A stretch of 64,000 bases of DNA from Pseudomonas sp. RIT409 (GTDB taxonomy: Bacteria; Pseudomonadota; Gammaproteobacteria; Pseudomonadales; Pseudomonadaceae): assembly GCF_003052515.2 (NCBI RefSeq), contig NZ_QARE02000014.1:62001-126000 (forward strand), written 5' to 3'. The position numbers and the translations under genes were made by a program. Position 1 is the stretch's first letter; the number at the start of each line of letters is the position of its first letter. A model generated the notes under the pieces. It saw only the letters and a list, made by a program, of their open reading frames with translations, ran no database searches and was not told the origin of the DNA. Of the stretch, positions 1 to 64,000 are shown piece by piece.

Positions 1-666
1 CTTGGGGTTATCGCGATGCTCGCTTTGTGGTGGGCGCTGCCCAATTTGCCTTTGCCGCAAAGCGGCGGCGCCCTGGCCGAAATCCGCGTACTGGGTCGCG
101 GTCCGGTACTGGGCGCCTTGGCGCTGACGGTGGTCGGCTCCGGTGCGATGTTTACCGTCTTCACCTACATCGCGCCGATGCTCAACGCCGAGGCCCACGC
201 GTCCACTGCTTTCATCACCGCGATGCTGGTGCTGTTCGGCGTGGGATTGACCCTGGGTAACGTGTGGGGTGGCAAAGCCGCAGACCGCTCGGTCGACCGC
301 ATCCTGATCGTCTCGCTGAGCGTGCTGATCGTCGTCTTGCTCGCCTTCACGGTGCTGATGCAGTGGCCACTTCCGGCCGCGGTCGCGATCCTGATCTGGG
401 GAATCGCCAGCTTTGCCCTGGTTCCCCCACTGCAGATGCGCGTCATGGAAGCGGCAAAAGATGCGCCCAACCTGGCTTCTGCGGTGAACATCGGTGCCTT
501 CAATCTCGGCAACGCCATCGGTGCCGCCGTGGGTGGCGCCGTGATCGACGCCGGCCTCGGTTACCCGGCGGTTTCCCTGGCCGGAGCCGCCATGGCGGGG
601 CTGGGGCTGTTGATGGTCCTGGCGTTTGCCTGGCGCTCCAGAGCCACGGCTGCGGCGCTGGTGTGA
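1..666 (+). CDS. MFS transporter, DHA1 family, C-terminal part (partial)
   Basis: The reading frame is open from the first base, so the start and about half of the protein lie upstream of the window. The 221 visible residues are almost all hydrophobic helices, about six, with a Gly-Lys-x-Ala-Asp-Arg loop near residue 95 typical of major facilitator inner-membrane transporters. The small-residue-rich helices (near LGNAIGAAVGGAVID) resemble the AraJ-like drug/sugar efflux group. Substrate unknown. It ends 54 bases before the convergent dgdR gene. Confidence 0.8.
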   Translation, partial: LGVIAMLALWWALPNLPLPQSGGALAEIRVLGRGPVLGALALTVVGSGAMFTVFTYIAPMLNAEAHASTAFITAMLVLFGVGLTLGNVWGGKAADRSVDRILIVSLSVLIVVLLAFTVLMQWPLPAAVAILIWGIASFALVPPLQMRVMEAAKDAPNLASAVNIGAFNLGNAIGAAVGGAVIDAGLGYPAVSLAGAAMAGLGLLMVLAFAWRSRATAAALV

Positions 667-720
667 CGGGGCATCCCCGGCAACGGGCAGCCAGCGCCTG
701 ATGCCGTCGGGTGCTTCGCG

Positions 721-1620
721 TCAGAGGTAGGGCAGCGCCGAACGGATATGCTCCCGCAGCGCGGTCACCAGGCTCGACGGCTGGCGTTGGTCAGTCTTCA
801 ACGCAATCGCGACGTTGGGTAGCACCGGCAGCCCGCTGTCAGCAGGCAGGACATGTAAATCCGCAGGCACGGCGGTCTGCGTCAGTACGGCAATGGCTTG
901 CCCGGAACGTACAACGGCGATCAGCCCTGTCAGGCTTTGGCTGGCATAGGCCAGACGGAACGGGCGTCCGATGCCTTCCAGGCTGATGATGGCTGCCTGA
1001 TGGTCCAGCGTGTCCGGGTCGGAAAGGGCCAGTTGCAAGGGCGTCATCTGCGGTGCATCGCTGCCTCGCGCACCCACCCAGACCAGGGGTTCGTAGCGGA
1101 TGACAGCATTGCTCGCAGCGTTTTGCGGCAGGGAGATGATCGCGATGTCCAGCAGATGGTCGTCCAGCCGCTCGAGCAGTCGCGGGGTAGGGGCGCAGTA
1201 CACCTCGACCAGGACTTGCGGATGGCGAGCGGCGAAGTCACGCAGCAGCGGTGGTAGAAAGACAGCGGCATAATCATCCGGGCATCCCAGCCGGATGTGC
1301 CCGGACAACCCTCGGCCAGACATCTCGGCGATGGCTTCATCGTGCGCCCGCAGGATCTTCTGCGCATGGGCGAGCAGTCGGTCGCCGTGCGCAGTCAGCA
1401 GAACGCCACGGCCCGTGCGCAGCAACAAGGGTTGATTGACGGTTTCCTCCAGCCGCTTGACTTGCATGCTGATGGCCGCCTGGGTCCTGCCCACGCGATC
1501 TGCCGCCCGGCTGAGCGCGCCGGTCTCGGCAATCATGACGAAGGTGCGGAGCAGGTCCAGGTCGAGGTAGGCGTTCAACGTGATGCCCTTTGAGGTATAA
1601 GTTCTGCTGAATTCAAGCAT
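721..1620 (-). CDS. dgdR: LysR-family regulator, probable DgdR
   Basis: A 299-residue LysR-type protein: N-terminal winged helix-turn-helix (residues about 20-80, with the AADRVGRTQAAISMQVKRLE recognition region) followed by a periplasmic-binding-protein-like effector domain. It is divergent from the dialkylglycine decarboxylase gene with 101 bases between them, the same arrangement as dgdR/dgdA in Burkholderia cepacia, where DgdR represses dgdA until 2-methylalanine is present. The function is inferred from this arrangement. The start at 1620 is the outermost ATG; a later TTG would remove about 14 residues. Confidence 0.82.
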   Translation of the reverse strand: MLEFSRTYTSKGITLNAYLDLDLLRTFVMIAETGALSRAADRVGRTQAAISMQVKRLEETVNQPLLLRTGRGVLLTAHGDRLLAHAQKILRAHDEAIAEMSGRGLSGHIRLGCPDDYAAVFLPPLLRDFAARHPQVLVEVYCAPTPRLLERLDDHLLDIAIISLPQNAASNAVIRYEPLVWVGARGSDAPQMTPLQLALSDPDTLDHQAAIISLEGIGRPFRLAYASQSLTGLIAVVRSGQAIAVLTQTAVPADLHVLPADSGLPVLPNVAIALKTDQRQPSSLVTALREHIRSALPYL

Positions 1621-3023
<1,403 letters not shown>

Positions 3024-3045
3024 TGAAGGGCTCGATGAAGCGAGC

Positions 3046-3708
3046 TTATGGAGGAGGCAGAAAGCTCGGGTCTTGGCTGAAAATCTCGTCGTAGAGCCTG
3101 GCGACGGCTGGCGTCAGGTTCACCCGTGAGGGCGTCAAAAAGTCCTCGTGGGGCGCGAGCCGCTTCACGTACATCACCTCGAAGACACGTCGAATCACAC
3201 TGGGCTGCAGCTCTTCGCGATCAAAGCCAGGCAGGATGCCTGAGGCGATGTAGCCCGCCCGTTCCAATGCTCGTTGCATGTAGGGCGCGTGGGTAGTCGC
3301 CATGCCGTAGATCAACCCGGCGCCCATTTGTTGGCCCATTTGGGTGCCCAGTTCTTGAGCGGCGACCGCCAGATTCGAGTGGCGATGGGCCGCTGAAACG
3401 GCGCCGAGCCGACCGAAGATGATGTCGGGGCCGTCCACCTTCTCCCACGCTGCGATGGCGACGATCTCACCTGCGTGTCGGACAACGACCACGAGGAACG
3501 GCGTATTGCTTCGGTCGCTCCCCAGCACGTCCTTAACGTAGAACCCGGGGTCGAGGAATGACTTGGCCGACCCGACCGTGATCGACGGCAACCAGGTGTT
3601 GAAAAACTCAATGGCGGTAGCGATTTCGGCGGGGCTTAGCAGATCCCAAACATAACCCTCGGGCAGTGGGGTGAAGACGCGGATTTCGTTGATGGAAGGC
3701 CACTTCAT
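3046..3708 (-). CDS. GNAT-like protein of unknown substrate
   Basis: A 220-residue soluble protein. The stretch around residues 75-160 (hydrophobic strands, then MGAGLIYGMATTHAPYMQRALERAGYIASG) has the strand-helix-strand pattern and the late ERAGY turn of GNAT acyltransferases. No classic R/Q-x-x-G-x-G/A acetyl-CoA loop is obvious, so this is a fold-level guess. Convergent with dgdA (22-base gap). A palindromic operator 95 bases upstream is shared with the TetR gene at 50.3 kb, which suggests that regulator controls it. Confidence 0.5.
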   Translation of the reverse strand: MKWPSINEIRVFTPLPEGYVWDLLSPAEIATAIEFFNTWLPSITVGSAKSFLDPGFYVKDVLGSDRSNTPFLVVVVRHAGEIVAIAAWEKVDGPDIIFGRLGAVSAAHRHSNLAVAAQELGTQMGQQMGAGLIYGMATTHAPYMQRALERAGYIASGILPGFDREELQPSVIRRVFEVMYVKRLAPHEDFLTPSRVNLTPAVARLYDEIFSQDPSFLPPP

Positions 3709-3802
3709 CGTCGGTTTCCTGTGGGTTATTCAATTTTTCCAGCACGCGGTACGGTTGGCGCGGGATGAAACACCTGCCGAGCATTCACCGTTTATGAGGC
3801 AA

Positions 3803-3820
3803 ACCTACTAGAAGGTAGGT
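3803..3820. promoter_or_regulatory. TetR-type operator, perfect inverted repeat ACCTAC-N6-GTAGGT
   Basis: Perfect 6-base arms (3803-3808 and 3815-3820) around TAGAAG. The central 15 bases, CTACTAGAAGGTAGG, recur exactly at 50255-50269, eight bases before the start codon of a TetR-family gene. It lies 95 bases upstream of the GNAT-like gene that starts at 3708. No other gene lies on the right until the convergent esterase end at 3859, so the GNAT-like gene is the likely target. Confidence 0.7.
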
Positions 3821-3858
3821 CGCTAATGCAACCTTATTCTGGGACGCGGCCAGGCGCT

Positions 3859-4851
3859 TCAGACTGGGTTGGCAACTATCGCCTGGATAAAACGATCAAC
3901 CTCCTGATTCAGTTCTTCGTCTTCCGGGGCCATGTCGAACCCACCGTGCGGCATGGCCTCGAAGACGTGCAACTCGGCGGCCACGCCCGCCTGACGGAGC
4001 CGTCGATGCATGCGGACCGTGTTGGACAGAAACAGGTCCCGCGTACCGGCTTGCAGGAAACTCGGTGGCCAGCCATGGAGGTCGGCAAAAAGCGGGGACA
4101 GATAGGGATGGGAAAGGTCTGCGCCATTGGCGTAGAGAAGGTTACACGCCATCAGTGAATCCGGCAGCCGCACGTCAATGAGACGATTGACCGCGAAGCT
4201 GTCGCCTGACTCGGTCAGGTCGACTTCAGGCGATAGCAGCACCAAACCGTCCGGCAGCCGCAGCCCCGCGTCACGGGCACGCGCAACCAGCGCTGCGGCG
4301 AGGTTGCCTCCTGCGGATTGGCCCCCGACGATGATTCGACTGTAACGTTGCAGAAGGTACTCATACGTCGCCAGACAATCGTCCAGTGCCGCCGGGTAAG
4401 GGTGGTCGGGCGGCATTCGGTAGTCGATGGCGTAGCAGCGAATCTGATGGCGATCGGCGAGGATGCGTCCGGCCTCGCGGCATGCCTTTCCGCCGCCACT
4501 GATCAGCGCACCGCCGTGAAGATATAGGTAAGCCGCTGGAGATGGTGAACTCGCCGCTGGGGTTGCGATATGCACCGTCGCCGGCCCGATCCGCACCGTT
4601 TCGACCGTTGAGTGCAGGTCGGTGGCACGGGTATCGACCCTTGCCTCATATTGGGCATCGATGGCCCGTTGCAGCGCCCGCCATGCATCATGGTCCGTCA
4701 GGTCAGGCAAGACATGCCCTGCGTTATAGGGCACGCCCTCTGGGCTCACCAGCCGAGTCAGTGCTGCGCGAGCTTCGTTGCTGACCGACGCGGGGAAGGG
4801 CACCCGGCGTGCCGGCAGTTGCAATCCTTCTGGCTGTTTCGAACCGTTCAT
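3859..4851 (-). CDS. Alpha/beta hydrolase, HSL (hormone-sensitive lipase) family
   Basis: A 330-residue esterase. It shows the HSL oxyanion motif HGG (YLYLHGGALISGG), the nucleophile elbow GQSAGG, and a C-terminal MPHGGFD with the catalytic histidine; an acidic residue in RDLFL is the probable third member. Start chosen at 4851 because AGGAG sits 7 bases upstream. The frame stays open for another 444 bases, but that extension would run into the divergent gene at 5002. Cytoplasmic (no signal peptide). Likely substrate is a short-chain ester; not determinable from sequence. Confidence 0.85.
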   Translation of the reverse strand: MNGSKQPEGLQLPARRVPFPASVSNEARAALTRLVSPEGVPYNAGHVLPDLTDHDAWRALQRAIDAQYEARVDTRATDLHSTVETVRIGPATVHIATPAASSPSPAAYLYLHGGALISGGGKACREAGRILADRHQIRCYAIDYRMPPDHPYPAALDDCLATYEYLLQRYSRIIVGGQSAGGNLAAALVARARDAGLRLPDGLVLLSPEVDLTESGDSFAVNRLIDVRLPDSLMACNLLYANGADLSHPYLSPLFADLHGWPPSFLQAGTRDLFLSNTVRMHRRLRQAGVAAELHVFEAMPHGGFDMAPEDEELNQEVDRFIQAIVANPV

Positions 4852-5001
4852 CGGCTGCTCCTGAGGATGGATCGGAGGAATTGAAAGCCTGCTAAAGGAA
4901 AACAGGCATTGTGAAGGAAATAATGCTAAAACGCTGGGCTGATGGCGTAGTGGAGGGCGCATTCCGGTCCCTCGAGCAGGCATCGAAAGGAATTTAAAAC
5001 A

Positions 5002-5685
5002 ATGAGTAGCCTTGTCGCTCAAGACTTTGATCGTTGGTGGAACACGAGCGGACCGTGGGTAGAAGAGCCCAATGTGCGCCGTAGCGGGACGAGCGGGGTT
5101 CAGCGGGTGGTCCATGATGGATCGATCGTTTATGTAAAACGGCAGACGGGACATACGTTCCGAAGCCTGCGTTATCCGTTCGGGCGCCCTACCGTGATGC
5201 GCGAAGGCGCCGCGCTGGACAGGCTGCAGGCGTTGGGCGTCAAGGCCCCACAGCCAATTTTCTATGGCGCTCGCAAAGTGTCCGGGACTTGGCAAGGGCT
5301 TCTGGTGACGCGGAATCTCGAAGGTTTCACGGACCTCGATTCATGGTTTGCCGATGATGCCCAGGCGGATTTGTCGCCGGAAGATCACCTGACGCTGCTA
5401 AACAACCTTGCCGTACTGCTCGCCAGGCTTCACCGCGGACGTCAGCAGCACGGGTGCATGCGGTCCAAGCACATTTTCATCAACGCCGATGCAGCCAAGC
5501 AAGACGTTCGCTTCGACCTGGCGTTGTTGGATCTCGAAAAGTCCCGCCCTAGAAATTCAGTGATGCGGGCGGCGCGGCACGACGTGACGCAACTGCGCCG
5601 GCACTCCTATTGGAGCGACGCACAATGGAGTTTCTTTCTGGAGCAGTATCAGAAGGCGTTAGGCCGCGGGGTCGCTTTCGCCTAG
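5002..5685 (+). CDS. InaA-like lipopolysaccharide kinase-family protein
   Basis: A 227-residue protein of the InaA/Kdo-kinase-like family of small protein-kinase-fold proteins. The N-lobe has an YVKRQTGH segment (ATP-binding lysine), and the C-lobe has RLHRGRQQHGCMRSKHIFIN followed by LALLDLEKSR. The catalytic loop has HGC where active kinases have H-x-D, so activity may be altered, although related Pseudomonas proteins share this. InaA was described in Pseudomonas as a weak-acid/ice-nucleation-associated locus. Divergent from the esterase; no operon partner. Confidence 0.7.
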   Translation: MSSLVAQDFDRWWNTSGPWVEEPNVRRSGTSGVQRVVHDGSIVYVKRQTGHTFRSLRYPFGRPTVMREGAALDRLQALGVKAPQPIFYGARKVSGTWQGLLVTRNLEGFTDLDSWFADDAQADLSPEDHLTLLNNLAVLLARLHRGRQQHGCMRSKHIFINADAAKQDVRFDLALLDLEKSRPRNSVMRAARHDVTQLRRHSYWSDAQWSFFLEQYQKALGRGVAFA

Positions 5686-5825
5686 CGAGCAAGGTCAAGG
5701 GCGCGCGGGCTCAGAGATAGAAAACACCTGAGTCGCATCGCCCCCCTGCGTCGTCGTTCACCTCCCGTGGTTCTAGATGGCGATACCGTTACGTTCCCCA
5801 TCCGCCCATGTCAGGGCTCTCGACG

Positions 5826-5861
5826 CTTTGTCTCCGGCCTCAATGCGGGCCGGAAACAAGG
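5826..5861. terminator. Hairpin between convergent genes (possible bidirectional terminator)
   Basis: Left arm 5826-5839 and right arm 5848-5861 pair at 12 of 14 positions with an 8-base loop; the core is CTCCGGCC/GGCCGG. It lies between the ends of the InaA-like gene and the SDR gene. No T-run follows on either strand, so a rho-independent terminator is only likely, not proven. Confidence 0.4.
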
Positions 5862-5869
5862 CTCTGACT

Positions 5870-6601
5870 TCACACCTGACCCATACCGCCGTCGATGCAC
5901 AGTTCCGAACCTGCGATGTAGCTGCTCTCGTCGCTGGCCAAGAAGAGTGTCGCCGCAGCGACTTCTTCCGGCCTGCCGAGGCGCCGGAGCGGGATGAGGT
6001 CGGTCAGCGACCTTCTGACGTCCTCGGACGCGCCTGCGAACATGGGCGTGTCGATCGGCCCCGGGCTGACCACGTTGACCCTGATGCCCCGTTCGGCCAG
6101 CTCGCGTGTCCAGGTTCGAGCGTATGCCCGCAATGCAGCCTTACTGGCGCCATAGACGCCATAGCCCGCCGTGCCGATGAAACCGGCAATCGACCCGATC
6201 AACACTACGCTGGCGCCGTGCGGCATCAGCGGTAGCATGCTTTTCAGAATGAACAGTGGCGCTCGCACGTTGGTATCGAACGTCTTGTCGAAATGCGCCG
6301 CGGACGTTTCCGAAAGCAGGGAGTGCTCGGAAATTCCGGCGCTCAGCACAAGAATGTCCAACCGCCCCACGTGCTGTTCGATGGCCTGAAGGATCAACGC
6401 CAAGTCCTGTTCGTGGGTGACATCGGCGTGGATGCCTTGGGCGCGTTCACCGAGTTCGGCCAGCGCGTTGTTCAGTGAGTCCGGATTACGGCCAGTGATG
6501 AAAACGGTGGCACCTTCCTCGACGAAGCGCTTGGCAGTTGCCAGTCCGATACCGCTGTTGCCGCCAGTGACCAAGGCCACTTTTCCCTCTAGTTTTGTCA
6601 T
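5870..6601 (-). CDS. SDR-family oxidoreductase
   Basis: A classical short-chain dehydrogenase of 243 residues. The cofactor loop TGGNSGIG (12-19) begins the Rossmann fold. Catalytic Ser137, Tyr150 and Lys154 (YGASK) are in place, and the C-terminus SYIAGSELCIDGGMGQV is typical. An LSAGIS segment stands where NNAG is usual. It is divergent from an HxlR regulator, a frequent pairing in which the regulator responds to a quinone or aldehyde and derepresses the oxidoreductase. The substrate is unknown. Confidence 0.85.
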   Translation of the reverse strand: MTKLEGKVALVTGGNSGIGLATAKRFVEEGATVFITGRNPDSLNNALAELGERAQGIHADVTHEQDLALILQAIEQHVGRLDILVLSAGISEHSLLSETSAAHFDKTFDTNVRAPLFILKSMLPLMPHGASVVLIGSIAGFIGTAGYGVYGASKAALRAYARTWTRELAERGIRVNVVSPGPIDTPMFAGASEDVRRSLTDLIPLRRLGRPEEVAAATLFLASDESSYIAGSELCIDGGMGQV

Positions 6602-6629
6602 CGGTAATCCTCCAGTGTGGGCTGAGGAT

Positions 6630-6645
6630 TACGATATATTTCGTA
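6630..6645. promoter_or_regulatory. Probable HxlR operator, TACGA-N6-TCGTA
   Basis: A perfect inverted repeat (arms 6630-6634 and 6641-6645) in the 87-base gap between the SDR and the HxlR gene. It overlaps TATATT, a likely -10 element, and GTATAC at 6643-6648; a second GTATAC (6681-6686) abuts the HxlR start. Binding here would control both genes. Confidence 0.5.
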
Positions 6646-6688
6646 TACTTGGTGTCAATTACGCACTTTCAGGAGCCTAGGTATACCC

Positions 6689-7096
6689 ATGGAAACCACA
6701 CTCACCCCACCCCCTGAACAGGTGTTCGCCGACGTATTGGCGACGCGTCCGGTTCTTGATCAGATCGCGAACAAGTGGTCGGTGCTGATCCTGACGGTGA
6801 TTTGCACCCGCCCGTCGCGTTTCAATGCCATCAAGCGACGGCTGGGCGGCATCACCCACAAGGCGTTGACCGAAGCGCTGCGACGGCTGGAACGAAACGG
6901 GCTGGTGACGAGAACAGTGATCACGTCATCGCCGATCGCGGTGGAGTATGCGATTACGCCGCTGGGCTGTTCACTCCAGAAGCCGTTTTCAGCGCTGTTC
7001 GAATGGGCAGTGGAGTATCAGTCGGCCGTCGAGCAGGCGCAGCGCGCATTTGACACGCTGAAAGCCGCTCGCGAAGAGGTGATCGAAACCTCGTAA
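6689..7096 (+). CDS. HxlR-family transcriptional regulator
   Basis: A 135-residue winged-helix protein. The HxlR signature is clear: ANKWSVLIL near residue 30, RFNAIKRRLGGITHKALTEALRRLERNGLV (45-75) and the wing ending in VEYAITPLG. Expected to bind DNA as a dimer at the palindrome in front of it and to control the divergent SDR. No cysteine sits in the recognition helix, so a simple thiol-redox switch is not evident. Confidence 0.9.
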   Translation: METTLTPPPEQVFADVLATRPVLDQIANKWSVLILTVICTRPSRFNAIKRRLGGITHKALTEALRRLERNGLVTRTVITSSPIAVEYAITPLGCSLQKPFSALFEWAVEYQSAVEQAQRAFDTLKAAREEVIETS

Positions 7097-7128
7097 TCGT
7101 CCGTCTTCCCTGGCCGCCGGTACGCTGC

Positions 7129-7746
7129 TCAACCCCTGGGGCCGGAGGCCGGGTAAGTTTCCGTGAGGTCGAAATGGAAAGGCGCCGCGGTCCAGTATTC
7201 GAGAAGGAAGTCCTGGTCCTGGTGAACGACCAGACGCGTCATGCCCAACCGTTGGTGCAATCGTCGATGAACTGCCCCTCCTGTCTGTGGGCACCCGTCG
7301 ATGGGGTGTAGCCAGTGGCACGCCAGCACGCCACCTTCTGGTGTCAGGCTGGCGCGGGTCTGGTCAATGACGGCGTCCCATTGATCGGTGGACAGGTAAT
7401 AGCCAATCTCACCGAGCACGATCAGGTCGAAGGCGCCTTGCGGCCAATCCCGCGGTAGCGTGGCCTGCTCGACACGGGCATGGGGAAATTCGTTCAATCG
7501 CTCCCTGGCCAGGCTCACGGCTTTGGCATTGACGTCCTGGCAAAGCAAGTGCCTTGCCCGTTGCGCAAGGAGTCCGCTCAACTCGCCATTGGCGCAGGCG
7601 GGCTCGAAGATTCGGTCGTAGCGCTGACGGGGCAGCGTGGCCATGATCAAGGCGCGCTTGCGGTGCTCGTACCAGCGTGTGCGAAAGGACCAAGGGTCAT
7701 CGCTATCCGTGAAGAGTTGGTCGAAATAGGCTTCATTCACCGTCAT
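7129..7746 (-). CDS. SAM-dependent methyltransferase, NodS-like
   Basis: A 205-residue class I methyltransferase. Motif I is FEPACANGELSGLLAQRA (about 46-63), followed by an acidic strand end (CQDVNAKAV) and motif IV-like FDLIVLGEIGYYL. It resembles NodS-type N-methyltransferases. Its start overlaps the PIG-L gene by 14 bases. It is the last gene of a four-gene operon with a glycosyltransferase, an acyl-CoA dehydrogenase-like protein and a deacetylase, so its substrate is probably an amino sugar or glycolipid made by that set (inference). Confidence 0.78.
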   Translation of the reverse strand: MTVNEAYFDQLFTDSDDPWSFRTRWYEHRKRALIMATLPRQRYDRIFEPACANGELSGLLAQRARHLLCQDVNAKAVSLARERLNEFPHARVEQATLPRDWPQGAFDLIVLGEIGYYLSTDQWDAVIDQTRASLTPEGGVLACHWLHPIDGCPQTGGAVHRRLHQRLGMTRLVVHQDQDFLLEYWTAAPFHFDLTETYPASGPRG

Positions 7747-8524
7747 GGGAGCACCTGCTCAAAAACACCAGTTCGAAGGGCTGTAGCAGCCGTTGCAAGG
7801 TGGCTTCGGTCAAGACAGCCGGTTGTGTGCCCTGGGGCGTCAACTGGGTGACGTGGGCGGCGATGGCGGCGTGCTTGCTCTGCAGGGTGGGCGGGTCCAG
7901 CGCAATCTTGCGCGCGTGCGCCCAGGGGAGCCGTTCATCTTCCGGATCAGCCCAGTGCCAGGCCCAGACCGGCACCTCGATCAACGGCAGACCTCGTTCT
8001 GACGCTACCCGCGCGCATGCCTGGCCTGTGGCGTCGTGGTCGCAATGCCCATCATGACGCCACGTCGTGAGCACGGCATCCCCAGGCTGCAACACGGCGC
8101 GCAGGTGCTGCTCCAGCCGATCGATTCGGGAAGCGGCCGCGCTGTCCGGAAGGCCCAGCCGGTGCCACACGACTCGCTCGCTGTCCAACCCCAGACGATC
8201 CAACGCGAGGCGGCTCTCCTCGGGACGTTGCCGCCGCAGGGCTTCCGGCGTCCACTCCAGCGATTCGGGGTGACTGGCTTCGCCATCGGTGACCGCGATC
8301 ATCACCAGGCGCGCCTCGTCACCCGCCATCGCCCGAAGCAGGGCGCTGCAACCGAGAATTTCATCGTCTGGGTGCGGCGCTACCACCACCAGGCGTTCGA
8401 AGTTGTTGCGCAGCGTGAGCACCTCGATCCAGGGCGTACGGGCCACAGCGCGGGAGTGCTGCCATGCGGCGAGGGGCGTGCCTGGCCCTTGGATCGGGTT
8501 CTCTTCAAAGGTCACAGCATCCAT
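7733..8524 (-). CDS. PIG-L / LmbE family N-deacetylase
   Basis: A 263-residue zinc hydrolase. The metal-binding motif APHPDDE (49-55) follows a hydrophobic strand, and the second cluster DGHCDHDAT carries the later histidine/aspartate ligands. Family members remove the N-acetyl group from GlcNAc-containing glycosides (GlcNAc-PI, mycothiol, bacillithiol, antibiotics). No signal peptide, so cytoplasmic. The start overlaps the end of the acyl-CoA dehydrogenase gene by 13 bases, pointing to translational coupling. The substrate is presumably formed by the glycosyltransferase that leads the operon. Confidence 0.88.
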   Translation of the reverse strand: MDAVTFEENPIQGPGTPLAAWQHSRAVARTPWIEVLTLRNNFERLVVVAPHPDDEILGCSALLRAMAGDEARLVMIAVTDGEASHPESLEWTPEALRRQRPEESRLALDRLGLDSERVVWHRLGLPDSAAASRIDRLEQHLRAVLQPGDAVLTTWRHDGHCDHDATGQACARVASERGLPLIEVPVWAWHWADPEDERLPWAHARKIALDPPTLQSKHAAIAAHVTQLTPQGTQPAVLTEATLQRLLQPFELVFLSRCSHDGE

Positions 8525-9546
8525 GAGGCGTCACTCCCCGCCGCGGCCCATTGCCCCAGTTGGGCAAGATCGCGCTCCGCATGGCTCTGCCGCATGAAGA
8601 CCGGCAGGTCCGCTGCGAGCCGAGCGAAATGGCCGTTGCGGCAGAACGGCGCGGCGCCCAGCGCTCGGCCCACATGGTCCGTCACTTGGTGAACGGCGTA
8701 CTCGACCTGGGCCCGTGCCTGGAACGCCTGACGTGATGCGTCGGCATGTGGGTTGGCATCGACCCATGCAGCGCTGGCGCGTAGCAGCTCGCGAGCGCCG
8801 GCCAGTGCAGCGTCCACTGCGCCCAGGTGCGCCAAGGCGTGAGGGTCAACGTGGGATGACTGGCAGCGCCGATGCAGGTGACCCGCAAGGCCCAACGCCG
8901 CTCCGTACCAGCAGGCCGCGATGCCGATGCCGCCGTGCCAGAAGCCGGGGCGATTGACGTATTGTCCCGGTTCGCCCACGAGCACGGCAGGGTAATCGGT
9001 CAGTTCGAGGTCGACGGTTTGCGTAGCGGCCATGCCGACGGCCTGCCACTGGTCGACGATGACTTTTCCTTCGTGACGGTCAAGGTCAATCGCCGCCAGA
9101 CGGGGCTGTTGAGCGTCGTCCCATACGGTGAGCAGCGCATGGTCCACCTGCCGCGCGCCGGAGCACCAGGCCTTGCGTCCGCTCAGGCGCAGCACGTGGC
9201 CGTGTTGGGCGGTAATCCGCACCCGGGCGTCAGGCGGTTCTGCCGCCCAGACCGCCCACAGCCCCTTCGTTTGGGGTACGTTCGCCTGGCATTCATGGAG
9301 AATGGCCAGCGCGTCGGTGTGCGATTCGTAGAGCTTGGCCAGGCACAGGTCGGCGGCTGCCACCTGTGCCAGTCGCTGCCAACGCTCCAGCGTGGCGCCG
9401 GCGCCGGGGAAGGGCAACCGGTCAAGTGAAGCCGAATGCAGCGCGCGCAGCGCCTCGGCAATTTGCGTGGCAGAGTGATCGCGGGTGTCAGCCTCAGCCA
9501 CAGGCCGAAGTAGCGTTTCGAGTGCCGACGGGTCGAGGGAGGTCAT
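8512..9546 (-). CDS. Acyl-CoA dehydrogenase-like flavoprotein
   Basis: A 344-residue protein with the helical acyl-CoA dehydrogenase layout: an N-terminal helical part, a central beta segment (VRITAQHGHVLRLSGRKAWCSGA, then LLTVWDDAQQPRLAAIDL) and a C-terminal helical bundle (RPGFWHGGIGIAACWYGAALGLAGHL onward). It is slightly shorter than standard members (about 380). The start at 9546 overlaps the glycosyltransferase stop by four bases; the frame is open further upstream but lies entirely over that gene. Probable role is oxidation of a tethered acyl or amino substrate in this operon; the catalytic base was not identified. Confidence 0.75.
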   Translation of the reverse strand: MTSLDPSALETLLRPVAEADTRDHSATQIAEALRALHSASLDRLPFPGAGATLERWQRLAQVAAADLCLAKLYESHTDALAILHECQANVPQTKGLWAVWAAEPPDARVRITAQHGHVLRLSGRKAWCSGARQVDHALLTVWDDAQQPRLAAIDLDRHEGKVIVDQWQAVGMAATQTVDLELTDYPAVLVGEPGQYVNRPGFWHGGIGIAACWYGAALGLAGHLHRRCQSSHVDPHALAHLGAVDAALAGARELLRASAAWVDANPHADASRQAFQARAQVEYAVHQVTDHVGRALGAAPFCRNGHFARLAADLPVFMRQSHAERDLAQLGQWAAAGSDASWML

Positions 9547-10214
9547 GCCGCACCTCCCTCCAGGCCGCCAGCGAGCGTCTGCAGATAGCTTCCGAATCCA
9601 CCGTGTGCCTTGAAGTCCATGCGCGCGCTGGTGCGCACGCGAACCGACCGGCTCCAGGCGATGTTGGCGCCGAGCGCTTGAAGCGCCTGGACCAGATGAA
9701 CGTCTTCGTGACAGGGCATGGCCGGAAAACCGCCCGCCAGCACGTAGGCTGCGCGCGTCACGCCCAGATTCGCGCCATGGATATGCCGATGATCGTCGCG
9801 GTCCGAATAGGCCGCTTCGTAGCGCTGGCGCACGTCCGTGCTGTATTCGCTCCAATCGTCTACGTCGACGACGCCACAGACCGCGTCCGCCTGATGGGCC
9901 AGTTGGGCAGCCAGCCAGTTGAACGGCACGGTGCTGTCGGCGTCGGTGCACGCCAGCCACCGCGCGTCGGCGTCGATCAGGATCTGGGCCCCTGCGGCCC
10001 GTGCGGCGCCCACGTTGCCCGCACTCACTTCGACGACTTCGACTGGGTAGCGCCGAGCGATGGCCAGAGAGTCGTCGGAGCAACTGTCCAGCACCACGAC
10101 AATTTTCACAGGCTCCCCAGCCAGGGTGGGATGCGCGGCGGCCGTCAGGACACTGAGCAAGCACGCCTCCAGGTAGCGTTCTTCGTTGTGAGCCGGGATG
10201 ACAACACCAATCAT
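9543..10214 (-). CDS. Family 2 glycosyltransferase
   Basis: A 223-residue GT-A fold transferase. It shows VVIPAHNEERYLEACLLSVL at the N-terminus, VVLDSCSDDS for nucleotide binding, and ACTDADSTVP (a D-x-D-type metal site); a later CHEDVHLV matches the ED motif of GT2 enzymes. No membrane helices. First gene of the overlapping operon leading to the acyl-CoA dehydrogenase-like, PIG-L and methyltransferase genes. The operon makes a transfer-deacetylation-methylation path plausible. Confidence 0.85.
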   Translation of the reverse strand: MIGVVIPAHNEERYLEACLLSVLTAAAHPTLAGEPVKIVVVLDSCSDDSLAIARRYPVEVVEVSAGNVGAARAAGAQILIDADARWLACTDADSTVPFNWLAAQLAHQADAVCGVVDVDDWSEYSTDVRQRYEAAYSDRDDHRHIHGANLGVTRAAYVLAGGFPAMPCHEDVHLVQALQALGANIAWSRSVRVRTSARMDFKAHGGFGSYLQTLAGGLEGGAA

Positions 10215-10576
10215 GGCTGAGCCTCGTGGCGGAATGTGGGGTCAAGAACACACCGGTTACCCGGTGATTGATCGCTTTCGTGCACCCGCGCAGGCAACTT
10301 CGAGATGCCGCTTGGCTGTCCAAGCGGCAGTGCCGGGCATGCGTCTGTCAGGTTGCGAAAAGCGCGGTTCATGGGTTCGGTACATGGGTTTGGTTCAAGG
10401 GGTAGGGCACAGCGTGGGAGTGCATCTGCATTTGAATCGTTCCGCCTTTTTGCATGATCGGCGCGCTGCGAACGTTTCATCGAGCAGTGGGTGAATGAGT
10501 GCGAACTCCTGGCCGGCTCGCCAAGTCCACCCATAACGCATGCACGTTGCGTGTGACCTTACACAAGGAGAACGAC
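10215..10576. other. Divergent intergenic region with two hairpins
   Basis: 362 bases between the glycosyltransferase operon and the SDR gene, with no convincing gene. It holds two perfect inverted repeats: CACCGG-TTAC-CCGGTG at 10251-10266, and a 9-base-arm repeat GCCGCTTGG-N4-CCAAGCGGC at 10307-10328. Neither is followed by a T-run. They may be operators or leader hairpins of the glycosyltransferase operon. Promoters for both sides must lie here but were not resolved. Confidence 0.45.
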
Positions 10577-11434
10577 ATGACCGATTACCCCAAACCGCCT
10601 TTCAAGGCTCAACAGCAGCCGGTACCAGGCGACCAGGGCAGAATGGAGCCCTATCCGGATTGTGGCGAGAACCGTTACAAGGGGTCCGGTCGGCTGGCGA
10701 ACAAGATTGCGCTGATCACCGGAGCTGACAGCGGGATTGGCCGCGCCGTGGCCATCGCATTTGCCCGCGAAGGCGCGGACGTCGCGATCTCGTACCTGGA
10801 CGAGCACGAGGACGCCAAGGAAACCGCACGCTGGGTCGAAGAGGCGGGGCGGCAATGTGTTCTGATTCCGGGCGACCTCGCGGACAAGGCCCATTGCTCC
10901 GATGTGGTCCAGAAGACCGTCGATGCATTTGGGCGCATCGATGTGTTGGTGAACAACGCCGCGTTCCAGATGAGCCACGAAACCATCGAAGAAATCACCG
11001 ATGAAGAATGGGTCAAGACCTTCGATATCAACATCACGGCAATGTTTCGCCTGTGCAAGGCCGCGTTGCCGCACATGGCAGCGGGCAGTTCGATCATCAA
11101 CACCAGTTCGGTCAATTCCGATTCGCCCAAACCCACGCTTTTGCCGTATGCCACCACCAAGGGCGCTATCGCCAACTTCACTGCCGGGCTGGCGCAGATG
11201 CTCGGGCCGCGGGGCATTCGGGTCAACAGCGTCGCGCCTGGGCCGATCTGGACGCCGTTGATCGTATCGACCATGCCCACCGAGGAAGTGGAGCATTTCG
11301 GCGAGACCACCCCACTGGGGCGTCCGGGCCAGCCCGTGGAAGTGGCGCCGATTTACGTCCTGCTGGCCTCGGATGAGGGCAGCTACATCTCCGGTTCGCG
11401 GTACGCGGTGACAGGCGGCAAGCCGATTCTCTAA
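10577..11434 (+). CDS. SDR oxidoreductase, YhdF/YghA-type stress dehydrogenase
   Basis: A 285-residue SDR with the family's extra 40-residue N-terminal arm (PFKAQQQPVPG, then MEPYPDCGE) before the cofactor loop TGADSGIG (48-55). The NNAA motif, catalytic YATTK and the late GPIWTPLI segment are present. This subgroup (YhdF, YghA, GsiB-linked) is usually induced in general stress. The start at 10577 follows CAAGGAG with 6 bases of spacing. It stands alone upstream of the convergent stressosome operon, which fits a stress role but does not prove it. Confidence 0.85.
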   Translation: MTDYPKPPFKAQQQPVPGDQGRMEPYPDCGENRYKGSGRLANKIALITGADSGIGRAVAIAFAREGADVAISYLDEHEDAKETARWVEEAGRQCVLIPGDLADKAHCSDVVQKTVDAFGRIDVLVNNAAFQMSHETIEEITDEEWVKTFDINITAMFRLCKAALPHMAAGSSIINTSSVNSDSPKPTLLPYATTKGAIANFTAGLAQMLGPRGIRVNSVAPGPIWTPLIVSTMPTEEVEHFGETTPLGRPGQPVEVAPIYVLLASDEGSYISGSRYAVTGGKPIL

Positions 11435-11452
11435 TCGAGGGATTCGGGCTCT

Positions 11453-11485
11453 GCGCGCGGCTGCATGGAGGATGCGGTCGCGCGC
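11453..11485. terminator. GC-rich hairpin between SDR and stressosome operon ends
   Basis: Arms 11453-11466 and 11472-11485 pair at 12 of 14 positions with a 5-base loop. It lies between the stops of two convergent transcription units. No poly-T tract, so the terminator call is tentative. Confidence 0.4.
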
Positions 11486-11525
11486 CTTGGGCGTTGCCGA
11501 AGCTCAGTTGCAAAGACGTGAGCGT

Positions 11526-13484
11526 TTACCCAGCCTCAGCCGAGTTGGCGTTCAGCACGCTTTTCAACTTGCCCAGTAACTCGGGGATCTGGAAGGGCTT
11601 GGTGATCAGGTCCATTCGGTCGCCGAGAAAGGCCTGACGATTCAACGCGTTTTCGGCGTAACCGGTCATGAACAATACGGGTACGTCAGGACGCTGGTGT
11701 CTCATTGCATCGGCCAATTCGCGCCCGTTCATACGCGGCAGGCCGACGTCGGTCAGCAGCAGGTCGACGGAAGGGTCCCGGCCCAGGATATCCAGCGCCG
11801 TTTCGACATCCGCCGCCGCGCTGCACCGGTAGCCCGCATCGGTCAGCACCTCGGTCACGAACATACGCACCGAGTCAGTGTCTTCAACGACCAGAATGTG
11901 TTCGCCGGTGCCAGCCGAGGCGGGTTCCGCAGGAGGCTGCTCCGCGACGGATTGCTGCTCGGCGGCAGGCAGCATCAGCGTCACTTCGGTGCCCTGTGAC
12001 AAGACGCTGCGCAGCCTGACATCCCCACCGGATTGTCGGGCGAAACCGTAGATGGTCGACAAGCCCAGCCCAGTGCCCTGACCGACAGGCTTTGTGGTGT
12101 AGAAGGGGTCGAACACTTTGTCGATTACAAGGGGATCGATACCCACGCCATCGTCCTTAACCGTCAGGGCGATGTAGGGGCCGTCGGCGAGTTGGAGATC
12201 TCCCCGCATACAGGTTTCGAATGTACTGATGCGAATGGTGCCGCCATCGGGCAGCGCATCCCGTGCATTGATGACGAGGTTGAGAATCGCACTTTCCAAC
12301 TGACCGGTGTCGACCATCGCAATCGCGTTGCGTGAGGTCAGTTCCAGCGACAGGCTGATGCGCTCGCCAATGGTACGGCTCAGCAGGTCTTCCAGCGAGC
12401 GCACGCGCGCGTTGACGTCGCAAGGTTGGGCATCGAGCGGTTGCTGGCGGGCGAACGCCAACAGGCGAAGCGTGAGGCTCGCTGCACTTTTGGCCGATGA
12501 CAGCGCGGCTTCGGCATAGGTGAGCAATTTCTGCGGCTGTGCATCCAGCGTGCGCTTCTTGATCAGTTCCAGGCCTGTGATGATGCCGGTCAGCAAGTTG
12601 TTGAAGTCATGCGCAATGCCGCCGGTCAACTTGCCGATGGCGTCCATCTTCTGTGCCTGCAGCAGCCGTTCTTCCGTTTTGGCGCGTTCGGCGACTTCAA
12701 GGGCCAGTTGATGATTGACCGTCTTGAGTGCTTGCTGATGGGACTGCTCGCGCAGGTGGTGCTCGGTCACGTCTTCAATGAACACCAGGCTCGCGCCGCT
12801 GGCGCGGTAAGGCGAAACGCGCCACTCCGTTTCGCGCAGGTCACCCCTGACCCAGAGGCTCAAGGTGCCTTGCCAGCGCTCGCCTGTGTTGATCGCTTCG
12901 CGCAGGCCTGTCAGTTGCAGCGCCTGCCCATCGCGGAACAGCGGTGTCATCGGCTGGCCGGGAGGTGAATCATCCAACAGACGGGCGAACGCCTGATTGC
13001 ATTCGTGAACACTGAGGTCGCCGCCCATTACCGCGATCGGCGCGGCAACGTTGGCGAAGATTTCGCGGAAGCGGTCCTCGCTTTCGCGCAGCGCGCTTTC
13101 CGTGTCGCGCACCCTCAGCAAGGTGCGGATCGTGGCCAGCAACACGTCTGGGTCCACCGGGTGAACGAGGTAGGCATCGGCACCGGCTTCCAGGCCCGTG
13201 ACGATGTCTCCGGACTGAATCGAAGCCGCCGAGACATGGACGACAGGCAGCAGCGCCGTGCGAGGCACCGAGCGCAGCAGGCGCACGATGTCGAAGCCGC
13301 TCATGTCCGGCAGGTTGACATCGAGGATCAGCGCGTCGGGCAGGTCGGCCGCGATCAGTGCCAACCCTTCCGATCCGGTCCCGACGTCGGCAACGGTGAA
13401 GCCGTGCCGTTCCATCCGACGGCGCAGGGCGTAGCGGGTCGCGACATTGTCGTCGACGATGAGCAGACGCGCGTTTCTATGCAT
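11526..13484 (-). CDS. Hybrid histidine kinase, REC-PAS-HisKA-HATPase-REC
   Basis: 652 residues. An N-terminal receiver (Asp55 in LILDVNLPD) has His108 where the conserved receiver lysine is expected (YLVHPVDP). A PAS domain (about 135-245) follows, then a short coiled coil, HisKA with GGIAHDFNNLL, an HATPase (VKDDGVGID, GTGLGLS), and a C-terminal receiver with intact DV and ITKPF. It is the last gene of the stressosome operon and overlaps the preceding kinase by 8 bases. It is probably the output side of RsbT signalling. No DNA-binding domain is present, so a further partner is needed. Confidence 0.9.
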   Translation of the reverse strand: MHRNARLLIVDDNVATRYALRRRMERHGFTVADVGTGSEGLALIAADLPDALILDVNLPDMSGFDIVRLLRSVPRTALLPVVHVSAASIQSGDIVTGLEAGADAYLVHPVDPDVLLATIRTLLRVRDTESALRESEDRFREIFANVAAPIAVMGGDLSVHECNQAFARLLDDSPPGQPMTPLFRDGQALQLTGLREAINTGERWQGTLSLWVRGDLRETEWRVSPYRASGASLVFIEDVTEHHLREQSHQQALKTVNHQLALEVAERAKTEERLLQAQKMDAIGKLTGGIAHDFNNLLTGIITGLELIKKRTLDAQPQKLLTYAEAALSSAKSAASLTLRLLAFARQQPLDAQPCDVNARVRSLEDLLSRTIGERISLSLELTSRNAIAMVDTGQLESAILNLVINARDALPDGGTIRISTFETCMRGDLQLADGPYIALTVKDDGVGIDPLVIDKVFDPFYTTKPVGQGTGLGLSTIYGFARQSGGDVRLRSVLSQGTEVTLMLPAAEQQSVAEQPPAEPASAGTGEHILVVEDTDSVRMFVTEVLTDAGYRCSAAADVETALDILGRDPSVDLLLTDVGLPRMNGRELADAMRHQRPDVPVLFMTGYAENALNRQAFLGDRMDLITKPFQIPELLGKLKSVLNANSAEAG

Positions 13485-14349
13485 TTGCCTGCTCCTGCGC
13501 CAACGCCAAGGGGATGATCACGTAAAACGTCGAACCCTGGCCAGGCTGGCTGGTCAGGCCCACGCGGCCGCCCAACAGCTCGGCAAAACGCTTGCACAGC
13601 GATAAGCCCAGGCCGGTGCCCCGTAACCGCTTCTGCAGCGGTGAGTCGACCTGAACGAAATCTTCGAACAAGGTTTCGTGAAGTTCTTCGGGAATGCCGA
13701 TGCCGGTGTCGCTCACGGCGAAACGGACTTCACGGTCATTCTCCAGCCCGGCCGAGATGCGCACCTCGCCACGTTGGGTGAACTTGAGTGAGTTGGAAAT
13801 GAAGTTGCGCAGTATCTGCGCCAGCTTCTTGTCGTCCGTGTACAGCTGCGGCAAGCCGGCGGGCTCTTCGAAAATCAGGTCGACGGCCGAGGTGTCGACG
13901 ATGGGGCGGAACATGCCCCGCAGCGCCGAAAACAGATCCAGCATGTCGAACCAGGCGGGTGAGATGGAGATCCGGCCGGCTTCGATCTTGGCCAGGTCCA
14001 GCAGGTCGTTGACCATATCGCTCAGCTCCTGCGCGGAGGTGCTGATGTACGTGACCTGTTTGTGCTGCTCCGGGCTCAACGGGCCGTCCAGCTCATCGGT
14101 CAGCAGGCTGGCGATGCTCAGAATCGAGCCCAGCGGGGTGCGGAACTCATGGCTCATGTAAGACAGGAAGCGGCTTTTCAGGTCGGAAGCCTCACGCAGT
14201 TGTTCCGCCTGGTTGTCCAGTTCGGCATACAACGCCAGAACGCCCTGATTGGTCTCGTCCAGTTCGGCACGCAGCGCGTCCGCTTCGGCGCGCAAACGCA
14301 CGACTTCGTCCGACGCCCCGCCTGTTTCTTGGGTGTCAGGTCCTGTCAT
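13477..14349 (-). CDS. Cytoplasmic histidine kinase of stressosome operon
   Basis: 290 residues, no membrane segments. A coiled coil (about 15-58) runs into HisKA with His67 (SYMSHEFRTPL), then an HATPase with ISNSLKF (N box), FAVSDTGIGIP (G1) and GTGLGLSLCKR (G2). Without its own sensory domain, it fits activation by a soluble partner; in related operons RsbT is thought to act on such a kinase. It overlaps the upstream phosphatase by 14 bases and the downstream hybrid kinase by 8. The partner receivers are probably those of the next gene. Confidence 0.9.
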   Translation of the reverse strand: MTGPDTQETGGASDEVVRLRAEADALRAELDETNQGVLALYAELDNQAEQLREASDLKSRFLSYMSHEFRTPLGSILSIASLLTDELDGPLSPEQHKQVTYISTSAQELSDMVNDLLDLAKIEAGRISISPAWFDMLDLFSALRGMFRPIVDTSAVDLIFEEPAGLPQLYTDDKKLAQILRNFISNSLKFTQRGEVRISAGLENDREVRFAVSDTGIGIPEELHETLFEDFVQVDSPLQKRLRGTGLGLSLCKRFAELLGGRVGLTSQPGQGSTFYVIIPLALAQEQANA

Positions 14350-15355
14350 GGGAGCTCTCCAGTGCGATGACCAGTACGGTCACGTCGTCCTTGCCCCGAC
14401 AGTAGTCGCGGTGCAGCACGGCAGCGATGATGGCCGGGTGGCGAAACGTCAGGCCGGGGTAGTCGCGCAAATTCCAGCGTGACTGCAGGCCGTCGCTGTA
14501 TAGGATCAGCAACTGTCCGGCACAGTCAGGATAGGCCACCGAGGCGACCCGTCGATATTGCAGGCCGACGATGCCCGGATGCGATGGCAGGCCCCGGGGC
14601 CTCTCGCTGCCGACCAGCAGGGCGCCGATGTTGCCGATGCCGTTGAAGCGCAACTGGCGGTGCTCACCGTCGTAATGAGCCACTGCCACGGCCCCGCCGC
14701 GGGTGCCACGCATGGCGTGGTGCATGTCGTCCAGCAGGCTGGCGGGTTCGTCGGTGGGGTGACGCAGGAAAGCGCTGGCGCCTGCCCGCGCCGCTTGTTC
14801 GGCCGCAGGACCATGGCCCAGGCCATCGATGACCAGCGCCACGCATTTCTCGTCACGAACGCAGACCGCCCAGAGGTCGCCGCAGACCGGGTCGTCGTGG
14901 AGCGAATGTTGACTGACGCCGTAGCGAAGGTCCTCGATGGCCGAGTTGCGGGGGTAAAAGCGCGCCAGCACGACCGAGCCTCGGGCGTCCGTGTGCACGT
15001 CGAATACCTGGGCCTGGCGCAGCGCGGCACCGAGCCCGATGCCCTGCGTGCCTCGAGTCGAAAAACCATCAGGCAGGCACCGCGCCGGATCGAAGCCCGG
15101 GCCACGGTCCACCGCGAGCACTTCGACCCCCTCAGAGGGGCCGGGCAGGACGCGCAGATGAATGGTGCCATGGACGGCATGCTTGAGAATGTTGCTGGCC
15201 AGCTCAGTCACCACCAGGCCGACCCGGCCGACGTCGACGGTGTCGAAGCCCTGGCTCTCGGCCAGCTTCTGCGCAGTTCGCCGTGCGTGTCCGATCTGAC
15301 TGTCGTCTTCGATACGCAAGACCTGGGTCAGGCTTCCATTGAGCGTCAGGTCCAT
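14336..15355 (-). CDS. Fused anti-sigma-type ATPase and PP2C phosphatase (RsbX-like)
   Basis: 339 residues from the ATG at 15355. Residues 1 to about 130 form an RsbW/RsbT-like ATPase domain (VGLVVTELASNILKHA as N box, DRGPGFD, TQGIGLGAAL). The rest is a SpoIIE/RsbX phosphatase (DLWAVCV, VIDGLGHGPAAEQAA, LILYSDGLQSRW, GKDDVTVLVI). In Bacillus, RsbX dephosphorylates RsbR and RsbS to reset the stressosome, so the C-terminal half likely does this. The N-terminal ATPase is an added domain compared with RsbX. The frame is open 111 bases further upstream, but that would overlap rsbT heavily. Confidence 0.85.
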   Translation of the reverse strand: MDLTLNGSLTQVLRIEDDSQIGHARRTAQKLAESQGFDTVDVGRVGLVVTELASNILKHAVHGTIHLRVLPGPSEGVEVLAVDRGPGFDPARCLPDGFSTRGTQGIGLGAALRQAQVFDVHTDARGSVVLARFYPRNSAIEDLRYGVSQHSLHDDPVCGDLWAVCVRDEKCVALVIDGLGHGPAAEQAARAGASAFLRHPTDEPASLLDDMHHAMRGTRGGAVAVAHYDGEHRQLRFNGIGNIGALLVGSERPRGLPSHPGIVGLQYRRVASVAYPDCAGQLLILYSDGLQSRWNLRDYPGLTFRHPAIIAAVLHRDYCRGKDDVTVLVIALESSHDRT

Positions 15356-15750
15356 TTTCCGATCATCACTCGCGTGCCTTTGCCCGGCGCCGTGTCCAGT
15401 TCGAAATCGTCCACCAGGCGTTTTGCGCCGGTCAGGCCCAGGCCCAACCCCTTGCCCGATGACCAACCATCGGTCATCGCCATTTTGATGTCCGGAATGC
15501 CGGGCCCCTCGTCACGAAATGTCAGGCGCAGGCCGTTGCGGCCGGCGTCCTCGAGGACTTCCCAATCCATGGCGCCACCGCCGCCGTAGACGATGGTGTT
15601 GCGCGCGAGCTCCGACACGGCGGTGACCAGCTTGGTCTGGTCGATCAGGCGCATGCCGCTGTCCTGAGCCAGCTTGCGGACGAACTGGCGAGCCAGCACG
15701 ACATCCTGTTCGATGCGAATCTCTTGGGTGCCGCTGCTCTGCACGGTCAT
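15346..15750 (-). CDS. rsbT: RsbT serine/threonine kinase
   Basis: A 134-residue GHKL-fold kinase. N box KLVTAVSELARNTIVYGGGG, G1 FRDEGPGIPD and G2 GLGLGLTGAKRLVDDF match RsbT closely. In the family RsbT phosphorylates the STAS domains of RsbR and RsbS under stress, then leaves the complex to activate its output protein. Start and stop overlap both neighbours (4 and 10 bases). No RsbU or sigma-B is nearby, so the target here is probably the downstream kinase pair. Confidence 0.92.
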   Translation of the reverse strand: MTVQSSGTQEIRIEQDVVLARQFVRKLAQDSGMRLIDQTKLVTAVSELARNTIVYGGGGAMDWEVLEDAGRNGLRLTFRDEGPGIPDIKMAMTDGWSSGKGLGLGLTGAKRLVDDFELDTAPGKGTRVMIGKWT

Positions 15751-16109
15751 TGGAGGTATGCCCGCTCGCGGAGCAAGGCCATGCCACGATCGACATTCAG
15801 CGCGGTGCTGACACCAGGCAGGGTCATGCCCAGTTCGACGAGAGTGATCGCCACTGCCGGTTGCATCCCTACCAGCACGGTCTCTGCATCCATGATGCGG
15901 GACAGCCCGGAAATCATGCCGATCATTCGGCCAATGAACGAATCCACCATGTCCAGCGCCGAAATGTCGATCAGCACGCCGCGCGCGGAGGTCTTGCTGA
16001 TCCGTTCCGAGAGGTCATCCTGCAATGTCATCGCCAATTGGTCGTGCATGTCGACCTGAATGGTGACCAGCAGGAAGTCCCCCATTTGTAGAATCGGTGT
16101 CCGTTCCAT
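15747..16109 (-). CDS. rsbS: RsbS stressosome STAS protein
   Basis: A 120-residue single STAS domain. DISALDMVDSFIGRMIG places Ser57 at the site phosphorylated by RsbT (Ser59 in Bacillus), and GMQPAVAITLVELGM matches RsbS strongly. RsbS and RsbR form the large icosahedral complex that holds RsbT in unstressed cells. It lies three bases after rsbR and overlaps rsbT by four bases. Confidence 0.93.
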   Translation of the reverse strand: MERTPILQMGDFLLVTIQVDMHDQLAMTLQDDLSERISKTSARGVLIDISALDMVDSFIGRMIGMISGLSRIMDAETVLVGMQPAVAITLVELGMTLPGVSTALNVDRGMALLRERAYLQ

Positions 16110-16112
16110 GGG

Positions 16113-16967
16113 TTACACCGACGACTTGGCGACGGCCAGGCCCAGGCGACGCAAGGCCAGGCCGAGCGCATCGGCAAGGTTGGCCTTGGTCACCACGCCT
16201 TGCAAATCGAGCCCGAGGTGCACGATGGTCTGGGCGATCTGTGGGCGCACGCCACTGATGATGCAATCGGCACCCATCAGTCGGATCGCGGTCACGGTCT
16301 TGAGCAGGTGCTGCGCAACCAGGGTGTCCACGGTGGGCACGCCGGTAATGTCGATGATCGCGATCTGCGAGCCAGTGTCGACAATGCGCTGAAGCAACGA
16401 TTCCATGACCATCTGGGTGCGCTGGGAATCGAGCGTGCCGATCATGGGCAGCGCCAGGACGCCATCCCACAGTTTGACCACTGGCGTTGAAAGCTCCAGC
16501 AGTTCTTCTTGCTGTCGTTTGATGACGGCCTCGCGGGATTTCTGGAAGGTGCGGATGGTGTGCAAGGCCAGCAAGTCCAGCAGTTGGGAGATTTCCCAGA
16601 GCTGCTCAGCCAGCACCTCGGGTTGGTCACGGTACTCCGCTTGCAGGATGGAGAACAGCGGGCCTTTCAAGGCAAAAATGAACTGAGCGGTCTGCTCGGA
16701 ATCCTGTCCGGCCAGGGCTCTCTGACTGGAAAGCTTTTCCAGGAAAAGCCGGGTGTCGTTCCATTCGCTGGCGCTGATCGTTTGCGAAGCGCCACCTGTC
16801 AGCGCAGACACAACGAGTTGCAGGAATTCGGCGATTTGCTGACGTACGTCTTCCGCTTTGAGGTTACGCGTGGAGCCACTGGCCTCGAGCGCCGCCCACC
16901 AGTTTTCCGACAACTGCTGTTCGGAGCGGGCGATAGCGTTCAGGGTGTTTTGATGCAGTGCTGCCAT
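16113..16967 (-). CDS. rsbR: RsbR stressosome sensor protein
   Basis: A 284-residue protein with an N-terminal helical domain (1 to about 155, globin-like in this family), a linker helix, and a C-terminal STAS domain. The STAS part has DITGVPTVDT (Thr208, Thr212, Thr215) and GVRPQIAQTIVHLG (Thr247), which cover the region of the two RsbT-phosphorylated threonines of Bacillus RsbR. I cannot fix the exact equivalence of the first. The N-terminal turret varies between homologues and is taken to sense the signal; none is identifiable here. First gene of the six-gene operon. Confidence 0.92.
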   Translation of the reverse strand: MAALHQNTLNAIARSEQQLSENWWAALEASGSTRNLKAEDVRQQIAEFLQLVVSALTGGASQTISASEWNDTRLFLEKLSSQRALAGQDSEQTAQFIFALKGPLFSILQAEYRDQPEVLAEQLWEISQLLDLLALHTIRTFQKSREAVIKRQQEELLELSTPVVKLWDGVLALPMIGTLDSQRTQMVMESLLQRIVDTGSQIAIIDITGVPTVDTLVAQHLLKTVTAIRLMGADCIISGVRPQIAQTIVHLGLDLQGVVTKANLADALGLALRRLGLAVAKSSV

Positions 16968-17264
16968 GTAGATGACTCCTGGGGAGGCGGGAAGCCTTTT
17001 TAGTCATTGAGAGAGCTTGGCGTCGGCCATAGGTTCAATAAATCCGGATAACACGGGGATGTTCGGCTCACGCGATTCGACCTGCACTCTGCCGCCTTCA
17101 AGGTAAGGAAGCGACGCACCGAAATACGCCTCGCGAGGGATGATGTCAAGATAGCAGCTCACGCGGCAGGTGGCGTGACAGCCGTGTATCGATAATTCCT
17201 GCAACGATGCCACGCATCCGCCAGTCGAAAAGGGAATTCATTACTCGATCAGGTTCCATGACGG

Positions 17265-18611
17265 ATGACCTTTATAGTCTGGTTTGCCATGCTCGGCGCT
17301 GTGCTGTTGCTGCTCGCGCTGTCCTCTTCCTACCTGCGCTGGATTCCGGTCACGTCTTCTGTCGTGTGCCTGTGCCTTGGCATGGGGCTTGGCACAACCG
17401 GCCTGGGCCTGTTGCGCCTCGATATCGGTCAGGCCAGCCATTGGATGGAGCACCTCACCGAAGTCGCGGTGTTGTTTTCGCTGTTTTTCACCGGACTGAA
17501 ACTGCGCCTTCCTTTACAGAACCGCAGGTGGTGGGCCGCCAGTTGGCTCGCGGGGCCGGTCATGGTGATCTGTATCGGCGGCGTCAGCGTGCTGCTGCAC
17601 ATGGGCCTGGGCCTGGGGTGGGGCCTGTCGGTGCTGATCGGGGCCATGCTCGCGCCTACCGACCCTGTGCTGGCGACGCTGGTGCAGGTCATGGACGCGC
17701 AGGATTCCGACTCGGTGCGCTTCAGCCTCTCCGGCGAGGCCGGTCTGAATGACGGCGTGGCGTTCCCTTTCGTGCTGCTGGGCCTGCTGCTGCTGGGAAA
17801 CCCACAAGGCGATTGGCTGAGCGACTGGCTGCTGCGGGACGTGCTGTGGTCGGTCTCGGCGGGGTTGCTGTGTGGCTATTGGCTGGGGCGCGGCTTGGGA
17901 AAACTCACCCTGTACCTGCGTCTGCAACATGACGACAGTACCGTATCACCCAATGATTATCTGGCGTTGGCATTGATCGCCATCGCCTACGTCCTGGCCG
18001 AGGCATTGCATGGCTATGGCTTCCTGGCAGTGTTCGCCGCAGGGGTGGGGTTGCGTCAGACCGAAGTGCAGACGTCGTCCGACCCTCAGGAACCCGCTGC
18101 CGAGCACTTGGTGCAGCCGGTGGTCGGCCACCAACATCTGGCCCCCGAACATGCGGTCAAGGGCGACATCGGGTCGCTCGGTACGTCGCAGGTCGCCGCC
18201 GGGATCATGTTAGGTGACATGCTGGCGTTCGGCAGCCTGGTCGAACGTGCGCTGGAGGTGTTTCTGGTGACCCTGCTCGGCGTCGTGGTGCTGGAGCACT
18301 GGGACATCCGGGCGCTGTGGGTGGCGGCCGCGTTGTTTCTGTTTCTGCGACCGGTCAGCAGCGTCTTGATGCCTTCCCAAGGGGTGTTGAATCTCCGGCA
18401 GAGAAGTCTGCTCGGCTGGTTTGGCATCAGGGGCGTGGGCAGCCTCTACTATCTGTTCTATTCGCTCAATCATGGGCTGGGCGCAGGCGATGCGGCGCTG
18501 GGCACGAACCTGGTGCTGTCCGTGGTGGCCTTGAGTATCGTGATCCACGGCATCAGCGTGCAGCCTTTGCTGAATCGCTATGAGGCCTGGAAAAACTGGC
18601 GTCGAGAGTGA
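17265..18611 (+). CDS. Cation:proton antiporter, CPA1 (NhaP-type)
   Basis: 448 residues with about 12 membrane helices. GAMLAPTDPVLATLV and FSLSGEAGLNDGVAFPFVLLG are the CPA1 landmarks; the aspartates in TDP and ND form the ion site. A hydrophilic stretch at about 275-310 separates two helix groups. Expected to exchange Na+ or K+ for H+ at the inner membrane. Divergent from the stressosome operon by 297 bases, so a shared stress response is possible but not shown. Confidence 0.87.
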   Translation: MTFIVWFAMLGAVLLLLALSSSYLRWIPVTSSVVCLCLGMGLGTTGLGLLRLDIGQASHWMEHLTEVAVLFSLFFTGLKLRLPLQNRRWWAASWLAGPVMVICIGGVSVLLHMGLGLGWGLSVLIGAMLAPTDPVLATLVQVMDAQDSDSVRFSLSGEAGLNDGVAFPFVLLGLLLLGNPQGDWLSDWLLRDVLWSVSAGLLCGYWLGRGLGKLTLYLRLQHDDSTVSPNDYLALALIAIAYVLAEALHGYGFLAVFAAGVGLRQTEVQTSSDPQEPAAEHLVQPVVGHQHLAPEHAVKGDIGSLGTSQVAAGIMLGDMLAFGSLVERALEVFLVTLLGVVVLEHWDIRALWVAAALFLFLRPVSSVLMPSQGVLNLRQRSLLGWFGIRGVGSLYYLFYSLNHGLGAGDAALGTNLVLSVVALSIVIHGISVQPLLNRYEAWKNWRRE

Positions 18612-18634
18612 AGCGCAGGGCTGTCTGACGCGCT

Positions 18635-18664
18635 CGGCCCCTTCAAAGCGAATCCGAGGGGCCG
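18635..18664. terminator. Hairpin between convergent antiporter and MFS genes
   Basis: Perfect 8-base arms CGGCCCCT (18635-18642) and AGGGGCCG (18657-18664) with a 14-base loop, centred between two convergent stops. It lacks a T-run. A shared bidirectional terminator is the simplest reading. Confidence 0.45.
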
Positions 18665-18677
18665 GGGCACGTCGTCA

Positions 18678-19937
18678 TCAATGATGGCTGATGACGGCAC
18701 GTTGATCGTCAGCACCGCCGGCCAGGTGGTTACTGACGTGGCGGCCCAGCACCAGCACGGTCACCAGGCCACAGCCGACCAGCGCCGTGGCCAGGCTCAT
18801 CAGCACCGAACTGCCCATCTGATCGACGATCTGGCCGCCGAAGAATGAACCCACTGCGATGATCACTTGAAACATGGCGACGAACAGGGGCATGCCGCGT
18901 TCGACGTCCTGCGGCGCGACCACGAACATCCAGATGCTGGCGCACGCTGGGAAGGCGCCAAAGGCGAAGCCCCAGAGCGCAATCAGCATCGCTGCCCCCG
19001 TCAGCTGAGTGGCGAAGTACGGGAACAGGACGGTGCTGATGCCGATCATCAGGCCCACCAGCAGCAACGTATGGCGCACACTGCGATTGGCGGCGAAGCC
19101 TGCGAACAGATTGCCGAACACCCCAGCCACCCCGTAGAGCAGCAGCAACGAGCCAATGGTGGGCCCATCGAACCCGGCGTTGTGCTTGAAGAACGGCGCG
19201 ACGTAGGTGTAGGCAGCGAAATGCGCCAGGCCGATCAGCAATACGGCGATCAACCCCACGCGCGCTTGCGGATTGATGAACAGCGCGGGCAGGTCGCTGA
19301 TGCGAATGGCCTTGTCGGGGTTGAGGCGTGGCAACAGGAAGAGCTGCGCCAACAACACTGGTATGCCCACCAGCGCGGTCACCAGAAAGGTCATGCGCCA
19401 GCCCATCAGCTCACTCAGCCAGGTGCCGACTGGCACTCCCAGCACCGTGGCGAGGGTCACGCCGACCATGATGATCGAGGTCGCCTGCGCGACGCTGACG
19501 CCCCGCGGTGCCAATCGCCCGCTCAGGGCAATGGCCGTCGCCCAGAACCCGCCAATGCTGATACCCAGCAGCACGCGCCCGAACAACAGCAGGTTGAAAT
19601 CGCTGGCCCAAGACACTGTCAGGTTGGCGACGATCATGATCAGCGTCAGGCCGATCAGCAGAAAACGCCTGTCCAGTGCCCCGATGCCCACTGACAACAG
19701 GGGCGCGGCGAGGGCGGCCATGATGCCGGGCAGGGTCACCATCAAACCGGCATGGCCGGCGCTGATGCCCAGATCCCGGGCCACATCGTTGAGTACCCCG
19801 ACAGGAAGAAATTCACTGGTCACCAGCGCAAAGGCGCCGACGGCCACGGAAAGGATGGCTAACCACTGCTGTTTGACGTTTTGTTGATCATGTTCGGGAC
19901 GGCCTTGGGAGGCCTGGCTGGCGCTTGGCATGGGCAT
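18678..19937 (-). CDS. MFS transporter, DHA1 family
   Basis: About 419 residues and 12 membrane helices, with the DHA1 features LPVGVLNDVARDLGIS in helix 1-2, SVGIGALDRRFLL in loop 2-3 and LLFGRVLLGISIGGFWA in helix 4. Nearest in style to AraJ/NepI-type exporters of sugars, nucleosides or drugs. The start is uncertain: a GTG at 19973 and ATGs at 19937 and 19931 are all possible and none has a strong Shine-Dalgarno. An inverted repeat 112 bases upstream may be its operator. Confidence 0.85.
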   Translation of the reverse strand: MPMPSASQASQGRPEHDQQNVKQQWLAILSVAVGAFALVTSEFLPVGVLNDVARDLGISAGHAGLMVTLPGIMAALAAPLLSVGIGALDRRFLLIGLTLIMIVANLTVSWASDFNLLLFGRVLLGISIGGFWATAIALSGRLAPRGVSVAQATSIIMVGVTLATVLGVPVGTWLSELMGWRMTFLVTALVGIPVLLAQLFLLPRLNPDKAIRISDLPALFINPQARVGLIAVLLIGLAHFAAYTYVAPFFKHNAGFDGPTIGSLLLLYGVAGVFGNLFAGFAANRSVRHTLLLVGLMIGISTVLFPYFATQLTGAAMLIALWGFAFGAFPACASIWMFVVAPQDVERGMPLFVAMFQVIIAVGSFFGGQIVDQMGSSVLMSLATALVGCGLVTVLVLGRHVSNHLAGGADDQRAVISHH

Positions 19938-20048
19938 GGTTCCAAGTGGGAGATGTGGCCTGAAAGCAGGCACTGAAGCGGGGAGACGAACTGGCGAGGA
20001 TTGTAGGTTTCAGCCTGCCGCGCGCCACAGGCGAGCGGTTCGATAATA

Positions 20049-20069
20049 CTTATCAATGAGAGTGATAAG
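20049..20069. promoter_or_regulatory. Inverted repeat CTTATC-N9-GATAAG
   Basis: Perfect 6-base arms, AT-rich, in the gap upstream of the MFS gene and of the damaged SDR gene. Part of it (GATAATACTTATCA, from 20042) is weakly Fur-box-like, but the match is too poor to call Fur. A regulator site is likely; the protein is unknown. Confidence 0.4.
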
Positions 20070-20132
20070 ACGCGCTTATTCGTGTGGTCCGAGCCCTGTA
20101 GCGCTTGAGCCTTGAAGGGGCGAGCGGGCTTT

Positions 20133-20159
20133 CGCTCGGCAGCGGTGGTCTGCCGAGCG
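20133..20159. repeat. REP-like palindrome at the 5' edge of a truncated SDR
   Basis: Perfect 10-base arms CGCTCGGCAG (20133-20142) and CTGCCGAGCG (20150-20159) with loop CGGTGGT. The preceding GCGAGCGGGCTTTCGC and following AGCGGTGG resemble the Pseudomonas REP consensus (GAGCGGGCTTGC then GCGGTGG). It sits exactly where the SDR gene loses homology. Confidence 0.5.
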
Positions 20160-20170
20160 ATCCACCCTGC

Positions 20171-20857
20171 ATGAGGCACGCATGCCACCGGGGCCTCGGC
20201 CTGGCATTCGCCAAAGCCGCTCACGCCTTGGGCGCTTCGAAAGTCTACGCGGGGATGCGCAATACGGAGGGCTTTGACGTCCCCGGTCTGACCCCCGTCA
20301 GACTGGACGTGACCGACGATGCGTCGGTCCGGGCTGCCGCTGCGATGTGCCAAGACGTCACCCTGGTGGTGAACAACGCCGGCATCGTCAGTTTGATGAA
20401 CGGCCCGCTCGATCAGAACATGGACGAACTGTCGCGCACGCTGATGGAGACCAACTACTTCGGGATCATTCGGGTGTCGCAGGCGTTTGCCCCTGTGCTC
20501 GCCGCGAATGGCGGGGGCGCATTCATCAATGTGCTATCCGACGCGACCTGGCTGAGCGTTCCGATGCTGGCGGCGTACGCGGCGTCGAAATCCGCAGCAT
20601 GGAGCGTGACCAACGCGTTGCGCCTGCAGTTGAAGAGCCAGGGGACGCAGGTCGTCGCGCTGCATGTGGGCTTCCTCGACACGGATATGACCAAGGGGTT
20701 CGACATGCCCAAGTCGAGTCCTGATCTGGTCGCCAGGAAAGTCTATGCCGGGTTGGAAGCCGGGGCCTTGGAGGTCCTGGCCGATGAGGGCACCGTACAG
20801 GTCAAATCGACACTGTCCAGTTCCGAGCTGGTGTATTTCGATCCGCCCTCGTTTTGA
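20171..20857 (+). pseudogene. SDR oxidoreductase lacking its first beta strand
   Basis: The body is a good SDR: RGLGLAFAKAAHALGASKVYAGMR, VNNAG, YAASKSA (catalytic Tyr/Lys) and a C-terminus similar to fungal-type and Pseudomonas 240-residue SDRs. The first strand and the TGxxx part of the TGxxxGxG cofactor loop are missing: the residues before RGLG are MRHACH instead of a hydrophobic strand ending in TGAN. The frame is open back to a TTG at 20105, but that part reads through a REP-like palindrome. It probably cannot bind NAD(P) well, so I call it a 5'-truncated remnant. An unusual active short form is not excluded. Confidence 0.65.
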
Positions 20858-20880
20858 TCGCCGACTCGGGTGCACGTCAG

Positions 20881-20898
20881 GGCGCCTGTGCTGGCGCC
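20881..20898. terminator. Short hairpin GGCGCC-N6-GGCGCC
   Basis: Six-base arms (20881-20886, 20893-20898) between the SDR remnant and the convergent lipoprotein gene, followed on the plus strand by a pyrimidine-rich tract. Weak terminator candidate. Confidence 0.3.
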
Positions 20899-20910
20899 TC
20901 TCTGTCCGTT

Positions 20911-21699
20911 CTAAGGGGCCTGCGTGCGCCCCGCGTGCGACGTGCCGGTCGGGTCATTGATCTGAATCACGTTGCCCTGACGCCAGGCATCTGCGCCCGG
21001 GAGCGGTTCAGGGGCCGTGATGTCTGACCGTGCGGCCCGCTTGGCATCACTGCTGACGCCAAACCGGCGATCCCGTTCGCGGACCATGCGCGGATCGGCC
21101 TGACCATCGGCGACGAAGCCCATCATCAATTGCGGCATGCCCAGCGGAAGGGTCTTGTCCTGATCGGTATGCCAGGTGTGCCAGGTTTTGCCGTAGGTGC
21201 TCGCCAACTTTTCCATCAGCGCATGTTCGGCAGGTTCGGGAATACCCGGCGCGATCAACTGCCCTGATGTCACTTCATGCCGGTGGCTGTGCCAGAGCGC
21301 CTTTTCCCCCTCGGGCAATCGGGCGAAAAGCGCGGCACTGACGATGTACTCCACCCCCATCAGCTTCGCGTCTTGGGTGTTGCCATCGAAGATGACGCAT
21401 TGGATCACGTCGTCATTGAGCACCGAACAGTAGTGGTGCGCCTCCATCTGCGCCTGTTGGTGGCCATTGTAGAAATGGAAGCCGTCCAGATAGGCATTCA
21501 GTCGATCGATCGGCGGTCGGCTTTGCAACAGGTGCGCGCCTGTGTCGAGGGCCTGGATCGTGGGGGCGGTGGGCTTGCCGGGAGCGTCCACGGGGGAAGG
21601 CGACGTGTGAGATCCGCACGCCGCCAGCGAAGCGAAGCCCAGGCTCAGGTATGCCAGTTTGAAGCGGGAAGGGCCGTGCGTGGCATGACGAAGGTTCAT
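20911..21699 (-). CDS. DUF1264 (OBAP-like) lipoprotein
   Basis: 262 residues. A lipoprotein signal with lipobox SLAAC places the lipidated cysteine near residue 28. The rest is the DUF1264 domain known from plant oil-body-associated proteins: YLDGFHFYNGHQQAQMEAHHYC, then QCVIFDGNTQDAKLMGVEYIV, WHSHRHEV and a final LPLGMPQLMMGF. Function unknown in bacteria. Histidines in HHYC and WHSHRHEV could bind metal (inference). The start overlaps the stop of the APC permease gene by four bases, so they are co-transcribed. Confidence 0.85.
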   Translation of the reverse strand: MNLRHATHGPSRFKLAYLSLGFASLAACGSHTSPSPVDAPGKPTAPTIQALDTGAHLLQSRPPIDRLNAYLDGFHFYNGHQQAQMEAHHYCSVLNDDVIQCVIFDGNTQDAKLMGVEYIVSAALFARLPEGEKALWHSHRHEVTSGQLIAPGIPEPAEHALMEKLASTYGKTWHTWHTDQDKTLPLGMPQLMMGFVADGQADPRMVRERDRRFGVSSDAKRAARSDITAPEPLPGADAWRQGNVIQINDPTGTSHAGRTQAP

Positions 21700-23048
21700 G
21701 ATGTTTTCTCGTGGGCCGGTTCAATGTCGGTAGGGACCACGGGTTTCACGCCGCCCGCCCGTGCTGCCGCGTGCAGCCCCACGCCGACCAGGATCAGGGC
21801 CCCGGCGCGCAGCCATGTGCCCATGCTCTGTTGGCTCAACAGCAGCAGGCAGGACACGATGCCCAGCACAGGCATCCAGGTCGGCACTCTGAAGTGGGGC
21901 GTCTGCACCTTGTCCTTGCGCAAGACCAAGACCGCCAGATTGGTACTGATGAACACGAAAAGCAGCAACAGCACTACCGTTTGCGCCAGCGTCTGCAGGG
22001 AGCCTGTCAGTGTCAGCGCCACCGCAACCACCGACGTGGCGAGAATCGCCATGCCCGGGGTGCGGCGCTGCGGGAAGACCTGCGTCAGTGCGCGTGGAAG
22101 CAATCCCTGGCGCGCCATTCCGTAAGCCAGTCGGCTCGACATGATCATCGTCAGCAACGCGCCGTTGGCCACGGCCACCAACGCGATGAACGCGAACAGG
22201 CGTGGGGAGACGCCCAGGCCCGAGGCTTTGACCACTTCGAGCAGCGGGGCGGACGAGGTCAGCAACCGCTCCACAGGCATCACCGACGCAGCGGCTATGG
22301 CGACCCCCATGTAAACGGCGCCTGCGAGCAAGAGCGCGCCGAACAGTGCGCGAGGATAGGTCCTGCGCACGTCGCGGATTTCCTCCGCGAGGTTGGCGGA
22401 TGTCTCGAAGCCGACAAACGAATAGAACGCCAGCAACGCGGCGCTCAGCACCGCCAGCGCAGGGTTGACCCCCGGTTTGAAGGACAACGCCCGTGAAAGA
22501 TCAGCCTCACCCGTGCGGAAAAACCAGAGGGCCGCCACCATCACGATCAGCAGCCCCGACACCTCGATCAGGGTCATCACCAGATTGGCCGACAGGGATT
22601 CCTTGATTCCTTGGGCATTGAGCAGTGCGATAAGCCCCAGAAACACCAGGGCCGCAACGGGCGGCGAAACCTGCACGAATGCCGAAAGGTAGTCCCCGGC
22701 GAACGCCAACGACAGGCCCGCTGCGCTGGTGACGCCTGCGGCCAGCATGCAGAAACCTACCAGAAAGGCGATCAGCGGTGAGTTGAACGCTTTGCCCGCG
22801 AACACCGCTGAAGCGCCTGCATGGGGGTATTTGGTCACCAGTTCGGCGTAGGAGCCGGCCGTCAGTAAGGCAAAACACAGCGCAATCAGGAGGGGAACCC
22901 AGATCGCCCCGCCCACTTCGCCGGCGATGGTGCCCGCCAGGGCATAGACGCCGGCTCCGAGCACATCGCCGAGGATGAACAGTAGCAGCATGGGACCTGT
23001 GACGGCGCGCTTGAGCGTTGGCCGGGATGAGGGGGGTGTCATTGGCAT
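21696..23048 (-). CDS. APC-family amino-acid permease
   Basis: 450 residues and about 12 membrane helices. Helix 1 has the APC glycine motif LGDVLGAGVYALAG, and helix 6 carries YSFVGFETSANLAEEIRDVRR, the classical substrate/sodium-coupling region. Start taken at the ATG 23048 with GGGAG seven bases upstream; an in-frame GTG/ATG upstream would add 16 unlikely residues. Translationally coupled to the DUF1264 lipoprotein gene. Substrate unknown. Confidence 0.88.
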   Translation of the reverse strand: MPMTPPSSRPTLKRAVTGPMLLLFILGDVLGAGVYALAGTIAGEVGGAIWVPLLIALCFALLTAGSYAELVTKYPHAGASAVFAGKAFNSPLIAFLVGFCMLAAGVTSAAGLSLAFAGDYLSAFVQVSPPVAALVFLGLIALLNAQGIKESLSANLVMTLIEVSGLLIVMVAALWFFRTGEADLSRALSFKPGVNPALAVLSAALLAFYSFVGFETSANLAEEIRDVRRTYPRALFGALLLAGAVYMGVAIAAASVMPVERLLTSSAPLLEVVKASGLGVSPRLFAFIALVAVANGALLTMIMSSRLAYGMARQGLLPRALTQVFPQRRTPGMAILATSVVAVALTLTGSLQTLAQTVVLLLLFVFISTNLAVLVLRKDKVQTPHFRVPTWMPVLGIVSCLLLLSQQSMGTWLRAGALILVGVGLHAAARAGGVKPVVPTDIEPAHEKTS

Positions 23049-23379
23049 GCGGTGCTCCCTGCTTGAGTGGCATGAACCGGCAACGGCGAACGCCATTACC
23101 TGACTTCATGGCTATCAGGAAGATCGTGTCTACATGGGAAGATTCCGGCATTTTTCAAAACCGGCGCCCAACGTGCAGGGCGACAGCGCAGATCCGAAGT
23201 CGATTGTAGGAGCGCGCTTGCCCGCGACAGCGGCGTGTCAGACAACCCTGTTCTGACTCAGCAATCGCGATCGCGGGAAAGCCAAGGAACCACCGACAGG
23301 CACCTACTCGATCCGGGCGGGCCAAAAGGTCTTCGCTGCCTTAAGATGGAGGTCCTTTTGGCTATCCAGGGTCTTTACG
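23049..23379. other. Divergent intergenic region with a REP element
   Basis: 331 bases between the permease and a small periplasmic-protein gene. The middle holds a Pseudomonas REP sequence (listed separately). A degraded inverse copy may follow at about 23266-23290 (TCGCGATCGCGGGAAAGCC). No gene-like frame with a ribosome site was found. Confidence 0.6.
23205..23246 (+). repeat. Pseudomonas REP element
   Basis: Matches the typical Pseudomonas REP: TGTAGGAGCGCGCTTG then CCCGCGACAGCGGCGTGTCAG. The stem comes from GCGCGC/CCCGCG-type pairing around CTTG. Such elements are spread in hundreds of copies in intergenic DNA of this genus and support the host assignment. Confidence 0.8.
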
Positions 23380-23847
23380 ATGCGCCGACTTGTTCTCGTG
23401 GCAGGGGCTTTCCTGTGTTTCAGCGCGTTGGCCGACAACGCTCATCAGCCCGTCCGGAAATGGACATTGCTGGATCAGAACGACAAGGCCTACACCCTCG
23501 ATGACGAGGCTCAGGTGCTGCTGGTCGCGCGCAGCATGGCAGCGGCGAAAATGGTCAACGCGGCGATCGAGGACGCGCCCGCAGGCTATCTGGAGTCGCG
23601 CCACGTGATCTATGTCGCGGACATCGAAAAAATGCCGTCAGTCATCAAGCTGGTGGCCGTGCCTGCGATGCGCTCGGCCAACTACCGGATTCTGCTGGAT
23701 CGCGACGGCCGGGTCGCCAGTGAGTACAACGGGGATCGGGAGTCGGTCCAATGGCTGGCGCTCAAGGGCGGCGCAGTGGTGCAGGAGAAGCGGTTCACTG
23801 ATGGCGCGGCGCTCAAGCAGGCCATCGCCGAGCGCCCCCAGCCCTGA
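23380..23847 (+). CDS. Small periplasmic protein with thioredoxin-like look
   Basis: 155 residues with a clear signal peptide (MRRLVLVAGAFLCFSALA, cleaved near Asp/Asn 19-20). The mature part alternates strands and helices (WTLLDQNDKAYTLDD, VLLVARSM, HVIYVADIEKMP, YRILLDRDGRVASEYNGD), like thioredoxin-fold proteins, but has no CxxC. Similar proteins are common in Pseudomonas and often labelled, without evidence, as FAD/FMN-containing dehydrogenase. It ends 8 bases from the convergent crtE gene. Confidence 0.7.
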   Translation: MRRLVLVAGAFLCFSALADNAHQPVRKWTLLDQNDKAYTLDDEAQVLLVARSMAAAKMVNAAIEDAPAGYLESRHVIYVADIEKMPSVIKLVAVPAMRSANYRILLDRDGRVASEYNGDRESVQWLALKGGAVVQEKRFTDGAALKQAIAERPQP

Positions 23848-23855
23848 ACGGTTGA

Positions 23856-24752
23856 TCAAAACCGCTTCTTGAACACCATGGCCATGAAGCCCTCGATCAT
23901 ATGGGCGTCATTGAACACCTGGCGCAGGTGGGTTTCGGCGTTGGTCAGGTGAAGGTGCAACTGGGCCTTGACCTTTTCCTCGCCGTAGACCGAGACGAAG
24001 GTCGACTTGCCGAGGTCTTTGCCCGAGTCCTTGCCGGTGTCGCTGCAGCCATCGCACAGATCGTCATACATCTGGAATGCCTGACCCAGTTCCATCGCAA
24101 AGTTCTGCAGCGGGGCACGGGCGTTTTCGGCGCCGTGGCTGATCAACCAGGCCATGTCGACGATGGCACCGAACAGCACACCGGTCTTGAGGTCGTTGGT
24201 CATGGCGATGTCTTCCGCACTCCGGCTGTGCTGCCCGTCGCGCAGGTCGAGGAACTGGCCGCGCACCAACCCTTGCATGCCCACTGCGTTCGCAGCCAGC
24301 TCGACCAGTTGAGTCCGGATCGTCGGCGCCAGGTCGGCGATCGACGCGATGACGCCGAACGCGCGGCTTAACAGCGCCACCGCGGTCAGAATCGCCACGT
24401 CCTCGCCGAATTTCAGGTGCACCGTTGGCTTGCCACGCCGCAAAGACGCGTTGTCCATGCACGGCATGTCGTCCAGCACCAGTGAAGCCGCGTGAATCAG
24501 CTCGACCGCGCAACCCAGATCCAGCGCCGCCGTCCCTTCATGGCCAAGCCCCTGTGCAATGAGCATCAGCAGCACCGGGCGCATCCGCTTGCCGGGCGCG
24601 AGCGCCGAATCACGCATCGCCAGCGCCACCAGATCGCGTTCGTTGCCACTCTCTGGGAGCAATTCATCGAGACGCTGCTCGATGGCGGCGCGCACCACAG
24701 AAAGACGCTCGGTGAAGCCGAGGTCGAGGATGGCAGCGGAGTCCGTACTCAT
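23856..24752 (-). CDS. crtE: Geranylgeranyl diphosphate synthase
   Basis: 298-residue polyprenyl synthase making GGPP (C20) from FPP/IPP, the entry to carotenoids. First aspartate motif DDMPCMD (Asp94, Asp95, Asp100) and second motif YDDLCD (Asp230, Asp231, Asp234) are intact; GKRMRPVLL binds IPP. Length fits CrtE (about 300). It is transcribed away from the other crt genes, with a 199-base gap to fni. In Pantoea-type clusters it usually heads the same operon. IspA-type C15 synthase is the alternative, but location argues for CrtE. Confidence 0.92.
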   Translation of the reverse strand: MSTDSAAILDLGFTERLSVVRAAIEQRLDELLPESGNERDLVALAMRDSALAPGKRMRPVLLMLIAQGLGHEGTAALDLGCAVELIHAASLVLDDMPCMDNASLRRGKPTVHLKFGEDVAILTAVALLSRAFGVIASIADLAPTIRTQLVELAANAVGMQGLVRGQFLDLRDGQHSRSAEDIAMTNDLKTGVLFGAIVDMAWLISHGAENARAPLQNFAMELGQAFQMYDDLCDGCSDTGKDSGKDLGKSTFVSVYGEEKVKAQLHLHLTNAETHLRQVFNDAHMIEGFMAMVFKKRF

Positions 24753-24856
24753 CGGGGTATCTTCCTTTACTGTCGCGACTGGAACGGTTGCGTAGACCTG
24801 TCACGCTACAAGTCGGGGAACGACTTCGCAACGCAGGTGCCTCAGTTGAGCCAATC

Positions 24857-24923
24857 TTGTACAAAACGTGTACTGTCGAGGCGTTTGTATAAGTTTTCTC
24901 ATGAAATGACCACGCCGTATACG
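24857..24923. promoter_or_regulatory. crtE-fni divergent control region with TGTACA/TGTATA half-sites
   Basis: Within the 199-base gap, TTGTACA (24857-24863), GTGTAC (24868-24873), TTTGTATAAG (24884-24893) and the palindrome CGTATACG (24916-24923) cluster in an AT-rich stretch. TGTACA-like repeats are known at sites for light-responsive MerR regulators (LitR/CarH) near carotenoid genes in other bacteria. No such regulator gene is in this window, so this is a hypothesis. TATAAG at 24888 could serve as -10 for fni. Confidence 0.45.
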
Positions 24924-24951
24924 AAATGATTCCAGCCAGTCGGGGCTTGTA

Positions 24952-26007
24952 ATGAGCAATAGCGATTTGAGTAGACGCAAGGATGACCACTTGAACATCG
25001 TGCTCGACCGACGCGCGGGTCCTCGTGGCCGGGGCACCGGGCTCGATGCGCTGCAATTCGAACACTGTGCCTTGCCCGAGTTGAACCTCGACGCGATCGA
25101 TCTGAGCAGCGCGTTGGTGGGGAAAACGCTGCGCGCACCGCTGTTGATCAGTTCGATGACCGGGGGCGCCGAGCGTGCAACGGCCATCAACCGGCATCTG
25201 GCCGGGGCCGCTCAGGAGCTGGGCATCGCCATGGGGGTGGGCTCGCAACGCGTCGGGCTGAGAAGTGGCAATGACCAGGGGCTGACGAGCGAACTCCGTC
25301 GGCTGGCGCCCGACATTCCCTTGCTTGGCAACATCGGCGCGGCGCAATTGCTGGAGCGTGACGGCCTGGACCTGGCGCGCCGAGCAGTGGACAGCCTGCA
25401 TGCCGATGCCTTGATCATCCACCTGAACCCTTTGCAGGAAGCCGTGCAGGCCGAAGGCGACCGAAACTGGAGCGGGGTGCTGGAGGCGATTGCACGCACG
25501 GTCCAGACGCTGGGCGTGCCAGTGGTCGTCAAGGAGGTAGGAGCCGGGCTCTCCGCGCCGGTAGCGGTGGCGCTGGCCGATGCGGGCGTGCAGGTGATCG
25601 ATGTGGCCGGCCTGGGGGGCACCAGTTGGGCGGCGGTCGAAGCCGCTCGGGCGGTACGGGCCGAAGACCGGCGAGTGGCTGAAGCGTTCAGCGGTTGGGG
25701 CATCCCCACCGCCATCAGTCTGCAGAGTGTCCGCCGCGCATTGCCCCAGATGCCCCTGATCGCCTCGGGCGGGATTCGCAACGGCGTCGACGCGGCCAAA
25801 GCGATCTGCCTGGGCGCCGATGTCATCGGTCAGGCGGCGGGTGTGTTGCGCGAAGCTACGCTGTCCACGCCTGCGGTCATCGAGCATTTCCGCATCGTCA
25901 TTCGGCAGCTTCGGATTGCGTGTTTTTGTACCGGTTCGGCCAATCTCGCGGCGTTACGCCGCGCGCGTCTGCTGCCAGCCGACCCGACACTGTCGCTGTT
26001 CCCATGA
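24952..26007 (+). CDS. fni: Type 2 isopentenyl-diphosphate isomerase (FMN)
   Basis: 351 residues, the usual size for the FMN- and NADPH-dependent type 2 enzyme interconverting IPP and DMAPP. N-terminal RRKDDHL, SSMTGG, GSQRVGL, the signature [17 protein letters not shown] and the C-terminal phosphate site [14 protein letters not shown] are all present. First gene of fni-crtX-crtY-crtI-crtB; it overlaps crtX by four bases. It supplies DMAPP for CrtE. Confidence 0.94.
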
Positions 26008-27278
26008 GCCACTTCGGCGTCGTAGCGCCCGCTTTCTACAGCCATTCCCAGGCGCTGCAGGCGCTTGCCTCGGCGTTGATCGACCGCGGTCACCGTGTCA
26101 CCTTTTTCCAACCGGCCGACGCACGGCGTTGGCTGGCTGACCCGCGTATAGGGTTTCATGCGTTGGGCGCCGTCAGTCATCCACCCGGTAGCCTTGACGC
26201 TGTGTTGCGGCGGGCGGCGACCTCCAATAACCCGCTGCGCTTGCGCGGCGTGATCCGGGATTTATGCCGGACCACTCGGATGCTGTGCCACGAGCTGCCA
26301 ACGGCGCTCGCGCACGCGGGGGTCGACGCGTTGCTGTGCGATCAGATGGAGGCCGCTGGCGGTTTGGTCGCCGAGGCCATAGGAATGCCGTTCGTGTCGG
26401 TGGCCTGTGCATTGCCGGTCAACCGCGAGCCCGACATCCCATTGCCTGTGATGCCGTTCGCCTACGGCCAGGATGAGCGCAGCCGTCGCCTGTATGTCGC
26501 CAGCCAGCGCGTTTACGATGGCCTGATGTGGCCCTTGCGCGGGGTCATTCGCCAAGCCTGCCAACAACTCGCCATCGCCCCCCGCGACGGTCTTCACCAA
26601 TGCCTGTCGCCTTACGCCCAGATTAGCCAGACGATCACCGGGTTCGACCTTCCTCGCCAGCAGTTGCCTTCGACCTTTCACGCCGTCGGGCCCTTGCGCA
26701 GTTCCGATGCACCGGCGCAGGGGCAATGGGCGATCGATCCGCAGCGCCCCTTCGTGTTCGCCAGCCTGGGGACGTTGCAGGGTGGCCGAATGGGGATGTT
26801 CCAGCAGATCGCCAAAGCCTGCGCCCGGCTCGGGGCTCAACTGTTGATCGCGCACTGCGGCGGCCTTGGAACGGCTCAAGAAGAGCGGCTACGGCGCAGC
26901 GGTGCGACGTGGGTCACCGATTTTGCTCCTCAGCAATGGGCCTTGGAACACGCCGATATCGCGATCACCCATGGCGGGCTCAATACCGTGATGGATGCGG
27001 TCAAGGCCTGTACGCCGGTGCTGGTGATGCCCATCGGCTTCGACCAGCCGGGCGTGGCCGCGCGGGTCATCCACGCGGGCATAGGTTTGCGCCTCAGTCG
27101 CCGGGCTCGAGCGGGCTCGATTCACACCGCGCTCACCCACTTGTTGCAGCACCCCAAAGAGGCGTTGCATCGGCTGGCGTCAGAGCTGGATCGGGCAGGG
27201 GGGACTTCACGGGCTGCCGACATCGTCGAAGCCGTGGTGCGGACCGGCAAGCCTGTGCCTGTGGAGGCCATTCCATGA
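26004..27278 (+). CDS. crtX: Zeaxanthin glucosyltransferase
   Basis: 424-residue GT1 enzyme (Pantoea CrtX is about 430). The C-terminal UDP-sugar signature spans [19 protein letters not shown] through [20 protein letters not shown] to the [12 protein letters not shown] end. It adds glucose to zeaxanthin hydroxyls, giving mono- and diglucosides. ATGA overlaps join it to both fni and crtY. Its presence with crtZ indicates a glucosylated xanthophyll end product. Confidence 0.92.
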
Positions 27279-28441
27279 CCTACGACCTGATCCTGGCGGG
27301 TGGAGGACTGGCCAACGGGCTGATCGCCTGGCGCTTGAAACACGTGCGTCCCGAATGGCGAGTGCTGTGCATCGAGGCGCAGCCGCGCATCGGCGGCAAC
27401 CACACCTGGTCGTTTCACGACGGCGACCTGAACCCGGCCCAACACCGCTGGATCGCTCCGCTGGTGGTGCAGCGCTGGCCGTGTTACGACGTCCATTTTC
27501 CCGGTCGATCCCGGCGCCTGTCTTCGGGCTACGCCAGCATTGATTCCGAGCGCTTTGCCGACGTCATTGGGGCCGCGTTGGGGGATGACTTGCGCACGGG
27601 CGTGGCGATCACTCGGCTCAGCCCGACTTCCGTGTCGCTGGCCAATGGAGAGTCTCTGCAGGCCCGCGCGGTCATCGACGGACGCGGCGTTCAGGCCAGT
27701 CCTCAGATGGTGTTGGGTCGTCAGGCGTTCCTGGGGCAGTTGCTGCAGTTGCACGCGCCCCATGGCCTGGAGGCGCCGATCATCATGGATGCCCGAGTGC
27801 CCCAGGGCCAGGGGTATCGATTCGTCTATGTCCTGCCGTTCAGTGCCGATACGGTGCTGGTGGAAGATACGCACTATGTGGATCGCCAGGCATTGTCCGC
27901 CGAACAGTTGCGCAGCCACATCGCCGAGTATGTGGAGGCTCGGGGCTGGGCTGTCGCGGCTTGCCTGCGTGAGGAGCATGGGGTGCTGCCGATCACTTTG
28001 GCCGGTGATTTCTCTCGGTTCTGGAGCGACACCCAGGGCCAGCCGTTATCGGGTCTGCGCGCAGGCCTGTTCCACTGCACCACCGGTTACTCGTTGCCCC
28101 ATGCCGTACGCCTGGCCGATTGGATCGCCGAACAGCGCCAGCTTGACGCCAGGATCCTGGCCAAGGGCATACGGACTCATGCCGCTCGGGTCTGGCACCG
28201 CCAACGCTTCTATCGCTTGCTCAACCGCATGCTGTTTCTGGCGGGGCGGCCCGATCACCGTTGGAAGGTGATGCAGCGTTTCTATGGGCTTCCCGAGGGC
28301 CTGATCCAACGTTTCTATGCCGAACAAAGCAGCCTCGCCGACAAGCTGCGGATTGTCTCCGGCAAGCCACCTGTGCCAGTTGACGAGGCGCTTCGCGCGA
28401 TGTTCCGTTACCACCCCAGACAGTACGAGAATCGAGAATGA
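27275..28441 (+). CDS. crtY: Lycopene beta-cyclase
   Basis: 388-residue flavoprotein. The N-terminal dinucleotide fold begins YDLILAGGGLANGLIAWRL; GGNHTWSFHDGDL and the later QGYRFVYVLPFSADTVLVEDTHY are hallmarks of CrtY-type cyclases. It converts both ends of lycopene to beta rings, giving beta-carotene. Four-base overlaps with crtX and crtI. Confidence 0.93.
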   Translation: MTYDLILAGGGLANGLIAWRLKHVRPEWRVLCIEAQPRIGGNHTWSFHDGDLNPAQHRWIAPLVVQRWPCYDVHFPGRSRRLSSGYASIDSERFADVIGAALGDDLRTGVAITRLSPTSVSLANGESLQARAVIDGRGVQASPQMVLGRQAFLGQLLQLHAPHGLEAPIIMDARVPQGQGYRFVYVLPFSADTVLVEDTHYVDRQALSAEQLRSHIAEYVEARGWAVAACLREEHGVLPITLAGDFSRFWSDTQGQPLSGLRAGLFHCTTGYSLPHAVRLADWIAEQRQLDARILAKGIRTHAARVWHRQRFYRLLNRMLFLAGRPDHRWKVMQRFYGLPEGLIQRFYAEQSSLADKLRIVSGKPPVPVDEALRAMFRYHPRQYENRE

Positions 28442-29928
28442 CCGAGGCAAAAAAAGCCATTGTGATTGGCGCCGGATTCGGAGGGCTGGCCTTGGCGATC
28501 CGCCTGCAGGCGGCGGGGGTGCAGACGACGCTGCTGGAAAAGCGCGACAAGCCCGGCGGGCGCGCCTATGTCTACCAGGATCAGGGCTTTACCTTCGACG
28601 CGGGCCCTACGGTGATCACCGACCCGACGGCCATCGAAGAATTGTTCACCGCAGCCGGTCGAACGATGGCCGACTACGTCGAACTGCTGCCTGTCGCGCC
28701 GTTCTATCAGCTGCGCTGGGAGGACGGATCAAGCTTCGATTACGCCAATGACCAGGCCGCACTCGATCGGCAAATCGCCCAGTTCAACTCGAGGGACGTT
28801 GCAGGTTATCAGCGCTTTCTCGCCTATTCCAAAGCCGTGTTCCGCGAAGGGTACCTCAAGCTGGGCAGCGTCCCGTTCCTGTCGTTCCGCGACATGCTGG
28901 CCGCCGGGCCGCAACTGGCGCGGCTTCAGGCGTGGCGCAGCGTGTACGCCAAGGTCTCGGCCTTCATCGAGGATGACAAGCTGCGCCAGGCGTTTTCGTT
29001 TCACTCCCTGCTGGTGGGTGGCAATCCGTTCGCCACGTCGTCCATCTACACCCTGATTCATGCCCTGGAGCGAGAGTGGGGCGTCTGGTTTCCGAGGGGC
29101 GGCACCGGGGCGCTGGTCAACGCGCTGGTCCGCCTGTTCGAGGACATCGGTGGGCGCATCGAACTCAACGCTGACGTGGCCCGCATCGACACCGTCGGCA
29201 ACCGCGCCACCGGGGTACACCTGGCGGATGGCCGACAGTTCGCCGCCGACTGTGTCGCCTCCAATGCAGACGTGGTCCACACCTACGCCACCTTGCTCGG
29301 TGGGCACGCCCGCGGCGAGAAGGAAAGTGCCCGGCTCAAGCGCAAGCGGTTCAGTAACTCACTGTTCGTCATCCACTTCGGCCTCAAGCGCCCGCAGCCT
29401 CAATTGCAGCACCATACCGTCTGCTTCGGGCCACGCTATCAAGCGCTGATCCAGGACATTTTCAACGGGCAGGCGCTGGCCGAAGATTTTTCGCTGTACC
29501 TTCACGCGCCCTGTGTGACGGACCCCAGCCTTGCTCCGCCAGGCTGCTCGAGCCATTACGTGCTGTCGCCGGTACCCCACCTGGGCAATGCCCCCATCGA
29601 CTGGACGATCGAAGGCCCGCGCTACCGTGACCGGATTTTCGATTACCTGGAGAAACACTACATGCCCGGACTGCGGGAGGATCTGGTCACGTGTCGGATC
29701 TTCACGCCGGCGGACTTCGAGAGTGAGCTGAATGCGCACCTCGGGTCGGCATTTTCCCTCGAACCGATCCTCACCCAGAGCGCCTGGTTCCGGCCGCACA
29801 ATCGCGATGCGGCGCTGGGCAACGTCTACCTGGTCGGCGCAGGCACGCATCCCGGCGCGGGGGTGCCGGGGGTCGTGGGGTCCGCCAAGGCCACTGCCGG
29901 TCTCATGCTGGAGGACTTGCACCCATGA
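28438..29928 (+). CDS. crtI: Phytoene desaturase (lycopene-forming)
   Basis: 496 residues. N-terminal FAD fold AIVIGAGFGGLALAIRLQ with EKRDKPGGRAYV, and the C-terminal signature VYLVGAGTHPGAGVPGVVGS of bacterial CrtI. It performs the four desaturations from phytoene to lycopene; length and both signatures match Pantoea CrtI. Overlaps crtY and crtB by four bases each. Confidence 0.95.
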   Translation: MTEAKKAIVIGAGFGGLALAIRLQAAGVQTTLLEKRDKPGGRAYVYQDQGFTFDAGPTVITDPTAIEELFTAAGRTMADYVELLPVAPFYQLRWEDGSSFDYANDQAALDRQIAQFNSRDVAGYQRFLAYSKAVFREGYLKLGSVPFLSFRDMLAAGPQLARLQAWRSVYAKVSAFIEDDKLRQAFSFHSLLVGGNPFATSSIYTLIHALEREWGVWFPRGGTGALVNALVRLFEDIGGRIELNADVARIDTVGNRATGVHLADGRQFAADCVASNADVVHTYATLLGGHARGEKESARLKRKRFSNSLFVIHFGLKRPQPQLQHHTVCFGPRYQALIQDIFNGQALAEDFSLYLHAPCVTDPSLAPPGCSSHYVLSPVPHLGNAPIDWTIEGPRYRDRIFDYLEKHYMPGLREDLVTCRIFTPADFESELNAHLGSAFSLEPILTQSAWFRPHNRDAALGNVYLVGAGTHPGAGVPGVVGSAKATAGLMLEDLHP

Positions 29929-30926
29929 TAGCTGCCGAAAATGACGACCAAGCCCTGCTCGATCATGCGACCCGAAGCATTGCCGTCGGCTCGAAAAGCT
30001 TCGCCGCCGCGTCGCGCCTGTTCGACCCCGCCACCCGGCGTAGCGCAGTCATGCTCTATGCCTGGTGTCGGCATTGCGACGACGTGATCGACGGCCAGGA
30101 GGCAGGGCACCTGGCCGCGCCTGTGGAGCAGGAAGAGGTCAACGCGCGACTGGCGGCACTGGTGGCCCAGACCCAGGCGGTGTACGCCGGGCTGCCCGTC
30201 CACAGTCAAGCATTCGCCGCGTTCCGCGAGGTGGTGCGCCGCCATGGCATTCGCGAGACCTATGCGTTGGAGCACCTGGCCGGGTTCGCCATGGACGTTC
30301 AGCAGCGGCGCTACGAGCGCATCGAAGACACGCTCGACTACTGCTATCACGTGGCCGGCGTTGTCGGGCTGATGATGGCGCAGGTCATGGGCGTCCGCGA
30401 TGAACGTACTCTGGATCGCGCCTGCGACCTGGGGATGGGCTTTCAACTGACCAACATCGCTCGCGACATCATTGAAGATGCGAGCGTTGGCCGCTGTTAC
30501 CTGCCTGACGACTGGTTGCGTGAACTGTCGATTCCCGAGCAGCACCTTGCCGAACCCCAGTACCGACCGGCGCTGGCCGTGCTGGCCCGCCGCCTGGTGG
30601 ACTTGGCCGAGCCTTTTTACGCCAGTGCCCAGGCCGGTCTGACGGCCTTGCCGTGGCGCTCGGCCTGGGCAGTGGCGACGGCCAGCGGGGTGTACCGGGA
30701 GATTGGTGTCAAGGTGAAGGAGCGGGGCAGCCGGGCGTGGGATACCCGCGTATCGACGTCGAAGCCTGACAAGCTCCGGCTGGTCGTGACCGGGCTTTGG
30801 CGCGCCGTCAGTTCCCGAGGCCGTCGCTGGCCTGACCGCCCTGCTGACGGTTGGCAGCGTCCTCGTCACGCTTTTCCAGCGCCCCCCCATGCAAACGCCG
30901 CAGTTGAGCCCGAAGCGATGAAATAG
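29925..30926 (+). CDS. crtB: Phytoene synthase
   Basis: 333 residues. Joins two GGPP to phytoene. Both metal sites are visible: CDDVID (Asp52, Asp53, Asp56) and the NIARDIIEDASVGRCYLP signature. It is about 25 residues longer than usual; the extra basic/proline-rich tail (after GLWRAVSS) is read over the antisense end of crtZ. Last gene of the plus-strand crt operon. Confidence 0.93.
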   Translation: MIAAENDDQALLDHATRSIAVGSKSFAAASRLFDPATRRSAVMLYAWCRHCDDVIDGQEAGHLAAPVEQEEVNARLAALVAQTQAVYAGLPVHSQAFAAFREVVRRHGIRETYALEHLAGFAMDVQQRRYERIEDTLDYCYHVAGVVGLMMAQVMGVRDERTLDRACDLGMGFQLTNIARDIIEDASVGRCYLPDDWLRELSIPEQHLAEPQYRPALAVLARRLVDLAEPFYASAQAGLTALPWRSAWAVATASGVYREIGVKVKERGSRAWDTRVSTSKPDKLRLVVTGLWRAVSSRGRRWPDRPADGWQRPRHAFPAPPHANAAVEPEAMK

Positions 30927-31353
30927 AAGGTGCATACAGGAAACCGAACGATACGCACCGCTCCTTGCCCGCCACGGCATGGTGCATCAGATGCGCCTGG
31001 TAGAGGCGTTTCAAATAACCGCTGCGCGGCACGTGGCGCAAGGGCCAGCGCTTGTGCACCAGCCCGTCGTGGGCCAAAAAGTACAGAAACCCATAGGCCG
31101 TCATGCCGGCGCCGATCCATTCCAGCGGGTGCACGCCCTGGTTGCCCATTGCGATGAGGAGGATGGCGAAAGCGGCGAACACCACCGCATACAGGTCATT
31201 CTTCTCGAACCACCCCGTTCTGGGCTCATGGTGGGAGCGGTGCCATCCCCAGCCCCAGCCATGCATGATGTATTTATGGGCGACGAAGGCAAATCCTTCC
31301 ATGCCGATCAGCGTGGTCAGAAACACCAGCGTATTCACCATCATTCTCGTCAC
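30808..31353 (-). CDS. crtZ: Beta-carotene 3-hydroxylase
   Basis: 181-residue membrane di-iron hydroxylase forming zeaxanthin from beta-carotene. Four histidine clusters bind iron: HKYIMH, HRSHH, HDGLVH and HLMHH, between hydrophobic helices. Its 3' end overlaps the crtB 3' end by 119 bases on the opposite strand; the tail after RRLHGG is poorly conserved and charged. The convergent orientation is the same as in Pantoea clusters. Confidence 0.94.
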   Translation of the reverse strand: MTRMMVNTLVFLTTLIGMEGFAFVAHKYIMHGWGWGWHRSHHEPRTGWFEKNDLYAVVFAAFAILLIAMGNQGVHPLEWIGAGMTAYGFLYFLAHDGLVHKRWPLRHVPRSGYLKRLYQAHLMHHAVAGKERCVSFGFLYAPSISSLRAQLRRLHGGALEKRDEDAANRQQGGQASDGLGN

Positions 31354-31459
31354 CCCTGTGCAGTCAGCTGTTGTGACCCTGTTTCGTCAGTAAACGTTCT
31401 CGATGCCTGCGACGCGGGGCATGACGTTTCGCGACACTGCCTTGCAGAGGTGCAGGGCT

Positions 31460-32239
31460 TTATTGGGCCAGCATCTTCGGCAACGCGCCCACCTGTGGCC
31501 TGGCGAACAAGTAGCCTTGCATGAGGTTGACGCCCAGGACCAGCAGCGAATCGCGTTCTTCAGCGGTTTCGATACCTTCGGCGACCACCGTGATGTTCAG
31601 CCTTCTCGAGACGAGCACGATGCCCTCCACAATGGCTTTGCGCACCGGGTCGGAGTCGATGTTCCGGGTCAACGCCATGTCGATTTTCAACACATTGGGC
31701 TGAAACATCGCCAGGAAGTTGAGGCCCGAATAGCCCGATCCGAAATCGTCGATGGCAGTGGTAAATCCCTGCCGCTCGTACTCATTGAAGATGGCTTTCA
31801 AATGCTCGGGGTCGTCCACCCGCTCGCCTTCGGTCACCTCGAACATCAGGCGCTCGGTTGGAAAGTTGAAGGCGCGTGCGGCTTCCAGCGTGGCGCGAAT
31901 GCAGGTTTCGGCCCGGTAGACGGCATTGGGCAGAAAGTTGATGCTGAGCTTGCAGTCCGCAAGCGCGGGCAAACCCAATTGAGCCGCGAGTTCGATCGCC
32001 TTGACCCGGCAAGCCTGATCGAAGCGATACCGGTTATCGTCATTGACCTGGGCCAGGATGCTCATTGCCGATTCGCCGTTGATGCCCCGCACCAGCGCCT
32101 CATAGGCCCACGGCTGCGCGGTGCGTACGTCGAAGATAGGCTGAAAGGCCATCGTGAAGTTGAAACCCAGGTCACTCAGATTCCGGCATTCAGCGCAGCT
32201 GATCGAGGTGAAACTGCGTTGCGGTTTGTGATCACTCAT
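31460..32239 (-). CDS. EAL-domain c-di-GMP phosphodiesterase
   Basis: 259 residues from the ATG at 32239 (AGGAC upstream). A stand-alone EAL domain: YEALVRG (Glu47), INFLPNA, MFEVTEGE, IDDFGSGYSGLNFL, LKIDM, VAEGIET and QGYLFARP, all the residues of active enzymes. A short N-terminal piece, SCAECRNLSDLG, with two cysteines may bind metal or sense redox (inference). It should hydrolyse c-di-GMP to pGpG and favour motility. Monocistronic. Confidence 0.88.
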   Translation of the reverse strand: MSDHKPQRSFTSISCAECRNLSDLGFNFTMAFQPIFDVRTAQPWAYEALVRGINGESAMSILAQVNDDNRYRFDQACRVKAIELAAQLGLPALADCKLSINFLPNAVYRAETCIRATLEAARAFNFPTERLMFEVTEGERVDDPEHLKAIFNEYERQGFTTAIDDFGSGYSGLNFLAMFQPNVLKIDMALTRNIDSDPVRKAIVEGIVLVSRRLNITVVAEGIETAEERDSLLVLGVNLMQGYLFARPQVGALPKMLAQ

Positions 32240-32395
32240 AAGTCGTCCTGGTAGCCCCACCATGCACGACATGCTCATGGCCAAGTGCAACCATTTTACA
32301 GGGAAATGGGAGCCTGGGTGGAAGAAGCAGACGGTCGTCCGACGGTGAGTCTTTCCATAGTTACCGACCAGCCCCGCCCCCGCTGCGCTGTCTTT

Positions 32396-32416
32396 GCCCC
32401 GGAACAGAGCCGGGGC
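32396..32416 (-). terminator. Hairpin just past glutaminase
   Basis: Perfect 7-base arms GCCCCGG (32396-32402) and CCGGGGC (32410-32416), six bases beyond the glutaminase stop in its direction of transcription. No U-run follows. Confidence 0.4.
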
Positions 32417-32421
32417 GCTCT

Positions 32422-33345
32422 TCAGAACACCGACCAGCCGATGCGCGAACTCAACAATTCCAGCGCGGCCATTCCGGCGAGGGAATTGCCTGCGGCATTG
32501 AGCTCCGGTGACCACACGCACACGCTGAACTGCCCGGGTACGATGGCGACGATCCCGCCTCCTACGCCGCTCTTGCCGGGCAACCCCACGCGGTAGGCGA
32601 AATTTCCGGCCTCGTCATACAGCCCACTGGTGGCCATGATCGAATTCACCTGCTGAGTCTGGCGGCGCGTCAGGATCTGCTCGCCGCTGTGCTTGCAGAA
32701 GCCGTCGTTGGCCAGGAAACAGAATGCACGGGCCAGGTCCAGGCAGCTCATGCGCAGCGCGCAATAGCTGAAATAGCTGCGCAATACCGTCTCGACTTCG
32801 TTATGAAAGTTGCCGAACGACTGCATCAGGTACGCCATCGCCGCGTTGCGCGCGCGAAATTGGTACTCCGAGTCGGCCACCCGGGCGTCCATCAAGACGT
32901 GAGGATTACCCGACAAGCGCCTCACGAAATCGCGCATCGACAACGTCGGCGCCGCAAAGCGCGATTGATTGATATCGCAGATGACCAATGCGCCCGCATT
33001 GATGAACGGATTACGCGGCCGTCCGCCCTCGAACTCCAGTTGCACCAGCGAGTTGAACGGCTGGCCTGAGGGCTCGTGGCCCAGGCGTTCCCAGATGGCT
33101 TCGCCGGAGTGGCCGATCGCTTGAACCAGGCTGAACACCTTGGAAATGCTCTGTACGGAAAAAGGCACCAGCGCGTCGCCTGCGCAGTGGTAGCTGCCGT
33201 CATTGCCATACACGGCAATGCCTAGCTGCTGCGCCGGTACGTCGGCCAGCGCGGGTATGTAGTCAGCCACTTTGCCCTTGCCGATCAAGGGACGGACTTC
33301 ATCAAGAATGTCGTTCAACAGCGTTTGCATGGAGGGCCCTGTCAT
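32422..33345 (-). CDS. glsA: Glutaminase
   Basis: 307 residues, serine beta-lactamase-like fold. It hydrolyses glutamine to glutamate and ammonia. The catalytic SxxK is Ser66/Lys69 (FSVQSISKV), with [10 protein letters not shown], the [10 protein letters not shown] region, and the [14 protein letters not shown] glycine loop. Length matches GlsA. An internal ATG at 33330 (MQTLLNDIL) is an equally good start. Confidence 0.94.
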
Positions 33346-33403
33346 CAGTCCCCCGACAGCGGTGGGGGCAATAGCTCACTTGACGCGGGGCAAGCGGCCG
33401 AAA

Positions 33404-33850
33404 TCACATTTCACGGTCATTTCCAGGAACCGGCGTGACTGCCGGCCAACGGTCGTGCAGCCATTCGTACGCCGCAGGCGGTGCGCGGGTGACCACGTAA
33501 ACCCGTCGCTCCTGCGCCTCGCCGATCACCAGGCACTCAAGGCCATAGCCGTCGTTCATATCGAACCAGTGGGACACCCGTTCAGCGTCCTTTTCCATGA
33601 AGCGGCTGACCAACGCGATGGCACGTTGCGGGTGATACTTTTCCCAGCCGCCTCGTTCTATGGTTTCATGCTTCGCCCAGCCACCCTGTGGGCCCCAGCC
33701 CGGCTGCTCCTTGCGTCGCCCCCAGCGTACCCACCCAAGATCCGTACCATCTTCCAGCACCACCGGCAGCGCAGCCATCGGATTGGGGAAGTAGACGCGC
33801 ACGGGCTCATACGCTCGGTTCTTGTCCTTCGCTTCGACACCGCCACACAT
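33404..33850 (-). CDS. Short SRAP-family protein (YedK/HMCES-like), SOS-controlled
   Basis: 148 residues from the ATG at 33850, chosen because GAGGTGA lies just upstream and because this start puts Cys at position 2, as SRAP proteins require. Other SRAP landmarks follow: WVRWGR, KHETI, Glu86 in SRFMEKD and His132 in LHDRWP. SRAP proteins form a thiazolidine crosslink between Cys2 and abasic sites in single-stranded DNA. This version is about 70 residues shorter than YedK. A strong LexA box lies 66 bases upstream. Confidence 0.78.
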   Translation of the reverse strand: MCGGVEAKDKNRAYEPVRVYFPNPMAALPVVLEDGTDLGWVRWGRRKEQPGWGPQGGWAKHETIERGGWEKYHPQRAIALVSRFMEKDAERVSHWFDMNDGYGLECLVIGEAQERRVYVVTRAPPAAYEWLHDRWPAVTPVPGNDREM

Positions 33851-33916
33851 GTTGGTCACCTCACATTACGCCACTCATGCCATACAGCATTGACCACCGC
33901 TCAGGGGTCTAGTTAA

Positions 33917-33932
33917 CTGTATATGTGTACAG
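33917..33932. promoter_or_regulatory. LexA (SOS) box CTGTATATGTGTACAG
   Basis: Exact CTGT-N8-ACAG with the AT-rich core of the gammaproteobacterial LexA consensus. Placed between the divergent SRAP-type gene (start 33850) and the small gene at 33952, it can repress both. The TATATG inside it may be the -10 of the plus-strand promoter. Confidence 0.88.
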
Positions 33933-33951
33933 TACAGCGGCAGTGACTTCG

Positions 33952-34251
33952 ATGCAATTTCTCATCACCCCCCGACGCAGCAACGGCAAGGCGCTGCCGA
34001 TGGTTCCGCCCAAACGCACGACCGTGATCCACGGCGAGCTCACCATCACCAACCGTGTGTGCGAGCCCCTGCACCGGCACTCGAACGTCGCCACCCTCAG
34101 GGCGACCCACGGTGATTTCAAGCTGCTGCTGCCGGAGCTTTACGACGCGAGCCTGTCGGCCATGGCGCGGGAGGGGTTCACCCTCAGCGGCATTCAGCTC
34201 GAAGGGGAGGTCTGGTATGCCCAGTCCTGGTGGTGCAGGCCCGTTGATTGA
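33952..34251 (+). CDS. Unknown small protein, probably SOS-induced
   Basis: 99 residues. I do not recognise a domain. The composition is globular: MQFLITPRRSNGK, then VIHGELTITNRVCEPLHRHSN, then a C-terminus rich in Trp (VWYAQSWWC). Start chosen at 33952, 19 bases after the LexA box; earlier GTG codons lie inside the box. Thirteen bases separate it from the next small gene, so the two are likely one SOS transcript. Ribosome site is weak. Confidence 0.6.
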   Translation: MQFLITPRRSNGKALPMVPPKRTTVIHGELTITNRVCEPLHRHSNVATLRATHGDFKLLLPELYDASLSAMAREGFTLSGIQLEGEVWYAQSWWCRPVD

Positions 34252-34264
34252 AGGAGGAAGCGTC

Positions 34265-34522
34265 ATGGGGGATGAACAGGTCAGGGACCGGGAGCTGGAA
34301 CTGTGGAACATATTGTTGAACCACGAGGGGCGTCGGGAGCTGGCGATTGAGCATTGGAGCGGCGAACTCACCGGGCATGCCATGGCGTTGGCCAGGCTGG
34401 GTATCATCACGGCCAGCGAACTCGACGAAATGCTGGATTACGCCGACGCCGCGTACAGCCATGCCATCGAGCAGAAGGGCACGCGCCCTCCCTGCGAAGG
34501 CGATCAAGGCCGCGAGGCGTGA
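34265..34522 (+). CDS. Unknown small acidic/helical protein
   Basis: 85 residues with a textbook AAGGAGGAAG ribosome site. Mostly helical (ELWNILLNHEGRRELAIEHWSGELTGHAMALARLGIITASELDEMLDYADAAYSHAIE). No enzyme motif seen. It follows the previous gene by 13 bases and probably shares the LexA-controlled promoter. Confidence 0.6.
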   Translation: MGDEQVRDRELELWNILLNHEGRRELAIEHWSGELTGHAMALARLGIITASELDEMLDYADAAYSHAIEQKGTRPPCEGDQGREA

Positions 34523-34606
34523 ACCTCGCGTTTACGAACCGACGAAGGACATGCAACCCTCTCGGTTCGCTGCCGATATGCATCTGAAGAAATGAACAGG
34601 AGCGTC

Positions 34607-34849
34607 ATGATGGACACCACCACGCAAACGCTGCGCAGGGACCTGCAAGGTCTGGCAGCCGATCTCAAGTGGTCAGCGGTAGAACTGGTCAGAATTGCCG
34701 AGCGGTTGAGCCAGGCAGGCAATGAACCGGATGCCCAGGCGTTGCAGCGGATGATCGCGATGTTCCAGCGCGAAGAAAGTCGGCTCAGTGCCATCGTGGG
34801 CGATATCTCGGCAGGGCGGATCGTTCAAATCGGTGATGCGGCGGTGTGA
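34607..34849 (+). CDS. Unknown small helical protein
   Basis: 80 residues; the start at 34607 has AGGAG five bases upstream (an ATG at 34592 is less well placed). Amphipathic helices throughout (LRRDLQGLAADLKWSAVELVRIAERLSQ, then ALQRMIAMFQREESRLSAI) suggest a coiled-coil or bundle protein. It lies 84 bases after the previous small gene and may be the third gene of the SOS-linked set. Confidence 0.55.
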   Translation: MMDTTTQTLRRDLQGLAADLKWSAVELVRIAERLSQAGNEPDAQALQRMIAMFQREESRLSAIVGDISAGRIVQIGDAAV

Positions 34850-34972
34850 GCCGCGGGCGTGAGTATGGGGGACGCCGATCTGAGGTGTCGGTGCCGGGAG
34901 ACTCAGGATGCACGCACTCACCGGCAGGGAGGCTGACTGCTCACTGCCGATCAGTTCATACGGGGCGGAATG

Positions 34973-35404
34973 TCAGAACTTGAAGGCTTGTCGTCCGATC
35001 AGCAACCACTGACCTTTTTGCTTCTGCCAGACCTGGAAGTTCTCGATCTCGGTGGGGACTTCCACGCCGCTGTTCACGGCCTGTGCGGAAAAGTGGTTGC
35101 GCACCAGGGCGACGTCGCCGTCCAGGGTGATTTTCTGGTTCAACATCTGCAGTGTCTTGAACCCACTGCGTCCGGTCTCGATGTCGGCGATGAATTCAGC
35201 CTTGTTCTGGATCTTGCCGCTGGAGTGGCCGTAGGTGACATTGTCGGACGTCAGGGCGCTCAGGGCCTTGGTGTCCTTGTGCAGCATCGCTTGGGTCATG
35301 TTGTCGACCGCCTTGGCCACGGCTTGCTCGTCGGCGGACGGCGCGGCGAACACATATCCGGAAAACACGCCCAGAAAGCCCAGCAGCAGTTTGTATCGGG
35401 TCAT
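34973..35404 (-). CDS. Secreted SnoaL-like/DUF4440 protein
   Basis: 143 residues with a signal peptide (MTRYKLLLGFLGVFSGYVFAAPS). The mature part has the NTF2-like cone-fold pattern: a long helix AVAKAVDNMTQAMLHKDTKALSALTSDNVTYGHSSG, then paired strands ending ENFQVWQKQKGQWLLIGRQAFKF. It lies 86 bases downstream of an MFS transporter gene. It may bind or isomerise the transported compound in the periplasm (inference). Confidence 0.78.
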   Translation of the reverse strand: MTRYKLLLGFLGVFSGYVFAAPSADEQAVAKAVDNMTQAMLHKDTKALSALTSDNVTYGHSSGKIQNKAEFIADIETGRSGFKTLQMLNQKITLDGDVALVRNHFSAQAVNSGVEVPTEIENFQVWQKQKGQWLLIGRQAFKF

Positions 35405-35490
35405 CGCTCTTTCCTTCTTGTTGTCGTCGGGGGCAGAACACCCCCGCGTGTCGGTACGGCATTGCCGTGTAATCGGTCGGGCAGGGCACC

Positions 35491-36906
35491 TTAGAGGTCC
35501 GTGATTTCCTTGTGGCGCGGGACGAGCGTCTTCATCACGCCCCAGGCCACCAGGTACGCCAGTGCACAGATGGCGAACATGATCATGTAGCCGGTGTGGA
35601 TATCGTTGATCGATTTGTAATAGTCGAATACCCAGCCCCCAATCTTGGTCAGGACCACGCCCCCCAGGCCACCCGCCATGCCGCCGATGCCGACCACGGA
35701 GGCCACGGTTTTTTGCGGGAACATGTCGGAAACCGTGGTGAAAATGTTGCAGGACCATGCCTGATGGGCGGACGCGCCGATGCCGATCAGCAAGACGGGC
35801 ACCCAGAAGCTGATGTAGCCCAGCGGTTGCGCCAGGAGTACCAGCAGTGGGAACAGCGCGATCACCAGCATCGCCTTCATGCGGCCGTCGTAAGGTTTGT
35901 CGCCGCGTGCCATGAAATAGCTGGGGAACCAGCCACCGCCGATACTCCCGACCATGGTCATGCTGTACAGCACGAACAACGGCATCACGATGGAGGGACC
36001 TTTCATTCCGTACTGCGCAGCCAGGTAGGTCGGGAGCCAGAACAGGAAGAACCACCACACGCCGTCGGTCATGAACTTGCCAAACGCGAAGGCCCAAGTC
36101 TGACGATAGGTGAGCAGTTTGAACCACGAGACCTTTCGGCCAGGCACGTTCGAAGCCGGGAGGGGCTGGGTGGATTCGGCTTCGTCACTGCGGATATAAG
36201 CCAACTCGTCGGCGGTCAGGCGCTTTTGCTGATCCGGTCTTTCGTACAGCGCCAGCCAGAAGCCCAGCCAGACGAAACCCAGCAGGCCAATCACGATGAA
36301 AGCCGCTTCCCAACCCCATGCCGCCGCGATGAGCGGCACACAGATGGGCGCAGCGATCGCCCCGACATTGGCCCCGGAGTTGAAGATGCCCGTGGCGAAT
36401 GAGCGTTCTTTCTTGGGGAAGTATTCGGCCGTGGCTTTGATCGCGATGGGGAAGTTGCCCGCTTCGCCGATCGCCAGCACCGCCCGCGACAACATGAAAC
36501 CTGCGATGGACACCGGGATCGCCGCCAGGCCCAACGCGCCGGCGATCGCACCGATGCCTTGACCCAGCGGTACCGCAAAGGCGTGCATCACAGCGCCCGT
36601 CGACCAGACCCCAATGGCCACCATGTACGCAGTTTTCGTCCCGATCTTGTCGACCACTCGGCCTGCGAAGACCATCGCGATAGCGTAGACAAACTGGAAG
36701 ACCGACGCGATGTTGGCGTAGTCGGTGTTGCTCCAGCCGAATTGAGCGGACAGGTCTGGCGCCAGCAGGCTCAGCACTTGGCGGTCCAGATAATTGACCG
36801 TGGTGGCGAAGAACAGCAACGCACAGATCGTCCAACGGTATTTGCCGATGGAACGGGTTGCCGCTTGGGTCATGCTTTGCGGGTGAGTGGACTCGTTGAG
36901 GTTCAT
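35491..36906 (-). CDS. MFS transporter, anion:cation symporter family (ExuT/GudP-like)
   Basis: 471 residues and 12 helices. NYLDRQVLSLLAPDLSAQFGWSNTDYANIASVFQFVYAIAM is typical of hexuronate/glucarate symporters, as is GEAGNFPIAIKATAEYFPKKERSFATGIFNSGANVGAI in helices 4-5. Probable import of an acidic sugar (galacturonate, galactonate or similar) with H+. Upstream lie TGTTGT repeats fitting a GntR-type operator. Heads an operon with the SnoaL-like gene. Confidence 0.85.
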   Translation of the reverse strand: MNLNESTHPQSMTQAATRSIGKYRWTICALLFFATTVNYLDRQVLSLLAPDLSAQFGWSNTDYANIASVFQFVYAIAMVFAGRVVDKIGTKTAYMVAIGVWSTGAVMHAFAVPLGQGIGAIAGALGLAAIPVSIAGFMLSRAVLAIGEAGNFPIAIKATAEYFPKKERSFATGIFNSGANVGAIAAPICVPLIAAAWGWEAAFIVIGLLGFVWLGFWLALYERPDQQKRLTADELAYIRSDEAESTQPLPASNVPGRKVSWFKLLTYRQTWAFAFGKFMTDGVWWFFLFWLPTYLAAQYGMKGPSIVMPLFVLYSMTMVGSIGGGWFPSYFMARGDKPYDGRMKAMLVIALFPLLVLLAQPLGYISFWVPVLLIGIGASAHQAWSCNIFTTVSDMFPQKTVASVVGIGGMAGGLGGVVLTKIGGWVFDYYKSINDIHTGYMIMFAICALAYLVAWGVMKTLVPRHKEITDL

Positions 36907-37350
36907 GACATCACTCTTGTTCTTGGAGGTGTGATGGTCTCTCGGCCGTGTGCCGAGAATGTGCAGATTGGCCCGAGTAGGCTCTCGGAGTCAGACGTCT
37001 AACAAGTGGAGGGTGGTGGAATGGGCAGTGCGCTGGCCAGGGGCTTCACTGCGGGAGGCTCGCCATTTCGCCAAAAAGCGTGAAAAGGCCGGGGATTAGG
37101 GCTAATGAGCAAGCAGTCTGGATTCATGGGGGTGGCCGACACTGTTTTTATTTTTTGGAAATGTTGTCGCTTTGAATCATATGTTGTCGTACAACAAGGC
37201 AGTTATAGCCAGTGAGACCTTGGGCTGTCAATGTTGTCTCGACCTTCAGGTGATAAGCGCTGCGGCTGCGCGTACCACACGCTTGTCATTCTCCTGCACG
37301 TCGGCACTCTGGAGCACCAGGCGTTGCCGCATCCGCGGTGTCAGCGCCAT
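36907..37350. promoter_or_regulatory. Control region upstream of hexuronate-type transporter, GntR-like operator
   Basis: 444 bases without a convincing gene, between the transporter start and the hybrid kinase stop. It holds the perfect inverted repeat TGTTGT-CGT-ACAACA at 37182-37196 and a half-site TGTTGTCG at 37162-37169; TGTTGTC occurs again at 37230-37236. FCD-type GntR regulators of sugar-acid genes use TTGT-N-ACAA sites, so this may control the transporter, although it is about 276 bases from its start. No GntR gene is in the window. Confidence 0.5.
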
Positions 37351-39924
37351 TCACCCCGCCGCTTCACGCCCCTTGAGCAGATGAAGAATTCTCGACGCGA
37401 TGTCCTCGCGGCTGAAGGGTTTGGTCAGCAGTTCGAACCCCTCACCGTGGGGCAGTTCGATGTGGGTGTACCCGGTGATGATCAGGACAGGCAGGTGCGG
37501 GAATTGCGCGCGCAATTGGTGCGCCAATTGAAGTCCCGACCGATCCGCCATGACCTGGTCGGACAACAGCAGGTCGGGTAGCAGGCCGTCCGCGACCTTT
37601 GCAAGCGCCTCGGTGGCGCTGCTGCTCTCGGTGACCTGATAGCCCAAGTCGCGCAGCAGCAATGCGGTGCTTTGCCTGACCAGGTTTTCGTCGTCCACCA
37701 ACAGAATATGGGTCTTGGCCTGCGCCGTCGGAGCCTCGACCTGAGGATGCTCTTCGGGCCTCACCGCTTCGCAGGTGGTCGGTAACCAGAGGCTGACGGT
37801 GGTGCCAGCGCCAGGCCGAGAGGTCAGATCGAACGCACCGCCCGATTGGAGCGCCAGCCCCTGCACCATGGAAAGGCCTAGCCCGGTGCCTTTTCCAGCG
37901 CCCTTGGTGGAGTAAAACGGTTCCACGCACTTGCGCAGCACGTCCTCGGCCATTCCGCAGCCGTTATCCTGTACGGACAATTTGACGTAATCTCCGTCTG
38001 CCAGCCCTTTGCTCGCGGCGTCGGTGGCGTGGGTCGCCGAAATCACCAAGTGTCCCCCCTGGGGCATGGCATCGCGTGCATTCACTGCGAGATTCAGGAT
38101 GGCGAGCTCCAGTTGGTGGGCGTCGACCAACACATTGGGCAGCTCAGCATCGATGTTCAGGGTCACTGGGATCGTGGGGCCCAGAGAGCGCTCGATCAGG
38201 TCGGTCAAGTCATGGATCAACCGCGCAAGCTGGGTCGGTTCGGGTCTGAGCGTCTGCCTGCGAGCGAAGGTCAGCAGGCGACCCACCAGGACCCGCGCGC
38301 GGTCCGCCGCTTGCAAGGCACCGTCCACCAGCCGGGAGATCCGTTCGTCGGTGACGCGACGCTTGATCAGCTCCATCGAGGTGATGATGGGGGTGAGCAA
38401 GTTATTGAAGTCATGGGCCACGCCACCGCCAATCTGCCCCACCATTTCCATCTTTCGAGACTCGTGCAACTGCGCCAGCGCTTTTTCGCGCTCGGCCACC
38501 ATTTCACCAACGCGCCGTTCCAATTCATCGTTCAACCGCCGCAGTTCGTTCTCCGCCTCGATCCGGGCGCTGACGTCGATGCCTACGCACAGCAATCGGG
38601 AATAGCGGTCGCGGCCGTCTCTGATGGGGGTCACATGGTTCTGAATCCAGACGTCCGTTCCATCCTGGCGTCGGTAGCGTTGTGTGCTTTCGAACGGCAC
38701 GCCACTGTAAAGCGCGCGCTCGAATTCCGGTCGCATGGGGCTGAACGCCTCACCTCGCATCAAACGGTCCAGGCTACCCAGGGTCGTCGCATCGCCGGAG
38801 CACCCCAGCATCTGGCAGTAACGCTCGTTGATACGCTCGAGTTTCGAACTCACATCGCAGACCGCGATGCCAGCGCTTGCCTGATCGAACATCGCTGAAA
38901 GCTGACGTGAACTGACACGCACCGCCATCTCTGCACTGGCGTGGTTCATCCACAGCCAGGCCAGCCCCGCAGCTTCGATGGCCAGGCGAAGTTGATGAGG
39001 GCCGAATTCGTTCGCCGGGTCGGGTTTGAAGGTCAGCACGCCTGCCAGCCGGCCGTCCCGCAGTAACGGGATGTCGATTCGCGCGGGGATGGCCTGTTCG
39101 AGGAAGAAGGGGGCGTGCACCGATTCGTCCACGTGCACATCATCGTTCCAATAGTAGAGCGCCTGACCGGTGCGCAGCCTTTGGAGGTTCAGGCCATGCC
39201 AGGCCGGCATGACGCAGTGCCGCAACAGCCTTCCCCCTTCGTGAACCTGCGCCGGCAAGAATGTACCGCCATTGTCTTCCGTACGCCCCAGGCACAGCAT
39301 CCCCGGCCGCAACTTGGCGCTCAACGCATTCAGCAGGTGGGTTTCGATCTGTTCCGGCTCGACGAACGCGGGGAACGAGTGCCCAAGTTGCACGAGAAAT
39401 GCCTGCAGTTCCTCGAATTGAACACGTTGGGTCGTTTCGGTGACGATGCACAGGACGCCGCCGATCGAGCCGTCTTCGGCGCGCACCGCCGAATAGGACA
39501 CATCGAAGTACACGACCTCGCCCCGGGCACTGCGCTGAATATAGAAAGGGCGATCCTTCGCGCTGAACGTCTCCCCGGTTTCACGCACGCCGCGCAGCAG
39601 TGGCTCAAGGTCGTCCCACAGCTCGCTCCAATTCTCGACCGCAGGACGCCCCAGTGCTCGCGGGTGTTTTGCGCCAATGGTCGGAGCGTAGGCGTCGTTA
39701 TAAAGCGCCACATAATCCGGCCCCCAAAACAGCACGATCTGGGCCTTGACCGGCAACATCGTCGCGACCAGGGTTTGCAGGCTCCTCGACCAGGCAGCGG
39801 GCGCGCCGAGAGGGCAATCCTGCGCACTCAAGCGGCGCAGAAGGATTGAGACTTCGCTGGTATCCGACAAAAACCACACGTCGCTTTCAGCGGTTGAGTG
39901 GTCGTCACGTTTGAGCGAATCCAT
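37351..39924 (-). CDS. Large hybrid histidine kinase, PAS-GAF-PAS-HisKA-HATPase-REC
   Basis: 857 residues, soluble. A PAS-like N-terminus (VLFWGPDYVALYNDAYAPTIG), a GAF-like segment (about 170-320), a second PAS (345-460, ending TPIRDGRDRYSRLLCVGIDVSA), a coiled coil, HisKA GGGVAHDFNNLLTPI, HATPase VQDNGCGMAE and GTGLGLSMVQG, and a C-terminal receiver with LLSDQVM and LTKPFS. Related to bacteriophytochrome-type hybrid kinases without the bilin cysteine signature. No partner regulator adjacent. AAGGA precedes the ATG. Confidence 0.9.
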   Translation of the reverse strand: MDSLKRDDHSTAESDVWFLSDTSEVSILLRRLSAQDCPLGAPAAWSRSLQTLVATMLPVKAQIVLFWGPDYVALYNDAYAPTIGAKHPRALGRPAVENWSELWDDLEPLLRGVRETGETFSAKDRPFYIQRSARGEVVYFDVSYSAVRAEDGSIGGVLCIVTETTQRVQFEELQAFLVQLGHSFPAFVEPEQIETHLLNALSAKLRPGMLCLGRTEDNGGTFLPAQVHEGGRLLRHCVMPAWHGLNLQRLRTGQALYYWNDDVHVDESVHAPFFLEQAIPARIDIPLLRDGRLAGVLTFKPDPANEFGPHQLRLAIEAAGLAWLWMNHASAEMAVRVSSRQLSAMFDQASAGIAVCDVSSKLERINERYCQMLGCSGDATTLGSLDRLMRGEAFSPMRPEFERALYSGVPFESTQRYRRQDGTDVWIQNHVTPIRDGRDRYSRLLCVGIDVSARIEAENELRRLNDELERRVGEMVAEREKALAQLHESRKMEMVGQIGGGVAHDFNNLLTPIITSMELIKRRVTDERISRLVDGALQAADRARVLVGRLLTFARRQTLRPEPTQLARLIHDLTDLIERSLGPTIPVTLNIDAELPNVLVDAHQLELAILNLAVNARDAMPQGGHLVISATHATDAASKGLADGDYVKLSVQDNGCGMAEDVLRKCVEPFYSTKGAGKGTGLGLSMVQGLALQSGGAFDLTSRPGAGTTVSLWLPTTCEAVRPEEHPQVEAPTAQAKTHILLVDDENLVRQSTALLLRDLGYQVTESSSATEALAKVADGLLPDLLLSDQVMADRSGLQLAHQLRAQFPHLPVLIITGYTHIELPHGEGFELLTKPFSREDIASRILHLLKGREAAG

Positions 39925-40174
39925 GTTCAGTCCTTGTGCGTTTTCATGGCGAAGTGTTGCGGCGCATAAGGCGTTTATTTCTTAAACGGCCGGCGATCAA
40001 TCCGATCATAGATCCCTGCTTTCGATGCAAATTCACTTGGTTGCGCCGCGGGGCCGAAAAAAAAAGAGCGCCACTCGTCATATGCCTGAACGAATCGTTG
40101 ACCCAATTGCCGCCCCCACCGGACAGATACCTTGTGAGCCGACAAACCTTTTGGTGTTTGAACGGGAGTGTCTT

Positions 40175-41314
40175 ATGAAAGCCATCGTCTACAACGGGCC
40201 GCGCGACGTGAGCGTGCAAAACGTGCCCGATGCGAAAATCGAAAAACCCACCGATGTCGTGGTGCGCATCACCACCACGAACATCTGTGGCTCTGACCTG
40301 CATATGTATGAAGGCCGCACGTCCATGGAAACCGGCCGAGTGTTCGGGCATGAGAACCTCGGGGAGGTGGTGGAGGTCGGCCTGGGTGTCGACCGAGTCA
40401 AGGTGGGCGACCGCGTCTGCCTGCCATTCAACATCGGCTGCGGTTTCTGTGAGAACTGTGAAAAGGGGCTGACGGGATTCTGTCTGACGGCCAATCCGGG
40501 AACGGCGGGCGCCGCCTATGGGTTTGCCGACATGGGGCCGTACCAAGGTGGGCAGGCCGAGTTATTGCGCGTGCCCTACGCGGATTTCAATTGCCTGGTG
40601 CTTCCTGAAGATGCGCAAGAAAAAGAAAACGATTACGTCCTGCTCTCGGACATCTTTCCCACTGGCTGGCATGCCACGAAGCTCGCCGGTCTGCTGCCCG
40701 GCGAGACGATTGCCATCTACGGAGCCGGACCGGTAGGGCTCATGGCCGCCCATGCGGCGATGATCAAAGGGGCGTCTCAAGTCTTTGTGGTCGACACCCA
40801 CCCTGACCGGCTCAAGCTCGCTGCGCAGATGGGCGCTACCCCGATCTCCGGTCTGGAGCAGGAGGCCGTCGAGCAGATCCTCAATCTGACCAACGGGCGG
40901 GGCACCGACCGGGGCTGTGAATGCGTGGGTTATCAATGCTGTGACAGGCATGGGCACGAAGCGAATCATTTGACCATGAACAATCTCGTGGCATCGACCA
41001 AGGCCACGGGCGGGATTGGCGCAGTCGGCGTGTTCGTTCCACAGGATCCGGGCGCCAATAACGCGCTGGCGAAGGAGGGCAAGATGGCCTTCGATTTCGG
41101 CACGTTCTGGTTCAAGGGTCAGCAGGTACGCACCGGCCAGGCCAATGTGAAAGCCTACAACCGGCGGTTGGCGGCATTGATTCACCATGGCCGCGCCCAG
41201 CCTTCGCAGATCATTTCGCACAGCCTGAAATTGGAGGAAGGCCCTGATGCGTACAAGCACTTCGATGCGCGGGATGAAGGGTGGACGAAGGTCATCCTGA
41301 AACCGGCCGCCTGA
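40175..41314 (+). CDS. Zinc alcohol dehydrogenase, glutathione-independent formaldehyde dehydrogenase-like
   Basis: 379 residues. Catalytic zinc ligands in NICGSDLH and FGHENLGEV; structural zinc loop CGFCENCEKGLTGFC has all four cysteines; the nucleotide fold shows IYGAGPVGLMAAHAA and VVDTHPDRLKLA. The GCECVGYQCCDRHGHE segment and overall order match the FdhA/threonine-dehydrogenase-like group that oxidises formaldehyde with bound NAD. It is slightly shorter than Pseudomonas putida FdhA (about 398). Start at 40175 with GGGAG. Monocistronic, divergent from the hybrid kinase. Confidence 0.82.
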   Translation: MKAIVYNGPRDVSVQNVPDAKIEKPTDVVVRITTTNICGSDLHMYEGRTSMETGRVFGHENLGEVVEVGLGVDRVKVGDRVCLPFNIGCGFCENCEKGLTGFCLTANPGTAGAAYGFADMGPYQGGQAELLRVPYADFNCLVLPEDAQEKENDYVLLSDIFPTGWHATKLAGLLPGETIAIYGAGPVGLMAAHAAMIKGASQVFVVDTHPDRLKLAAQMGATPISGLEQEAVEQILNLTNGRGTDRGCECVGYQCCDRHGHEANHLTMNNLVASTKATGGIGAVGVFVPQDPGANNALAKEGKMAFDFGTFWFKGQQVRTGQANVKAYNRRLAALIHHGRAQPSQIISHSLKLEEGPDAYKHFDARDEGWTKVILKPAA

Positions 41315-41545
41315 TCGCTCAGGCCATGAGCAAGCGCCTGCCGACCCTGGAGGTGCCTGCTCGTGTCGGTCCTTTCGCAAGCGGCGAAGGCGCTAGGCAG
41401 GCGGGGAGCGCCATCCGTCGTCTCGGCTGAAGTCGTGGCTGAACCGCCGCGAACGGACCGAGGTCATTCCTACGACTGCGACGGGCTGAAGGCAAGTGTC
41501 TAGCCGTCCGCCGACTTCCCCAAGAATTGAGGCAAGGAGAGCCCG

Positions 41546-41737
41546 ATGAGTGACAGCACCCGATCCAAACGCCAGATCGAAAGCCTGTGCCGCATTCGCC
41601 AGTGGCATCTGGATACGGCCCTGCGTGCGCGACTTGAGGGGCGTGAGGAGGAGTCGCGGTTTCACATGCGCTATTACCGCTTGCTGGGCCCTGCTGTGAC
41701 GAACGCCGAGACCGATACGCTCGAGCGCCAGCCCTGA
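41546..41737 (+). CDS. Conserved-looking small protein
   Basis: 63 residues with a strong AAGGAGAG ribosome site. Basic and helical (RSKRQIESLCRIRQWHLDTALRARLEGREEESRFHMRYYRLLG). No known domain recognised. Stands alone, convergent with xthA. Confidence 0.55.
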   Translation: MSDSTRSKRQIESLCRIRQWHLDTALRARLEGREEESRFHMRYYRLLGPAVTNAETDTLERQP

Positions 41738-41757
41738 CCCGTTTGACGACCCCGCCA

Positions 41758-42543
41758 CTACAGCCCTTCGAGGCGGATCCAGGTAGGCGCATGGTCGCTC
41801 GCATGCGCTTCTCCCCGCACCCACGCGTCCACCCCGGCGTCTTCGAGACGCGGGGCAAGTACGGGGTTGAGAAGCAGATGGTCGATGCGCAGCCCGGAGT
41901 TTTTTTGCCAGTGCTGCCGGAAATAATCCCAGAATGTGAAGACGCGCTCCTCCGGATACAGATGCCTGACCGAGTCGATCCAGCCTTGGGCCAGCAGCCG
42001 CTGAAAGCATTCGCGGCTTTCAGGTTGCAGTAGAGCGTCCTTGCGCCATGAACGCGGGTTGTAAATGTCGTCGTCAGTGGGCACCACGTTGAAGTCGCCC
42101 GCCATGACCACGGGATGTTCACTCGCCTGCAACGTTTCGGCGTGCTTGATCAGGTGTTCGAACCACCTGAGTTTGTAATCGAACTTCGGCCCTGGTTGGG
42201 GGTTGCCGTTGGGCAAATACAGGCACGCGACAATGACACCGTGAGCCGCTGCTTCGAGGTAGCGCGCGTGGGTATCGGCTTCTTCCCCAGGCAGCCCCTT
42301 GCGGATCAGCAAGGGCTCAGTGTCGCGCGCCAGAATGGCAACGCCGTTCCAGGAAGGCTGACCCAAGTGGAGCGAGCCATAGCCCGCTGCCTCGATCTCC
42401 CGGGCAGGAAAGGCCTTGTCTGGCGCCTTGAGCTCCTGCAGGCAGACGATGTCGGGTTGTTCACGCTCCAGCCACCGCAACAGATTGGGAAGGCGCGCGC
42501 CAATACCGTTGACGTTGAACGTGGCAATTTTCAGCGCTCCCAT
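41758..42543 (-). CDS. xthA: Exodeoxyribonuclease III
   Basis: 261 residues, the length of Xth. Acts on abasic sites and 3' blocked ends in DNA. ATFNVNGIGARLPNLLRWL, CLQELKAPD (catalytic Glu), GWNGVAI-like SWNGVAIL, AGDFNVVPTDDDIY, LRIDHLLLNP and a final SDHAPTWI (catalytic Asp-His) are in order. Monocistronic. Confidence 0.95.
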   Translation of the reverse strand: MGALKIATFNVNGIGARLPNLLRWLEREQPDIVCLQELKAPDKAFPAREIEAAGYGSLHLGQPSWNGVAILARDTEPLLIRKGLPGEEADTHARYLEAAAHGVIVACLYLPNGNPQPGPKFDYKLRWFEHLIKHAETLQASEHPVVMAGDFNVVPTDDDIYNPRSWRKDALLQPESRECFQRLLAQGWIDSVRHLYPEERVFTFWDYFRQHWQKNSGLRIDHLLLNPVLAPRLEDAGVDAWVRGEAHASDHAPTWIRLEGL

Positions 42544-42600
42544 TGCGTATACCTCTCGAACTGGCCCACTTCCTCATCTGAGGGGCAGGGCAGGGCGAAG

Positions 42601-42636
42601 TTCGGACTGAAAGCTCGGACTCAAAGCTCGGACAGG
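42601..42636. repeat. Short tandem repeat, 13-base unit
   Basis: Two full and one partial copies of a unit like (T/C)TCGGACT(G/C)AAAG, starting at 42601, 42614 and 42627, just upstream of xthA. It could vary in copy number by slippage or contain a repeated binding site. Confidence 0.6.
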
Positions 42637-42754
42637 TTTGGCGACATGTTTAGCAACATGCTCGGTACGACCGTTCGGGAACTTCGTTGAACGACAGGGG
42701 CGGGGGTGATTCGAAACCATTAAGCACGACCCAACCCTGAACCAAGAGGTGTAT

Positions 42755-42970
42755 ATGAGCCCATCAACAGGCATTCCCGGTGGCAGCGAAAACGCGGTCG
42801 ACTCCATTGAACCGCTCGAATCCGGCAGGCCGGACGTAATCCCCGATCCAGCGACCGAGGACGCCCATGTTCCGCTCGAGCCGGACGATGAGGCGGCTTT
42901 GGAGGACGAGGACATGTCTGACGTAGACGCCAACAACTCGGTGTCCTCGGAGCATCCACCCCAGCGCTGA
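42755..42970 (+). CDS. Small acidic protein
   Basis: 71 residues, start at 42755 after AGAGGTG. Strongly acidic and low in hydrophobic residues (EPLESGRPDVIPDPATEDAH, then EPDDEAALEDEDMSDVDAN), so probably intrinsically disordered. Similar short acidic proteins occur in other pseudomonads (from memory). Function unknown. Confidence 0.55.
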   Translation: MSPSTGIPGGSENAVDSIEPLESGRPDVIPDPATEDAHVPLEPDDEAALEDEDMSDVDANNSVSSEHPPQR

Positions 42971-43144
42971 AACAGTTCCCCCGCCCAAGACGTTGATGCC
43001 GATCAATGCGCATCCATGCTACGGCGGGTACATAAATAATCGATAAAGGCCAGCGGAAGGCCGAACGGTGCCCGATGAGCCGGGCCGAAAGATTTCAAGG
43101 GATGAACCTGACGCTGTACTGCCGACATAACAAGGACAATCGCG

Positions 43145-43405
43145 ATGGCTATTTCTCTGCTTGAACTGCGTCACATCATCGAATCGGGCTTCCTGCCTCT
43201 GGAATGCCGGTGCACGGCAAGCGCCTCCAATGAACTGACGATCGAGCTCGTCGATCCCGCCACCGGCGCCAACCTGGTGACAGGTGGAATCAATGCCGCA
43301 TCGCTGGACAACAGTCGGGCCATTGCCGAGTTGGTGGCTCAACTGCGTACTCGATTTGCCCAAACCCACGGCAGAGAGAGCAGAAGGACAGGTCGGCGCG
43401 CTTGA
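43145..43405 (+). CDS. DUF1652 family protein
   Basis: 86 residues. ISLLELRHIIESGFLPLECRC, then ELTIELVDPATG, and SRAIAELVAQLRTRF define DUF1652, a small family nearly restricted to Pseudomonas and of unknown role. It supports the genus call. A hairpin (43422-43442) follows it. Confidence 0.85.
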   Translation: MAISLLELRHIIESGFLPLECRCTASASNELTIELVDPATGANLVTGGINAASLDNSRAIAELVAQLRTRFAQTHGRESRRTGRRA

Positions 43406-43421
43406 GCCATCGCGAAATGAA

Positions 43422-43442
43422 GGCCGCCTGACCAGCAGGCGG
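43422..43442. terminator. Hairpin after DUF1652 gene
   Basis: Perfect 8-base arms GCCGCCTG and CAGGCGGC with loop ACCAG, 17 bases after the DUF1652 stop and before a convergent gene. No T-run. Confidence 0.4.
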
Positions 43443-43492
43443 CACGCGGCTGCGCAAAAGCTCCGCAGCCTGTGGGTGGTGTACCCACGACG

Positions 43493-43795
43493 CTATTTCT
43501 TGTTGACCATCTCTTTGATGGTGCCCGTCGGGATATTGACCAGCGCGTATTTACCGCCGATCTCTACCCATTGCTCATGCTCCCCTGGCGCTGTCAGCTT
43601 GCGGCTTTTCCAGTCCTTGATCGCCATACTTTCACGCTGATACTCGTCAGGCACGTTGTCGCCCTTTTTGATCTCCCGAACGCCCGCGCCAGGCCGGTCC
43701 ATCTTGACGGTGGGCTCCTCGGCCGCTTGGCTGATGCTGGAAACAGCGCACAGTGCCACGAGCGAAAACGCAGTCAGGTAGGTTTTATAGTTCAT
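43493..43795 (-). CDS. RcnB-like periplasmic protein
   Basis: 100 residues from the ATG at 43795 (GGGAG upstream). Signal peptide MNYKTYLTAFSLVALCAVSSISQA, then the RcnB-like pattern: REIKKGDNVPDEYQ, DWKSRKLTAPGEHEQWVEIGGKYALVNIPTGTIKEMV. RcnB affects nickel/cobalt homeostasis in E. coli; many Pseudomonas members have unknown roles. Monocistronic. Confidence 0.78.
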   Translation of the reverse strand: MNYKTYLTAFSLVALCAVSSISQAAEEPTVKMDRPGAGVREIKKGDNVPDEYQRESMAIKDWKSRKLTAPGEHEQWVEIGGKYALVNIPTGTIKEMVNKK

Positions 43796-44095
43796 GGAAA
43801 CTCCCGAGGGTGATGAGCGAGAAAGGGTTCTTGCGGTCCGCAACGTGCGGCCGCGTGGGTTGAACCGCTGTCTCAATGGATCGGAACCGCTGTCAGGCGT
43901 TCAACGCGATTGATGGGTGGCAGGGCTTACAGCCCGGCAATACTGATTCCTCGAGTGGCGTGCAGTGCGTTCATGCGGATCAACCCAGCCGTAGTTCAAT
44001 CCTCTGGAATGCTTGCCTAATCCTCTGAGAATGCAGGCGCACGGATAGGAAACGCCGGGATTGCAGACTAGAGTCTGCACAAAGGAGTTCGAACG
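43796..44095. promoter_or_regulatory. Upstream region of AraC gene with paired repeats and a palindrome
   Basis: 300 bases without a gene. Three ordered elements occur: direct repeat GAACCGCTGTC at 43862-43872 and 43884-43894 (22-base spacing); direct repeat TCCTCTG-GAATGC at 44000-44012 and 44021-44034 (21-base spacing); and the 16-base palindrome GCAGACTAGAGTCTGC at 44063-44078, just before the ribosome site AAAGGAG. Direct repeats about two helical turns apart are what AraC-type activators bind, so autoregulation is likely. Confidence 0.55.
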
Positions 44096-45028
44096 ATGAT
44101 TCACCCCCGCGTGCACCAGGCCTCGTCACTGGCCAAGCTCATCGACCCACGTATCCGCGAGCCGGGCGACATCCAGACGTCGATCCCCGGGCTGGCGCTG
44201 TTTCGTCGCGACCAGCCAGTGCCGCCAGCGACATGCCTGGTCGAGCCGAGCCTGATTCTCGTCGCACGGGGTGCGAAGCAATTGTGGATCGGCGGTGAAG
44301 CGTACAGCTATGACCCGTCGCATTTTCTGGTGACTTCCCTGGATCTGCCTGCCAATGGTCAGGTGCTCGTTGCAAGCCCGGAGCAGCCCTGCGTCGGACT
44401 GGTGCTCAAGCTCGACGTGACCCTGTTGACCGAGGTGATTGCCGCAGGCGTCACGCCCGCGCCCCAAGCGCGGGCTGCGGGGACGGGCGTGGGCATCGGT
44501 CGTTTGTCGCCGGTGCTGGAAGGGGCGCTTGCCCGGCTGTTGGAAATGCTCGATGAACCCCAAGCCATCCCAGTGCTGGCGCCGCTGGTGCTGCGGGAGA
44601 TTCACTACCGCCTGTTGCACAGCGATCAGGCCGCTCGCTTGCGGCAAATCGCTGCCGTGGACGGACAGGGTTACCGCATCGCCAAGGCCATCGACTGGCT
44701 CAAGCTGAATTACACCGCGCCGCTGCGTATCGAAGAGCTCGCCGCGCGGGTGCAGATGAGCGCCCCCACGTTTCACCACCATTTTCGCCAGCTCACCGCG
44801 ATGAGCCCGCTGCAATACCAGAAATGGCTGCGGCTGAATGAAGCGCGGCGCCTGATGCTCAGCGAACGGCTCGAGGTGTCCCGTGCCGCTTTCGCGGTCG
44901 GCTACGAAAGCCCTTCGCAATTCAGCCGAGAATACAGTCGCCTGTTCGGCGCGGCCCCCCGGTTGGATATCGCCCAACGGCGGGGCCAGCGGGTCGATGA
45001 ATCGTCCCTGGACAGTGAAACGGCCTAG
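44096..45028 (+). CDS. AraC-family regulator with AraC_N domain
   Basis: 310 residues. The N-terminal AraC_N cupin-like domain (PGLALFRRDQPVPPATCLVEPSLILVARGAKQLWIGGEAYSYDPSHFLVTSLDLP) precedes two helix-turn-helix units (RIEELAARVQMSAPTFHHHFRQLTAMSPLQYQKWLRL and VSRAAFAVGYESPSQFSREYSRLFG). It lies 85 bases upstream of the iorAB genes on the same strand and is the obvious candidate to control them. Confidence 0.9.
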   Translation: MIHPRVHQASSLAKLIDPRIREPGDIQTSIPGLALFRRDQPVPPATCLVEPSLILVARGAKQLWIGGEAYSYDPSHFLVTSLDLPANGQVLVASPEQPCVGLVLKLDVTLLTEVIAAGVTPAPQARAAGTGVGIGRLSPVLEGALARLLEMLDEPQAIPVLAPLVLREIHYRLLHSDQAARLRQIAAVDGQGYRIAKAIDWLKLNYTAPLRIEELAARVQMSAPTFHHHFRQLTAMSPLQYQKWLRLNEARRLMLSERLEVSRAAFAVGYESPSQFSREYSRLFGAAPRLDIAQRRGQRVDESSLDSETA

Positions 45029-45113
45029 GCCGCAATCCGTATGACCGATGATCCGCCTCGACGCGGGTCACGAATGACAAAACGCAACATAACCGATGAT
45101 CAGCGGGTGAACC

Positions 45114-45566
45114 ATGGAACTACGAATCAACCAGAAGACCTATCAGGTCGATACGGATGCGGACACGCCCTTGCTGTGGGTGATTCGCGACGATTTGGGT
45201 ATGACCGGCACCAAATATGGCTGTGGCCTGGCGCAATGCGGTGCGTGCTCGGTATTGGTGGACGGCAACGTGGTGCGCTCCTGCGTCACGCCGGTTGCCG
45301 GGGTGGTGGGGCGTGAAATCACCACCATCGAGGCAATCGAGTCGGACGAGGTCGGCAAGCGCGTCGTCGCAACGTGGGTCGATCAGCAAGTGGCCCAGTG
45401 TGGCTACTGCCAGTCCGGTCAAGTGATGGCGGCCACGGCGCTGCTCAAACACAATCCCAAACCCAGCGACGCGCAGATCGAGGCGGCCATGGTCAACCTG
45501 TGTCGCTGCGGCACCTATAACGCTATTCATGCCGCCGTGCACGATCTGGCGAAGGGGGAAGCCTGA
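45114..45566 (+). CDS. iorA: [2Fe-2S] subunit of aldehyde/isoquinoline-type oxidoreductase
   Basis: 150 residues. The plant-type cluster uses Cys37, Cys42, Cys45 and Cys57 (YGCGLAQCGACSVLVDG); the second cluster is formed by CGYCQSGQV and CRCGTY in the C-terminal helical domain. It is the electron-transfer subunit of a molybdenum hydroxylase. It overlaps the large subunit gene by one base. The symbol follows isoquinoline 1-oxidoreductase; the true substrate could be an aldehyde or another N-heterocycle. Confidence 0.87.
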   Translation: MELRINQKTYQVDTDADTPLLWVIRDDLGMTGTKYGCGLAQCGACSVLVDGNVVRSCVTPVAGVVGREITTIEAIESDEVGKRVVATWVDQQVAQCGYCQSGQVMAATALLKHNPKPSDAQIEAAMVNLCRCGTYNAIHAAVHDLAKGEA

Positions 45567-47818
45567 TGAACGCTCGTCTTGATGCCATCGAGCAGGCGCT
45601 GGGTCAACCACTGACGGGGCCGGTTAATTTCTCCCGCCGTCGCTTTCTCACCGGTTCCGCGCTCGGCGCCCTGGTGCTGGGTTTTGGCTTGCCGTTGGGC
45701 GCCTCCCGTGTGCAGGCCGCCGCGGCCGGCAACGCGACGGAGCGGGGCACGCAAGTCCCGGCCTTCCTGGAAGTCCGCCCGGACAACACCGTGCACTTGC
45801 GCTGCCCGTTCATCGAGGGCGGGCAGGGCACCTTCACCGCCATGGCGCAGATCGTTGGGGAAGAGCTGGATGTCGATCCGGCGAATTTCTTCGTCGACGC
45901 CGCGCCACCTGGTGATGCCTATTACGTGATGGAAAACGGCATGCGCATCACCGGCGGCAGCATGTCGGTGCGCATGAGTTACCCGACTATGCGGCGCATG
46001 GGCGCTTTGGCCCGCGCCATGTTCCTCCAGGCCGGGGCGGAAAAGCTCGGCGTGCCGGTGAGCGAGCTGTCCACCGAGCCCGGTAAAGTGGTGCACGCGG
46101 CCTCCGGCCGTTCAGTGACCTACGGCGAACTGGCCGAGCGGGCCATGGACCTGCCTGTGCCCGACCCCGCCAGTGTGCAACTGCGCGACCCAAGCCAGTT
46201 CCGCTGGATCGGCAAACCGGTCAAGCGTCTCGACGCCTACGACAAATCCACCGGAAAAGCGCTGTACAGCATCGACATGAAGGTCGATGGCATGCTGCAT
46301 GCGGCGGTCCAGCATGCGCCGCGCCTGGGCATGACCGTGGGCAATCTGCGCAATGAAGAGCAGGTCAAGGCCATGAAAGGCGTGCACTCGGTGCACCGGT
46401 TGCCCGGCGCTGTAGCGGTCGTTGCCGAGCGCTGGTGGACGGCCAAACGGGCGGTGGAAGCCATCCAGGTCGACTGGCAGGAGGCCCCGGCCAATGCGAG
46501 CGGGCGCACGATGCCCGCCGACTTTTCCAGTGACGCGTACGTCCAGCGTCTGGCCGCGGAAAAAAGCCCGGCACGCGACGACGAGAAAGAGGGGGATGTC
46601 GCGGGCGTCCTGGCCAAGGCCAAATCGACAGTGGAAGCGACTTATCACAACCAGTACCTGAACCATGCCCAGCTTGAACCGTCCTCGGCGTTGGCGCGGT
46701 TCAACGCCGACGGCTCGCTGGAGATCTGGTTGCCCAACCAGGCGCCGGACATGTTCCGAGCGGACATTGCCAAACGCACCGGGCTCGACCCGGCGCAAAT
46801 CACATTGCATTCGCCGCTGCTGGGTGGGTTTTTCGGACGCCATTTCCTGTACGAATCGGCCAACCCCTACCCGCAGGCAATTGAGTTGGCCAAGGCGGTG
46901 GGCCGGCCGGTGAAGTTGATCTGGAGCCGCGAGGAAGAGTTCTTGCGCGATGCAATGCGCCCCATCGCGGCGGTCAATTTCCGTGGAGCGCTGGACGAAA
47001 ACGGTTGGCCGGTCGCAATCGAAGCGGTGAGCGCGACGGAAGGCCCGACTGAAGCACTGGCGGGCAAGCAGGGCGACAAGATCGACCCCACCGCCCTCGA
47101 AGGCCTGGCGGGCAAATCGTACGCCATCCCCAACAAACGGATCGCGCAGATCTACGTCAAGGGCCCGGTCATGCTGGGTTACTGGCGCTCCGTGGGCAAT
47201 TCACTCAACGACTTCTTTTATGAGTCGTTCCTGGATGAACTGGCAGACAAGGGCGGCAAGGATCCCTTCGAGTTGCGCAAGCATCTGCTGCGCGACAACT
47301 CACGCTTGACCACCTTGCTCACCGCGGTCGGCGAGCTGTCGGGCGGCTGGAAGCGCGGACCGTTCACCGCCGAGGACGGCACCCGGCGTGCGCGCGGGGT
47401 CGCCATGGCGTCACCGTTCGGGACGCAGACGGCGGTGATCGCGGAAGTGTCCATCAAGGACGGCCAGGTCGTGGTGCATGACATCTGGCAGGCCATTGAC
47501 CCTGGCAACATCGTCAACCCGGCCATTGTCGAGGCGCAGGTCAATGGTGCGGTGGCACTCGGGCTGTCGCAGACGCTGGTGGAAGAGGTGGTTTACGTCA
47601 ATGGCATACCGAAAGGCCGCAACTATGACCTGTACCCGATCCTGCCGCCGTCACGCATGGCACGGGTGCATGTGAAGGTGGTCGAGAGTGGGGAAAAGAT
47701 GGGCGGCATCGGTGAACCGCCGCTGCCTGCGGTGGCGCCTGCCGTGGCCAATGCGGTGGCGACCTTGACCGGGCAGCGCGTGCGCAGCCTGCCACTGAGC
47801 CGACATTCTTTTACCTGA
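45566..47818 (+). CDS. iorB: Molybdopterin-binding large subunit, isoquinoline 1-oxidoreductase type
   Basis: 750 residues. A twin-arginine signal (SRRRFLTG at about 23-30, then a hydrophobic run ending near ASRVQA) indicates folded export to the periplasm with its partner. Molybdenum-cofactor motifs follow: FIEGGQGTFTAMAQI, GGFFGRHFLYE, VKGPVMLGYWRSVGNS and the C-terminal EKMGGIGEPPLPAVAPAVANAV with the catalytic Glu. There is no FAD domain, so electrons go to the iron-sulfur subunit and on to cytochrome c. The family also includes aldehyde dehydrogenases, so the substrate is open. Confidence 0.87.
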   Translation: MNARLDAIEQALGQPLTGPVNFSRRRFLTGSALGALVLGFGLPLGASRVQAAAAGNATERGTQVPAFLEVRPDNTVHLRCPFIEGGQGTFTAMAQIVGEELDVDPANFFVDAAPPGDAYYVMENGMRITGGSMSVRMSYPTMRRMGALARAMFLQAGAEKLGVPVSELSTEPGKVVHAASGRSVTYGELAERAMDLPVPDPASVQLRDPSQFRWIGKPVKRLDAYDKSTGKALYSIDMKVDGMLHAAVQHAPRLGMTVGNLRNEEQVKAMKGVHSVHRLPGAVAVVAERWWTAKRAVEAIQVDWQEAPANASGRTMPADFSSDAYVQRLAAEKSPARDDEKEGDVAGVLAKAKSTVEATYHNQYLNHAQLEPSSALARFNADGSLEIWLPNQAPDMFRADIAKRTGLDPAQITLHSPLLGGFFGRHFLYESANPYPQAIELAKAVGRPVKLIWSREEEFLRDAMRPIAAVNFRGALDENGWPVAIEAVSATEGPTEALAGKQGDKIDPTALEGLAGKSYAIPNKRIAQIYVKGPVMLGYWRSVGNSLNDFFYESFLDELADKGGKDPFELRKHLLRDNSRLTTLLTAVGELSGGWKRGPFTAEDGTRRARGVAMASPFGTQTAVIAEVSIKDGQVVVHDIWQAIDPGNIVNPAIVEAQVNGAVALGLSQTLVEEVVYVNGIPKGRNYDLYPILPPSRMARVHVKVVESGEKMGGIGEPPLPAVAPAVANAVATLTGQRVRSLPLSRHSFT

Positions 47819-47840
47819 CCTGCAGGGAGCGTCTACAGCA

Positions 47841-49199
47841 ATGCCTATGAAGAACAGCCGATTCGCAAGAACCGCTGGGGGAGTGGTCGTGGTGTGCCTG
47901 GTCGCGGCGATGCTGCTGGCCTGGTACGTCACCCGCGAACCCGCCTCGTCGTTGCAGAACGATCCCACTGCGGTCGCCGACATCGACCCTGCCCTGGTGA
48001 GCCGTGGCGAGTACGTCGCCCGGCTCAGCGACTGCGTGGCCTGCCACAGCGTGCCGAATGGCGCGCCTTTCGCAGGCGGCCTGGAAATGGCCACCCCTTT
48101 GGGGGCGATTCATGCCACCAACATCACCCCGGACAAAGAAACCGGGATTGGCAGTTACAGCCTGGCCGATTTTGATCGGGCCCTGCGCCACGGTGTCGCG
48201 CCGGGCGGCCGACGCCTGTATCCAGCAATGCCGTATCCGTCGTATGCCAAGCTCAATGATGACGATGTGCGTGCGCTGTACGCCTTCTTCATGAAAGGGG
48301 TCGCGCCGGTCAAGCAGGCCAATATCCCCAGCTCGATTCCATGGCCCTTGAATTTGCGCTGGCCGATCGCGCTGTGGAATGGTGTGTTCGCTGACACCAC
48401 GCCATATGTGGCCAAGTCCGGACAGGATGAACTGTGGAATCGGGGCGCGTACCTGGTGCAAGGCGCGGGTCACTGTGGCAGTTGCCACACGCCGCGTGGC
48501 CTGGCATTCAATGAGAAGGCGCTGGATGAGTCCGGCAAGCCGTTCCTGGCCGGTGCATTATTGGATGGCTGGTACGCGCCAAGCCTGCGGGACGACCCCA
48601 ACACGGGGCTGGGTCGCTGGAGCGAAGCGCAGATCGTGCAGTTCCTCAAAACCGGTCGCAACCAGCACGCCGTGGTGTTCGGCTCGATGACCGAAGCGTT
48701 CAACAACTCGACTCAGTTCATGAGCGATAACGACCTTGCTGCCATCGCCCGCTACCTCAAGTCGCTGCCGGGGGATAGCCAGCGTGACGGCACGCCTTGG
48801 CAGTATCAGGCCGTCTCCGCTGCGGAACGATTGGACACGCCCGGCGCTCACACTTATGTTACCCGCTGCGCTTCGTGCCACGGGGTGGACGGACAGGGCC
48901 AGCCTGAGGCGATGCCCCCATTGGCGGGCGCCACTTCGGCGCTGGCGAAGGAGGCGGCTTCAGCGATCAACATCACGTTGAACGGCTCGCAACGGGTGGT
49001 CGCGGCAGGGGTACCGGATGCCTATCGCATGCCGGCGTTTCGCGAGCAGTTGTCGGATCAGCAAATCGCTGAGGTCCTGACGTTCATTCGCACCACTTGG
49101 GGCAATCACGGCACGGCGGTGGATGCACAATCGGTTGGCAAACTGCGAGAGCACACCGATCCGGCCAGCAGCAGCCCGATCATTCTGCACATGCGTTGA
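47841..49199 (+). CDS. Membrane-anchored tri-haem cytochrome c
   Basis: 452 residues. An uncleaved N-terminal helix (AGGVVVVCLVAAMLLAWY) anchors it. Three haem sites CVACH (Cys65-His69), CGSCH and CASCH are evenly spaced in three cytochrome c domains, the layout of the alcohol dehydrogenase/gluconate dehydrogenase electron-transfer subunit. It lies 22 bases after iorB and should pass its electrons to the quinone pool or an oxidase. Confidence 0.9.
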   Translation: MPMKNSRFARTAGGVVVVCLVAAMLLAWYVTREPASSLQNDPTAVADIDPALVSRGEYVARLSDCVACHSVPNGAPFAGGLEMATPLGAIHATNITPDKETGIGSYSLADFDRALRHGVAPGGRRLYPAMPYPSYAKLNDDDVRALYAFFMKGVAPVKQANIPSSIPWPLNLRWPIALWNGVFADTTPYVAKSGQDELWNRGAYLVQGAGHCGSCHTPRGLAFNEKALDESGKPFLAGALLDGWYAPSLRDDPNTGLGRWSEAQIVQFLKTGRNQHAVVFGSMTEAFNNSTQFMSDNDLAAIARYLKSLPGDSQRDGTPWQYQAVSAAERLDTPGAHTYVTRCASCHGVDGQGQPEAMPPLAGATSALAKEAASAINITLNGSQRVVAAGVPDAYRMPAFREQLSDQQIAEVLTFIRTTWGNHGTAVDAQSVGKLREHTDPASSSPIILHMR

Positions 49200-49208
49200 G
49201 GACGTCAG

Positions 49209-50231
49209 ATGGAAAGCATCGATCTATTGGTGTTACGCACCGCGCGCGACTGGCTCGCGTCGGGCCACCGGGTCTTGTTGGCAACCGTCGCCCGCACCTG
49301 GGGCTCTTCGCCGCGGCCGGTGGGATCGATGATGGCGCTGCGCAACGACGGGCGGGTGGTGGGCAGTGTGTCCGGTGGCTGCATCGAGGACGATCTGATT
49401 CACCGTTACACCACGGCCTATGGTGGCAGCGGGCTGCCGGACCGTCAGCCTGACGTCGTGCGCTACGGCGTCAGTGCCGACGAAGCCCATCGCTTCGGCT
49501 TGCCCTGCGGGGGCACGTTGGAACTGGTGCTCGAGTTCACCCCCGACTGGCGCTCCCTCGATGAACTGCTGGCGCGGCTCGACACAGGTCAGTTGGTGCG
49601 ACGGCGGTTACGCCTGGACACTAACGCGATTGCCCTCGAACACAGCGCCCAGCCGGAGCAATTCAGCTTCGATGGCGAGCACATGCTCAACACGCTGGGG
49701 CCGGGGTACCGATTGTTGATGATCGGTGCCGGTGCGCTGGCCGAATACCTGGCGACGATGGCGCTGTTCAATGGCTTCAAGGTCACGGTCTGCGACCCGC
49801 GCCCCGAGTACGTCGAAACCTGGGCCGTTGCCGGGGTCGAGTGCCGGGTAGGCATGCCGGATGACGTGGTTCGTGAGTTCGCCGTCGATCTGCGCACCTG
49901 CATCGTCGCCTTGAGCCATGATCCCAAGCTGGACGACCTGGCATTGCTGGAAGCGTTGCAGAGCCCGGCCTTCTACATCGGTGCCATCGGATCGCGGCGT
50001 AATAGCCAGCTGCGGCGTGAACGTCTGATCGAGCATTTCGGGGAGACCGATGCCTCGCTTCGCCGACTGCACGGCCCGATGGGCATTTACATCGGCAGCA
50101 AGACACCAGCGGAGATCGCCGTCAGCGTCATGGCGGAAATTCTGGCGGCCAAGAACGGCATCCAGCTTCCCCGCACCACTGACGTCGCCGAAGCCAAGCG
50201 TCTGCGCGAAAACGTGATGTCGGACGGCTGA
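49209..50231 (+). CDS. XdhC/CoxI-family molybdenum-cofactor maturation protein
   Basis: 340 residues. N-terminal CoxI part (TVARTWGSSPRPVGSMMAL, GSVSGGCIEDDLI, LPCGGTLELVLE) and a C-terminal Rossmann part (LLMIGAGALAEYLATMAL, YIGAIGSRRNSQLRRERL, IGSKTPAEIAVSVMAEI). Family members bind molybdenum cofactor and help insert or sulfurate it in xanthine-dehydrogenase-type enzymes. It lies 9 bases after the cytochrome gene and is presumably dedicated to IorB. Confidence 0.88.
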   Translation: MESIDLLVLRTARDWLASGHRVLLATVARTWGSSPRPVGSMMALRNDGRVVGSVSGGCIEDDLIHRYTTAYGGSGLPDRQPDVVRYGVSADEAHRFGLPCGGTLELVLEFTPDWRSLDELLARLDTGQLVRRRLRLDTNAIALEHSAQPEQFSFDGEHMLNTLGPGYRLLMIGAGALAEYLATMALFNGFKVTVCDPRPEYVETWAVAGVECRVGMPDDVVREFAVDLRTCIVALSHDPKLDDLALLEALQSPAFYIGAIGSRRNSQLRRERLIEHFGETDASLRRLHGPMGIYIGSKTPAEIAVSVMAEILAAKNGIQLPRTTDVAEAKRLRENVMSDG

Positions 50232-50254
50232 ACGGCACGGCTTGACCGGGTGAT

Positions 50255-50270
50255 CTACTAGAAGGTAGGG
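50255..50270. promoter_or_regulatory. TetR-type operator copy before TetR gene
   Basis: Contains CTACTAGAAGGTAGG (50255-50269), identical to the core of the perfect palindrome at 3803-3820. The outer bases of the arms are less symmetric here (TCTAC/GTAGG). It ends eight bases before the TetR start codon, over its ribosome site, which fits autorepression. Confidence 0.7.
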
Positions 50271-50277
50271 TGCGCCC

Positions 50278-50862
50278 ATGAACACGCACTCTACGACTTA
50301 CTTCGATATCCTCGACTGCGCCCGCTCGTTGATCGTCGCGGGCGGCTACAGCGGTTTCAGCTACGCCGATATTTCCGAATTCGTCGGTATCCGCAAGGCC
50401 AGTATCCACCACCATTTCCCCACCAAGGTCGACCTGGTGCGCACCCTCGTGATGCAGTACCGCCAGCAGGCGGAGGCCGGGATTGCCGAACTCGAGCGCC
50501 AGTGCCCGGACGCGGCCGATCAGTTGCGCGCCTACATCGGTTACTGGATGGGGTGCATCGACGATGCCGCCAAGGGTTATTGCGTATGTGCGCTGCTGGC
50601 GACCCAGATTCCGGTATTGCCTCAGGAAATCGTGCTCGAAGTGCGTGCGCATTTCCGTTCATTGAGTGCCTGGCTGACGTCGGTCTTGGAACGTGGCGCG
50701 ATGCGTGGACGCCTTGTGCTGTCCAGCGACGCCCGCACGGAGGCCGAAGCCTTCATGGCGGCGGTCCACGGCGCCATGCTTTCGGCCCGTGCATATGGAG
50801 ATCCCAAGGTGTTCGGTACGATCGTCGAGCCTTTGGTGGGGCGACTGATCGCCAACGGTTGA
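50278..50862 (+). CDS. TetR/AcrR-family regulator
   Basis: 194 residues. The N-terminal helix-turn-helix is GYSGFSYADISEFVGIRKASIHHHFPTKVDLVRTLV (about 22-57). The C-terminal helical ligand domain holds cysteines in MGCIDDAAKGYCVCALLATQ, as in electrophile-sensing NemR-like proteins. Expected to repress itself and the gene with the matching operator at 3.8 kb. The neighbouring hydrolase is convergent and has no such site. Confidence 0.88.
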   Translation: MNTHSTTYFDILDCARSLIVAGGYSGFSYADISEFVGIRKASIHHHFPTKVDLVRTLVMQYRQQAEAGIAELERQCPDAADQLRAYIGYWMGCIDDAAKGYCVCALLATQIPVLPQEIVLEVRAHFRSLSAWLTSVLERGAMRGRLVLSSDARTEAEAFMAAVHGAMLSARAYGDPKVFGTIVEPLVGRLIANG

Positions 50863-50925
50863 GAGAGGGGGCCGCTGTGCGCGACCCCATCCCCTGGCGC
50901 TCGGTTGGCCTGAATCGAGCCGCGT

Positions 50926-51552
50926 TTAGATGGATTTTTCCGCGTTGAACCCGTCGGCGTTTTCGAAGACGCCCATGAAGCCCGGCACCGTGGATGCCCT
51001 TGCCCAGTCACGCTGAAGCTCGCAGTACATCTGCACGCGGCTGATCAGCTTCCCACCCGCTTGCTCGATTCGACGCAACGCCGCTTCGTGCGCAGCCACC
51101 GAGGTACCACCCACGGCATCGACCGGTACGTAGACCTCGTAACCTTCCTGCAAAGCGTCGAGGGCTGGAAACGCCAGGCAGGCTTCTGTCCAGAGCGCGG
51201 TGATGATGAGCTTGCGGCGGCCGAGAGCCTTGACCGCCTGCTTGAACTCGATGTCTTCCCAACTGTTGATGGACGTTCGATCGTAGGTCGGCAGGTGGCC
51301 CAATACCTCCTGCAGCGCCAGGATCGGCGGTTTGTTACGCCCTGTCGCAACGTTGACGGTGGAGTGAATGATCGGAAGGTTGTAGTTGAGCGCTGCCTTG
51401 GCCACGCTGGTGATGTTGAATACCAGTTCGTCGCGCGGCATCGAGCGGATCGAAGAGACCTGGACGGGCTGGTAATCGATGATGATCAGCGCCGAATTTT
51501 CCGGCGACAAAAGATGATCGGTCAACGGGTTGCGAATGGTCTCGCTTGCCAT
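50926..51552 (-). CDS. Isochorismatase-like cysteine hydrolase (YcaC-type)
   Basis: 208 residues from the ATG at 51552 (AGGAG upstream). ALIIIDYQPVQ holds the catalytic Asp26, and LIITALWTEACLAFPALDA holds Cys125; NSWEDIEFKQAVKALGRRK links them. The YcaC group hydrolyses unknown amides. Convergent with TetR and divergent from a LysR gene, which probably controls it. Confidence 0.85.
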   Translation of the reverse strand: MASETIRNPLTDHLLSPENSALIIIDYQPVQVSSIRSMPRDELVFNITSVAKAALNYNLPIIHSTVNVATGRNKPPILALQEVLGHLPTYDRTSINSWEDIEFKQAVKALGRRKLIITALWTEACLAFPALDALQEGYEVYVPVDAVGGTSVAAHEAALRRIEQAGGKLISRVQMYCELQRDWARASTVPGFMGVFENADGFNAEKSI

Positions 51553-51643
51553 GTGCTGCTCCTGCTTGGATTTATTGTCGAGGTGTGGGACGGGCCGTAC
51601 GCTCGCCGTTGCAAACGGACGAGCCAGAGTCTGTCCTCGCCGA

Positions 51644-51660
51644 ATCGAGATCAACTCGAT
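51644..51660. promoter_or_regulatory. Probable LysR operator, ATCGAG-N5-CTCGAT
   Basis: A perfect inverted repeat in the 224-base gap between the hydrolase (start 51552) and the LysR gene (start 51777). Size and symmetry fit a LysR recognition site. It is the only strong palindrome in that gap. Confidence 0.5.
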
Positions 51661-51776
51661 ACCCGAACGGCCTCCCGGAGAGGGAAGCCATCAGGCAGCA
51701 GGATTGTGCTGTTGCATTCTTCGACTCAGTAGTAGCATGTCGAGCCTTGCTGTGTTGCACAAAGAGGAACGCTGGC

Positions 51777-52673
51777 GTGGATATCGACGAGTTGCAGACG
51801 TTTGTGGAAGTCGCCGACGCCGGGGGGATTTCGCCAGCGGCGGTCCGTCTCGGGGTGTCCAAATCCATGGTCAGCCGCAGGCTCGCCCGCCTCGAGGCCG
51901 GTCTGGGCGTGCAGTTGCTGGCCCGCACGACGCGGGGCGCGGCACTGACCGAGGCCGGGACGGCGTTCAGGGATCACGCGGCCAGAATCTGCGCTGAAAT
52001 CGAGGCCGCTCGCGAAACGATCCTGCCGGAGGGGCCTCTTCGCGGCCGGTTACGCATCGCTGCGCCCCTTTCATTCGGGCCGACCCATTTCGCACCTATG
52101 TTGGCGGAACTGGCGCGGCGGCACCCCGCCTTGCACATCCACACGTGCTACAGCGACCGCTTCGTCGACCTCATCGCCGAGGGGTTCGATTGCGCGATTC
52201 GCGTCGGTTACCTGGCCGACTCCAATCTGATCGCCCGGGGAATTGGCCCGATCTACACCAAACTGGTCGCCAGCCCCGACTACATCAGTGCGCGGGGCGC
52301 GCCGGAATCGCCGGATGAAGTGCCCGCGCACGAGGCCCTCATGCAGGGCACCGAGCGCTGGCAATTCAAGGATGGCGCCAACGTGGTGACCGTTCACCCG
52401 CAGGGCCGGTTCAAGGCTGACAGCGGCGTGGCCTTGGTCGCAGCGGCCAAGGCAGGCCTGGGGATTGCCTACCTGCCGGATTGCCTCACCTATGAACACC
52501 TGCTGTCTGGCGCACTGGTTCCGATCATGACGCGGTATCCGCCGCCCCCGGCAGGGGCGTATATCGTGCGCCCGCCCGGTGCCCATCCCGCGCGCAAGAT
52601 CCAGGCGCTCGCCGAGTTCTTGATCGAGGCCTTTGGACAGTCGCCGCATTTCGCCAGGCCTGTGGGGGGCTAG
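51777..52673 (+). CDS. LysR-family regulator
   Basis: 298 residues starting at GTG 51777 (GAGG about 9 bases upstream), which gives the standard VDIDELQTFVEVADAGGISPAAVRLGVSKSMVSRRLARLE helix-turn-helix. The effector domain ends LVAAAKAGLGIAYLPDCLTYEHL. The frame is open upstream, but no good start is there. Closest in style to the CrgA/PecT group. Divergent from the isochorismatase-like gene. Confidence 0.88.
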   Translation: MDIDELQTFVEVADAGGISPAAVRLGVSKSMVSRRLARLEAGLGVQLLARTTRGAALTEAGTAFRDHAARICAEIEAARETILPEGPLRGRLRIAAPLSFGPTHFAPMLAELARRHPALHIHTCYSDRFVDLIAEGFDCAIRVGYLADSNLIARGIGPIYTKLVASPDYISARGAPESPDEVPAHEALMQGTERWQFKDGANVVTVHPQGRFKADSGVALVAAAKAGLGIAYLPDCLTYEHLLSGALVPIMTRYPPPPAGAYIVRPPGAHPARKIQALAEFLIEAFGQSPHFARPVGG

Positions 52674-52718
52674 GGGAGTGCTGGCTGACCAGTGAACGTG
52701 CCCGAGGTGAGCTGGCGC

Positions 52719-52859
52719 TCAACGACGACTTTCCCGCTCGTCAACAGGTTTGGCCGCGGGCGGCTCGTCCTGCATGCGATGGTCCAACAGACTGATCAAT
52801 GTGCCCAGCACCGCAATCACCCCCATCATGACCAGACCCACATCTGAAGCGTGCATCAT
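52719..52859 (-). CDS. Tiny single-helix membrane protein
   Basis: 46 residues, start 52859 with CAGGAG three bases upstream. One hydrophobic segment (VGLVMMGVIAVLGTLISLL, about 8-26), then a charged tail rich in Asp/Glu/Arg. It lies 42 bases after the CorA-like gene on the same strand, so probably the last gene of the rimK-corA operon. Small helices of this kind often assist a transporter; here that is inference. Confidence 0.6.
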   Translation of the reverse strand: MMHASDVGLVMMGVIAVLGTLISLLDHRMQDEPPAAKPVDERESRR

Positions 52860-52901
52860 TGACTCCTGAATGCCTTGGGAAGAATTGAAAAAGAGGACGG
52901 G

Positions 52902-53816
52902 TCACGCCATCCGTCGCAGCGCGACCACCATGCCAGCGCCCAGAAGCGCCATGCCGACGATCAGGCTCGGAAACGAAATCCACCAGGGCACGCCGGCGGT
53001 CATCATGCTGAACTCCGACATCCCGCCAATGCCGGCAATCAGGTTCAAGGGCAGGAACACCACGTTGATCAGGGTGAGCTTGCGCAGCGCGAGGTTCATG
53101 CCGTTGTTGGCCAGGTTGCCGCGCGATTCGATGAGGTTGGCAAACACCTTCGCGTGGATCCTGGCCTGTTGATAGCTTTGTTCGTTTTCGATGATCAGGT
53201 CGTTGAGCACCTGCAACTGGTGGTCGCTGAACCCGTGTCGTTGGCCGTGACTGCGCAGCAGGGTGAGCACCGTGCCGTTGCCATGGATCGCGTTCACGTA
53301 ATACACGAGGCTTTCGCTGAGGTTGTACATCTGCGCCAGTTGCCGGTTGTCCATCGTCTGGGTGAATTGCTGTTGAATCTCTCGGGCCACGTGTTTCACC
53401 ACCCGCAGATGCCCCAGGTAGTGATGAACACTTTCAGCCAGCAGCGCCATCAGTACATCCAGCGGGCCGGCCAGGTCGGGCGCCTCGTTCAGGCTCGACA
53501 GCAGCGAATTGCTGGCGCAAATCACCCCCAGGCGCCGTTCACTCAGCACCACGCCGAACGACGACACATTGAAGGCGCGGCCATCGAAGCTTTCCGGGCG
53601 TTTCCAGATCAGGAACAGGTGATCGGGCTTGATTTCGATGCGGGCCACTTCGTCCGGGTCCAGTGAAGAGGCGATCGCTTGGGCGCCGACGCCAAGCCGT
53701 TCCTGCAACGCCTTCTGTTCAAGGGCGTCCGGTGCGGTGCACAGCCATACTTCGGCGTGAGTTTCAGGCGCGGCGCGCAGCGCACCGGATTCGATGCAAT
53801 AGCCGTCGATCATCAT
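52902..53816 (-). CDS. CorA/ZntB-like divalent cation transporter
   Basis: 304 residues. A large N-terminal cytoplasmic domain and helices (about 1-240), a long coiled helix (QQARIHAKVFANLIESRGNLANNGMNLALRKLTLINVVFLPLNLIA), then two C-terminal membrane helices. The signature Gly-Met-Asn loop of CorA is replaced by Gly-Met-Ser (265-267, GIGGMSEFS), seen in some ZntB-like homologues, so ion choice may differ. The start directly follows the rimK-like stop with no gap. Confidence 0.85.
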   Translation of the reverse strand: MMIDGYCIESGALRAAPETHAEVWLCTAPDALEQKALQERLGVGAQAIASSLDPDEVARIEIKPDHLFLIWKRPESFDGRAFNVSSFGVVLSERRLGVICASNSLLSSLNEAPDLAGPLDVLMALLAESVHHYLGHLRVVKHVAREIQQQFTQTMDNRQLAQMYNLSESLVYYVNAIHGNGTVLTLLRSHGQRHGFSDHQLQVLNDLIIENEQSYQQARIHAKVFANLIESRGNLANNGMNLALRKLTLINVVFLPLNLIAGIGGMSEFSMMTAGVPWWISFPSLIVGMALLGAGMVVALRRMA

Positions 53817-55397
53817 TCACCACGCCTGGCCGCGGTGTTTGCGTTCCAGCCGTTGGGTGAAGGCCTGCAACACCCGGCGATACAACTCGTCGCCCAACAC
53901 AGCGTCTTCGATGCCCGCGTCCAGGTTGGGGTTGTCGTTCACTTCGATGACCAGTACCCGATCGCCGGTCTGCTTGAGGTCGACGCCATACAGCCCGTCC
54001 CCGATCAGGCGGGCGGTGTCCACGGCCAGTTTCACCACCTCGGGTGGCGCCAGTTCCACCGGCACTGCGCGACACTGGCCGTTGACCTCGCCTGCGACAG
54101 CCTTGTGGTTGTAAATCTGCCAGTGCCCCTTGGACATGAAGTACTGACAGGCGTAGAGGGCTTCGCCGTTGAGCACACCCACTCGCCAGTCGTATTCGGT
54201 GTAGCAATATTCCTGGGCGAGCAGCAGCACCGAGTGCTCGAACAGCTCGTGGGCGGCGGCCATCAGGGCGGGGGTGTCGGTAACCTTGATCACCCCGCGC
54301 GAGAAGCAACCATCTGGGATCTTCAGCACCAGGGGAAAGCCCAGGCGGCGCCTTACGTGTTCCAGCTCTTGCGCGCGATCCTTGTAGAGAATTTCCGTGG
54401 CAGGCATGCCCAGCCCCCGGCGTTTCAGCAAGTCAGCGAGGTAGACCTTGTTGGTGCAGCGAAGAATCGAGGCGGGGTCGTCGATCACCACCAGGCCTTC
54501 GCGCTCGGCTTTTTTCGCAAAGCGGTAGGTGTGATCGTCCACCCGCGTCGTTTCGCGGATGAACAGCGCATCGAACTCGGCCAGGCGTGCGTAATCCTTC
54601 TTCTCGATCAACTCGACATCGATGCCGAGCCGTTGACCGGTCTGGATAAAACGTTCCAGCGCCTCAGGGTTGGAAGGGGGGAGAGCTTCAGTCGGATCGT
54701 GCAGGATGGCCAGATCGTAACGCGCCACCCGGCGGGAGGCAGGCTGACGCCAAGTGCGGCGATTGAAGGCATCCAGCGCGTCGGCGAAAACGTGCTGCTG
54801 TTCGTCGCGCAGCCTATGCAGCGCACCGGCTTTGATCCCCGCGATCTGCCAGGTCTCGCCTCGACGAAATTCCACCAGCAGGATAGGGCAGGGGAAAATC
54901 TCGAACAGTTGGCGGCCAATTTCCTGCAGCGAGGCGATGGAGGCTTTGCCGAAGTACAGCGACAGGGTGAATGCCTCGGTGCTGCCGTAAGGGTGGTTGG
55001 CCAGCGCCCGTTCCAGAGTGCGTTCCAGGTCGTCCAGTCCGACCCCGTACAGCGCTTTGCGGGCCAGTTCGCTGACCGTTCTCACCGAAGGAAACACCTT
55101 GTGCCCACGGGCTTCTGCGAGCAACGAGCAGTAGTAACCCTGCCCCAGGTATTTGTAATGACGGCACAGGTTGATGACCTGGGTGCGATGGGGAAAATCA
55201 TCGCTGTGTTCGAGGTAGTCCTGCGCCAGCATCAGGCTTTCGCTGGGCAAGTAGTCGGCCCAGTCCTCTTTGCGCTCCACCAGAATCAGCAGTCGACTGC
55301 CGGAAGGGTGGGCACTGGGAGGTTCCTCGACCAGAGAGATTGTCGAACGTTCGGATTTGTCCAATACTGCGTTCACGTTGGCTGGCACCGCTGACAT
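53817..55397 (-). CDS. RimK-family ATP-grasp ligase with N-terminal RLAN-type domain
   Basis: 526 residues. The N-terminal part (about 1-230, from RLLILVERKEDWADYLPSESLMLAQDYL) is the domain fused to RimK-like ligases in such operons. The C-terminal half is ATP-grasp: DDPASILRCTNKVYLADLLKRRGLGMP, FPLVLKIPDGCFSRGVIKV, YTEYDWRVGVLNGEALYACQY and VIEVNDNPNLDAGIEDAVLG (metal-binding E-x-N). It should join amino acids (often glutamate) to a peptide or protein. Co-transcribed with the CorA-like gene and divergent from a GNAT-C39 fusion. Confidence 0.87.
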   Translation of the reverse strand: MSAVPANVNAVLDKSERSTISLVEEPPSAHPSGSRLLILVERKEDWADYLPSESLMLAQDYLEHSDDFPHRTQVINLCRHYKYLGQGYYCSLLAEARGHKVFPSVRTVSELARKALYGVGLDDLERTLERALANHPYGSTEAFTLSLYFGKASIASLQEIGRQLFEIFPCPILLVEFRRGETWQIAGIKAGALHRLRDEQQHVFADALDAFNRRTWRQPASRRVARYDLAILHDPTEALPPSNPEALERFIQTGQRLGIDVELIEKKDYARLAEFDALFIRETTRVDDHTYRFAKKAEREGLVVIDDPASILRCTNKVYLADLLKRRGLGMPATEILYKDRAQELEHVRRRLGFPLVLKIPDGCFSRGVIKVTDTPALMAAAHELFEHSVLLLAQEYCYTEYDWRVGVLNGEALYACQYFMSKGHWQIYNHKAVAGEVNGQCRAVPVELAPPEVVKLAVDTARLIGDGLYGVDLKQTGDRVLVIEVNDNPNLDAGIEDAVLGDELYRRVLQAFTQRLERKHRGQAW

Positions 55398-55491
55398 GAG
55401 TAATCGATCCGTGTTGAAGAAGACGCCGCTTCAATAAATCACGGGCCTTTGGCCCTGTCCCGGTTCGTTACTCAAACATTACGGTGTCGCC

Positions 55492-56589
55492 ATGCTTTTT
55501 GATGTTCGCTTTGCGTCGATGGACGATGTGCAGGCTCTGGTGGAACTGGAGCAGGCCTGTTTTACCCTCGATCGGTTGAGCTCGCGCAATTTCCAGTGGA
55601 TGGTCAGCCGGGCGAATGCCTGCCTGATGGTCGTGACGGCACAGGACTGTCTGGCCGGATACGCCCTGTTGCTGTTTCATCGCGGCACTTCCCTGGCTCG
55701 GCTCTATTCGATTGCCGTCAGTCAAACCTGGCGGGGGCACGGCCTGGGTCAGCGCTTGTTGGACGAGGCGCAGGCCTGTGCACTCGCTCGCAATTGCGCC
55801 TGGCTGCGGCTGGAAGTTCGCCCCGATAACCCCGCCGCGATCAGCCTGTACGAGGCCAACGGCTTTGAGCGCTTTGCGATCGTCGAAGACTATTACGAAG
55901 ACCACGCCGAAGCGTTGCGTTACGAGAAGCGCCTGTTGCGCGACGCCCCGGCGCCCGCTCGCCACGTACCGTATTACCCCCAGACGACCGAGTTCACCTG
56001 CGGCGCTGCCTGCCTGCTGATGGCCATGGCAGCCCTGGACGCGCAACGCTCGATGAGCCGTCCTGAAGAAATCCAGCTCTGGCGGGAGGCGACCACCATC
56101 TTCATGACCGCAGGCCACGGCGGCTGCAGTCCGCAAGGTCTTGCGCTGGCGGCATGGCGGCGCGGGTTCGACGTGCGGCTTGTGGTCAGTGCGCCAGGCT
56201 CGCTGTTTCTGGAGGGTGTTCGCAGCCTGGAGAAGAAAGCCATCATGACGCTGGTGGAAGACAATTTCGCCCAGGCGCTGGGCGAGACGCAGGTGGAGCA
56301 GGTGCTGTCCTCCACCCTGGATATCCGTGGGGCCCTGGCCGAAGGCTTCAAGCCGGTGGTGCTGATCAGCAGCTACCGATTCACCCGCCTCAAGGCGCCA
56401 CATTGGGTGTTGATCACCGGCTGCGATGACGACTTCGTCTACTTGCACGACCCCGACGTGGACCACAGCCGCTACAAGCGCGGCCTCGATTGCCAGCACT
56501 TGCCGGTCAGCCACGGCGAATTTCAGCGCATGACCGTGTTCGGTCGCCGAAGGGTTCGGGCCGCCGTCATGTTGCGCAGGCGTTCGTGA
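55492..56589 (+). CDS. GNAT acetyltransferase fused to C39-like cysteine peptidase
   Basis: 365 residues. Residues 1-155 are a GNAT domain (YSIAVSQTWRGHGLGQRLLDEA, then RLEVRPDNPAAISLYEANGF). Residues about 158-365 are a C39-type papain-like peptidase: Cys170 in TEFTCGAACLLMAM, His in PHWVLITGCDDDFVYLHDPD, with the Asp following. No leader or membrane part. Divergent from the RimK-type ligase gene (94-base gap). Such ligase plus GNAT-peptidase pairs have been proposed to modify and cleave peptides; the target is unknown. Confidence 0.87.
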   Translation: MLFDVRFASMDDVQALVELEQACFTLDRLSSRNFQWMVSRANACLMVVTAQDCLAGYALLLFHRGTSLARLYSIAVSQTWRGHGLGQRLLDEAQACALARNCAWLRLEVRPDNPAAISLYEANGFERFAIVEDYYEDHAEALRYEKRLLRDAPAPARHVPYYPQTTEFTCGAACLLMAMAALDAQRSMSRPEEIQLWREATTIFMTAGHGGCSPQGLALAAWRRGFDVRLVVSAPGSLFLEGVRSLEKKAIMTLVEDNFAQALGETQVEQVLSSTLDIRGALAEGFKPVVLISSYRFTRLKAPHWVLITGCDDDFVYLHDPDVDHSRYKRGLDCQHLPVSHGEFQRMTVFGRRRVRAAVMLRRRS

Positions 56590-56643
56590 GCCTCGCGCCT
56601 CCCGTCACGTGTGTGCCAGTCGATAATGGCCCTACCGGGGCGA

Positions 56644-58236
56644 TCACGCCGACACCGCAAGCCCCGGCAAGGTGACCGTGACCCGTGCGCCGGACTGGCC
56701 ATCCTCCCGGTTCGCCATGCGAATCTGGCCGCCAGCGGCCTCGATGATGGAACGGCAGATCGGTAAGCCCATGCCCATGCCGGTGCTCTTGGTGGTGAAG
56801 AAACTCTGGAACACCTTGTCTTCCAGGCCCGGCGCAATTCCAGGCCCGCTGTCCAGGACTTCGATGCGCAGTTGCCGACCGTCCGGACAGTCGCTGCGCA
56901 GCGTCAATGCCCTGGGTGAACGGTTGGCAGAGGCCATCGCCTGAGCGGCATTCATGACCAGATTGACGATGACTTGCTGCAGCAATACGCGGTCCGCTCT
57001 TACCGGCGGCAACGCGCCGGTCAGATCCAGGGTCAGGCGAATGGAGTGCTTGCGCAGTTCATGGTCGGTGAACTTCAGGGAATCCTGCACCACTTCGTTG
57101 AGCGACACCTGCGTCTCTTCAGCCGGGCGACGCAGTGCCATGGCACGGATGCGGCCGATGACGTCATCGGTCCGTTGCGCCTCGCCGATGATCTGCAGCA
57201 GGGCATTTTCGACTTCCTGAAGATCGGGCTGCGGGCGTTTCAGCCAGCGCAGCGCCGCCTGGGCATAGGTGGAAATCGAGGTCAGCGGCTGTTTGATTTC
57301 GTGGGTGATGGATGCGCTCAGCTCGCCGAGTATCGAGATACGCGCGACATGGGCGAGTTCGGTTTGCATGATCTCCAGCGCGTGGCGCGCCGCCGCCAGT
57401 TCCGAGAGGTCGATGATGCCGATCAGAATCACCCCTCGGGCCAGGTTTTCCTTGGAAAAGCAGGCAGTGAACAGGCATTCGAACACGTTGCCTTCCAGGG
57501 TTCTGAGCCGTGTGACCTCAATGTTGTTGGGCAGGCCGGCGAGGGATTTGACCACGCAGCGGGCATACACCTGAATGCTTTCGTCTGGCCAATAGCGGTC
57601 GATCGTTCCGAGCATTTCGTTGCGGTCGCCCCGCCCGAACAAACGCAGGCTGTGGTCGTTCAGGTCCAGCACCCGAGTGCTTTGCATCATGTCGCGCACG
57701 ACCTCGGGATGAGCCAGGAAATACGGCTCCAGGTCCCGCACGCCGGCGTCCAGCAGCGCCCGGATCTTGGGGCCGACAGCAGTGAAGTCCAATTCCCAGA
57801 AGGACGCCGCCATGGCCTGAAACAGATTGCGGTAACGGTACTCGCTGGCCTTGAGGTGGCGCTCCAGGTCCTTGGCCGAGGAAATGTCATAGCCTGTTTC
57901 CAGAATGCCGACCGGGTTGCCGCCAGCATCCTTGAGCAGGGACCAGCGAGCGTTCACCAGTCGGCGGTCACCGCTTCCGGTCAGTCGCGACAATTCCCCT
58001 TCCCAGTAGCCGTCTGCGAGCACCTGGGCATCGGCCGTCGAATGCGCATCGCAGCCATGCTTGCATTTGAGCAAGGTACGCGCGTTGGCGCCGAGTGCGG
58101 TGTGCGAGGGCCATCCGTACAGCGCGGCGGACGCCGAGTTCCAGAAGTGAATCGTTCCTTCCATGTCCCGCACGAATACCGCGTCGTGAAAACGCTCGAA
58201 CACCTCGGCCTCAGCACGGGAGAGGGGGGGCGTCAT
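56644..58236 (-). CDS. Soluble PAS-PAS histidine kinase, FixL-like
   Basis: 530 residues. Two PAS-type domains (about 8-125 and 135-285; the first contains CKHGCDAH, a cysteine/histidine cluster that might bind metal), HisKA with His312 (SITHEIKQPLTS), HATPase with NLVMNAAQAM, EVLDSGPGIAPG and GMGMGLPICRS. The HEIKQPL box is typical of FixL-type kinases that pair with FixJ-like regulators; one lies at 62540. Last gene of the adh-ahpD-hydrolase operon, 63 bases after the hydrolase gene. Confidence 0.88.
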   Translation of the reverse strand: MTPPLSRAEAEVFERFHDAVFVRDMEGTIHFWNSASAALYGWPSHTALGANARTLLKCKHGCDAHSTADAQVLADGYWEGELSRLTGSGDRRLVNARWSLLKDAGGNPVGILETGYDISSAKDLERHLKASEYRYRNLFQAMAASFWELDFTAVGPKIRALLDAGVRDLEPYFLAHPEVVRDMMQSTRVLDLNDHSLRLFGRGDRNEMLGTIDRYWPDESIQVYARCVVKSLAGLPNNIEVTRLRTLEGNVFECLFTACFSKENLARGVILIGIIDLSELAAARHALEIMQTELAHVARISILGELSASITHEIKQPLTSISTYAQAALRWLKRPQPDLQEVENALLQIIGEAQRTDDVIGRIRAMALRRPAEETQVSLNEVVQDSLKFTDHELRKHSIRLTLDLTGALPPVRADRVLLQQVIVNLVMNAAQAMASANRSPRALTLRSDCPDGRQLRIEVLDSGPGIAPGLEDKVFQSFFTTKSTGMGMGLPICRSIIEAAGGQIRMANREDGQSGARVTVTLPGLAVSA

Positions 58237-58299
58237 GGGATTGTTCTCCGCGCACTGTCAGGGTGATGTGTTGCGGTAGGGTGTCGGGCGGGCATGCGC

Positions 58300-59100
58300 T
58301 CAGGCCTCACCCGCCAGAAACGCGACCGCGCTGGCGATGGTCCGGGCATCCCCGAGTATCCGACGGTGCCCCAGCCCCTCCGTCACCTGCAATCTGGCTT
58401 CCGGCCAGGCCGCCTGCAAGGCCCTGGATTGAGACAGATCGACGACTCGGTCACTGCTGTCATGAATGATCAGCCCTGCATGATGAAGGTTTGCAGTCAA
58501 ACTCGACAGCGTTGTCGAATCCAGGTCGACCCCGGTGAAGGTTTCGACCCACGCCTCAAAGCGCAATGCAAGCCCTTGTTCGAGCCCCTGGGCGCGTGCC
58601 GTTCCGGTGACGACCTGTTTCATCGAGCTCGGCCCACACAGGTGCACACTCTTTTGCACCGACAAGCCGTTGGCCAGCGCCCACAGCGCCGCGGTCGAGC
58701 CGGCGGAGTGGGCGATCAGCGCTTCGAACCCGCCGCCCGCCTGGGCCAGGCTCAAGGCGCATCGCGCCGTGTGGATCATGCTCGAAGCCGCCCCGTCGGA
58801 GTCGCCGTGGCCTGGCGCATCGAAGAGCACCACGCTGCGACCCGCTGCGAGCAGCGGCGCCACGAACCCGGCCAAGTGCGAGCCACGACTGCACCAGCCG
58901 TGCATGAGCAGCACGCGAGGGCCGTCGCCGAAGGTCCAGTAGGCGACCTCCTGTCGATCCAGGGTCAGGGAAGTCCGCCTGCCCGTGGCCAGGAACGCCA
59001 CTTCTTCGGCAGAGGCCGGCACGCGCTCCGGAATCGCGAAAGCTTCGCACGCAGCACGCAGTTCGGGGTCCGCCGGGAGAAAGGATAGGAGGCTGTTCAA
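58300..59100 (-). CDS. Alpha/beta hydrolase
   Basis: 266 residues. VLLMHGWCSRGSHLAGFV holds the oxyanion region, LIAHSAGS the nucleophile serine, SSDRVVDL the acid and TEGLGHRRIL the histidine. No signal peptide. It lies 25 bases after the AhpD-like gene in a four-gene operon, which suggests hydrolysis of an ester that yields an alcohol for the dehydrogenase (inference). Confidence 0.85.
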   Translation of the reverse strand: MNSLLSFLPADPELRAACEAFAIPERVPASAEEVAFLATGRRTSLTLDRQEVAYWTFGDGPRVLLMHGWCSRGSHLAGFVAPLLAAGRSVVLFDAPGHGDSDGAASSMIHTARCALSLAQAGGGFEALIAHSAGSTAALWALANGLSVQKSVHLCGPSSMKQVVTGTARAQGLEQGLALRFEAWVETFTGVDLDSTTLSSLTANLHHAGLIIHDSSDRVVDLSQSRALQAAWPEARLQVTEGLGHRRILGDARTIASAVAFLAGEA

Positions 59101-59125
59101 AACGACATCCTTGCCACAAAGGCGG

Positions 59126-59662
59126 CTATTCGGGTTTGGGAAAGTCGACGACGGTATCGTTGATGCGGTTGAACACGTTGGTAAAGGTGATCACCGAAAT
59201 TGCCAGGCCGATGTGCACGATGTCTTCGCCCTGGTAGCCCACCGCTTGCAGCGCCTGCACCTGCGATTCCGGCAGCGTGCCGGGATTGAGCGCCAGGTGG
59301 CGTACGAATGACACCAGGGCATCTCGACGGGCATCACCGGTCGTTACGCCGTCACGGATCGCGTGCAGCGTGTCGGGAGACAGGCCGACCAGCTTGCCGA
59401 CCATGCTGTGCGCAGCGACGCAGTAGTCGCAGCCCGCCAGTTCGCTGATGACCAGCTTGACGGTTTCCTGGTCCGGTTTGCTCAAGGGGCCGCTGGCGAG
59501 CACCTTATCGGCTGCGAGCATCGCCTGCAGTGCGGCTGGCGCCAGGCTGGCGAGCGCCGCGTAGGCGTTGGGCACCTTGCCTACGGATTTCTTGATGCTG
59601 GCGTAAGTCTCGGCTGTGGCGCCTGTGGCTTGGTCGGCGGGAATAGCAGTGAAACGAGGCAT
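59126..59662 (-). CDS. Carboxymuconolactone decarboxylase/AhpD-like protein
   Basis: 178 residues from the ATG at 59662 (GGAGA upstream). ELAGCDYCVAAHSMVGKL carries the E-x3-C-x2-C-x3-H peroxidase site of AhpD-type proteins, so peroxide or thiol chemistry is more likely than lactone decarboxylation. The frame continues upstream into the ADH end, but no good start is there. Middle of the operon. Confidence 0.86.
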   Translation of the reverse strand: MPRFTAIPADQATGATAETYASIKKSVGKVPNAYAALASLAPAALQAMLAADKVLASGPLSKPDQETVKLVISELAGCDYCVAAHSMVGKLVGLSPDTLHAIRDGVTTGDARRDALVSFVRHLALNPGTLPESQVQALQAVGYQGEDIVHIGLAISVITFTNVFNRINDTVVDFPKPE

Positions 59663-59760
59663 TGATTTCTCTCCGCAGCAGTGTGGGCAAGGGACAGTTC
59701 CGTCCCGGTGGGTGACCCTACAGGCCAAGGCGCTGCTGTACGTAGCGCCCTGGCCAACGT

Positions 59761-60801
59761 TCAACTGGCGTTCGCTGTCTGCGCGCCCATGACCAGCACG
59801 GCGCGCAACTTGACGTCGGCGCGCATCATCCGCGCGTAGGCCTGCGGCGCCTGTTCAAGCGGGAAGGTTTCCACCAGCGGCCGGATCTGTTGCAGGTTGG
59901 CGAAGGCCAGCGTTTGCTCATTGTCGATGACCGTGCCGGTCAGGGCGCCGCTGACCGAGCGCGCACCGAAAATCAGGTCTGTGGCATTGACGGCCAAGGG
60001 CTCGCCCGGCACGGCCACGACCACCAGTTGCCCACGAGGGGACAGACCGGGAATGGTCTGCGCCATGCCTTGTGCGGTCGGTGCAGTGCCGAGCACCACT
60101 TTGGCCCCACCCAGGCTACGCAACGCCTCGGCGACGTTCTCGCTTGTCGCGTCGATGTAGCGGTGAGCGCCCAGCGACATGGCCAGCTCGGCCTTGTTGG
60201 CGCCGCGCGCAATCGCCACGGTATGGAAACCCATCTTGCGAGCGAACTGCACGCCCAGATGGCCGAGCCCGCCGAGCCCGTGGATGGCCACGACATCACC
60301 GGCCTGAGCACCTGAATGGCGCAGCGCATTGAAGGTCGTGAGGCCGGCACACAGCAGCGGAGCGGCTTCAGCGGCGTCCAGGTCTTCAGGCACCTTCACC
60401 AGCCCACGGGCCTCGGCAATCATGATTTCGGCATAACCGCCATCGGTGGTCATGCCGGTGATCACCGGATTCTGGCAGGTCACGGGATCCCCTTGCCGGC
60501 AGGACGGACAGGTGCCGTCTTCACCGGCCAGAAAGCCAACGCCCACCCGTTGACCGATACGCCAGCTCGGTACGCCATCGCCGAGTGCCTCGATGCGGCC
60601 AATCACTTCGTGGCCGGGGACACGGGGATATGGGACGCCCGCGAAACCCTCGACCGTGGCGCTGTCGGAATGGCACACACCGCAGGCTTCGATCCGGATG
60701 CGCACTTGGCCAGGGCCTGGCGTGGGAATCGGGCGCTCGACGAGTTCCAGTTGGCCTGGGGCGGTCGCGACGACGGCTTTATAGGTGGTCAGGGATGTCA
60801 T
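59761..60801 (-). CDS. Zinc-dependent alcohol dehydrogenase
   Basis: 346 residues. Catalytic zinc ligands in CGVCHSD and PGHEVIG; nucleotide fold IHGLGGLGHLGVQFARKMGF. The structural zinc loop has three cysteines (GTCPSCRQGDPVTCQ) with the first of the usual four absent, a variant known in related dehydrogenases. First gene of the operon; a GlxA-type AraC regulator is divergent. The substrate is unknown, perhaps a primary alcohol. Confidence 0.88.
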   Translation of the reverse strand: MTSLTTYKAVVATAPGQLELVERPIPTPGPGQVRIRIEACGVCHSDSATVEGFAGVPYPRVPGHEVIGRIEALGDGVPSWRIGQRVGVGFLAGEDGTCPSCRQGDPVTCQNPVITGMTTDGGYAEIMIAEARGLVKVPEDLDAAEAAPLLCAGLTTFNALRHSGAQAGDVVAIHGLGGLGHLGVQFARKMGFHTVAIARGANKAELAMSLGAHRYIDATSENVAEALRSLGGAKVVLGTAPTAQGMAQTIPGLSPRGQLVVVAVPGEPLAVNATDLIFGARSVSGALTGTVIDNEQTLAFANLQQIRPLVETFPLEQAPQAYARMMRADVKLRAVLVMGAQTANAS

Positions 60802-61256
60802 GATGGATCGCTCGCAATTAGGATGAATTGAACCGGCGCAGGGGAACTTGTGGATTGCTCAGTCATCGCCCTTGGCTCTTTGTTATCGAATAAAGAGAAA
60901 GTCTGCGATCAACGGGACATCCGCAACGTCGTTAGTTGACCCTTGGGTGTTCATTAGTACGAGTAGAAGAACGGGATGAATAGGATTCTGGTGCGAATTA
61001 CAGGGTTTCTCGGCACTTGGCTCGCTCTTTTTATAATGGGTGGCGCACAGCGGCACACTACAACACTCAATGCAGTTTGCCGTTCGCGTTAATGAATAAG
61101 AGGCCCTCGATGCAACCTGATATTCATTATAGGATGCGAAGCCATTCATCCTCTCGATGATCGCCACCGCATCGTGCGCATCGTGCAGGGCGTTGACGCG
61201 AAATAAAACGACATTTACGGTCATGTTTTCGGACATGGCGCTGGACGGAGTGGGGC
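60802..61256. promoter_or_regulatory. Low-GC divergent region between ADH operon and GlxA-type regulator
   Basis: 455 bases, visibly richer in A+T than the surroundings. It contains the inverted repeat CTCTTT-N10-AAAGAG (60876-60897). A 127-codon frame on the minus strand has no ribosome site and no recognisable protein, so I do not call it. Likely holds both promoters and binding sites for the AraC regulator. The composition hints at recently acquired or strongly regulatory DNA. Confidence 0.5.
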
Positions 61257-62243
61257 ATGCACACAATCGGCTACTTCCTGACCGATGGATTTCAGGTCAT
61301 GGCACTGGGCACCCAGTCGGTGTTCGAGTTCGCCAACGTCGTCGCCAGGGAGCAGGTCTATCAGGTCACCAATTATTCGTTGTCGGGGGGCGTGGTCGTG
61401 TCATCGATCGGCGCCTCGGTCAATACTCAGCCTGTGACGCCCGAATCGCGGGCCGATACCTGGATGGTGTCGGGTATCGTCGATCCAATCGGCCATGTCA
61501 GCACTGCCGAAGAACTCGGCTTCATTCAGCGCGCCGCCGGGCAGGCGCAGCGGGTGGGCGGGATGTGCACAGGGGCTTTCGTACTGGCCGAGGCCGGGCT
61601 GCTCGATGGCAAGAAAGTCACGACCCATTGGGCCTATGCCAGCGTTCTCAAGGAGCGGTTCCCCTTGACCCTCGTGGAAGCGGATTCCATTTTCATCAAT
61701 GACGGCGCCATCTGGACCTCCGCCGGCTTGTCCGCCGCGATGGACCTGGCCCTGGGGATGGTCGAGAAGGACCTGGGCCACGAGATCGCGAACAAGGTGG
61801 CACGGGTGCTGGTCATGTATCACCGACGCTCCGGCGGCCAGTCCCAGCATTCGGAAATGCTGAACATCGCGCCCAAATCCGACCGCGTGCAGGCGGCGCT
61901 GGATTACGCCCGATCTCACCTGAAAGATGACCTCAGTGCCGAGGCCCTGGCTCGCACCGTGCACCTGAGCGAACGTCAGTTTCGCCGAGTGTTTCTGTCC
62001 GAAACCGGACTGTCTCCGGCCAAGGCCGTCGAACAGCTTCGCCTGGAGACGGCGCGCAACATGCTTCAGCGCAGTCAGCACTCGCTGGAAATCATTGCGC
62101 GGGAAACCGGCTTCCGCGATCGGCGTCATTTGCGCGAAGTGTTCATTCGCAAACTTGGCGTATCGCCCCAGTCATTCCGGCGTGAGGCCAGAGAGGGCGA
62201 GAATGAATCAGTGAGCGACGCGTCTTCGGTCTCCGGCTCATAA
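61257..62243 (+). CDS. GlxA-family regulator: DJ-1/PfpI domain plus AraC helix-turn-helix
   Basis: 328 residues. Residues 1 to about 190 are DJ-1/PfpI-like (IGYFLTDGFQVMALGTQSVFEFAN, GGMCTGAFVLAEAGLLDGKKVTTHW with the elbow Cys), ending in YHRRSGGQSQHSEML. Two AraC helix-turn-helix units follow (AEALARTVHLSERQFRRVFLSETGLSPAKAVEQLRL and LEIIARETGFRDRRHLREVFIRKLGVSPQSFRR). Probably senses a small molecule and controls the divergent ADH operon. Confidence 0.9.
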   Translation: MHTIGYFLTDGFQVMALGTQSVFEFANVVAREQVYQVTNYSLSGGVVVSSIGASVNTQPVTPESRADTWMVSGIVDPIGHVSTAEELGFIQRAAGQAQRVGGMCTGAFVLAEAGLLDGKKVTTHWAYASVLKERFPLTLVEADSIFINDGAIWTSAGLSAAMDLALGMVEKDLGHEIANKVARVLVMYHRRSGGQSQHSEMLNIAPKSDRVQAALDYARSHLKDDLSAEALARTVHLSERQFRRVFLSETGLSPAKAVEQLRLETARNMLQRSQHSLEIIARETGFRDRRHLREVFIRKLGVSPQSFRREAREGENESVSDASSVSGS

Positions 62244-62282
62244 CGGCGATGACGTTTGCTGTAAGTCCTTTAGTTGCATCAG

Positions 62283-62296
62283 ACCTAACCTTAGGT
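62283..62296. promoter_or_regulatory. Palindrome ACCTAA-CC-TTAGGT upstream of response regulator
   Basis: A perfect inverted repeat in the 296-base gap before the FixJ-like gene. A related half-site GACCTTAAG starts at 62303. It may bind the GlxA-type regulator or a response regulator. Confidence 0.4.
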
Positions 62297-62539
62297 ATGA
62301 ATTGACCTTAAGCCCCGCGCGGTACAAAGTTCACCGCATCCTGTAAGGGATGCGGACTTATCGGATGTTCTTGTTGATCCGCTTGCACCACTGAAGTGTC
62401 CCAGTACGATCCGTATATGCACTTGATTCGAACATCAAGTGGGCAGGATGGAATATCGAAGTTAGTTCAACCGCCGAGGAACGGACTCTCTTCTCATTCT
62501 GCCGGGTTTTCAACAGCAGCGATGGCAGGGGAGATTGAC

Positions 62540-63181
62540 ATGCAGAACATGATGGTTGCGACGGCGACCCGGATGGACGAGCCGGTCGTCTTCGTGGTGG
62601 ACGACGATCCGGTGCTCAGCGGTGCACTGGCCAGCCTGCTCAGGTCCGTTGGCCACCACGTCGTGGCGCTGGGCGACCCGGAGGAACTGTTCCTGCACCC
62701 GCTGGCCGGGCAAGCGGCCTGCCTGATCCTGGATGTTCGGTTGCAAGGCTACAGCGGGTTCGATCTGCAACGGCGTTTGAGCGACGCCGGCAGCCGCCTG
62801 CCGGTCATCTTCATCACCGGCTATGGCGACATTCCCATGTCGGTCCGTGCGATGAAAGCAGGGGCCGCGGATTTCCTGACCAAGCCCTTTAGCTCCCAGG
62901 ATCTGATCGACGCTGTGGCCAGGGCGCTCGCGGTATACGCCGAGTACCTGCAAAAACAGGAAGCTGTCGACGCGTTGCGCAGGCGATTCGAATGCCTGAC
63001 TCCCCGAGAGCGTCAAGTCATGGGCGGGGTCGCCAACGGGTTTCTCAATAAGCAGATCGCCAGCCAACTGGAAGTCAGCGAAATCACGGTCAAGCTTCAT
63101 CGCGCCAACATGATGAAAAAGATGCACGTGCGCACCGTCGCCGACGTGGTGCGGGCGAGTCGTCAACTGGAACTGTCGTAG
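62540..63181 (+). CDS. FixJ/NarL-like response regulator
   Basis: 213 residues, start chosen at 62540 because GGGGAG lies seven bases upstream. Receiver with VVDDDP, phospho-acceptor Asp65 (CLILDVRLQG), TGYGD and TKPF; then a LuxR-type helix-turn-helix (LTPRERQVMGGVANGFLNKQIASQLEVSEITVKLHRANMMKKM). The natural partner is the FixL-like kinase at 56644. Eleven bases precede the next gene. Confidence 0.9.
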   Translation: MQNMMVATATRMDEPVVFVVDDDPVLSGALASLLRSVGHHVVALGDPEELFLHPLAGQAACLILDVRLQGYSGFDLQRRLSDAGSRLPVIFITGYGDIPMSVRAMKAGAADFLTKPFSSQDLIDAVARALAVYAEYLQKQEAVDALRRRFECLTPRERQVMGGVANGFLNKQIASQLEVSEITVKLHRANMMKKMHVRTVADVVRASRQLELS

Positions 63182-63191
63182 CGCGGAGAGC

Positions 63192-63659
63192 ATGCACATG
63201 TCTGCAATGCCAGCCCTTGAATTCTCATTACGCGATGCCGTCCGTGCGCCCCAGGGGGCCGGCGCACCGGGCACATCCCAGGATGCGTCCGCCGATCGCC
63301 CCCTCAAAAGGCCTCAGGAGTCATTGGCGCCCTGGCGCGTCAAAAAGGCCAAGGACCTGATGATTCGGCTCATGGCCCAGGGCTGCTCGATCGAGTGGAT
63401 CGCCAGGGAGTGTGCCATTTCCAGAAGTCATTTTTCCCGCGCCTTCAAAAATGCCACCGGGATGGCGCCGCATGACTGGTTTCGCAGGGAGCAGATCCGC
63501 CGGGCAGAAGCGCTGCTGCGCCAGCGTAAATTGCCGATCTGTCAGGTGGCCCATGAATGCGGTTTTTCGGATCAATCCTACTTCACCCGAGTATTCAGGC
63601 AGTTGAATGGCATCAGTCCGAAATCCTGGCAATCCAACGCATGCCAGCCAGAGGCCTAG
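63192..63659 (+). CDS. Small AraC-type DNA-binding protein
   Basis: 155 residues. A variable, probably disordered, N-terminus (1 to about 45), then only the AraC DNA-binding part: IEWIARECAISRSHFSRAFKNATGMAPHDWFRREQIRRAEALL and ICQVAHECGFSDQSYFTRVFRQLNGISPKSW. It has no ligand domain, so its activity must be set by level or by partners. GGAG precedes the ATG. Sandwiched between two response-regulator genes. Confidence 0.88.
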   Translation: MHMSAMPALEFSLRDAVRAPQGAGAPGTSQDASADRPLKRPQESLAPWRVKKAKDLMIRLMAQGCSIEWIARECAISRSHFSRAFKNATGMAPHDWFRREQIRRAEALLRQRKLPICQVAHECGFSDQSYFTRVFRQLNGISPKSWQSNACQPEA

Positions 63660-63662
63660 TGG

Positions 63663-64000
63663 GTGGATCACATACCCCGTATCGCCATCGTCGACGACGA
63701 TCAATCCTGTCGCATGGCACTGGCCAGCCTGGTGCGTTCGCTCGGCTATGTGCCGTGTGTATGCTCAAGCGCCGAAGATTTCCTCGCGCTGATCGATGCC
63801 GAGGATGTCGATTGCCTGATCTCCGACGTGCAAATGCCCGGCATGGATGGGTTGGCCTTGCAGCGCTCGCTGCTCGCCAAGGGACGTTCGCTGCCCATCC
63901 TGTTCATCACCGCCTATCCCAAGGAGTCTGCGCGCAGAGCGGCCATCGCAGGCGGGGCCTTGTGTTTCCTGGGCAAACCGTACGACGCACAACTGATCAT
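63663..64000 (+). CDS. Response regulator, N-terminal receiver (partial)
   Basis: Begins with GTG at 63663 after AGAGG; the stop is beyond the window, 112 codons visible. Receiver motifs IAIVDDDQSC, LISDVQMPGMDG (acceptor Asp), LFITAY and GKPYDAQ are in order, closest to FixJ-type receivers. It begins three bases after the AraC gene stop and is probably co-transcribed. Confidence 0.85.
   Translation, partial: MDHIPRIAIVDDDQSCRMALASLVRSLGYVPCVCSSAEDFLALIDAEDVDCLISDVQMPGMDGLALQRSLLAKGRSLPILFITAYPKESARRAAIAGGALCFLGKPYDAQLI

Follow-up and report, generated by a model that had tools for sequence, protein, structure and literature searches.

Stressosome operons that continue into two-component genes are described for Vibrio vulnificus and Vibrio brasiliensis, in which rsbRSTX is followed downstream by the pair D1-D2, according to the accessible portions of the reports (PMC9237108, PMC10014275, PMC4976288). 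In the available part of the V. vulnificus study, the authors state that no RsbU_N domain was found on V. vulnificus proteins and that no positive RsbT-D1 interaction was obtained (PMC9237108). For Bacillus subtilis, the excerpted text describes RsbT acting on RsbU via a coiled-coil linker whose core includes polar residues (PMC12143880). Expression of rsbR, rsbS, and rsbT in Burkholderia terrae, partly at low read counts, appears in an excerpt of PMC5209427, and the RsbRST module is cited in the accessible text of PMC2887360. The titles and abstract openings of the open-access papers searched revealed nothing on the Pseudomonas operon analyzed here, on the linker of its first kinase, or on a fusion of an RsbT-like domain to a histidine kinase.

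Six-gene operon and its encoded proteins

Analysis of the window (the whole 64,000-nucleotide stretch from Pseudomonas sp. RIT409) confirmed six open reading frames on the minus strand at positions 11526-16967, corresponding in order to rsbR, rsbS, rsbT, an rsbX-like gene (X), a histidine kinase gene (HK), and a hybrid kinase gene (HHK) (Table 1). A gap of 3 nt lies between rsbR and rsbS; the subsequent junctions are overlaps of 4 nt (rsbS/rsbT), 10 nt (rsbT/X), 14 nt (X/HK), and 8 nt (HK/HHK). The rsbT/X value refers to the ATG at 15355, the start common to homologues; the open frame of X extends back to a TTG at 15466. The coordinates, strand, and Pfam domains agree with the original prediction of an ordered, tightly packed operon composed of rsbRST plus genes for a phosphatase and two kinases.

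Table 1. Positions (numbered within the window) and characteristics of the operon genes and their domains
Feature	Coordinates	Strand	Characteristics
rsbR	16113..16967	-	284 aa; RsbRD_N (Pfam 5.7e-17) and STAS (2.7e-14)
rsbS	15747..16109	-	120 aa; STAS scaffold; RsbT target Ser57
rsbT	15346..15750	-	134 aa; GHKL switch kinase; Pfam HATPase_c 1.7e-12
rsbX-like (X)	14336..15355	-	339 aa; RsbT-like ATPase (T') and PP2C; Pfam HATPase_c_2 and SpoIIE
T' domain in X	14954..15322	-	Pfam HATPase_c_2; N-box and G1 aspartate intact
PP2C domain in X	14360..14938	-	metal-binding aspartates intact
HK	13477..14349	-	290 aa; cytoplasmic histidine kinase without sensor; HisKA and HATPase_c; His67
HK coiled-coil linker	14215..14274	-	residues 26-45, LRAELDETNQGVLALYAELD
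HHK	11526..13484	-	652 aa; hybrid kinase REC-PAS-HisKA-HATPase-REC (Pfam)
REC1 of HHK	13101..13475	-	atypical receiver; Asp55 retained; His108 in place of the conserved Lys
REC2 of HHK	11550..11906	-	canonical receiver; Asp579, Lys629

Of the 80 closest loci, 74 gave BLAST matches to all six genes together on one strand, a count based on strand and distance in which other receiver-headed proteins were counted as HHK. The full domain order of the window operon was recovered with profiles in 63/80. Because of these two counts, the six-gene arrangement is not considered a product of chance, and the kinases are not missing from the rsbRST operons of relatives, a check that the original prediction had called for. 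The flanks are variable: clustering of frames of at least 100 aa (E<=1e-15, 60% coverage) placed the most widespread flank gene in 18/80 loci. The 80 loci belong mainly to Pseudomonas, with a smaller share from Stutzerimonas, Xanthomonas, Lysobacter, Dyella, and several other genera, so that findings on the operon would extend beyond one species. RsbU, RsbV, RsbW, and sigma-B had been predicted to be absent; none was found among the six operon genes by Pfam, and a profile search for RsbU_N gave 0 matches in the whole genome. These results support the presence of a Gram-negative stressosome operon whose six genes include two kinases and no sigma factor.

RsbR aligned to solved RsbR with an E value of 1.5e-33, which placed its phospho-sites at Thr215 and Ser181. 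The prediction that the STAS threonines are kept holds for Thr215; the other site is a serine, and this position is Thr in the solved structure 7b0u, Ser in the solved structure 7o0i, and Ser in 79/81 family rows. RsbS aligned to solved RsbS (best 3e-30) and retains the predicted target Ser57. The aligned serine is replaced by Ala in 9o4r, an RsbS that matches in other respects, and the position is Ser in 102/107 rows. In RsbT, the ATP site is intact, and E47, N51, D80, and G82 are invariant across 138 rows, fused RsbT-like domains included. An RsbX-like PP2C phosphatase does follow rsbT, as expected; Pfam, sequence, and structural model agree that it is fused to an RsbT-like ATPase, which the prediction had not foreseen. 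Sequence matches of X were Moorella MtX 3zt9 and RsbX 3w40, and its predicted structure (pLDDT 92) has a fold resembling MtX/RsbX and SpoIIAB. The residues E, N, and D of T' are invariant in 122 rows, and profiles detected the ATPase-PP2C fusion in 80/80 loci.

Two-component residues are present in both kinases, namely, the phospho-His His67 of HK and the phospho-Asp residues Asp55 and Asp579 of HHK. The receiver Lys was found in 0/84 scored homologues for REC1 and in 93/93 rows for REC2; REC1, which lacks it, may depart from the usual mode of signaling. Wherever scored, the protein encoded after HK begins with a Lys-less receiver, followed by PAS-HK-REC, HK, or PP2C.

Coiled-coil linker of the first kinase

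Alignment of HK revealed the almost invariant linker motif ELxETNxGVxALYxEL. The mean column entropy of the linker is 0.24 bits, versus 0.77 bits in the ATPase domain, and no other averaged HK segment reaches so low a value; the best 20-residue windows, however, lie in the phospho-His helix. Conservation extends throughout the linker, including Asn34, Gly36, Val37, Leu40, and Tyr41. The coiled-coil register runs V16-L19-A23-L26-L30-T33-V37-L40-L44, with Thr33 as a polar core position that is invariant in the aligned rows. In the single-chain HK model (mean pLDDT 81), the linker lies inside one helix, residues 10-84. RsbU_N was absent from all 17 linker kinases that were scanned.

A linker profile matched 17/398 genomes of the phylum at E<=1e-5, with one copy each, and all 17 are among the 28 genomes in which rsbT was matched at E<=1e-20; the linker lies 1,036-1,558 nt from rsbT. 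Of 148 family genomes, 45 carry the linker, and these coincide exactly with the set in which the best rsbT match falls below 1e-30; 13 further genomes have weak rsbT matches only. The linker is absent from 10/19 further phylum loci. Within the genus itself, the operon's linker is present in 8/19 genomes listed, and the system is therefore dispensable. Since a profile of any segment of an operon gene co-occurs with the operon, co-occurrence alone is weak, and weight is placed on the portability of the linker.

In relatives, three kinds of effector stand behind the linker: an HK-type kinase, a CckA-like kinase, and an RsbU-like phosphatase. Two loci represent the CckA-like kinase (L131 and L132); their linker is 65-75% identical to that of the window HK, and their kinase core is 28-30% identical to HK and 45-56% identical to HHK. 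The phosphatase is represented by one locus (L085), with the linker ahead of a PP2C domain. An RsbT-like domain is fused ahead of the linker in nine kinases of relatives by Pfam and in 27/45 family linker genomes by frame. These fusions through the same linker lend independent weight to the predicted action of RsbT on the sensorless kinase, and the comparative pattern supports, at the level of sequence, a model in which RsbT would act on HK via the linker, as reported for RsbU. In locus L139, an RsbT-like domain is fused to a HisKA_2/HWE-type kinase without the linker, which is therefore not required in every such fusion. Genomes with a fused RsbT-like domain also retain free RsbT; hence, the fused domain may serve otherwise, e.g., as a kinase tether, and the RsbT of the window need not replace it.

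The new element is thus a sensorless first kinase with an almost invariant coiled-coil linker, a candidate coupling element confined, in the genomes searched, to the neighborhood of rsbT. This 20-residue element lies beside rsbT only (398 and 148 genomes), is common to three effector kinds, and provides a concrete docking candidate, with exact residues, for stressosome output without sigma-B and without RsbU_N.

Output target and proposed signaling route

The final target is not encoded within the operon. An output regulator adjoining the operon was rejected, as no flank gene occurred in more than 18/80 loci. In locus L127, the hybrid kinase is followed at 15 nt by a REC-GerE (LuxR-type) regulator; the genome of the window has 14 matches to this regulator at E<=1e-10, the best with only 41% identity over the matched part, and therefore no orthologue is claimed there. 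A lone receiver follows the hybrid kinase in locus L129. Outside the window, the genome contains additional PP2C and STAS genes. Of its 12 Hpt-domain matches, one falls in a 135-aa frame that neighbors PP2C and STAS genes, an arrangement that we take to resemble HptB-HsbR-HsbA of Pseudomonas aeruginosa. As an acceptor for HHK, this protein was set aside as a lead, no link to HHK having been found. Upstream of rsbR, a search for a conserved promoter site returned a commonest 8-mer in 21/90 non-redundant stretches, which by eye is apparently clade-bound and missing from the window. Promoter and terminator scans were at chance level, and Rfam gave no match in the window.

The operon probably encodes a stressosome with a His-Asp phosphorelay output, in which RsbT would switch HK via the linker. 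By homology, RsbR and RsbS would hold RsbT, which under stress would phosphorylate Ser57 of RsbS as well as RsbR and then depart. Free RsbT would bind the coiled-coil linker and activate HK, as B. subtilis RsbT does at the RsbU linker. HK may then transfer phosphate to, or dock on, REC1 of HHK, and HHK in turn would phosphorylate its own REC2 or a distinct regulator encoded at another site in the genome. X would reset RsbR and RsbS, and its T' domain is probably a stressosome tether or a second switch kinase. More broadly, and at somewhat less than even likelihood, the linker may be an autonomous coiled-coil input module, i.e., a second RsbT-type route to HisKA kinases, CckA-like kinases, and RsbU-like phosphatases. 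The RsbT-like partner would act in trans (window) or be fused (relatives), and Ser/Thr partner switching would feed a His-Asp phosphorelay without RsbU_N. The operon suggests how stressosome sensors could signal without a Bacillus-type sigma factor.

The coexistence of free RsbT and a kinase-fused RsbT-like domain in relatives also fits an unlikely but still appreciable alternative, in which HK is held on the stressosome: T' or RsbT would be an adaptor recruiting the kinase and the phosphatase to RsbS, and release upon RsbS phosphorylation would alter HK activity. The RsbT-like domain of X is consistent with such an adaptor, as is the region preceding the kept linker in Actinobacteria, which by eye resembles a degenerate RsbT domain (L085, L074). 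However, the window HK lacks an RsbT-like domain, and the profile-detected fused domains retain the ATP-site residues E, N, and D (138 rows, free and fused, with degenerate domains outside the count). Direct, transient phosphorylation of a Ser/Thr of HK or HHK by RsbT or T' is improbable. Heinz et al. proposed such a route for Vibrio D1 in the accessible text (PMC9237108), and the invariant linker Thr33 could serve as an acceptor, but conservation of the whole linker points less to one acceptor residue than to a binding surface or to helix register. That the two kinases are mere neighbors, co-expressed with the stressosome and answering to signals of their own, is very improbable. The PAS domain of HHK would suit such independence; against it stand the lack of a sensor in HK, the kinase gene overlaps of 8-14 nt, the retention of the six genes as a block while the flanks change, and the fusion of RsbT-like domains to the kinase in relatives.

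Comparison with known systems

The C-terminal part of HHK has PRK13557 and CckA as its closest models, and residues 262-648 share the HisKA-HATPase-REC layout of these hybrid kinases. The scores, however, are below the cut-offs of both models, and HHK has an N-terminal Lys-less receiver. An RsbX-type PP2C right after RST is common to the window and to the RSTX module (minimal stressosome); in that module X is a single-domain PP2C, whereas in the window it is a HATPase_c_2-SpoIIE fusion.

The original prediction of a Vibrio-like plan holds for the gene order, as both systems have an R-S-T-X core followed by two-component proteins, with no sigma-B gene in the set. It does not extend to the architecture. 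Vibrio RsbR has a globin sensor, whereas the window RsbR has RsbRD_N and gave no Pfam match to a globin domain, and Vibrio X is likewise a single-domain PP2C in place of the ATPase-PP2C fusion. The Vibrio output module is predicted, in the portions available, to act through cyclic-di-GMP, whereas Pfam detected no cyclic-di-GMP domain (GGDEF, EAL, HD) in HK or HHK. The linker motif is a feature of the window HK, and Vibrio D1 was compared on other features only.

A mechanistic parallel concerns the linker. B. subtilis RsbT-RsbU and the window both combine an RsbT-type partner with an effector whose coiled-coil linker has polar residues in its core, and the HK register with polar Thr33 resembles the weak RsbU linker described in the excerpted text (PMC12143880). 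RsbT of B. subtilis also binds RsbU_N, according to the same text, whereas in the window the effector, HK, is a histidine kinase that lacks this domain. Histidine kinases beside rsbRST or rsbT are also found in Proteobacteria among the RsbU_N stressosome kinases (Heinz 2022; L134, L135, and L137). In these three loci, input would enter via RsbU_N, whereas the window HK would receive it via the linker motif.

Gene content of the operon and the phosphatase fusion

The genes rsbR, rsbS, rsbT, a phosphatase gene (X), and two kinase genes are present in one block, as had been read from the sequence alone, and lie on the minus strand. By their coordinates, adjacent genes are either separated by 3 nt or share 4 to 14 nt.

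Genes of the operon and their Pfam domains
Gene	Coordinates	Strand	Domains
rsbR	16967-16113	-	RsbRD_N + STAS
rsbS	16109-15747	-	STAS
rsbT	15750-15346	-	HATPase
rsbX-like gene (X)	15355-14336	-	HATPase_c_2 + SpoIIE
HK, histidine kinase, 290 residues	14349-13477	-	HisKA + HATPase
HHK, hybrid kinase, 652 residues	13484-11526	-	REC-PAS-HisKA-HATPase-REC

RsbS and RsbR could be aligned to solved stressosome proteins from Bacillus, Listeria, Moorella, and Vibrio. The RsbS target serine is kept, as predicted: Ser57 aligns to the serine that is alanine in entry 9o4r. The expected threonine motifs of RsbR were recovered in part, the second being kept (Thr215) and the first carrying Ser181; solved 7o0i has serine there too, whereas 7b0u has threonine. 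Of the loci compared, Pseudomonas graminis has the operon most similar in DNA (75%), and another genome of the genus (G054) is 84% identical at the DNA level to a named Pseudomonas locus across 7.1 kb. On this basis, the window probably comes from Pseudomonas.

The predicted phosphatase gene encodes a PP2C domain fused to an RsbT-like ATPase domain. The E/N/D residues of the ATPase domain are intact in all 122 aligned rows; its first G1 glycine is alanine in 28 of them and glycine in the window. Because the PP2C domain is nearest to Moorella MtX (3zt9) and RsbX (3w40) in sequence and fold, X looks like a reset phosphatase of the RsbX type, not RsbU, with an additional switch-kinase-like domain. 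The structure model of X (pLDDT 92) also matched SpoIIAB (Foldseek, rank 24, E 4.7e-6). Domain profiles revealed the fusion in all of the best 80 of at least 387 RsbT-related stretches, that is, in the nearest relatives. In some distant relatives (L135, L142), a gene of its own encodes the second RsbT-like domain and precedes a plain PP2C gene. Another distant relative, L138 (9067-10113), has an RsbT-like ATPase fused to a PP2C phosphatase, with no separate rsbT scored. The window's genome also carries two partner-switching-like loci, STAS, PP2C-HATPase, and a small Hpt protein (C21:25776-28102) and REC-PP2C plus STAS (C20:45631-47114).

Conservation of the six-gene unit

Absence of the kinase genes from related rsbRST operons had been named as evidence against the original prediction. 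Matches to all six proteins clustered on one strand in 74 of the 80 nearest loci (BLAST), and the full architecture was present in 63 (domain profiles and gene order). The other 17 deviate: contigs end after HK (L024, L066); X and HK form one 620-residue frame without the C-terminal receiver (REC2) in Pseudomonas cedrina (L043, 7396-9258), either a natural fusion or a sequence error; the hybrid kinase is short and lacks REC2 (L060); the RN domain is absent in place (L061); an open frame lacks the HK linker described below (L064); the REC-HK-REC hybrid is more distant (L080, L086, L087); the last protein is REC-PP2C (L074, L077, L081, L083) or REC-GAF-HK (L084); the linker lies ahead of a phosphatase (L085); or no kinase was found by domain profiles (L071, L082). 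Flanking genes were common to at most 18 of the 80 loci (own clustering); therefore, the six genes are the unit. Among 19 further loci of the phylum, one from the window's family, nine have the linker kinase, all with fused X, and ten lack it, three with fused X. Of the 19 genomes listed for the window's genus, 8 carry the linker. The operon is a genuine variant of the RSTX-plus-kinases module and is widely conserved.

In five Pseudomonas loci, a bacteriophytochrome-type frame follows the hybrid kinase by about 150 nt on the same strand; L019 (11402-13657) encodes a kinase with a PHY domain (Pfam, L019 only), and L021, L023, L025, and L035 carry similar frames. Within a Pseudomonas clade (e.g., L030, L042, L044), the sequence around AACAACTATTTCATCCGGCAAAnGTCA is conserved, at under 100 nt upstream of the rsbR start codon; this possible promoter or regulator site was not seen in the window.

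A conserved and portable linker in HK

HK has no sensor domain and carries a nearly invariant, predicted coiled-coil segment at residues 26 to 45 (the linker). In 28 rows, mostly from Pseudomonas, mean column entropy was 0.24 bits in the linker, 2.12 directly before it, 0.69 directly after it, 0.77 in the ATPase domain, and 0.37 in the phospho-His helix, with the best 20-residue windows at 0.15. The best heptad register has V16, L19, A23, L26, L30, T33, V37, L40, and L44 at core positions, which puts an invariant threonine in the core; residues 10 to 84 form a single helix in the structure model.

A linker profile built from 17 rows, including L131 and L132 but not L085, gave a single match in each of 17 of 398 phylum genomes (E<=1e-5). 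All 17 belong to the 28 genomes in which rsbT matched at E<=1e-20, and the linker lies 1,036 to 1,558 nt from that match. In the family, 58 of 148 genomes have an rsbT match at E<=1e-3, and the linker is present in exactly those 45 whose best match falls below 1e-30. Both counts call for caution, since the genomes share ancestry and any fragment of an operon gene would track its operon.

Portability is the stronger evidence on the linker. An RsbT-like domain is fused N-terminally (Pfam) in L084 (Granulicella), L118 to L121, L129, and L144, in the order RsbT-like, linker, HisKA kinase, REC; in L133 this part was matched weakly by our own profile and not by Pfam. Among the 45 family linker frames, 27 comprise 585 to 634 residues with an RsbT-like match and 18 comprise 290 to 339 residues. 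L131 and L132 have the fused domain too, and their linker is 65 to 75% identical to that of the window, with kinase cores 28 to 30% identical to HK versus 45 to 56% to HHK; since both are profile rows, it is the pairwise comparison that supports their case and not the search with the profile. In Streptomyces (L085), the linker precedes a SpoIIE-type phosphatase (E 4.5e-42), and the region ahead of it resembles, by eye, a degenerate RsbT domain. The linker is doubled in the four REC-PP2C loci. A counter-case is L139, a HisKA_2/HWE kinase with a fused RsbT-like domain and no linker. Pfam detected RsbU_N in none of 17 linker kinases (window, L074, L081, L083, L084, L118-L121, L127-L133, L144) and in three of nine stressosome kinases without the linker (L134, L135, L137; not in L125, L138, L139, L140, L142, L143).

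Receivers, proposed signal path, and known systems

The protein after HK starts with a receiver (REC1) lacking the usual lysine, which was found in 0 of 84 scored among 92 linker loci; the other eight have no receiver-headed protein by the rule used. The script assigned His (76), Glu (4), or Gln (1) to this position; in the three receivers without a script assignment (L069, L129, L133), the printed residues are His, Gln, and Ala. The receiver aspartate is retained in 108 of 108 aligned rows. REC1 is followed by PAS-HK-REC in the window, HK alone in L118, L119, and L120, GAF-HK in L084, and PP2C in the four REC-PP2C loci; because these parts vary, the constant step would be from HK to REC1. REC2 is of the canonical type, with Lys in all 93 rows. 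The operon encodes no output domain. A second kind of stressosome operon (L125, 3029-8790) occurs in a genome of the family that also has the linker type (L119); it encodes a PAS-PAS-STAS RsbR, RsbS, RsbT, a kinase, REC-REC-Hpt, and a REC-HD domain protein (HD_5), which makes a cyclic-di-GMP phosphodiesterase a possible end point of its relay.

The analysis shows which genes are present and conserved, which domains are fused, how conserved and portable the linker is, and which residues stand at the sites scored. In the proposed path, stress would release RsbT, which would bind the HK linker; HK would signal to REC1, and HHK to REC2 or a separate regulator, with X as the putative reset enzyme. 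For the question of how a histidine kinase could be reached by RsbT, the linker offers a specific candidate that can be tested at single residues.

According to the RsbT-RsbU report, RsbU is activated as a phosphatase when RsbT drives its linker into a short coiled coil, and RsbT contacts RsbU_N plus the linker (PMC12143880), whereas the window's HK lacks RsbU_N. Stressosomes adjoining two-component genes have been published (PMC9237108, PMC10014275), and the original prediction of a stressosome wired to a phosphorelay is therefore of a known kind. Compared with those loci as described there, the operon differs in its ATPase-PP2C fusion, linker kinase, lysine-less receiver, and absence of a cyclic-di-GMP domain.
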